Assembly (NCBI GenBank): GCA_027035885.1
Contig: JALVTR010000075.1
Location: 1-36,573 of the forward strand
Direction of reading: 5' to 3'
From: Desulfurellales bacterium
GTDB taxonomy: Bacteria; Campylobacterota_A; Desulfurellia; Desulfurellales; Hippeaceae
DNA length: 36,573 bases
The notes beneath the pieces were generated by a model that saw only the letters and a list, made by a program, of their open reading frames with translations, searched no databases and was not told the origin of the DNA. The first letter of the stretch is position 1, and each line of letters opens with the position of its first letter. Of the stretch, positions 1-36,573 are shown in pieces. Made by a program: the position numbers and the translations under genes.

Positions 1-2
1 CT

Positions 3-359
3 ATAAAGGAAATCGAACATGAGAGTTTTATAAGCAGAGAAAGGGGGTCGGGAACAAGACAGATAATTGAGACAGAATTAGGGAAAATGGGGATACATTT
101 AAATGTTTTATATGAATTTAATAATTCTGAAGCAGTCAAAAACGCCGTATTAAACAATTTGGGTATCTCTGTGCTGAGTAAATTGATAGTAAAAAAAGAG
201 TTAAGTAGTGGAGCAATAAAGAGAATAAATATAAAAGACTTTAAGATAACCAGGTGGTTTTACATACTGGAGGTGAGCAATTACAACAAAGCTCAACAAA
301 AATTTGTACAACATGTTAAAAAAATAGGGAAACTGATGCATGTTGAAGACATAGACTAA
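3..359 (+). CDS. LysR-family transcriptional regulator, C-terminal effector-binding domain (5' truncated by window edge)
   Basis: Frame is open from the window edge upstream of the listed ORF: IKEIEHESFISRERGSGTRQIIETELGKMGIHLNVLYEFNNSEAVKNAVLNNLGISVLSKL..., typical LysR substrate-binding fold motifs. Confidence 0.8.
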   Translation: MKEIEHESFISRERGSGTRQIIETELGKMGIHLNVLYEFNNSEAVKNAVLNNLGISVLSKLIVKKELSSGAIKRINIKDFKITRWFYILEVSNYNKAQQKFVQHVKKIGKLMHVEDID

Positions 360-386
360 CGAACGCATGAGCTTAAAAATTGGTTT

Positions 387-704
387 TTAAATTTCATAAT
401 ATCTCCTCTGAATCCAAAAGGCCACATTAACCAAACCAATCATCACAGGCACTTCGATCAACAGACCAATGACAGCAGCAAAAGCCTCCCCAGAGTTAAT
501 GCCAAAAACTGCGATAGCTACAGCTATGGCCAATTCAAAGTTGTTGCTGGATGCTGTGAATGCCAGTGTAGTTGATTGCTCATACCCTGCAGAGAGCTTA
601 TAGCCAATCCAAAAGCTAAAGATAAACATCACAACAAAATAAACCATAAGAGGAATAGGAGACCATCCCCAATTTTGTGCCACCACTTTTCCTACTCCAC
701 TCAC
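387..704 (-). pseudogene. ACR3-type arsenite efflux transporter, C-terminal fragment (5' truncated)
   Basis: [50 protein letters not shown] matches the ACR3 C-terminal signature. In-frame stop immediately upstream and only ~105 aa remain of a ~350 aa family. Confidence 0.75.
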
Positions 705-959
705 TTAGTTTTCCCATTCTACCCAAAAAGCTCAATTAAGTACCCTGAGTATCTCGGTCTTCTTGATGAATGCTTCTCATCCTTGTCTCTGGAAAAAAGA
801 TAAAGGAACTATTTAGCACTCTCTTTAGAATGGAGATGGCCTCTAATCCTCAAAGAATCCTTTAGCTCCCTGAAACACGTCCAGAGCCGAGCTGATGATA
901 AAGCATCGACTATCCCTTTAAAGGGTGACACAAGTAATTTTACACTGCCATTTATCAGC

Positions 960-1706
960 TTAAACCCCATAAATTTTTGTTATGATTTGATACCCCATAA
1001 AAATGTATAAAATGGCAGATAAACTAAGGTATGGACCAAACGGTATTCTTTGACTTACACTTGTTTTACCCAAAGCTATTAAAACAATCCCAACAAAACT
1101 TCCCAAAAGAGAAGCCGCAAATAGAGTAAACAAAACGCCTTTTATACCAACAAAAGTACCTAAAGCGCCAAGTAACTTTATGTCTCCGCCACCCATAGCA
1201 TCCTTTTTAAAAATTGCTTTACCCAGTATGGCAACCAAAAGCAACAAAATAAAACCAAAGGCAAAACCAATCAATGAATGGACAAGCTCATGCATAACAA
1301 AACCATAAACCAACCCAACAATTGCTAATCCAATACTGATTCTATCTGGAATTATATAATGAAAAAAGTCTATAAAGCTACCCACAATGAGCATATATCC
1401 AAAAATCAAGTAAAACGCAAAATCAATACCTAAACCAAACTTTAAGTACATCAACACAGTATAGATAGCAGTTAAGAGTTCCACAATGGGATATACTGGC
1501 GAAATCTTGCTTTTGCAGCTTCTACATCTTCCTTTGAGCAGAATGTAACTCAAAACAGGTATATTATCATACCACTTTATCCTCACGCCGCAGACAGGAC
1601 AGCTAGACGAAGGGTAAATTATAGATTTACCTCTTGGAATTCTATAGATACAAACATTCAGAAAACTGCCAATAATTAAACCAAAAACAAGGACAACGGC
1701 AATCAT
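960..1706 (-). CDS. pilD: Prepilin peptidase (A24 family, type IV leader peptidase/N-methyltransferase)
   Basis: GSFLNVCIYRIPRGKSI, CPxC...CRSCK zinc-like motif, DFFHYIIPD, and GGGDIKLLGALG active-site motif. Confidence 0.93.
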   Translation of the reverse strand: MIAVVLVFGLIIGSFLNVCIYRIPRGKSIIYPSSSCPVCGVRIKWYDNIPVLSYILLKGRCRSCKSKISPVYPIVELLTAIYTVLMYLKFGLGIDFAFYLIFGYMLIVGSFIDFFHYIIPDRISIGLAIVGLVYGFVMHELVHSLIGFAFGFILLLLVAILGKAIFKKDAMGGGDIKLLGALGTFVGIKGVLFTLFAASLLGSFVGIVLIALGKTSVSQRIPFGPYLSLSAILYIFMGYQIITKIYGV

Positions 1707-2425
1707 TCTTTTTGTTTTTTCTTATCTTTTGTTGAAAATATGTAAGCAATTACAATACTCAAAACGTAAAGTAAAGTTAAAGGTGTAGCCATTAGAAACT
1801 GTGTAAATACATCTGGAGGTGTTAAAATAGCAGCTACAATAAAAATTATAAGAAGTGCGTAATCAAACTTTTTTAATAAATCCTTACCGCTAACCAAGCC
1901 TATACGTGCCAAAATAAAAGTTACAACGGGAAGTTCAAATACAAGGCCAAAAGCTGTTATCATTTTCAAAAAAAGGTACATATATTGCCTTATAGTAGGC
2001 ATAGCTGAGAGTTCTTTCCCGCCATAGTGCAGCAGGAATTTAAAACCTAAAGGCAAAACTACTTTGTATGCAAAAACAACGCCAGATACAAAAAAGAAAC
2101 TAAATGCAAAAACGAATGGAATTGCGAATTTTTTCTCATTCTCCTTTAATCCTGGAGCCACAAACAGCCAAATTTGATAAAAAGTAAAAGGTATAGTTAA
2201 AATTATCGCAGCAATAAAGGCTGCTTCTACCCTTACCCAAAATGCTTCTGTAACTCCCGTAAAGATTATTTTACTACCAGTAGGTAAAGCTTGTTTTAAT
2301 GGGGCAATTATAATATCTATAATTTGCCGTGAATGACTGATGGTTAATGGCAAACCGGCAAATACACCACCCACAATCCACAAAAGCCTAATTCTCAACT
2401 CCTCGATGTGTTCGAGGATTGTCAT
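1703..2425 (-). CDS. tatC: Sec-independent protein translocase TatC (listed ORF begins at 2464; ATG at 2425 is the more likely start)
   Basis: MTILEHIEELRIRLL, FTGVTEAFWVRVEAAF, FYQIWLFVAPGL. The ATG at 2425 lies just after the tatB stop (2427-2429). Confidence 0.93.
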   Translation of the reverse strand: MTILEHIEELRIRLLWIVGGVFAGLPLTISHSRQIIDIIIAPLKQALPTGSKIIFTGVTEAFWVRVEAAFIAAIILTIPFTFYQIWLFVAPGLKENEKKFAIPFVFAFSFFFVSGVVFAYKVVLPLGFKFLLHYGGKELSAMPTIRQYMYLFLKMITAFGLVFELPVVTFILARIGLVSGKDLLKKFDYALLIIFIVAAILTPPDVFTQFLMATPLTLLYVLSIVIAYIFSTKDKKKQKE

Positions 2426-2426
2426 C

Positions 2427-2693
2427 TCATTCGGATCTTTTCTCTTTCTCTTCCTCAGTCTCATCTTCTTCTAAAATTTCTTTCCATTTTTTCTCAATCT
2501 GCTTTTTTGGATTAATTTCCTCAACTTCTTCTAAATCTTCTTCAATTTCTCTTTTTAACTCTTCAATAGCTTTCATGAAGTTTTTATATACATAAGCTAC
2601 ACCTCTTAGAACTTCAGGCAACCTCCTTGGGCCTACAATAAACAACGCTATTATAGCAATAACTAACATCTCTGGAGTACCAATTGAAAACAT
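2427..2693 (-). CDS. tatB: Twin-arginine translocase subunit TatA/TatB
   Basis: MFSIGTPEMLVIAIIALFIVGPRRLPEVLRG with acidic amphipathic tail; adjacent to tatC. Confidence 0.88.
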   Translation of the reverse strand: MFSIGTPEMLVIAIIALFIVGPRRLPEVLRGVAYVYKNFMKAIEELKREIEEDLEEVEEINPKKQIEKKWKEILEEDETEEEKEKRSE

Positions 2694-2725
2694 TTTAGCC
2701 TCCTAATGCAGAAGCCTAATAAAAG

Positions 2726-2754
2726 TTGACCGCTTTGTCAAAAAATAATAATCT
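2726..2754 (+). promoter_or_regulatory. Putative sigma70-type promoter upstream of the AIM24-like gene
   Basis: TTGACC (2726-2731), 17-nt spacer, TAATCT (2749-2754), in the divergent intergenic region. Confidence 0.4.
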
Positions 2755-2778
2755 TTATGAAATTTGAGGAGGAAAACA

Positions 2779-3567
2779 ATGAGGTGCCATGAGGTAGATT
2801 ACGAAATAATCGGCGATGATATGCAGATAGTAGAAGTCGAATTGGATCCTAATGAAACCGTTATTGCAGAAGCAGGTGTAATGAACTACATGGAAGAAGG
2901 CATAGAATTTAAAGCCAAGCTTGGGGATGGATCAGAGGCAGATAGCGGTATATTAGGTAAACTTTTTAAAGCTGGAAAAAGAGTATTAGCGCAGGAGTCT
3001 CTATTTTTAACCCATTTTACCAATAAAAATACACAAAAAAGACATGTAGCTTTTGCTGCTCCATATCCTGGTAAAATCATTCCTGTGGATATGTCCAAGG
3101 TGAATGGTGATCTTTTATGCCAAAAAGATGCATTCCTATGTGCAGCATATGGAACCAGAATAGATATAGCTTTTACAAAACGTTTTGGAACAGGTCTTTT
3201 CGGTGGAGAAGGGTTTATTTTAGAGAGAATTAATGGGGATGGTATGGTGTTTATACACGCAGGCGGAACGGTTATTAAAAAGGAACTAAAAAACGAAACA
3301 CTCAGAGTTGATACGGGTTGCATTGTCGCTTTTGAAGAGTCAATCAACTACTCAATAGAGTTGATCGGTGGATTGAAATCGATGATATTTGCAGAAGAGG
3401 GGCTATTCTTAGCCACGCTTAGAGGTACTGGAACTATTTATCTTCAGAGTTTACCTTTCTCACGTCTTGCAGATAGAATAATAAATAACGCTCCAGAGAT
3501 TGGTGGTAACCAAAAAGGAGAAGGTTCAATTCTTGGTGGATTGGGCAGATTTCTGGACGGAGATTAA
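2779..3567 (+). CDS. AIM24 family protein (TIGR00266-like)
   Basis: [37 protein letters not shown]...[32 protein letters not shown] precedes the ATG at 2779; the listed ORF starts at an upstream TTG. Confidence 0.85.
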
Positions 3568-3573
3568 CGTAGT

Positions 3574-4620
3574 ATGGGAAGCCTCATACTTTGTTATCAT
3601 CATATAAACTATGGCGAAAGAATAACTCCTGAAGGCTTTGAGGAAAATTTAAAAATATTGAAAGATAGTGGGTTTAAACCTATAAAACTCAATGAAATTT
3701 ATGAGTACTTAAGAAAGGGAAAATCGCCGCCTGAAAAAACGGTTCACATTACATTTGACGACGGATACGCAGATAACTACTTATATGCATACCCCATTTT
3801 AAAAAAATACGGATTTTTCGCAACAATCTTCGTTATTGCAAACAAGGTGGTAGAAGGACTAAAACGTGCCACCTACGACCAACTTTTAGGAATGAATATA
3901 GCCAACCAGGTTAAAGAATTGGAGGAAAAATCAAAGTACGTAAGTTGGGAAGAACTTACAGAAATGATAGAAAGTGGTATATTTGAAGTTGGAAGCCACT
4001 CATTAAATCACATGGCATGTTTTTGTTGCGATAAGGTTCACAAATTCAATCCAGACAACAGCTATGAATGGTATATTGAATTAACAAACGATAGAAGACT
4101 CGGTGTGCCTATTTATGAAAAGAAGTGGGATTGCACTACTCTATGCATGAAAGATGATTTTGCGTTGAGAAATCATCTCGCAAACTACGTAAAGGAGCAT
4201 GGCGGTGTTTTATTTTTTAAAAGACCCAATGCACAGAATATACTGATGAAAGAGTTCAAAAAATACACAAAGAAACACGAGATAAAGTTCGGCTTCGAAA
4301 CACAAGAAGAAAAACTCGAAAGGGTTGAGACAGAAATTAAGGAGTCGAAAAGAATAATTGAAGAAAAGCTCTGGCGAAAAGTATACTTTTTTTGTTATCC
4401 ATGGGGAGATTACGATTCAGATTCTATATATGAATTGCAACGCCAAAACTACAAAGCCGGTTTAACCCTAAACGTTGGACTTGTTGAAAAGGACACATAT
4501 CCTTTCCTTTTTCCGAGAGTTGAAGTTAGGAGTTCAAAATGGCTTAAAAAAAGACTCAAGATATATTCAAGTAGTACACTTTCAAGGATATATTCAAAGA
4601 TTCACAGGTCTATAATATGA
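3574..4620 (+). CDS. Polysaccharide deacetylase family protein with large Cys-containing insertion
   Basis: HITFDDGYADN, VGSHSLNHM and YFFCYPWGDYD motifs of NodB-type deacetylases, with ~100 residues between motifs 2 and 3. Confidence 0.82.
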   Translation: MGSLILCYHHINYGERITPEGFEENLKILKDSGFKPIKLNEIYEYLRKGKSPPEKTVHITFDDGYADNYLYAYPILKKYGFFATIFVIANKVVEGLKRATYDQLLGMNIANQVKELEEKSKYVSWEELTEMIESGIFEVGSHSLNHMACFCCDKVHKFNPDNSYEWYIELTNDRRLGVPIYEKKWDCTTLCMKDDFALRNHLANYVKEHGGVLFFKRPNAQNILMKEFKKYTKKHEIKFGFETQEEKLERVETEIKESKRIIEEKLWRKVYFFCYPWGDYDSDSIYELQRQNYKAGLTLNVGLVEKDTYPFLFPRVEVRSSKWLKKRLKIYSSSTLSRIYSKIHRSII

Positions 4621-5642
4621 GATCAAGCATTATTGCGTTCTTTCTAATACTTGTGGCTATAGCGTTTTTTTCTATAATGATTCCCTTTTGGAAATCATTC
4701 GTAATGGGTTTAACAATAGCTATAGTATTTTATCCTTTTTTTGATAAGATAAAAAAGACATTCAAAAATAATAATATTGCCTCCTTCCTAAGCATACTTG
4801 TAGTGCTTTTAATAATAGCAATACCAATAACCCTTGCAATTTACATAATGGTTAATGAGACAGAAAAATTTATAGGAAACATATCTCAAATAAAAAGCGC
4901 ATTCGAAACTTTACTTTCAAAAATTCAAAGCATATCGCATTTAAAAATTTTAACCCCTTATATAGATAAATTAGACGAGGCAATCTTTGGACTTTTAAAG
5001 AACACAGGAATAATAATAACAAAAAACGTTGGGGCTATTTTTTCGCAAACTTACAGTATTTTAGCAAATTTTATATTTTCTTTTATAATAGCTTTCTACT
5101 TTATCAGAGATTCAGAGAGATTTCTTGGCTACATATCAAATATGATAGATGACAAAGAAAGTTTTTATAGAATATTAAAATCCATTAGAGATAGTATAAA
5201 TGCCACAGTTTTAGGAGGTGTTCTAACAGCATTTATTCAAGGAATTGTTGGGGCATTAGGTTTTCTAATAGTCGGTTTAAACGCCTTCTTCATGTGGATG
5301 TTTTTAATAGCTATGTTTTCATTCGTTCCACTTGTAGGAACAGCGATTATATGGCTTCCCGTAGCTATATATCAATTCATAAGCGGAGCCTTTTTTAAGG
5401 GGATTTTCATAACGGTTTGGGGAGTTTTAGCCGTCGGTATGGTAGATAACTACGTTAGACCAATGATCATAAGCAATAAAATAAATATACATCCTATGAT
5501 ATTGTTTTTTGGCATTCTTGGTTCTATCATAGTGTTTGGGCCAATTGGTATAATAGTAGGCCCAGTCATTATCTCTGTAGGAGACGTTTTAGTTAAAACC
5601 TACATCTCAAATAAATCCAAACAAAAAAGACAAAACCTTTAG
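4617..5642 (+). CDS. AI-2E family transporter (PerM/YdiK-like permease)
   Basis: ~340 aa multi-TM protein. Motifs IPFWKSFVMGLTIAIVFYPFFDKI and GLNAFFMWMFLIAMFSFVPLVGTAIIWLPVAIYQ...MVDNYVRPMIIS; ATGA overlap with the preceding gene. Confidence 0.87.
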   Translation: MRSSIIAFFLILVAIAFFSIMIPFWKSFVMGLTIAIVFYPFFDKIKKTFKNNNIASFLSILVVLLIIAIPITLAIYIMVNETEKFIGNISQIKSAFETLLSKIQSISHLKILTPYIDKLDEAIFGLLKNTGIIITKNVGAIFSQTYSILANFIFSFIIAFYFIRDSERFLGYISNMIDDKESFYRILKSIRDSINATVLGGVLTAFIQGIVGALGFLIVGLNAFFMWMFLIAMFSFVPLVGTAIIWLPVAIYQFISGAFFKGIFITVWGVLAVGMVDNYVRPMIISNKINIHPMILFFGILGSIIVFGPIGIIVGPVIISVGDVLVKTYISNKSKQKRQNL

Positions 5643-5704
5643 TGGAAAAACTAATTTTACTCTGTATAATTAAATGACTTTTATTAAAGAGGAGAAGTTG
5701 TGCA

Positions 5705-7756
5705 ATTAGAGGCATAAAGCTCAGCGACTTCACCGCTATATTTACAGTCATAGCTATATTTGCCGTTTTAATAATACCTCTGCCAGGTTTTGTAATAGAT
5801 TTTCTTGTTTCTCTTTCTTTTGCTTTGTCACTTTTAATCTTTTTCATAAGTGTTTATATACCAAAACCATTGGATTTTTCTACATTCCCATCTGTCTTAC
5901 TTGCTGTTACTTTATATAGGTTGTCATTGAATGTGGCCACTACAAGAGCAATCTTATTGCACGGCAGCCAAACGCCAGAGGCTGCAGGTAAAATGATTGA
6001 AACATTCGGTTATTTCGTTGTCGGCGGAAACTACGTAGTGGGATTAATCGTATTCATAATTTTGGTCATTATTAACTTTGTGGTGATTACAAAGGGTGCT
6101 GGTAGAGTAGCAGAGGTCGCTGCAAGGTTCACACTCGACGCAATGCCAGGAAAACAGATGAGTATAGATGCTGACCTCAATGCTGGCTTAATTGATGAAA
6201 ACGAAGCAAGAAAAAGAAGAGAAGAGATTGCCAGACAGGCAGATTTCTATGGGGCAATGGATGGCGCAAGTAAATTCGTGCGCGGTGATGCAATAGCAGG
6301 TCTTTTAATAACAGCCATAAACATAATTGGTGGAATAATCATAGGTGTATTGCAACATCATATGACATTATCTACAGCTGCAGGAAGGTACACAGTTTTA
6401 ACAATTGGAGATGGGCTTGTAAGCCAATTACCTGCTCTTACAGTATCAACGGCAGCTGGCATTATTATAACAAGGAGTTCTGAAGAAATTAACCTTTCAG
6501 AAAATGTCGTTAAGCAAATCGTTAATCAATACAGAACCCTCTACATAGCATCCATTATTCTTACCGTAATGTCTTTCGTGCCTGGCATGCCGACTATGCA
6601 TTTGCTTATCTTGGCATTGATCTTAGCCGGTATTGCCTACTCAATTTCAACACAACAGAAAAAAGAGGCAGAAAAGAAAAAAGAGGAAGAAGAAAGTAAA
6701 GAGGAGCCACAAGAAGAAATCACCATGGAGGACATTGAGGATGCCGTAAAGGTTGACCTTTTAGAGCTAAAGATAGGCTACGGGCTTATAAGTTTTGTTG
6801 ACGATAAAAGCGGCGGGTTAATAAAACGTATAAAACTTATGAGAAAACAGATAGCATCTGAACTTGGAGTAATCCTACCATCAATAAGAATTAGGGACGA
6901 CCTAAATTTAGATAGGAATGAGTATGTTTTCTTAATAAAAGGTGTTGAGGTCACAAAATATACAATTTTCCCAGACAAATTCTTAGCAATGAAACCTGGT
7001 GGAGGGCATGACTTAGAAGGGATACCAACAAAAGAACCGGCATTTGGACTCGATGCCTTATGGATAGACGCAAAAGACAAAAGCACTGCAATTGTTAAAG
7101 GGTACACAGTGGTAGACCCGGCTACAGTAATAATTACACATATAACTGAAATAGTAAAAACACACATTTCAGACATATTCACCAGACAAGATGCTAGTAA
7201 GCTTCTTGATACAATAAAGGAAGACTATCCCAAAATAGTGGAAGAATTAACAAATCAATTACAACTTGGAATAATACATAAAATCTTAAAAAACCTATTG
7301 AAAGAAGGTGTACCTGTCAAAGACATGATAACCATAGCGGAAACATTGGCAGATTATGGAATTTATACAAAAGATCCAGATTTACTCACGGAATACGTAA
7401 GAATAGCTTTATCAAAGCATATTACAAATAAGCTCAAAGACCAAGATAATATTATACAAGTAATAACGTTAGGTAATAATGTTGATGGCGTTTTAAGCGC
7501 GAGTATAAAAGAGCAAAACGGTGTAGGATATTTAGATTTGTCATCAAACATATCAGAAAAACTACTTGAAAAAACACAAGAAGCAATATCAAACGCAGTT
7601 GAAAACGGTATAGAACCAATAATCTTGACTTCTCCTAAGATAAGAAGATACTTTAAAGGGTTTATAGAAAGATTTTTCCCTAAAGTGCCTGTGATTTCTT
7701 ACGCAGAGATTGCTGAGGGAGTCGAGATAAAAACTATTGGTAGTATAGAATTATGA
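5705..7756 (+). CDS. flhA: Flagellar biosynthesis protein FlhA (start uncertain; no in-frame canonical start covering the conserved N-terminus)
   Basis: IIPLPGFVIDFLVSLSFALSLLIFFISVYIPKPLDFSTFPSVLLAVTLYRLSLNVATTRAIL; RVAEVAARFTLDAMPGKQMSIDADLNAGLIDENEAR; upstream of flhF. Conserved coding extends upstream of the listed TTG start at 5825. Confidence 0.95.
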   Translation: MRGIKLSDFTAIFTVIAIFAVLIIPLPGFVIDFLVSLSFALSLLIFFISVYIPKPLDFSTFPSVLLAVTLYRLSLNVATTRAILLHGSQTPEAAGKMIETFGYFVVGGNYVVGLIVFIILVIINFVVITKGAGRVAEVAARFTLDAMPGKQMSIDADLNAGLIDENEARKRREEIARQADFYGAMDGASKFVRGDAIAGLLITAINIIGGIIIGVLQHHMTLSTAAGRYTVLTIGDGLVSQLPALTVSTAAGIIITRSSEEINLSENVVKQIVNQYRTLYIASIILTVMSFVPGMPTMHLLILALILAGIAYSISTQQKKEAEKKKEEEESKEEPQEEITMEDIEDAVKVDLLELKIGYGLISFVDDKSGGLIKRIKLMRKQIASELGVILPSIRIRDDLNLDRNEYVFLIKGVEVTKYTIFPDKFLAMKPGGGHDLEGIPTKEPAFGLDALWIDAKDKSTAIVKGYTVVDPATVIITHITEIVKTHISDIFTRQDASKLLDTIKEDYPKIVEELTNQLQLGIIHKILKNLLKEGVPVKDMITIAETLADYGIYTKDPDLLTEYVRIALSKHITNKLKDQDNIIQVITLGNNVDGVLSASIKEQNGVGYLDLSSNISEKLLEKTQEAISNAVENGIEPIILTSPKIRRYFKGFIERFFPKVPVISYAEIAEGVEIKTIGSIEL

Positions 7757-8961
7757 TTGTAAAGACCTACAGAGCACCCACTATGCAAGAGGCCATAAAG
7801 AAGATAAAGGAAGAGTTAGGCGAAGATGCACTTATTTTATCATACAAAAAAGTTAAGCAAGGTTCCTTCTTTTCCTTCTTCAAAAAGGAAGTTTATGAGG
7901 TAACAGCTGCACTGGATGAAAAACCATTAAACGAAAAACCTGCCTTTAAAAACGTAATAAAAAAATATACAAACAATAGGGTACCTACCCAAAAAAGTAC
8001 AAAAAAAGAAACAGACAATGACAACATAGAGGAAAGAATTAAAAAATTAGAGCAACTCATTTACAAAGCTGGAAAAGAGAATATCGAACGGCTTGTTAGC
8101 GATATAAAGTCCGATATTGATGATTTAAAAAAAGCCATAAATTACACTAAAAAATCCGAAGACATAGATTTATCAAAAATACCTTTGGGTATGAATAAGC
8201 ATTTCATGTACATGTGCGATATTGGAATAAAGAAAAAATATGCATACAAAATTGTTATTGGGGTTCACAAAAATATTGATAAAAACAGGTTAAATGAAGA
8301 TGAATATGTGAAAGAGTATTTATCCGTTGTCATAAGCCAATTTTTCAAGCAAAGCAAACCGACAAAAAAAAACATAGTCCTATTAGGGCCTACAGGCGTG
8401 GGAAAAACTACAACTTTGGCCAAATTAGCAGCTATTTATAAGCTTAAAGAGAATAAAAAGGTTGGCATAATAACAACTGATACGTACAGGATAGGGGCTG
8501 TTGACCAGCTTTTAAATTACGCAAAAATCATGGATATACCTGCTATCGTTAGCATAACAAAAGAAGATTTCAAAAACGCCGTGGAGAACCTAAGGTACAT
8601 GGACACGGTTTTAGTAGATACTGTTGGTAGAAGCCCCAAAGACTTAAAACGCTTAAACGAGCTTTTCAGCATATTCAAAGGGGAAAACAGGCTCCATATG
8701 TCGCTTGTTTTAGCCGTTAACACCAAAGAGGATGACTGTATAGATACTTACAATCAATTTAAAATTTTACCTATAAATGATCTTATATTTACCAAAGTGG
8801 ACGAAACAAAAACACCGGGCACTATGCTTAATATAGTTGTAAAAACAAAAAAACCTGTATTTTGCATATCGTACGGTCAAGATGTTCCAACAGACATTAT
8901 GGAGGCTCAACCGTTGAAAGTATCTTCCTTAATTATAAAAAGGGGAGTAGAAAATGGCTGA
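7753..8961 (+). CDS. flhF: Flagellar biosynthesis GTPase FlhF (SRP-type GTPase)
   Basis: MIVKTYRAPTMQEAIKKIKEELGEDALIL N-terminus; GPTGVGKTTTLAKLAA P-loop; TTDTYRIGAVDQL; between flhA and a MinD-like gene. Confidence 0.94.
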   Translation: MIVKTYRAPTMQEAIKKIKEELGEDALILSYKKVKQGSFFSFFKKEVYEVTAALDEKPLNEKPAFKNVIKKYTNNRVPTQKSTKKETDNDNIEERIKKLEQLIYKAGKENIERLVSDIKSDIDDLKKAINYTKKSEDIDLSKIPLGMNKHFMYMCDIGIKKKYAYKIVIGVHKNIDKNRLNEDEYVKEYLSVVISQFFKQSKPTKKNIVLLGPTGVGKTTTLAKLAAIYKLKENKKVGIITTDTYRIGAVDQLLNYAKIMDIPAIVSITKEDFKNAVENLRYMDTVLVDTVGRSPKDLKRLNELFSIFKGENRLHMSLVLAVNTKEDDCIDTYNQFKILPINDLIFTKVDETKTPGTMLNIVVKTKKPVFCISYGQDVPTDIMEAQPLKVSSLIIKRGVENG

Positions 8962-9811
8962 TCAGGCTGAAAAATTGAGGGAAATGGTAAAGGAAAAAGC
9001 TAAGGATAAGAAAAAATCAAGAGTAATAGCCTTTACGAGTGGAAAAGGGGGTGTTGGAAAAACAAACATCGTTGCAAACCTTGCATACCTTTTAAGCACA
9101 ATAAACAAAAAAGTTATAGTATTTGATGCGGATTTAGGTCTTGCGAACATAGATATACTGTTGGGTTTGAAGCCAAAGCACACCTTAATAGACGTTATAA
9201 AAAAGGGCAAAAAGATGAAAGACATTATGATAAAGGTAAATAACAATTTTCTGGTTATACCAGCTGGAAGCGGGGTAGAAGAAATGGCCAATATTAGTGA
9301 AGCGGTATTTTCAAAAATTAAAGATGATTTACAAGAAATAATAAAAGAAACAGATATCTTGTTGATAGACACAGGTGCAGGTATATCAAAAAAAGTTACA
9401 TCTTTCATAAAAAGTTCAGAGGAGGTTGTTGTAGTAACAACTCCAGAACCTACATCAATGGCAGATGCATATGCCGTAATCAAGATAGCATCATCAAACT
9501 ACAAAAGAGAAAATATAAACATCTTTGTAAACATGGCAAAGAACCAACAGGAAGCAGAAACCACTTACAACAATTTAAACAAGATTTGCAAGAAATTCTT
9601 AAGCAAAGAGTTCAGAAACGGGGGGTATTCATTAATAGACAAAAACTTACCTTTAGCAGTAAAACAGCAAAAAGCTGTAGCTGAATTGTACCCCAACTCC
9701 AACTTTACAATATCAATGAAAAAGTTTATAAATGGCATGTTTAAAGAAAACCTTAGGGTCAAGGAAAACCCTATTGCACGCTTCTTTGCGTCGCTATTTG
9801 GAGGTAGTTGA
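8954..9811 (+). CDS. flhG: MinD/ParA-family ATPase FlhG (YlxH/FleN)
   Basis: AFTSGKGGVGKTNIVANLAYLL deviant Walker A; DADLGLANIDILLGL; overlaps flhF. Confidence 0.9.
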   Translation: MADQAEKLREMVKEKAKDKKKSRVIAFTSGKGGVGKTNIVANLAYLLSTINKKVIVFDADLGLANIDILLGLKPKHTLIDVIKKGKKMKDIMIKVNNNFLVIPAGSGVEEMANISEAVFSKIKDDLQEIIKETDILLIDTGAGISKKVTSFIKSSEEVVVVTTPEPTSMADAYAVIKIASSNYKRENINIFVNMAKNQQEAETTYNNLNKICKKFLSKEFRNGGYSLIDKNLPLAVKQQKAVAELYPNSNFTISMKKFINGMFKENLRVKENPIARFFASLFGGS

Positions 9812-10485
9812 TGAGTATAAGCCTTATATGGGGAGCTTTCGTAGGAGGATTGCTCAGTTTTTTCTCTCCTTGTATTTTTCCACTAATACCTGTATACATA
9901 TCTTTCGTAACTGGCTACAGTATAGGTGAGTTAAAAGAAAAGAAAAAGTTAAAACTAATACAAATTTTCCTAAGGACAACCTTATTTATCTTAGGTTTTG
10001 CCATTACTTTCATGTCTATGGGGGTAGCATCAAGTAGTATTGGAGAATTTCTACTAAGTAATAAAATTCTATTTGCCAGAATATCAGGCATAGTGGTAAT
10101 AATATTCGGCCTACATCTTGCAGAAATATTTAAACTTAATCTCCTGAATAGGACAAAAAGATTTACAGCCTGTTTCCATTCCACAGGCCTTATTTCATCA
10201 CTCGTGTTTGGGGTAATATTTGCTTTTGGCTGGAGTCCGTGCGTTGGGCCTATGCTCTCTTCTATATTAATTTTAGCTGCCGACACGGCAAATATGCAAC
10301 AAGGTGCTTTACTTCTCTTAGTATATTCATTGGGAATAGGGTTACCTTTTCTAATCTTTTCTTTCTCGATAAACTATTTTTTCAAAGCGTCTAAACTTTT
10401 AAGAAGATTGGACTTGCTTCAAAGGGCATCAGGAGTTCTACTTGTATTTGCTGGAATATACTTAATTTACAACGGTGGATTTTAA
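9811..10485 (+). CDS. ccdA: Cytochrome c biogenesis protein CcdA / DsbD transmembrane family
   Basis: GLLSFFSPCIFPLIPVYISFVTGYS and FGWSPCVGPMLSSIL signature cysteines; TGATG junction with the flhG stop. Confidence 0.9.
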   Translation: MSISLIWGAFVGGLLSFFSPCIFPLIPVYISFVTGYSIGELKEKKKLKLIQIFLRTTLFILGFAITFMSMGVASSSIGEFLLSNKILFARISGIVVIIFGLHLAEIFKLNLLNRTKRFTACFHSTGLISSLVFGVIFAFGWSPCVGPMLSSILILAADTANMQQGALLLLVYSLGIGLPFLIFSFSINYFFKASKLLRRLDLLQRASGVLLVFAGIYLIYNGGF

Positions 10486-10516
10486 TAATTTATACAAAAA
10501 TTGAGGGAGGTGACTT

Positions 10517-12127
10517 ATGATAAAAGTGTCAGTTAAGTCAATGACCATAGGTAGCTTTCTCCTCATTATAATAGGGTTTATATTTGCTACAATTTACACT
10601 TTAACAACATTAAGCAAAAACAAGTATAGTATAAATAAAATCTACCACAGGGATTTAAACGAAATTGTTTTATACAATAAGATTGAAAGCAATTATAGCA
10701 AAGGTTCAAAACTTCTACTCAAAGCCTATATAAAAGATAACCCAAATTTAATTAACCAAGCTAAAGTGTATTTCAATAGGATAAATAGTCTTATTAATAG
10801 CACTGTCAACAATGGTAAAACCAAATTGTCACCTATGGAGATTAGCACTCTTAACAATATTAAAGGCAAAATAAATTCTGATTTAAAACATGCAATCCAG
10901 GACATGATAAGTGCTATACAATCAGGAAATGTATCAAATGGCGTGATAAAAGAACTTAACGACATATCAAGTTCTATACAAGACATATCAACAAAACTTA
11001 CAGATAATAGAATAGGAATAATGAGAGCTTCTATGGATAAAATAAAATCAAGCCTCAAAACAACTTTGGCTATTCTAATCGTAATCTACTCCATACTAAC
11101 AATAATACTGTTATCCTCGTTTGCCTTTATTAAAAACAACCTGCTAAATCCACTATTGGAAGTCTCTAAAGTAATAGAAGTATTTAAACATGGCAATCTA
11201 AACATAAGGTTTGACATACACTCAAGAAACGAAATTGGAAAACTAAAACAAGATTTAAACGACATGGCAATAGAGTTAAGCAAAATGGTCAAAAATATAA
11301 AACAGGCATCCGATATTATGGTAACAAATTCATCAAGTTTGGCAAGTGCGGCAGCAGAGATGTCTGCAACCAATGAAGAAACAACTATAAGCATGGAAGA
11401 AATAATGCATGCAATAAACGACGCAACAAAAGCCATAGATGACATAGCAAAGTCAGCTGAAAACGTTACACATCTTGCAAATCAGATAGGTGAAGTCAAT
11501 GAAAAGATGATTCATGATATAGAGGAAAGGGTTAACAATATGGAAATTAACGCAAAGTTAGCAGAGGATACAATGAACCAAATTAACATTGTTGGCGAAT
11601 CATCAAAACAAATCGGTAAAATCGTTGATGTTATCAGTGATATAGCAGATCAAACAAATTTACTTGCACTGAATGCCGCAATTGAAGCTGCTCGTGCAGG
11701 AGAAGCAGGACGTGGCTTTGCTGTCGTTGCAGATGAGGTTAGAAAATTGGCAGAGAAGACACAGAACTCTACCGAAGAAATAAGAAGTATGATTGTAAAA
11801 ATGCAGCAAGATGTTGATAACTCCATTAAAAAAACAAAGAAAACTCAAGACAGTATATTATCAGAAGCAAAAGCAATACAACTAAATAAAAATCATATAA
11901 ATGAAGTGGTAGACAAAACAGGGCAAACAATAAAAGAAATTAACTCAACAAGTGCGGCAATTGAAGAAATCTCAGCAACTGTAGCCGAGATAAATTCCCA
12001 AGTTCAAGAGGTTACAGAAGCAGCTAAAGAAAATACAAAAACCTCAGAAAATGTATCAAGGGCATCTGATGAACTTAAAAATTTAGCTGAGAATGTATCT
12101 GAAGCTATAGGCAAATTTAAAGTATAA
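10517..12127 (+). CDS. Methyl-accepting chemotaxis protein
   Basis: N-terminal TM, HAMP, and the hallmark hairpin tip [38 protein letters not shown]. Confidence 0.95.
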
Positions 12128-12139
12128 GGGGTATTAATA

Positions 12140-13417
12140 ATGAGAATACTTGTTGTGGGTAGCGGCGGAAGAGAACACGCAATAGCATACAAAATAAAAC
12201 AATCCAAACTCTGTAGTAGCTTATATTGCCTACCGGGGAATGGTGGAACAGCTAAAATAGCAAAAAACATAGATATAAAGACCGATGACATAAAGAGAAT
12301 CGTTAAATTTTCAAAAAAAGAAAATATAGACCTTGTTGTAGTGGGGCCTGAAAACCCACTTGCTCTTGGTATAGTTGATGAGTTAGAAAAAGCCGGAATA
12401 AATGCGTTTGGACCAAAAAAAAATGCTGCAATAATTGAAGCAAGCAAAACGTTTACAAAATCTTTTTTAAAAAAACACTCAATTCCAACGGCAGAGTATG
12501 AAACATTTTATGACTTTGATAGCGCTAAAAAATATATTGAATCAAAAGGTGTGCCAATTGTTGTAAAAGCGGATGGTTTAGCTGCTGGAAAAGGTGTCAC
12601 AGTGGCAAAAACTGAAGAAGAGGCAACTAAAGCATTGGAAGATATCTTCATCAAAAAGAGGTTTGGTGAAGCTGGCAATATGGCAGTCATCGAAGAATTC
12701 TTAGAAGGTGAAGAGGCTTCTTTTTTAGCTTTCAGCGATGGAGAAAACATACTCCCCATGATAGCAGCGCAAGACCACAAACCAATATACAACAACGATG
12801 AAGGTCCAAATACAGGTGGAATGGGCGCTTACGCCCCTACCCCAATTATTGATAAAGAAATACAACAGTACATAACCGAAAATATCATGAAAAAGACGAT
12901 TCTTGGTATGGAGGCAGAAGGTAGAGCCTATAAAGGTGTTCTTTATGCCGGGTTGATGATAAAAAATAAAAAACCATACGTCTTAGAATTCAATTGCCGC
13001 TTTGGGGACCCAGAAACACAGGCAATACTGCCACTCCTTGAAAGCGATATTGTAGAGGTTATGCTTGCCACAGTAGAAGGGAACTTAGACGGTTATAGCC
13101 TGAAATGGAAAAACGAGTATGCAATCTCTGTCGTACTGGCAAGCGGAGGATATCCATTAAATTACGAGAAAGACAAAACAATAACAGGTTTATATGAAGT
13201 AGAAAAATTAGAGGATATAATTGTGTTCCACGCAGGAACAAAGATGAATGGAAACGGTAATATCGTGACAAATGGTGGCCGCGTCTTAAACGTTGTTGGC
13301 TTGGATAAAGACTTCAAAAAGGCACAGAAAAAAGCGTACGATGCGATAAAGCTCATAAACTTCGACAAAATGTATTACAGAACAGATATTGGCAATAAAG
13401 TATACAAGTATCTATGA
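12140..13417 (+). CDS. purD: Phosphoribosylamine--glycine ligase
   Basis: MRILVVGSGGREHAIAYK; VVVGPENPLALGIVDEL; VVKADGLAAGKGV; NTGGMGAYAPTPI; FNCRFGDPETQ. Confidence 0.97.
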   Translation: MRILVVGSGGREHAIAYKIKQSKLCSSLYCLPGNGGTAKIAKNIDIKTDDIKRIVKFSKKENIDLVVVGPENPLALGIVDELEKAGINAFGPKKNAAIIEASKTFTKSFLKKHSIPTAEYETFYDFDSAKKYIESKGVPIVVKADGLAAGKGVTVAKTEEEATKALEDIFIKKRFGEAGNMAVIEEFLEGEEASFLAFSDGENILPMIAAQDHKPIYNNDEGPNTGGMGAYAPTPIIDKEIQQYITENIMKKTILGMEAEGRAYKGVLYAGLMIKNKKPYVLEFNCRFGDPETQAILPLLESDIVEVMLATVEGNLDGYSLKWKNEYAISVVLASGGYPLNYEKDKTITGLYEVEKLEDIIVFHAGTKMNGNGNIVTNGGRVLNVVGLDKDFKKAQKKAYDAIKLINFDKMYYRTDIGNKVYKYL

Positions 13418-13731
13418 AAAAGGAAAAAAGGATAAAAAAAGATGAAAAAGTCCTTAGAAAGTTCATACAGGTATATTGTCAAAATAATCATTTAAAAAAA
13501 GGCGTTCCTGAATACAAAGATGGGTACTGTAAAGAGTGTTATGAACTTTTGGAATACTCTCTAAAACGCCTTTACAATTGCCCTCTCGACCCAAAGCCCC
13601 AATGTAAACACTGTAAGGTTCACTGCTATAAACCAAAGATGAGGCAAAAAATTAAAGAGATTATGAAGTATAGCGGAATATATTTTGTAAAACACGGGAG
13701 GATAGATTGGGTTCTTCACTATTTCTTTTAA
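13414..13731 (+). CDS. Nitrous oxide-stimulated promoter family protein (YgbA_NO-like), Cys-rich
   Basis: CQNNH...YCKECYELLEYSLKRLYNCPLDPKPQCKHCKVHCYKPKMRQKIKEIMKYSG matches the YgbA-type Cx2C...CxxCxxHCYxPxMR pattern; ATGA overlap with purD. Confidence 0.8.
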   Translation: MKKEKRIKKDEKVLRKFIQVYCQNNHLKKGVPEYKDGYCKECYELLEYSLKRLYNCPLDPKPQCKHCKVHCYKPKMRQKIKEIMKYSGIYFVKHGRIDWVLHYFF

Positions 13732-13732
13732 T

Positions 13733-13761
13733 TTGACATAATATTAAATCACTGATAATTT
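13733..13761 (+). promoter_or_regulatory. Putative sigma70-type promoter for purH
   Basis: Consensus TTGACA (13733-13738), 17-nt spacer, TAATTT (13756-13761), just upstream of the GGGGG-containing RBS and the ATG at 13779. Confidence 0.6.
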
Positions 13762-13778
13762 TTTAAAAGGGGGTAAAA

Positions 13779-15284
13779 ATGGAGAAGGCTGCATTAATTA
13801 GTGTTTACAAAAAAAAGGGTATAGTTACTTTTGCAAAATTTCTAAGAAACAAGGGTTTTAAAATCCTATCAACAGGCTCGACTGCGAAACTGTTGAGTTC
13901 AAACGGCATAGAAACAATTAAAGTAGAAGATTATACGGGTTTTAAAGAGATGTTGGATGGTCGTGTAAAAACCCTACACCCAAAAATTCATGGTGGAATA
14001 CTGTTTAAAAGAGACAACTCCGAGCATAAGGTGACAGTAGAAGAGCTCGGAATATTCGACATAAAGGTCGTTGTAGTAAACCTGTATCCCTTTGAAGATG
14101 TTGCGTTAAAAACAGATGACGAATATGAGTTGATAGAGAATATAGATATCGGCGGCCCTACTCTTTTGAGAGCGGCGGCAAAGAATTTTAAAGATGTGCT
14201 TGTTGTGTGCAATTTAGACGACTATGAATGGATAATGGGAAACTTCAACACGATTGATGAAATAAAGCGCAAAGAATTTGCTCTTAAAGTATTCGCCAAG
14301 ACCTCTTATTACGACAGTATTATTTTGGACAAATTATCAAACACAAGCCTCTTTAAAGAAAAAGGCATAGCAACAAAAATAAAACAGGAGTTAAGATATG
14401 GCGAAAATCCACATCAAAAGGCATATTTTGGCTATAACCCTTTAAGAAAAGGAATAGCCAACTTAGAACAACTAAACGGTAAAGAGCTTTCATACAACAA
14501 TATTTTGGACATAGATGTTGCATACAGGATGATGCTGGATTTTGATAAAACAACGTGCGCAATCATAAAACACAGCACACCTTGTGGTGTGGCGCAACAC
14601 GCCAATCAAACAGAGGCATACCTAAACGCCTTAGCGTGCGACCCTGTAAGCGCATTCGGTGGAATCATTGGAATTAATGACAAGCTAAACAAAAACGTGG
14701 CAAAGCTAATTACAGAAAGGTTTTATGAGGTTGTAGTGGCCTTCGACTTTGAAAATGAGGCATTGGAACTGTTAAAAACAAAGAAGAACTTAAGGGTCGT
14801 TAAAGTGCCAAAAACAAACCTTGATTTCTTGGAGATTAGAAGCGTACTTGGTGGATACCTTGTTCAGGAAAGTGATTCTAATGGCGGTTTTGACTATGAA
14901 GTTGTGTCAAATATAAAACCTGCAGAAAGTCAAATTGAAGATTTAAAATTCGCTTTCAAAGTTTCAAAATATGCCAAATCAAACGCAATAGTCTATGCAA
15001 AAGACAAAAAAACCCTTGCCATTGGAACAGGACAAACATCACGAGTAGACTCAGCAAAATTTGCTGCATTGAGGGCTAAAGACTTAAACATTGACCTGAA
15101 TGGCTGCGTCATGGCATCGGACGGATTTTTTCCCTTCAGAGATTCGGTAGATTTCGCAAGTAGAATCGGCATAAAGGCTATCGCTGAACCTGGAGGTTCA
15201 ATAAGAGACAAAGAGGTAATCAAAGCAGCAGATGAATATGGAATAGCGTTGGTATTTACACACACAAGACACTTTAGACATTGA
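13779..15284 (+). CDS. purH: Bifunctional AICAR transformylase / IMP cyclohydrolase
   Basis: GFKILSTGSTAKLL; DGRVKTLHPKIHGGIL; NLYPF; LRYGENPHQKAYF; KHSTPCGVA; SDGFFPFRDSVDFA; FTHTRHFRH end. Confidence 0.97.
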   Translation: MEKAALISVYKKKGIVTFAKFLRNKGFKILSTGSTAKLLSSNGIETIKVEDYTGFKEMLDGRVKTLHPKIHGGILFKRDNSEHKVTVEELGIFDIKVVVVNLYPFEDVALKTDDEYELIENIDIGGPTLLRAAAKNFKDVLVVCNLDDYEWIMGNFNTIDEIKRKEFALKVFAKTSYYDSIILDKLSNTSLFKEKGIATKIKQELRYGENPHQKAYFGYNPLRKGIANLEQLNGKELSYNNILDIDVAYRMMLDFDKTTCAIIKHSTPCGVAQHANQTEAYLNALACDPVSAFGGIIGINDKLNKNVAKLITERFYEVVVAFDFENEALELLKTKKNLRVVKVPKTNLDFLEIRSVLGGYLVQESDSNGGFDYEVVSNIKPAESQIEDLKFAFKVSKYAKSNAIVYAKDKKTLAIGTGQTSRVDSAKFAALRAKDLNIDLNGCVMASDGFFPFRDSVDFASRIGIKAIAEPGGSIRDKEVIKAADEYGIALVFTHTRHFRH

Positions 15285-15296
15285 TGGAGGTTTTTT

Positions 15297-16652
15297 ATGG
15301 AAGCTGTAATACTGGCAGCAGGCAAGTCAACCAGAATGAAATCCAAAACAAGCAAAATATTCCACAATATATGTGGTAAACCTATAATATTTTACATTGT
15401 AAAGGCTTTGAAAAGATACAAAATACATATTGTCTCGAATGAAGAGGCAAAAAATACCCTAAAGAAAATGTTTCCAAAGGCCGAAATACACATCCAAGAA
15501 GTACAAAAAGGGACTGCCGACGCATTGTCTAAAGCAATAAACCATATAAATTCAGATGCTTTTGCAGTAGTAAATGGGGATATGCCTTTAATAGATTCAA
15601 ACGATTTTGAGACAGGCTTCAATCTACTTAAAGCAAACAAACTGGATTGCTTAATTTTGACAACATTTTTAGAAAATCCACAGGGCTACGGTAGAATAGT
15701 TAAGGATGGAAGCGGTCTGCAAATAATCGAAGAAAAGGATGCAAGCAATACTATAAAAAGGATAAAAGAGGTAAACAGCGGAATATACATTTTTGATACG
15801 AAAGCTGCTCTAAAAGCCCTACCTAAAATAGAGAAAAACGAAAAAACGGGAGAATACTATTTAACAGATATTATAAAGTTCTTAAATAAAGTAGATACAT
15901 TAAACATAAAATCGGAAAACATGTTGGGAGTAAATACCCGCAGGCAACTGAGTGAAGCAAGAAAAATCATTCAGCAAAGGATTATCGACAATTTTGAGAA
16001 TGTAACTTTCATTGATCCAGAAAACACTTATATAAACTACGGTGTAGAAATCGGAGAAGATACCATAATTTATCCAAATGTTCACTTGAGAAATAAAACA
16101 AGAATTGGTAGGGAATGCATAATAGAGAACGGCAATATAATAGAGAAATCTATAGTTAAAGACAACGTTCATATAAAACCGTATTGCGTGATAGAAGAAA
16201 GTATAATTTACGATAACTGTGAGATAGGCCCCTTCGCACACCTAAGGCCCATGAGTGAGCTTAAAAGTTGCGTGAGAATAGGAAATTTTGTCGAAACGAA
16301 AAAGGTAAAAATTGGGGAAGGGACAAAAGCAAGTCATTTAACGTACTTAGGTGATGCCGTTATAGGCGAAAATGTAAACGTGGGTTGCGGGACAATTACA
16401 TGCAATTACGACGGTTACCAGAAAAATGAAACAATCATAGGGGATAGAGTGTTTATAGGCTCAGATGTTCAACTTGTAGCACCAGTCAAAGTCGGTGATG
16501 ATGCACTGGTTGCCGCAGGAACAACTGTAACAAAGGATGTTGAACCTTCCGCTTTAGCAATATCACGAGTGCCACAGACAAACAAGCAAGGATGGGCAAA
16601 AAAATACCGAGATGCAATAGAAAAAAGAGTCAAGGAAAAAAAGAAAACATAG
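15297..16652 (+). CDS. glmU: Bifunctional N-acetylglucosamine-1-phosphate uridyltransferase / glucosamine-1-phosphate acetyltransferase
   Basis: MEAVILAAGKSTRMKSKTSKIFHNICGKPI; hexapeptide repeats; GNFVETKKVKIGEGTKASHLTYLGDAVIGENVNVGCGTITCNYDG. Confidence 0.97.
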   Translation: MEAVILAAGKSTRMKSKTSKIFHNICGKPIIFYIVKALKRYKIHIVSNEEAKNTLKKMFPKAEIHIQEVQKGTADALSKAINHINSDAFAVVNGDMPLIDSNDFETGFNLLKANKLDCLILTTFLENPQGYGRIVKDGSGLQIIEEKDASNTIKRIKEVNSGIYIFDTKAALKALPKIEKNEKTGEYYLTDIIKFLNKVDTLNIKSENMLGVNTRRQLSEARKIIQQRIIDNFENVTFIDPENTYINYGVEIGEDTIIYPNVHLRNKTRIGRECIIENGNIIEKSIVKDNVHIKPYCVIEESIIYDNCEIGPFAHLRPMSELKSCVRIGNFVETKKVKIGEGTKASHLTYLGDAVIGENVNVGCGTITCNYDGYQKNETIIGDRVFIGSDVQLVAPVKVGDDALVAAGTTVTKDVEPSALAISRVPQTNKQGWAKKYRDAIEKRVKEKKKT

Positions 16653-18428
16653 ATGTCCTTAACCATAAAACCAACCAAACAGGCTATAGAAGAAGGGGAA
16701 CTAATTTTTTATGCTGTGGTTGTTGGTGTCATAACAGGCTTTGGTGCGGTAGTTTTTTTGGTTACAACGCATTTCTTTAGTGTAAATCTCTTACATAATA
16801 TGGCAGGATTCCCGTTGCACGAACCAAGGGGTGAGCCAGTGTTGTTTCACCATATTGAAAAATCTTTCTCCCCATTGAGACTTATTCTGATTACCACAAT
16901 AGGCGGTCTACTCTCAGGTATATTAGTTTATACTTTTGCGCCAGAGGCAGAAGGTCATGGAACAGATGCAGCAATAGAGGCTTACCATAGAAAAAATGGC
17001 ATAATAAAGCCCATTGTCCCAATCATAAAAATGATAGCGTCAGCCATAACATTAGGAAGTGGCGGTTCTGGTGGAAGGGAAGGACCGATAGCACAAATCG
17101 GTGCTGGGTTTGGCTCATTCTTTGCAACAAAACTTGGTTTAACAGAAAAAAAGAAAAGGATACTCTTGGCAAGTGGCATGGGCGCTGGCGTCGGAGCCAT
17201 ATTCCATGCACCAATGGCGGGGGCAATCTTTGCAAGTGAGGTACTCTATAAAGAACCAGAAATTGAAGGAGAGGTTTTTATATACACAATCGTTGCCTCA
17301 ATCGTAGCATATTCAGTATTTAGCACCTTTTTTGATTGGCGACCATTATTTTTCACAAAAACTTTCAAATTTTCTAACCCTATTGAATTCATATCTTATA
17401 CCATATTAGCAACCACATGCGGATTTTTCGCCATATTTTACATAAAGGTATTTTATGGGGTTAGGGACAAAATCTTTAAAAAAATACCCATTAAGCCACA
17501 CTTAAAACCAGCCATAGGAGGCCTAATAGTTGGATTGATAGGTATAGCGGTGCCAGATGCAATATCTACAGGCTACGGCGTCCTACAAGAGGCATTGGAT
17601 GGCACAGTAACGGTTGAATTACTGCTTTTAGTTGCTGTTTTAAAAGTCTTTTCGACAGCCTTTACTATATCCAGTGGCGGTAGCGCCGGTGTCTTTGGTC
17701 CTTCAATGGTAATAGGTGGTTCTTTAGGTGGCGCTGTAGGTCTAATTTTACACCATCTATCACCACACTTGGTTAGCCAACCAGCCGCTTTTGTAATTGT
17801 GGGAATGGTAGGTTTTTTTACGGCAGCGGCAAATACGCCATTTTCAACAATCGTAATGGTAACGGAGATGACAGGAAACTACCATTTAATAGTTCCATCT
17901 ATCTGGACTGCAAGCATAAGCTATATAATCGCACAAAAATGGACAATTTACGAAAAACAAGAAAAAAATAGAAAACTATCACCAGCTCATAAATCTGAAT
18001 TTTCAAAAGATATTTTAGAAGAGATAAAAATCAAATATATTATATCTAAAGACTATAGCTGGGTGTACCAAAAAACACCCGTAAAAGATGTCTACGAAAA
18101 GCTTAAAAATGGTGACAACGATGCTATATTAATGTTCGATGTCAATAGGAATCTAAAAGGCATAATAACAATGAGGGTTTTAAAAACGATTTTCGGCTAT
18201 GATGAAGAACTTATGAACTTTCTTGTAGCTAAAGATATAGCAAACGAACAGTTAATAACAGCTACAGAAAACGAGAATCTAAATACATTGCTACATAAAA
18301 TGGGCTTTAAAGACATCGCTATTGTACCTGTAGTCAAAGAAAACAATCCAGAAAAAGTCATAGGCATAGTAAAAAGAAAGGATATCATAAAAACTTATAA
18401 CGAATCAACATCAAAAATGAATGTTTGA
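16653..18428 (+). CDS. ClC-family chloride/anion channel or antiporter with C-terminal CBS domains
   Basis: GHGTDAAIEAYH; GSGGSGGREGPIAQIGAGFGS; SSGGSAGVFGPSMVIGG; CBS-like C-terminus. Confidence 0.92.
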   Translation: MSLTIKPTKQAIEEGELIFYAVVVGVITGFGAVVFLVTTHFFSVNLLHNMAGFPLHEPRGEPVLFHHIEKSFSPLRLILITTIGGLLSGILVYTFAPEAEGHGTDAAIEAYHRKNGIIKPIVPIIKMIASAITLGSGGSGGREGPIAQIGAGFGSFFATKLGLTEKKKRILLASGMGAGVGAIFHAPMAGAIFASEVLYKEPEIEGEVFIYTIVASIVAYSVFSTFFDWRPLFFTKTFKFSNPIEFISYTILATTCGFFAIFYIKVFYGVRDKIFKKIPIKPHLKPAIGGLIVGLIGIAVPDAISTGYGVLQEALDGTVTVELLLLVAVLKVFSTAFTISSGGSAGVFGPSMVIGGSLGGAVGLILHHLSPHLVSQPAAFVIVGMVGFFTAAANTPFSTIVMVTEMTGNYHLIVPSIWTASISYIIAQKWTIYEKQEKNRKLSPAHKSEFSKDILEEIKIKYIISKDYSWVYQKTPVKDVYEKLKNGDNDAILMFDVNRNLKGIITMRVLKTIFGYDEELMNFLVAKDIANEQLITATENENLNTLLHKMGFKDIAIVPVVKENNPEKVIGIVKRKDIIKTYNESTSKMNV

Positions 18429-18462
18429 AAAAAGAAAGTTTTAATGATATAAATGTAATCTC

Positions 18463-20280
18463 ATGTGTGGAATCGTTGGTTATTCTGGTAATAAAAAAGC
18501 TTTTGGTATATTGCTATCTGGCTTGCAATCACTTGAATATAGAGGTTATGATTCAGCAGGAATATCTTTAAAAAACGTAAATAAAATAGAGACTATCAAA
18601 ACGAAGGGTAAAGTAACAAACCTAATCACTCTAATCGCGGAAAGCAATATCGACACATCTGCCACGATTGGTATAGGTCATACACGCTGGGCGACTCACG
18701 GAGTACCATCAAGCATAAATGCTCACCCTCATTACACAGAGAATGTTTCATTGGTCCACAATGGAATAATAGAAAATTACAGGGCTTTAGAAAAATTTTT
18801 AAAAACCAAATATATAAGCAAAACAACAGATACAGACACAGAAATAATAGCGTTGTTGGTAGATTTCTATCTAAAAAAATACAGAGACTTCCAAAATGCT
18901 TTTATTGAAGCGATAAAAACACTCAAGGGTAGTTTTGCTATTGCGGCAATATCCAAAGAGTGTGATTATATGATGCTTGCTAAAAATGAAAGCCCTCTTG
19001 TCATTGGTTTATCTAAAAACGAAACATATATTGCAAGTGATGTTTCAGCTTTAATTGAGTACACACATAATTTTATCTTTTTAGAAGACGGCGATATTGC
19101 ATTAATAAATAAAGGCAATATAAAAATTTGGAACAAGGATAAAAAGGAAGTAAAAAGGGATTCCACAAAAATAGAGTGGAGTAAAGAAAAGGCTCAAAAA
19201 GGTGGTTATAAACACTTTATGCTTAAGGAAATTGCAGAAGAAGATGAAGCGGTAAGGAACACAATACAATCAAGGATAGACGAAGAGGGCAATGTTTTCT
19301 TGGACGAGGAAATAACGATAGACAAGAAATTTTTAAAAAACCTCGACAGAATTACCATCGTAGCCTGCGGCACGAGCTTTTATGCTGGACTTACAGCAAA
19401 GCCCATAATCGAGAAATACGCAGGCGTAAAAGTTGACGTCGAGATTGGCAGCGAGTTTAGATATTACGATTACCCGTATTCTAAAAATAATCTATTTATA
19501 GCGATTTCTCAATCTGGTGAAACAGCCGATACAAAAGAACCGCTTAAAATGGCAAAAAATAAAGGCATAAAAACGCTTTCTATTGTAAACGTGAAAGAAA
19601 GTGACATTGCAAGGCTTTCTGATGCTTGCGTCTACACATTAGCAGGGCCTGAAATTAGCGTGGCATCGACAAAAGCTTTCACAAGTCAATTAGCTGTCTT
19701 ATACATGCTCGCGTTTTACATAGCACAAATTAAGAACTATGAGGCAGTAAAAGACCAATCTAAAAAATTGCTTAAAATTCCATCACTAATAAAAAGCACA
19801 TTCAATCAAACCCAAGAAACAATCAAAAAATTAGCAGACCAATATTACAGCTATCAAAACTTTCTGTATTTGGGTAGAGGGATTTGTTATCCCCTCTCTC
19901 TGGAAGGTGCCTTGAAACTCAAAGAAATTTCATACATACACGCAGAAGGCTATCCTGCAGGGGAGATGAAACATGGCCCCATAGCTTTAATTGATGAAAA
20001 TACGCCAACAATGGTTGTAGCACACCCAAAAGAACCATTTTATTCGAAAAGCCTATCCAATTGTGAAGAGATAAAATCAAGGCACGGAAAGATTATACTT
20101 GTAAGTAGCAAAAAATCTGACATAACAGATTGCACGTTAGAAGTTCCCAATATTGATTACGATTTCGCCCCTTTTGTCTACATAATTCCATTACAACTAT
20201 TTGCATACTATGTTGCTCTATTTAGAGGAAACGACATTGACCAACCCAGAAATTTGGCTAAAAGTGTTACTGTGGAATGA
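18463..20280 (+). CDS. glmS: Glutamine--fructose-6-phosphate aminotransferase (isomerizing)
   Basis: MCGIVGYSGNK; LQSLEYRGYDSAGI; GHTRWATHG; ISQSGETADT; HAEGYPAGEMKHGPIALI; NLAKSVTVE end. Confidence 0.98.
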   Translation: MCGIVGYSGNKKAFGILLSGLQSLEYRGYDSAGISLKNVNKIETIKTKGKVTNLITLIAESNIDTSATIGIGHTRWATHGVPSSINAHPHYTENVSLVHNGIIENYRALEKFLKTKYISKTTDTDTEIIALLVDFYLKKYRDFQNAFIEAIKTLKGSFAIAAISKECDYMMLAKNESPLVIGLSKNETYIASDVSALIEYTHNFIFLEDGDIALINKGNIKIWNKDKKEVKRDSTKIEWSKEKAQKGGYKHFMLKEIAEEDEAVRNTIQSRIDEEGNVFLDEEITIDKKFLKNLDRITIVACGTSFYAGLTAKPIIEKYAGVKVDVEIGSEFRYYDYPYSKNNLFIAISQSGETADTKEPLKMAKNKGIKTLSIVNVKESDIARLSDACVYTLAGPEISVASTKAFTSQLAVLYMLAFYIAQIKNYEAVKDQSKKLLKIPSLIKSTFNQTQETIKKLADQYYSYQNFLYLGRGICYPLSLEGALKLKEISYIHAEGYPAGEMKHGPIALIDENTPTMVVAHPKEPFYSKSLSNCEEIKSRHGKIILVSSKKSDITDCTLEVPNIDYDFAPFVYIIPLQLFAYYVALFRGNDIDQPRNLAKSVTVE

Positions 20281-22067
20281 AAATATCTGCACTTTCTGAA
20301 TTAATGTTTATAATAAAAAACCTAAAACGCTCTCAAACAAGCAAAATGTTGATATATGCTTCTATTGTAGGTGTATTGGCAGGTTTAGGGGCTATAGTGT
20401 TATTTATTCTCCTAGATCTTGCATCTGTAACCTTAATGAACCATGTAGCAGGTTTTCCCCTAAGCCACCCAGCAAACGAAGAACCCCTACTACCGATTCT
20501 TCATAAGCCATTCAACCGCATAGTATTCCTGATTATTATAACTGTTGGCGGATTTATAAGTGGTCTTTTTATGCACCTCTTAGCAGAAGAAACAAAGGGT
20601 GGCGGAACTGGAGAGGTCATAAAAGCCTACCACAACAACAGACCCATAAGGAAACGAGTACCTCTTGTTAAGCTTTTAGTATCCGTTATCTCACTCGGAG
20701 TAGGTGGAGCAGGAGGAAGAGAAGGACCAGCCGCTCAAATGGGTGCTGGATTCGGTTATCAAATAGGAAAACTCTTTCATCTATCCGATAGAGACAAAAG
20801 AATTTTAATGCTCGCAGGGCTTGCAGGTGGTATTGGTGCAATATTTAGAAGCCCTATGGGTGCAGCAATATACTCCGTTGAGGTGTTATATAAAGACATA
20901 GATTTTGAATATGAAGCACTTCTTCCTGCTGCCATATCCTCAATCATAGCATACTCAATTTTATCCGCAAAGTTTGGCTGGGTGCATATGTTTTCAACAC
21001 CAATTATGAAATTCAACAATATCTATGAATTCATCTCCTACACAATTTTAGCCTTTGTATGTTCAGTTAGCGCAATAATCTTTATCAACATTTTTAACCA
21101 AACAAACGACACCTTTTCAAAAATCAAAACACCACTTTACATAAAAACTGCACTCGGCGGGTTTATAGTGGGGTTATTTGCAATGATTATACCCGATGCA
21201 GCTGGCATGGGTTACGGCATAATGCAAGAAACATTTTTAAACAAAACAGCCTTCACAATACTTCTACTTTTGGGTTTCATTAGAATGATAACCACATCCA
21301 TCACACTGGGAAGTGGAAACTCCGTTGGACTTTTTGCACCTACACTGGTTATTGGAACGGCCATCGGTGGTGGAGTGGGAGGATTATTGAAACACATGGC
21401 ACCTTTATTGGTAAATAACCCAGCATCATTTGCCATTGTGGGTATGGCAGGTTTCTTCGCCGCAACAAATAAAACTCCTCTATCTGTTATTATAGTTGTA
21501 GCAGAAATAACAGGTAATTATGAACTAATTGTTCCATCTATGTGGGTGGTATCTATCAGTTTCCTATTAACCACTCGATACAGTATAGAAAAACATCAGG
21601 TTAAAGACAGGGCCCATTCACCGATTCACAAATACGAGTACATCAGGGATGTCCTTGAGGGAATAAAGGTTAAAAATTTGATGAAAAACGATTTTTTAAG
21701 TGTTACAGGAGATACAAACTTGTCAAAAATATTCGACATACTTTCAAATTCAAAACAAACCGATATACCAATAATAGACAATCAAAACAATTTGCAGGGT
21801 ATTGTAACCTTACATGTATTGAAATCAATACTTGGAGAAAATGAACTTGCGGATTTCCTCGTAGCAGATGATGTGTCTAACAAGAATGTCGTTACTGCTA
21901 CAAAGGAAGAAAACTTAAACACGCTTTTACATAAAATTGGCTTTAAAGAGATAAACACAATACCCGTCGTCGACGAAAATGGTAAGGTCATAGGTATAAT
22001 TACAAGAAAGGACATAATTAAAGCATATAACGATGCAACAGAAAAGCTCCATAATAAATCAGCTTAA
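20277..22067 (+). CDS. ClC-family chloride/anion channel or antiporter with CBS domains (second paralog)
   Basis: GGTGEVIKAYHNNR; GVGGAGGREGPAAQMGAGFGY; GSGNSVGLFAPTLVIG; CBS-like C-terminus similar to the 16653-18428 gene. Confidence 0.92.
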   Translation: MKISALSELMFIIKNLKRSQTSKMLIYASIVGVLAGLGAIVLFILLDLASVTLMNHVAGFPLSHPANEEPLLPILHKPFNRIVFLIIITVGGFISGLFMHLLAEETKGGGTGEVIKAYHNNRPIRKRVPLVKLLVSVISLGVGGAGGREGPAAQMGAGFGYQIGKLFHLSDRDKRILMLAGLAGGIGAIFRSPMGAAIYSVEVLYKDIDFEYEALLPAAISSIIAYSILSAKFGWVHMFSTPIMKFNNIYEFISYTILAFVCSVSAIIFINIFNQTNDTFSKIKTPLYIKTALGGFIVGLFAMIIPDAAGMGYGIMQETFLNKTAFTILLLLGFIRMITTSITLGSGNSVGLFAPTLVIGTAIGGGVGGLLKHMAPLLVNNPASFAIVGMAGFFAATNKTPLSVIIVVAEITGNYELIVPSMWVVSISFLLTTRYSIEKHQVKDRAHSPIHKYEYIRDVLEGIKVKNLMKNDFLSVTGDTNLSKIFDILSNSKQTDIPIIDNQNNLQGIVTLHVLKSILGENELADFLVADDVSNKNVVTATKEENLNTLLHKIGFKEINTIPVVDENGKVIGIITRKDIIKAYNDATEKLHNKSA

Positions 22068-24036
22068 CGAATCACAAAAACAGGCCGTTTTAGAGTGCAG
22101 CTGTAACTTGCTCATAATAGCCGGTGCTGGTAGTGGCAAAACAAAGACCCTAACACACAAAATTGCATACATTCTACAGAATAGCTATGCAAAACCCTGG
22201 GAAATTCTTGCTCTAACGTTTACAAACAAAGCTGCCAATGAAATGAAAGAGAGAATTAAAAACTTAATAGGCGATAGAGCTAAAAGCATGTGGATTGGAA
22301 CGTTTCACTCCATAGCTTTAAGAATATTGAGAAACGAGGGCTTTAAACCAACAATATATGACACCAAAGATCAGGAAAACTTAATAAAAGAAATACTAAA
22401 ACGACTCAATGTTGATCAAAAGAAATACACACCAAAGGCAATACTCTCAAAAATATCGCTTCATAAGTTAAACATGAAAAAACCTTCAGACTTGGATGAA
22501 TCTACACCTTATAATATACTGATAAAAAGGGTTTATAAAACCTACGAAGACGAATTAGAAAAAGCAAACACAGTCGACTTTGACAATATAATAATCAAGA
22601 CAATTGAGCTTTTTGAAAATAATGAAGAGATTAGAAAAAAATACTCCGAGCGTTTCAAGTATATATTTATTGACGAATACCAAGATACAAACTATCCGCA
22701 ATACTTATTCGTTAGACTGCTTTACAACGGTAAGAACCACGTGTGTGCAGTGGGGGATGAGGATCAATCAATCTACAGTTTTAGAGGTGCAAAGGTAGAA
22801 AATATAATGAGATTCGACAAAGAGTATGACAACTGCAAAGTAATAAAACTTACAAAAAATTACAGATCCACTCAAGAAATTTTAAATATAGCAAACGTAC
22901 TGATTTCAAAAAACAACTTCAGAAATAAAAAAACATTGCATTCAGATAAAATTGGAGGAAAAATAACTTTAAAAGAACTTCCGACAGATTCTGATGAAGC
23001 AGGATTTGTCGTACAAAGCATTTTAAACTTGCAGGATAAAGGTGAATCGCTAAATAATATGGCTATACTTTACAGAACAAATTACCAATCAAGGATATTT
23101 GAGGAATACTTAATTAGAAGTTCAATTCCCTACTCAATTATAGGCTCGAAAAAATTTTTAGATAGAAAAGAGGTCAAAGACATACTTGCATATTTAAGGC
23201 TTCTCCTAAATCCCAAAGATAACGTATCTTTTTTGAGGGCCATAAGTTCACATCCAATGGGCATAGGCAAGGCACTGGTGGGAAAAATTACAGAACATGC
23301 ACAAAAGAAGGATATATCCCTGTTTGAAGCAGCAGAAGAGCTCATTAAAAATGGAAAACTCACAAAAAAGCAAGAAAATGCCCTTGCAAACTTAATAAAT
23401 ACATTCAAAAGTATAGACACAAATAGCACGGTCGATAAAATTATCGATACGATTATGGAAAAAAGCGGATACAAAAACTACCTTGCAGAAAAATCGGATT
23501 ATGATAGAATATCCAACGTGGAAGAGTTAAAAAATGCTGGCGAATTAAACAACTTGGAATCTTTTTTGGATAGCTTATCGCTTTTGGATTATTCAGATGA
23601 CTTAAATAATAGTGCTGAATTTGTAAAACTCATGACTATTCATGCAGCAAAGGGTTTGGAATTCAATACTGTTTTCGTTGTCGGTTTAGAAGAAGGATTG
23701 TTTCCAAACGGGAGCTTAAAGAGAAAGGAACTGGATATTGAAGAGGAGAGACGCTTATTCTACGTAGCAATAACAAGGGCAAAGACAAACCTATTCATAA
23801 GCCATGCTCAATTCAGAAGAAAAAACAACCAATATATACCATCAAAACCTTCCAGGTTTTTAGACGAGATAAAATCGAAAGAGCAAAAAGAGATAAAACG
23901 TGGCGTTAAAGTTTACCATGTAATCTATGGAAAAGGTACAGTGCTTGGCAAAGAAGATAATTTATTAACAATAAATTTTGAGAATAATGGTATAAAAAAA
24001 GTCCTTACGAAGGACAGAAATTTAACTGTAATTTAA
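22033..24036 (+). CDS. ATP-dependent DNA helicase, UvrD/PcrA/Rep superfamily I
   Basis: LNESQKQAVLECSCNLLIIAGAGSGKTKTL; TFTNKAANEMKERI; IDEYQDTNYPQY; GDEDQSIYSFRGA; TIHAAKGLEFNTVFVVGLEEGLFP; RRLFYVAITRAK. Confidence 0.95.
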   Translation: MQQKSSIINQLNESQKQAVLECSCNLLIIAGAGSGKTKTLTHKIAYILQNSYAKPWEILALTFTNKAANEMKERIKNLIGDRAKSMWIGTFHSIALRILRNEGFKPTIYDTKDQENLIKEILKRLNVDQKKYTPKAILSKISLHKLNMKKPSDLDESTPYNILIKRVYKTYEDELEKANTVDFDNIIIKTIELFENNEEIRKKYSERFKYIFIDEYQDTNYPQYLFVRLLYNGKNHVCAVGDEDQSIYSFRGAKVENIMRFDKEYDNCKVIKLTKNYRSTQEILNIANVLISKNNFRNKKTLHSDKIGGKITLKELPTDSDEAGFVVQSILNLQDKGESLNNMAILYRTNYQSRIFEEYLIRSSIPYSIIGSKKFLDRKEVKDILAYLRLLLNPKDNVSFLRAISSHPMGIGKALVGKITEHAQKKDISLFEAAEELIKNGKLTKKQENALANLINTFKSIDTNSTVDKIIDTIMEKSGYKNYLAEKSDYDRISNVEELKNAGELNNLESFLDSLSLLDYSDDLNNSAEFVKLMTIHAAKGLEFNTVFVVGLEEGLFPNGSLKRKELDIEEERRLFYVAITRAKTNLFISHAQFRRKNNQYIPSKPSRFLDEIKSKEQKEIKRGVKVYHVIYGKGTVLGKEDNLLTINFENNGIKKVLTKDRNLTVI

Positions 24037-24050
24037 ATTTGGAGGTAGAG

Positions 24051-24500
24051 ATGGCCACTTTAGAGGAAAGAGTGAATCAGTTCAACAAGAATTTGGCATT
24101 AATGAATCTAAGGGTTAAAAAACTCAATGCAGAGTTTGATGATGAAAAACTAAATGTGCCACCTGATACACAGAAGGTTTACATAGACAAAAACTCATAC
24201 TATCAAATCTTGCAGGACAACTTAGTTAGAGTATTTCAAAATTATACGTTAAAAATTGCCAACAAAGACAATGAAGATGATGTTTTCGTTAACATAGACG
24301 TAACATTTTTACTCGACTTCCAAACAGGTGGCCAAATAGATGACGAAGTATTTGAAATATTTTCACAATCAACAGTTTTGATTGACAGTTGGCCATACTT
24401 TAGGGAAATCGTGCAAAATACACTTCTTAGGATGGGATTAGCTCCAATCATCATACCACCTATTCAGTTTACACCACCGCCACCACCGCCTAATAAGTAA
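24051..24500 (+). CDS. SecB-like chaperone-fold protein (putative)
   Basis: C-terminal half VFVNIDVTFLLDFQTGG...SWPYFREIVQNTLLRMGLAPIIIPPIQF resembles the SecB ending (PYARE.i..l..r.gfP.l.l.PinF). SD GGAGG precedes the ATG at 24051. Confidence 0.5.
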   Translation: MATLEERVNQFNKNLALMNLRVKKLNAEFDDEKLNVPPDTQKVYIDKNSYYQILQDNLVRVFQNYTLKIANKDNEDDVFVNIDVTFLLDFQTGGQIDDEVFEIFSQSTVLIDSWPYFREIVQNTLLRMGLAPIIIPPIQFTPPPPPPNK

Positions 24501-25069
24501 TGATTGAGTTTGTTATAGACGGTAGCGGATCGTTTATAGATTTGAGTTTATTTAAAAATGGAGATTTAATAGACACGATGTTTTTTAAAACTTTAAAAAC
24601 CCACTCTCAGTTTTTGGTTGATACTGTTGATTTTATCTTAAAAGCCACAGAGATAAAGCTCGATAATATAAACAGGTTGTACTGTGTAGCCGGCCCTGGT
24701 AGGCATACATCCATAAGGGTGGTAATATCTACACTCAAAGGGCTATTCTTTAAAAGGAAAGATATAGAAACTTTTAGGGTAAATGCACTAGATTTGCTTG
24801 CGGCATCAATTGAAGAGTGTGGCAAGTTCAGATGCCAAGGTGAATTTTTTTCAAAAAATGCATATTACATGGACTACGAAAAACAGAGCAATGGAAAGAT
24901 AATAAGAATTAGTGAAATTAGAAAGGGAACTGAAGAAGAGATAGAAAAAACAAACCTAAAAATCTTTAAAACCACAGAAGAAAAATTCAATCCAAGAACG
25001 GTGAATATACACAAAATCAAAAACTTTTGTGAGAGGGTTAATCTATTTGACTTAAATCCCATTTATTGA
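24500..25069 (+). CDS. TsaB/YeaZ-like protein (t6A biosynthesis, divergent)
   Basis: FVIDGSGSFIDLSLFKNGDLI...HSQFLVDTVDFILKATEIKLDNINRLYCVAGPGRHTSIRVVISTLKGL follows the TsaB layout (GPGSFTGLR-like loop degenerate). Confidence 0.65.
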   Translation: MIEFVIDGSGSFIDLSLFKNGDLIDTMFFKTLKTHSQFLVDTVDFILKATEIKLDNINRLYCVAGPGRHTSIRVVISTLKGLFFKRKDIETFRVNALDLLAASIEECGKFRCQGEFFSKNAYYMDYEKQSNGKIIRISEIRKGTEEEIEKTNLKIFKTTEEKFNPRTVNIHKIKNFCERVNLFDLNPIY

Positions 25070-25077
25070 GGTAAAAC

Positions 25078-26277
25078 ATGGCTTTGGTTTATCCATTTAA
25101 AGGCGTCCTCTACAATGAAAGTTTAAGAACAGAAAACACAATGGCACCACCTTACGATGTTATCAATGAAAATGAAAGAAAGAAACTACAAAACAAAAGC
25201 AAATTAAACATAGTAAACCTGACGCTTCCAGACACTTACGATAAAGCAAGAGAGTTACTGAGTAGCTGGTTCGGAAAACAAATATTAAAATTGGACGATG
25301 AGTGTTCATTCTATACGTACACGGCGGACTATGAATTTGGCAACAATAAAAGAATTTTAAAGGGTTTTATCGCTGCTTTAAAAGTAGAAGCATTTGGTGG
25401 TCATATAAAGCCACACGAAAAAACCCTTAAAGGACCAAAGATTGACAGATTCAACTTGATAGCAAAAACGAACGCTATGTTCTGCCCAATAATGGGTCTC
25501 TATACAAAAAGCAAGGATGTAGGGGATATTATCAATAGTTCTTTAAACAGCCGACCTATATTCTCTGCGACATTTGAGAACATCGAGCATAAGTTATTCA
25601 AAATAACGGACAAAAAGGATATAGAGACAATCCACAGCTGTTTTAAAGACAAAGACATAATCATCGCAGATGGACACCACAGATACGAAACAGCCCTAAT
25701 GATAAAGGAATATTACAACAAACAGGGTATAAAAGAGGGTGGATTTGATTACATCTTGATTTTATTGATTGATGCAGGGAGTGGGGGCTTGAGCCTTTCT
25801 GCGATACACAGAGTCGTGGCAAACTTAAAGGATTTTGATTGGTTTTTAAAGGAATTAAGAAGATACTTTTATGTAAATGAGAGCACAACAAATGATTATG
25901 ATTTTATCATGTACTACAGCAAAAGGTTCTTCTATCTAAAATTAAAGGATAAAAAGCCAAAAGACACAATTGAACGACTAAACTCAAATATATTTGAAAA
26001 TTATATATATAAGAAAATTCTCAGATTAAGTGACGACGATATAAAAAATCAGAAAACAGCAGGATATGCCCATTCGGAAAGGGAAGTTATCGACATGGTC
26101 GATAGAGGTGAAGCCTCACTGGGGTTTATTTTAAAGCCTATGAGCTATGACGAACTTGCAAAGGTTACAGAGGAAGGATTAACAGTTCCTCAAAAATCAA
26201 CATTTTTTTACCCAAAGATACCATCTGGACTTGTAGGCTACCATTTTAAAAGTATTGAGGATTGCAAAGATGTTTGA
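25078..26277 (+). CDS. DUF1015 family protein
   Basis: PFKGVLYNESL...MAPPYDVINENERKKLQ; HEKTLKGPKIDR; IIADGHHRYETALMIKEYY; QKSTFFYPKIPSGLV. Confidence 0.9.
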   Translation: MALVYPFKGVLYNESLRTENTMAPPYDVINENERKKLQNKSKLNIVNLTLPDTYDKARELLSSWFGKQILKLDDECSFYTYTADYEFGNNKRILKGFIAALKVEAFGGHIKPHEKTLKGPKIDRFNLIAKTNAMFCPIMGLYTKSKDVGDIINSSLNSRPIFSATFENIEHKLFKITDKKDIETIHSCFKDKDIIIADGHHRYETALMIKEYYNKQGIKEGGFDYILILLIDAGSGGLSLSAIHRVVANLKDFDWFLKELRRYFYVNESTTNDYDFIMYYSKRFFYLKLKDKKPKDTIERLNSNIFENYIYKKILRLSDDDIKNQKTAGYAHSEREVIDMVDRGEASLGFILKPMSYDELAKVTEEGLTVPQKSTFFYPKIPSGLVGYHFKSIEDCKDV

Positions 26278-26647
26278 AATAAGCGTTACAATTGACTTTG
26301 CAGCAGCTCACAGACTAAACAACTACAAAGGTGCTTGTGAAAACTTACACGGCCATAATTTCATAGTTGAAGCAAGCGTAATCTGTGATAAGGTGAATGA
26401 AGCATACATAGCTATAGATTTTAAAGAATTAAAATCTATCGTAAAACCTATAATAGACAAGCTTGACCACACATACTTAAACGACCATGAGTACTTCAAA
26501 AAAACCAACCCAACATCGGAGATGATTGCAAAATACATATACGAGAAGATGAAAGAAGTGTTAAAGAATAAAAACTGTAAACCCAGCAAGGTAAGCGTTT
26601 ACGAATCTAAAAACTCAAAAGCAACTTATTTTGAACCTATTGAATAA
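26270..26647 (+). CDS. queD: 6-carboxy-5,6,7,8-tetrahydropterin synthase (6-pyruvoyl tetrahydropterin synthase family)
   Basis: FAAAHRLNNYKGACENLHGHNFIVEA; DFKELKSIVKPIIDKLDHTYLND; PTSEMIAKYIYE; VSVYESKNSKATYFE. Confidence 0.93.
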   Translation: MFEISVTIDFAAAHRLNNYKGACENLHGHNFIVEASVICDKVNEAYIAIDFKELKSIVKPIIDKLDHTYLNDHEYFKKTNPTSEMIAKYIYEKMKEVLKNKNCKPSKVSVYESKNSKATYFEPIE

Positions 26648-27521
26648 AATAAAGCCCCAACGTATATTCAAACGTAGCATAGATATTTAAAACATCCAAG
26701 TTAAACCTCTTAGGGAGTGGCGGAAAAGGAGAAGCATCTCTAACTGCTTGAAGTGCAGCTTTATCCAATAAAGAATACCCACTCGATCTAATTAATTTTA
26801 ATCTAACTAAATTTCCATTTTTGTCTATACTAAATAATATTAAAAGCTGTCCTTGCTGGTCAGTTTGTATTGCTTCTTGTGGATATACCCATACATTCTG
26901 AATCTTGTTTTTAATATGCTCCATATAAGAGGCGTACTTAATAGATTGTGTGCCTATACTAATCGTTGCTTCCCTTTTCACGTTTTTATATTCGTACTGT
27001 TTTGATTTACCGGCCAAAAAGCCCCTTTTTAAATTGTAAGACTTAAAAAGTCCTCCTTTAATCTTAACAACCTCTTCCTTTTTTTGTCTTTTAATCTTTT
27101 TTAGAGACTTCCTACCTACACCAGCAAGCTTTGATTTTACCTGTTTGGGCTTTTGCTTGACCTTTTCTTTTTTAACTTTCTTTTCTTTAATTTTAGGTTT
27201 TTGAACCTTGACTACTCTTACCGCACCTTTTTTCTCAAATCCAAACGGCAGCTTTTCAATCTTTGAATAAATTTTAGATTTACCCTCTTTAGAAATGTTT
27301 GATGCCACCTTATGTCTTTCCTCAATCTGCTTTTTTAGTTCATGTTTTGGCTTTGGAAGGGTCACAATATCAACAATCTCCTGTTTAGGTAAAGGAGGGA
27401 GTTTTTCTAAATGTTCTTCTTTCCTCTTTAAAAAATAAAAAAGCACAGTTGCAATGAGCAAATGTAGAACAAAGGAAAGCAAGACTGACAAAATGAGTAT
27501 CTCTTTCCTTTTAAATCTCAT
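26637..27521 (-). CDS. tonB: Energy transducer TonB
   Basis: N-terminal TM, K/P-rich linker, C-terminal YMEHIKNKIQNVWVYPQEAIQTDQQGQLLILFSIDKNGNLVRLKLIRSSGYSLLDKAALQAVRDASPFPPLP. Confidence 0.88.
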   Translation of the reverse strand: MRFKRKEILILSVLLSFVLHLLIATVLFYFLKRKEEHLEKLPPLPKQEIVDIVTLPKPKHELKKQIEERHKVASNISKEGKSKIYSKIEKLPFGFEKKGAVRVVKVQKPKIKEKKVKKEKVKQKPKQVKSKLAGVGRKSLKKIKRQKKEEVVKIKGGLFKSYNLKRGFLAGKSKQYEYKNVKREATISIGTQSIKYASYMEHIKNKIQNVWVYPQEAIQTDQQGQLLILFSIDKNGNLVRLKLIRSSGYSLLDKAALQAVRDASPFPPLPKRFNLDVLNIYATFEYTLGLYFIQ

Positions 27522-27565
27522 ATCGAAAAATATACCTTCAAGATCTAAATATTACAAGTGAGGAG

Positions 27566-28504
27566 TTATTTTTCCTCAAGTGCCTTAATCAAATCAACAA
27601 TAAACACGTTAAAGGGCACACCTAACCCAAGATCCTTTGCAAGATTAACAACAATACCATTTAAAGAATCTATTTCAGTCTTATTTCCCATTCGTATGTC
27701 TTGCAACATAGAAGATCTATGCTTAGCAGTTGTAGGAACAAGCGTTGAGTAAAATACCTCTCTATAATCATCAACGTTATTCCAGAACGTGCTAAAACCA
27801 CACGCCCCCATTACCTTGAACACTTCTTCCAAAATCCTATTCATAATTTCCCGAGTATATTGTATCTCAGCCAGCTTTCCATACTCCACATCCAAGATAG
27901 CTCCCAAAGGATTCAAAGCGCAGTTGTAAAGCATTTTCGCCCACAAATGTTTATCCACATCATAAGACACTTTCGCGTCAAACCCTCCGGCGACAAACAC
28001 ATCTACCAAGTTTGATATTTTATCAGATAATTCTTTGACAAAGATATTGCCTATCATCAGGCTATCTGCATGAACCGTTATTTCCACCTCGTTCCTTTTG
28101 TGTCTGTAGAAACCCGTTATAATTCTGCTTGCAAAAACCCTCTCTTTACCAAAACACTCTACAAATTTTTCAGCATTCCCCCACCCGTTCTGTATAACGA
28201 CCAGCTTAGAATCACATACACTATCCTTAATGCTGCACAGCTCTTTTGCAATTTCATCATTAGCTTTAGTTTTCGTAGTAATAAGAATATAGTCGAAGTC
28301 ACTTGTGCTATTAAAATCCTCCAAAATACCGTACTGATAAGCTTCAAAAGAGTAATCACCAAATATACCAAAAACCCTAAAACCACTTCTAAGGTGCTTT
28401 GCTGTTTCACTTTTGCAAAGAAAACTCACTTCAACGCCAGCATTTATCAAAAAAGCACCAAGACCTAAACCAACTCCACCTGAACCAACGATTAAAACCC
28501 TCAT
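27566..28504 (-). CDS. panE: 2-dehydropantoate 2-reductase (ketopantoate reductase, PanE/ApbA)
   Basis: MRVLIVGSGGVGLGLGAFL; VIQNGWGNAEKF; KHLWAKMLYNCALNPLGAILDVEYG; HRSSMLQDIRMGNKTEIDSLNGIVV. Confidence 0.93.
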   Translation of the reverse strand: MRVLIVGSGGVGLGLGAFLINAGVEVSFLCKSETAKHLRSGFRVFGIFGDYSFEAYQYGILEDFNSTSDFDYILITTKTKANDEIAKELCSIKDSVCDSKLVVIQNGWGNAEKFVECFGKERVFASRIITGFYRHKRNEVEITVHADSLMIGNIFVKELSDKISNLVDVFVAGGFDAKVSYDVDKHLWAKMLYNCALNPLGAILDVEYGKLAEIQYTREIMNRILEEVFKVMGACGFSTFWNNVDDYREVFYSTLVPTTAKHRSSMLQDIRMGNKTEIDSLNGIVVNLAKDLGLGVPFNVFIVDLIKALEEK

Positions 28505-28791
28505 ATCTCAACATCCAACAACGGTATATAAAAATTCGCACCAAGACAATCGGTATCGCTCAAAGACCCAGCCGCAGAATCTCTTAAAAAGGAAACCTTC
28601 AACGTATTTATAGCGTTACACTTAAAATAATACACCCTGTCATTTTCAAATAATTTACAGAAAAAGTCCTTATTCAACTTAACTTTGGCCCTTTCATAAA
28701 ACTCCTTATTTTTGAAAATAATATCTATTGTTATATGCCAAACACCGGCGTTTTTGCTCCTTAAGACCTTAGCAGCTTCCTTTAGTTTCAA
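28501..28791 (-). CDS. DUF4387 family protein
   Basis: LRSKNAGVWHITIDIIFKNKEFYERAK; 4-nt overlaps with both the AtuA-like and panE genes; DUF4387 is commonly encoded next to AtuA-family genes. Confidence 0.75.
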   Translation of the reverse strand: MKLKEAAKVLRSKNAGVWHITIDIIFKNKEFYERAKVKLNKDFFCKLFENDRVYYFKCNAINTLKVSFLRDSAAGSLSDTDCLGANFYIPLLDVEI

Positions 28792-30119
28792 AACTCTATC
28801 TCCTCTAACCTAAAATAGTTATTCAAATTTTCTTCGACAATATGATACATGCTAAACTCGTAAACTTCGCCCACATCTATTTCAGCAGGTGAATAAGGAA
28901 AGGCCACATTTGCACCTGTTGCAATGCGGCCCCTATAATCGTAATGCTGTAAAGTTGATTTGACAACAGAACAAACCTTGTGGGCAAACGCCCGTTCATC
29001 TGCCACAACATCAACAATTAAGCCAATCTCATGGAGATTACTGTCAAACTCCATACTCCCCAAAACACCATTCTTTCCGTACTGTCTAAAGTTCAATACA
29101 AAACCTTTTCCAAATCTATTTTCAGCCTGCTGTCTCACATCATTCAGAATATCATCCAAAACGGTTATCATATACGGATTTCTTACGCCCATTATAGCTA
29201 TAGTCCTAAAGCCAGAATGTTTAGCTCCTTCTATCTTAAAAGTGGGTTTTCGCCTCTCTTTCCATTTAGCTCCATAGACCTTTACCGTTCTTTCATCGAA
29301 CTGCTCATACCTTGCATCTTCTAAAAAGAGCGTGCCATCAGGCTCTTTTATAACAAAGGGATTTGCGTTTTCATAAAGTGTATGTGCCATTGCCGAATCC
29401 GCAGTACATTTACGAAATTCATTGGGGGGCTTTAAGTAGAACGCATCATAATCTATCCAACCTAGCAAAGCATCTGATGGGCTAGCTGGTTTTGCGCACA
29501 GCGCACCACATTCAATAATCTTAGCCATATGCCAAACCAAAGCTGGATCACAGCCTTTAAGCAAAGGATATGCAGCATAAATCGATGCATCTGTCGCCCT
29601 TCCACCAACAACAAGATCTGCTCCTTTTTCCAAAGCCTCTATAAATCTTTCCACACCAATTTGGGCAACAATATGAGTGGAGTTGTTGATTTCTTTTTCC
29701 GTTAAAGTTGGATTCCCCTCATAGTTTTTTATTTTTCCTCTTCTTAAAAGATTTAACACAGTGTCTCTGTCAAGTTCTGAGTGAATTATCGCCACCTTGA
29801 AGTGCAAACCGTTATCCTTCGCTATATCTTCAACGATTTCCATAAATTTTGACAGGTGTTCATCACTTCCAGCATAGCCAGCAGAGCCAATAATAAACGG
29901 TATATTTTTAGCAATTGCTGAAATTAACGGAAACTCCAAATCCGAGCGCGTTGCATCGTAATTGGCCTTCATGTTACCAGAACCCAAAAAGTAAGGCCCT
30001 GAGTCAATGGAACCAGCATCCACACCTATAAAATCAACACCTTCATTCATAGCCTTTATGAAAGAATCCCTGTTATAACCGTATCCCAGCTGACCCATTA
30101 AAGACAGTGCTTTTAGCAT
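28788..30119 (-). CDS. AtuA-like / DUF1446 (acyclic terpene utilization) family protein
   Basis: GYGYNRDSFIKAMNEGVDFIGVDAGSIDSGPYFLGSG; GSAGYAGSDEHL; VAQIGVERFIEALEKGADLVVGGRATDASIYAAYPLLKG. Confidence 0.85.
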   Translation of the reverse strand: MLKALSLMGQLGYGYNRDSFIKAMNEGVDFIGVDAGSIDSGPYFLGSGNMKANYDATRSDLEFPLISAIAKNIPFIIGSAGYAGSDEHLSKFMEIVEDIAKDNGLHFKVAIIHSELDRDTVLNLLRRGKIKNYEGNPTLTEKEINNSTHIVAQIGVERFIEALEKGADLVVGGRATDASIYAAYPLLKGCDPALVWHMAKIIECGALCAKPASPSDALLGWIDYDAFYLKPPNEFRKCTADSAMAHTLYENANPFVIKEPDGTLFLEDARYEQFDERTVKVYGAKWKERRKPTFKIEGAKHSGFRTIAIMGVRNPYMITVLDDILNDVRQQAENRFGKGFVLNFRQYGKNGVLGSMEFDSNLHEIGLIVDVVADERAFAHKVCSVVKSTLQHYDYRGRIATGANVAFPYSPAEIDVGEVYEFSMYHIVEENLNNYFRLEEIEF

Positions 30120-30484
30120 TACATACCCTTGTGCTGTTCAACAATCCTATTTTTGTCATCTACTATTACAATACTTGGCCTGTGATTTCCAAGTTCCCTT
30201 TCATCCATCATACCGAATGCCGCAATAATAACTTTATCGCCAACAGAGACCTTACGTGCAGCCGCACCATTCAAACATATTACACCGCTGCTCCTTTTAC
30301 CCTTTATCGTATAAGTCTCGAACCTTTCTCCATTATCTATATTCCATACATGAACAAGTTCATACTCCTTCATATTGGTAGCCTCCATAAGTTCCTCATC
30401 AATAGTAATACTGCCAACATAGTTTAAATCGGCCTCTGTAACTGTGGCTCTGTGAATCTTACCTATCAAAACCTGCCTTATCAT
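30119..30484 (-). CDS. panD: Aspartate 1-decarboxylase (pyruvoyl-dependent)
   Basis: MIRQVLIGKIHRATVTEADLNYVGSITID (GS pyruvoyl cleavage site); NGAAARKVSVGDKVIIAAF; SD GGAGG before the ATG at 30484. Confidence 0.96.
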   Translation of the reverse strand: MIRQVLIGKIHRATVTEADLNYVGSITIDEELMEATNMKEYELVHVWNIDNGERFETYTIKGKRSSGVICLNGAAARKVSVGDKVIIAAFGMMDERELGNHRPSIVIVDDKNRIVEQHKGM

Positions 30485-30507
30485 ATTGGAACCTCCTAAC
30501 ATTTTTT

Positions 30508-31350
30508 TCAAAACCACATATTATCTATAAGCCTTGTATTCCCTATTCTGACCGCCAAACTCACAAGTGTATTACCTTTTTCTATCCTTTCTAACTCCGA
30601 CAAATCCGAGATTCTATTTACGCTAATGTAGTCTATCTCTGCCAAAGGGTACCCTTCTATAACCTTTCTCATTTCGCTAACTATAGCACTTACATCATCC
30701 TCACCGCCAGCTATAAGTTCTTCTGTCTTTTTCAAAGCCTTAAACAAACAAACTGCTTGATTTCTCTCTTCGCCTTTCAGATATTTGTTCCTTGAACTCA
30801 TAGCAAGGCCATCTTCCTCCCTAACAATGGGCATCCCAATAATTTCTATACCCATATTAAGATCTCGAACCATTTTTTTTAAAACTATAAGTTGTTGAGC
30901 ATCCTTTTTACCAAAATAGGCCTTATGAGGCTTCGTAATATTAAAAAGTTTTGCAACAACAGTTGTAACACCTCTGAAATGTGTTGGCCTACTTTTGCCT
31001 TCCAAAACCTTTGTTAGCTTTTCAACCTCAACGTATGTTTGAAAACCTTCAGGATACATATCCTCAACAGAAGGGTAAAAAAGAAAGTCCGCACCCTCCC
31101 TTTTCAAAAGTTCTTCATCCCTCTTTAGATTCCTTGGATATCTATCAAAATCTTCATTTGGAGCAAACTGCAGTGGATTTACAAATATACTTACAAACAC
31201 AACATCGTTGTCTCTTCTTGCTTGTCTAACCAAAGACAAATGTCCCTCATGAAGATACCCCATTGTAGGAACAAATCCAATTATTTTTCTCCATTCTCTA
31301 TGCTTGTCAGCAATGCTATGCATCTCATTTGCATCGTAAATAATCCTCAT
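30508..31350 (-). CDS. panC: Pantoate--beta-alanine ligase
   Basis: GFVPTMGYLHEGHLSLVRQAR; VSIFVNPLQFAPNEDFDRYPRNLKRDEELL; YFGKKDAQQLIVLKKMVRDL; DGLAMSSRNKYL. Confidence 0.97.
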   Translation of the reverse strand: MRIIYDANEMHSIADKHREWRKIIGFVPTMGYLHEGHLSLVRQARRDNDVVFVSIFVNPLQFAPNEDFDRYPRNLKRDEELLKREGADFLFYPSVEDMYPEGFQTYVEVEKLTKVLEGKSRPTHFRGVTTVVAKLFNITKPHKAYFGKKDAQQLIVLKKMVRDLNMGIEIIGMPIVREEDGLAMSSRNKYLKGEERNQAVCLFKALKKTEELIAGGEDDVSAIVSEMRKVIEGYPLAEIDYISVNRISDLSELERIEKGNTLVSLAVRIGNTRLIDNMWF

Positions 31351-31359
31351 AATTGCACC

Positions 31360-32154
31360 TCACAGGTAAGAATGCTCATCAGTTGGAAATTCCTTATTTT
31401 TCACCTCAGAGATGTACGTCTGTACGGCCTCAAGCGCTATTTTTTTCAAATGGGCATACCTTTTAACAAACTTCGGCTTAAAGTCATCAAAAAGACCAAG
31501 CATATCATGATAAACCAAAACCTGTCCATCCGTATGAACACCCGCACCGATACCTATTGTAGGAACACCAATAGACTCCGTTATCTCCTTTGCTAATTGC
31601 TTTGGAACAGATTCCAACACTATTGAAAATACACCAGCATCTTCCAAATACTTAGCATCCTCCTTGATTTTTTGTGCCTCTTTATCTTCCTTGCCGCGTG
31701 CCTTGTAAGAACCAAAAATATTAATAGATTGAGGAGTCAAACCAAGATGACCCATTACAGGAATGCCAGCCGCAACAATGCTATTAATCGTTGGTACAAA
31801 CTCCCTGCCCCCCTCAAGCTTCACAGCATCACATTCTGTCTCTTTTAAAATCCTGCCAGCGTTCTTGACAGCCTCTGCATAATCAGCCTGATAGCTCATG
31901 AATGGCATATCAACAACAATCAATGCATTTTTAGCGCCCTGCCTAACCATCTTTGCATGGTATATCATTTCATCTACCGTCACAGGAATTGTAGAGCTCT
32001 TACCCTGCATAACCATTGCAAGAGAATCACCGACAAGTATTATATCAATGCCTGCCTCGTCGGCGATACGGGCAGATGTGTAATCGTAAGCGGTAATCAT
32101 AGAAATCTTTTCCTTGCCCTTCATGGATTTAATTTTTGGAACTGTAATAGCCAT
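31360..32154 (-). CDS. panB: 3-methyl-2-oxobutanoate hydroxymethyltransferase
   Basis: MITAYDYTSARIADEAGIDIILVGDSLAMVMQG; VKLEGG; PVMGHLGLTPQSIN; TIGIGAGVHTDGQVLVYHDMLG. Confidence 0.97.
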   Translation of the reverse strand: MAITVPKIKSMKGKEKISMITAYDYTSARIADEAGIDIILVGDSLAMVMQGKSSTIPVTVDEMIYHAKMVRQGAKNALIVVDMPFMSYQADYAEAVKNAGRILKETECDAVKLEGGREFVPTINSIVAAGIPVMGHLGLTPQSINIFGSYKARGKEDKEAQKIKEDAKYLEDAGVFSIVLESVPKQLAKEITESIGVPTIGIGAGVHTDGQVLVYHDMLGLFDDFKPKFVKRYAHLKKIALEAVQTYISEVKNKEFPTDEHSYL

Positions 32155-32181
32155 AATCTCCCCCTTTCTTCTTAGCTAAAT

Positions 32182-32218
32182 AAAAAAGCCTGAATGCACG
32201 ACTCATGCGCATTCAGGC
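32182..32218 (-). terminator. Intrinsic terminator between folK and panB
   Basis: Minus strand GCCTGAATGC-GCATGAGTCGT-GCATTCAGGC-TTTTTTA: 10-bp perfect stem (32209-32218 / 32188-32197) followed by a T-run. Confidence 0.85.
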
Positions 32219-32292
32219 CAAATAAACTTACATTATAATGGTTCAAAGCCCCAAATTGGGGTCTTTTACCTATACAGTACAATAAAAACTCC

Positions 32293-32775
32293 TTAACAGG
32301 TCTCGAGGCTGTCTTTGCCTTCGAGCCTTTGTTGAAGTAATCTCAATTCTATTCCATTAAGTTTAAGTCCCGCCTCAAGTTCAACTAACGGCTTAACTAC
32401 AAATAACCTTCGATGGGCATACTTATGTGGCAATGTTAATTTCTCCCTATTTAAAATTGTATTCTTATGTGCAATTATGTCAATATCAATTGTTCTCGGT
32501 CCCCACTTAAATTTCTTAATTCTACCTAATTTCTTTTCTATAGATTTGACAAACTTAAGTAAATCAATAGGGTTTAAATCACAGTCAGTTTTTAGAACAA
32601 CATTGCAGAAATTTTTTTGCCCTTTATAACCCCACGGCTTACTTTCATAAAATTTAGATGCCTTAATAACTGTAACTCTTTTAGAAAGATATACTACAGC
32701 CAATCTTATATTTTTTTTCCTATTGCCAACGTTGCTTCCCAAACCCAGATAAACCCACCTGTTATACAATGGCAC
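32293..32775 (-). CDS. folK: 2-amino-4-hydroxy-6-hydroxymethyldihydropteridine diphosphokinase
   Basis: YLGLGSNVGNRKKNIRLAV; KFYESKPWG; NVVLKTDCDLNPIDLL; FKWGPRTIDIDIIAH; LPHKYAHRRLFVVKPLVEL. Confidence 0.95.
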   Translation of the reverse strand: MPLYNRWVYLGLGSNVGNRKKNIRLAVVYLSKRVTVIKASKFYESKPWGYKGQKNFCNVVLKTDCDLNPIDLLKFVKSIEKKLGRIKKFKWGPRTIDIDIIAHKNTILNREKLTLPHKYAHRRLFVVKPLVELEAGLKLNGIELRLLQQRLEGKDSLETC

Positions 32776-33922
32776 TTTTTATCCTCTCAACAGCTTCTTC
32801 GATTCTCGGATTTGTTATACTGATTCTAAAATAGCCCTCACCAGCATCACCGAAACCATTACCTGGTGTTACAACTATGCCTTTCTCTTGTAATAATTTC
32901 TTTGTAAACTCAGCCGAAGTGAAGCCCGTTGGCACTTTAACCCAAAAATAGAATGTTGCAAGTGGCTTTCTAAACTCAAAACCAGCCTTTTCCAAAGCTT
33001 CAGCCATTTGCTCTCTTCTCTTTTGAAAAACACCCCCAATCTTTTCATTTAAGATTTCAGCGTTATTTAGAGCATAAATACCGGCTTCCTGAACAGCTTG
33101 AAAAATACCAGAATCTATGTTGGTTTTAACCTTACCCAAAGCGGCTATGACATTTTTATTTCCAACTGCAAAACCTATCCTCCAGCCTGTCATATTGAAC
33201 GTCTTTGAAAGGGAATGAAACTCTATACCCACATCTTTAGCCCCTTCAACCTCCAAGAAACTAATCGGCTTGTAATTGTCGTAACAAATCTCAGAGTAGG
33301 CATTATCACTCGCCACTATAAAATCAAACTCCTTTGCAAGCTCAATAACCCTCCTGTAAAAATCCTTCTCAGCCACAGCAGAGGTTGGATTATTTGGATA
33401 TCCTATAAACATCAATTTTGTTTTCTTTAAAATATCCCTATTAATAGCATCCAAATCTGGCAAAAAGCCGTTTTCTTCTAAAAGCTGCATCCTGTAGACT
33501 TCACCGCCTGCAAACGTAACGGCAACAGGATAAACAGGATAGCCAGGATCAGGCACAAGTGCATAGTCACCACTATCAATGTATGCAAATGGAAGATGCG
33601 CTATACCCTCTTTAGAACCGATTAAACTTACAACTTCGCTATTTGTGTCTAACTCTACATTAAACCTTCTTTTATACCAATCAGCCACGGCCTTTCTAAA
33701 CTCATACATGCCGACGTAGTTTGGATATCTATGGTTCTCAGGTTTCTCAATGGCTACCTTTGCCGCTTCGACAATCTCATCTGGCGTTGGTATATCCGGA
33801 TCGCCCACACCCAAATCTATAACATCCACACCTTTAGCAGCCATCTTTTCCTTTAGCCTATCAATCTCAGCAAATAGATACGGTGGCAATTGCTTTATTC
33901 TTTTTGAGACTTCAACCATCAC
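32762..33922 (-). CDS. dapL: PLP-dependent class I/II aminotransferase, LL-diaminopimelate aminotransferase-like
   Basis: QLPPYLFAEIDRLKEKMAAKGVDVIDLGVGDPDIPTPD; YPNYVGMYEFRKAVADWYKRRF; SKTFNMTGWRIGFAVGN. Exact substrate is inferred. Confidence 0.8.
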   Translation of the reverse strand: MMVEVSKRIKQLPPYLFAEIDRLKEKMAAKGVDVIDLGVGDPDIPTPDEIVEAAKVAIEKPENHRYPNYVGMYEFRKAVADWYKRRFNVELDTNSEVVSLIGSKEGIAHLPFAYIDSGDYALVPDPGYPVYPVAVTFAGGEVYRMQLLEENGFLPDLDAINRDILKKTKLMFIGYPNNPTSAVAEKDFYRRVIELAKEFDFIVASDNAYSEICYDNYKPISFLEVEGAKDVGIEFHSLSKTFNMTGWRIGFAVGNKNVIAALGKVKTNIDSGIFQAVQEAGIYALNNAEILNEKIGGVFQKRREQMAEALEKAGFEFRKPLATFYFWVKVPTGFTSAEFTKKLLQEKGIVVTPGNGFGDAGEGYFRISITNPRIEEAVERIKSAIV

Positions 33923-34500
33923 AAAACCTCCTTGGCTTTTTCTCTATTGTAACCCTCTCTAAAAACGGTGGTTCTATTGCCTTTCAATCTAACGATCGTT
34001 GACTGTTCGCCAGCAACCCTGCCAAAAACCATGCCATCTACAGCATTTTTGTATCTTTTAAAGATAAGCCTTTCATCTGTCAAAGATTTTCTGCTGCCCG
34101 ATAAATTGATACTTGTTGAAGTAATTGGTGTTTTAGAGCAAATTTTATCTAAAAACGGCGTATTTGCTAATCTAAATGCCACAGTTCCATTTAAATTCAC
34201 GTAAAATGGAAATCCAAATAATACATCTGCAACAACAGTTATAGCGTTGTCAAGAAAATAAATCAATTTACCCTTATCCACATTTACAGCAAACTTTAGA
34301 ATAAAATCCTTTTTAGCAATAACCAAAAAAGGTTTTGAAATATCTCTCCTCTTAAGTGTAAATATTCTCATGTTCGCATAATAATCAAACAATTTCGCTC
34401 CAAAACCGTAAATCGTAAATGCGGGATAGATTAATACTCCACCATTCAAAAGGGTAGAAGTAACTTTTTTTGTATTCTTATCTTCCCTTGTTATAACCAT
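33919..34500 (-). CDS. Sua5/YciO/YrdC family L-threonylcarbamoyladenylate synthase-like protein (divergent)
   Basis: GGVLIYPAFTIYGFGAKLFD (degenerate YPTDTVYGLGA), TLKRRDISKPFLVIA, TSTSINLSG, STIVRL. Confidence 0.78.
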   Translation of the reverse strand: MVITREDKNTKKVTSTLLNGGVLIYPAFTIYGFGAKLFDYYANMRIFTLKRRDISKPFLVIAKKDFILKFAVNVDKGKLIYFLDNAITVVADVLFGFPFYVNLNGTVAFRLANTPFLDKICSKTPITSTSINLSGSRKSLTDERLIFKRYKNAVDGMVFGRVAGEQSTIVRLKGNRTTVFREGYNREKAKEVL

Positions 34501-34742
34501 ACATTTATAATCTCCTACCTACCTTTTTTATTGAAAATGCTATGTTTTCTCATCAAGAGTCCTGGATGTATCCTATTTGACCGTAATTTAGCCCATCTCT
34601 TTTTTTTGGGAAGATTCAAGATGTTTCATATTCTTGAAAACATAAACTTATTTCCCTGCTTTTTCTTGTTCTGTTTCTTTTCTGACCATTTATAGTAGCT
34701 ATCCCTTGCAATCAATACCTTTGCCATCCTCCCAGGAAGAAA

Positions 34743-35051
34743 TCACTTTTTAACTATTATATTGCTTCTACATATCAAGTCAAATTCTTCCATTTTCCGT
34801 TTTTCCCTTTTTACCTTTAAATTAACTTTCTTTTTTACAGTTGTTAGATCAATTATCTTTCTGTTGTCTATTATGTCCTTCAATAACTCACTGCTCTGTT
34901 TTAGGGAGCTATAGATAAGATGCGTGTATCTTTACGTCATTTGAGAGCTTTTATGTGTCATGAGTCTTTAGAGTGTGTATAAATCAATCTTGCCTGAGCT
35001 TACCAAAAGGGATGCAAATGCATGGCATAAAGTGTTGTAACTCCTTTTTCC
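34743..35051 (-). pseudogene. Tyrosine recombinase (phage integrase/XerC-like) C-terminal relic with two in-frame stops
   Basis: One minus-strand frame reads ...NTLCHAFASLLVSSGKIDLYTL*RLMTHKSSQMT*RYTHLIYSSLKQSSELLKDIIDNRKIIDLTT...RSNIIVKK*, matching the HTLRHTFAS-hLv..g.dlytvq.LlGHss.qmT.rYaHl pattern. Stops at 34968-34970 and 34932-34934, both TAA where CAA (Q) is expected. Confidence 0.8.
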
Positions 35052-35087
35052 TCGGTAAGCGATTCACTATACCTCAGAAAACCCTAA

Positions 35088-35113
35088 TAAAAAACGGGGG
35101 CATTTGCCCCCGT
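35088..35113 (-). terminator. Intrinsic terminator of the APC permease gene
   Basis: Minus strand ACGGGGGC-AAAT-GCCCCCGT followed by TTTTTATT; perfect 8-bp GC-rich stem (35106-35113 / 35094-35101), 20 nt past the stop. Confidence 0.9.
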
Positions 35114-35133
35114 ATGTAAACACATCTAAACAA

Positions 35134-36573
35134 TTAAGAATGAGGCAACTCTCTCATTGTGTCTTCTAATGATTTTCCTTTTTTCTTAGCTTTGTTATAT
35201 GCAAGGTAGTATATAAATCCACCTATTGCCATGACTATTATCCATTGTACAATTGACTGAAGATACCACTTTTGATTTAAGCTCGTGGTAATACCCTCGA
35301 TAAATAACCAAGATGGAGCAAATATAGCAATTAAAGCCGCAAAAATTACTAAAATATTGTGTTTGAGTGCTGATTCTTTTTCCAAATGAGGGGCATGGTC
35401 CATAAAAGTTAATGCCGTAATTCCAACAGAAACATACATAAATAAAGCTGCAGCTGAAACAACGGATATCTCAGTAGCCCATCCAAACCACACTGTAAGC
35501 AAGAAGAATAGAGTAACAATCAATGTGTTCACGGTTACAGAAACAGCTGGAACACCTCTGTCGTTAATATTTCCCATCCATCTCGGTAAAATTTCATCAA
35601 CACCCCATGAATAAAATAATCTTGTGAGGGTTTGATATATTGGTGGCAAATCATTGAATAAGGCAAAAGCAACCATCAATGTAACAAATGCTGCTATCGC
35701 TTCTGGCATTACATAACCCATCAAAGCAGGTCCGTTAATTAGGGAGGAATGACCAGCAAGAAGCTGACCTAAAATATACTGCCATGGTACTGTGTGGTAT
35801 ACACCAACGGCATAAAGAATAAAATATACCGTTATAATAACCACAGCCAAAGGAAAGGCTATTGCCAGAGTTCTTTTTGGATTCTTTGTTTCACCTGAAG
35901 CTTGAGACATAGAGGTAAATCCAACGAAGGCAAAAAACATAATGAACAGAGCTTTAGGTAAATCAGAAAGAGAAGCTACAGGAGCCTTTGCTTTTCCCAA
36001 AGCGATGTAGTGATTCATGTTTATTCCATGAGCTTGGAGAGCTTTAGCATAATCAGAAGGTGTATTGGCTAAACCGTAATAGATTATAAAGAACCCTCCA
36101 AGGAACATCAGTATCATCAAAACAATAGACGTCCATCCTACTGACTTAATGCTTATAATATGAATAAGCCATACAAACCATATTATGCCAAGTCCTATAA
36201 TAATAGTGCCTACAGGTGAGTTAATCCAATGGCCTAAGCCGGTCAAGCCTATCTGATTAAAGAATGTACCAAAAAAGTTAGGGTCAAAATAAGCTATTGC
36301 ACCCGCGGCTGCAGCTTGCGCTAGCCAGAAAGAAAATGAAGATAAAAATCCCATTGCTCCTTTCCAACCTCTGCTCACCCACACATATTCACCGCCGGCT
36401 CTTGGCATGGCCGACCCCAAATATGAGTAAGTGATAGCAATAAATAGAGCCACTACACCATCGATAAGCATAACCAATGGGAGATGTGGTCCTATCCCTA
36501 CAACTTTCCCCTGAATTTGGACGGAAACGTAATTTATTCCGCCACCAATGACATTGTCAACACCAAGAGCAAT
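35134..36573 (-). CDS. APC-superfamily amino acid permease (5' truncated at window edge)
   Basis: Frame stays open to the window end (IALGVDNVIGGGINYVSVQIQGKVVGIGPHLPLVMLIDGVVALFIAITYSYLGSAMPRAGGEYVWVSRG...). Amino-acid permease topology; SQASGETKNPKRTLAIAFPLA motif. Confidence 0.9.
   Translation of the reverse strand: MALGVDNVIGGGINYVSVQIQGKVVGIGPHLPLVMLIDGVVALFIAITYSYLGSAMPRAGGEYVWVSRGWKGAMGFLSSFSFWLAQAAAAGAIAYFDPNFFGTFFNQIGLTGLGHWINSPVGTIIIGLGIIWFVWLIHIISIKSVGWTSIVLMILMFLGGFFIIYYGLANTPSDYAKALQAHGINMNHYIALGKAKAPVASLSDLPKALFIMFFAFVGFTSMSQASGETKNPKRTLAIAFPLAVVIITVYFILYAVGVYHTVPWQYILGQLLAGHSSLINGPALMGYVMPEAIAAFVTLMVAFALFNDLPPIYQTLTRLFYSWGVDEILPRWMGNINDRGVPAVSVTVNTLIVTLFFLLTVWFGWATEISVVSAAALFMYVSVGITALTFMDHAPHLEKESALKHNILVIFAALIAIFAPSWLFIEGITTSLNQKWYLQSIVQWIIVMAIGGFIYYLAYNKAKKKGKSLEDTMRELPHS

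Follow-up and report, generated by a model that had tools for sequence, protein, structure and literature searches.

A conserved, structured leader before panB in a Hippea-like Desulfurellales genome: probable transcription attenuator with divergent tandem pan-type RNA

The window, i.e. the whole stretch of 36,573 nucleotides that was analyzed, carries on its minus strand a gene series assigned with Pfam in the order aminotransferase, folK, panB, panC, panD, an AtuA-family gene, a DUF4387 gene and panE. The ketopantoate hydroxymethyltransferase gene panB (31360–32154, minus; PF02548, E 3.5e-118) is the first gene of panB-panC-panD-AtuA-DUF4387-panE and is separated from folK by a gap of 138 nt, near the end of which a ribosome-binding site, GGGGGAG (32158–32164, minus), was read directly 4–10 nt before the ATG at 32154. 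The nearest named relatives of the locus are from Hippea sp. and from Desulfurellaceae and Desulfurellales assemblies, and the source genome is accordingly described as Hippea-like. The AtuA-family and DUF4387 genes lie between panD and panE (28501–30119, minus), within the pantothenate cluster. Elsewhere in the window, a strong minus-strand terminator (ACGGGGGCAAATGCCCCCGT-TTTTT, 35094–35113) is found just past a large open reading frame (35134–36477) that is transporter-like by sequence, and is considered as an ordinary transcription-unit end; 3' of it lies a promoter matching 11/12 consensus positions (34783–34756), upstream of a Sua5/YrdC-family gene.

A strong intrinsic terminator was detected by terminator scan in the panB leader on the minus strand (32182–32219), in which a stem of 13 pairs (32219–32187; 7 G-C) closes a loop of 7 nt and is followed by the tail TTTTTATTTA, with the T-run extending to 32182. 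The preliminary description had placed a strong terminator here with a stem of 10 bp, which is to be corrected to 13 pairs with G-T counted; its distance of about 27 nt between terminator and panB ATG was reproduced (32182 versus 32154), and its argument that this space is too short for a promoter agrees with an arrangement that is conserved across Desulfurellales. A matching terminator was present in all 18 Desulfurellales leaders examined, with stems of 11–20 pairs followed by T's and stem ends located 20–33 nt from the panB start. The region holds no excess of terminator-like sites in general (5 observed, 4.9 expected), so the weight of this terminator rests on its conservation. Folding of the folK-panB gap gave −39.3 kcal/mol, with a z-score of −2.93 relative to dinucleotide shuffles.

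Alignment of the leaders revealed two tandem hairpins upstream of the terminator, termed H1 and H2; in each, one A is bulged out of either strand, and five pairs separate the two bulges. H1 (32295–32330, minus; AAAGG-CUCGA-A-GGC..GCC-UCGAG-A-CCUGU) overlaps the last folK codons, and H2 (32240–32270, minus; GGU-AAAAG-A-CCCC..GGGG-CUUUG-A-ACC) lies within the gap; H2 has one mismatch, its outermost middle pair being A.G in the window and A-U in genomes G006 and G012, where H2 is fully paired. The second GC hairpin described earlier at about 32248–32260 is real, and represents only the tip of this longer H2 (32270–32240). Both hairpins were tested for covariation in the aligned leaders. In H1, 9 of 13 pairs were changed on both sides with 95% of cells paired, and the covariation score was 0.501 against 0.210 for shuffled alignments and a maximum of 0.109 for slid controls; in H2, 4 of 11 pairs were changed on both sides with 94.7% paired, and the score was 0.328 against 0.188. 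None of 500 shuffles reached either score, a count that is not to be read as a probability because the aligned leaders are related to each other. The inner stem of G001 and of the two Desulfurella rows was set aside in these tests because of gaps. Four H2 pairs never vary, the AAG/CUU middle helix is invariant, and the number of double-changed H2 pairs is not above that of the shuffles; covariation is strong for H1 and moderate for H2.

In the G001 leader folK ends before H1 and the hairpin is still kept (GCGGG-CUUUG-A-UGG..CCA-CAAAG-A-CCCGC), so that H1 is no by-product of folK coding. H1 is perfect in most Hippea leaders and in Desulfurella; in the genera designated g2–g5 it is reduced to its outer stem and lacks both bulged A's, and H2 and the terminator remain. 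H2 is kept in all Desulfurellales leaders. The minimum-energy folds of most leaders recovered one or both hairpins together with the terminator.

The hairpin geometry was formulated as a descriptor of the pan unit, the architecture discussed below (3 bp, 5 bp, A, 3 bp, loop, 3 bp, 5 bp, A, 3 bp), and searched on both strands of the 36.6-kb window. H1 was the single perfect match, and H2, located 27 nt after H1, was among 16 further matches with one mismatch; the background in unrelated loci is about one perfect match per 40 kb (22 in 888 kb). A model of H1-H2, termed R1 and built from eight Hippea-genus leaders, was searched against 25 genomes of the phylum. In 19 of them, including genomes outside its training set, it matched the panB leader and gave no other confident match, with Desulfurella recovered only at E 0.02–0.13. 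No further copies of the element were found in the genome, and a weak match in G001 (E 0.29) was rejected as a further copy as it lies inside a coding frame.

A predicted promoter was located inside folK (32456–32483, minus) with TTGACA (32483–32478), a 16-nt spacer and TACAAT (32461–32456), matching 11 of 12 consensus positions; only three sites with at least 11/12 occur on both strands of the whole window. At the equivalent position, 11–12 of 12 matches were observed in the 8 Hippea-genus leaders scanned, in all three Desulfurella leaders, in G012 and in L019, a leader from a sister family; the promoter was not found in six leaders of genera g2–g4. Because the −35 hexamer shares bases with a conserved FolK motif, independent evidence is limited to the −10 element and the spacing. 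The transcription start predicted from this promoter lies near 32449, and the promoter, if used, would yield a leader of about 295 nt containing H1, H2 and the terminator. Given the conservation of this promoter in most relatives, separate transcription of the leader, ending at an attenuator, is possible, and the location of the promoter upstream of the whole element is consistent with the earlier proposal that panB transcription either starts upstream of or within the hairpin or reads through from folK. The TATAAT-like box noted previously in the gap is indeed present (32237–32232), but it is not conserved (CATAAT, ATACAG and others in relatives); as a panB promoter it was rejected on this ground, and because its start would fall at the terminator.

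Judged by sequence only, the terminator lies in the 5' leader, downstream of the predicted start and upstream of panB, and the succession of promoter, paired elements, terminator and ribosome-binding site is the order of a transcription attenuator. Sequence comparison establishes the two covarying hairpins, the terminator and the promoter-like sequence, and shows that these follow one another in a conserved order. The panB leader is judged to be a real, conserved regulatory leader. The attenuator-type leader anticipated by the preliminary description is well supported, given a structured RNA, a terminator, and an order and spacing conserved across Desulfurellales, with the folK promoter upstream. 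We consider it likely that the folK-panB gap together with the folK end encodes a transcription attenuator based on tandem pan-type RNA of a divergent form; termination in vivo, its regulation, the effector and the sign of control are what we infer from it.

The pan motif (RF01749), as published, is made of stems with bulged A's that mostly occur as two tandem copies ahead of panB, panC or panD (Weinberg et al. 2010, PMC2864571), and is a known orphan regulatory RNA upstream of these same genes. Rfam search of the whole window returned no family at cut-off, permissive filters giving chance-level matches only, and RF01749 had no match in the window either at its gathering threshold (36.2 bits) or at E<=10; nor did it match in the 25 genomes of the phylum. 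Conversely, R1 did not find the Rfam pan loci. The preliminary statement that no known class was recognised accordingly holds at the level of Rfam cut-offs, but in its architecture the element corresponds to the pan motif. Both show two bulged A's on opposite strands with 5 bp between them, both are arranged in tandem units with comparable linkers (31 nt in the Rfam consensus, 27 nt here), and both precede the panB-panC-panD operon. RF01749 does match panB leaders in other phyla (L023, L028, L029 and L031), and in the first three of these the Rfam pan units are likewise followed by a terminator before panB; with its inner stem shortened to 2 bp, the descriptor recovers the Rfam units of L028, L029 and L031 as well. 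The differences are that the canonical inner pairs are A-UC..GA, in contrast to A-GGC..GCC in H1 and A-CCCC..GGGG in H2, that one mismatch is present in the H2 middle helix, that H1 overlaps the upstream folK gene, and that the clade, Desulfurellales, is without any RF01749 match. As RF01749 and R1 miss each other's loci, relatedness rests on geometry and gene context, and as architecture and context match in spite of the Rfam scores, the element is termed a pan-like variant. It looks like a divergent form of the pan motif, with which it may share ancestry.

Leaders from other families add to this comparison. The L019 leader (family f3) contains a perfect pan-like unit, TGC-ATCCC-A-TCT..AGA-GGGAT-A-GCA, in the equivalent position, about 176–148 nt before panB and close to where folK ends. 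The bases next to its bulged A's are the canonical A-UC..GA, folK carries a 12/12 promoter, and panB is preceded by a terminator. This unit is a single case, and may be an intermediate between pan and the pan-like variant. In L024 and L025 (family f4) only some 42 nt separate folK from panB and no terminator was apparent, and the end of folK in L025 harbours a single pan-like unit; regulation of panB may differ or be lost in these two. A weak match to half of the Rfam pan model about 110 nt before panB in a further leader (L129; G058:C44:12967-13001) suggests single-unit pan RNAs below the Rfam threshold. The divergent variant of Desulfurellales suggests that such regulation is more widespread than the Rfam pan model indicates.

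The mutual failure of RF01749 and R1, together with inner pairs and loops unlike the Rfam consensus, would also suit a separate, non-homologous RNA class that has converged on the pan geometry and has its own effector. We regard this as unlikely, because the two bulged A's with 5 bp between them, the tandem order and the target gene are all common to pan, the linkers are of similar length, and in L023, L028 and L029 a terminator likewise stands between the Rfam pan units and panB. For the same target genes, the novel riboswitch-like element contemplated by the preliminary description is a poorer reading than a pan architecture. Metabolite riboswitches with terminator platforms share with the panB leader the succession of leader RNA, terminator and biosynthetic genes, but the stems here are simple and no pocket is evident. 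That the leader, as a separate class or as a pan relative, binds pantothenate, pantoate or CoA by itself appears to us improbable; a 2022 review counts CoA among the cofactors without a known riboswitch (PMC9971707), and RNA-alone binding of any of the three, if true, would be the first RNA sensor of the cofactor pathway.

Attenuation by a leader peptide was considered on account of an open frame (32172–32282, minus) that begins with an SD-like AAGGAG and a TTG start and runs through H2 and the terminator. Such a small ORF (..KRPxxGALSH) would be translated through H2, and ribosome stalling would decide termination. The frame is open for at least 22 codons in all 18 leaders, with the other two frames closing early, the SD-like sequence and the TTG are conserved, and length changes are mostly multiples of three. 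Against it, the coding test was not significant (p about 0.17, 17% of column shuffles being as good), third-position bias is absent and there is no codon run for a relevant amino acid. In G012, H2 is even better, but an in-frame start is lacking and the frame closes directly behind H2, and Desulfurella reads the conserved 5' half of H2 in another frame. A conserved translated short ORF is disfavoured, the RNA bases and not the frame being kept in G012 and Desulfurella; probably there is no conserved leader peptide, and control by ribosome stalling is very improbable. It is just as improbable that an unregulated terminator merely closes the folK unit, the hairpins being incidental and panB being expressed through sufficient readthrough or from a promoter that escaped notice, for although post-gene terminators are ordinary and the scan sees no regional excess, the 27 nt leave no promoter space, H1 and H2 covary, a promoter lies upstream of the terminator and none between it and panB, and the arrangement is kept in 18/18 leaders.

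For the attenuator with divergent pan-type RNA, the following course is proposed. Transcription would start at the folK-internal promoter or read through from the upstream genes, and the nascent RNA would fold H1 and H2 and then meet the terminator, which lies immediately ahead of the panB ribosome-binding site. An effector reporting pantothenate or CoA status would recognise the bulged-A hairpins and set the fraction of polymerases passing the terminator into panB-panC-panD-panE. This effector could be a metabolite or, as has been suggested for pan RNAs, a dimeric protein; termination in the replete cell is our guess for the sign of control. Alternatively, the bound hairpins might act on polymerase or ribosome directly. 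A competing helix that would pair the 3' strand of H2 with the 5' arm of the terminator, as an antiterminator, can be drawn; it clearly beats shuffled arms in two leaders only (G013 and G018), and 38% of shuffled arms do as well in the window.

PyrR-type and other protein-controlled attenuators place a structured leader and an intrinsic terminator ahead of a biosynthetic operon. The panB leader resembles them in all three elements and is likened to them by architecture, the difference being that here no regulator or antiterminator is identified. Pan leaders in Bacillus and Paenibacillus appear in transcriptome papers, and no paper identifying the pan effector was found in the open-access literature searched. 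With a divergent variant, independent covariation, an adjacent terminator and a conserved promoter, the panB leader of Desulfurellales would offer a compact system for finding the reader of the bulged A's. Moreover, the variant distinguishes features that appear essential, namely the bulged A's, the 5-bp spacing and the tandem arrangement, from those that appear dispensable, such as the neighbouring bases.
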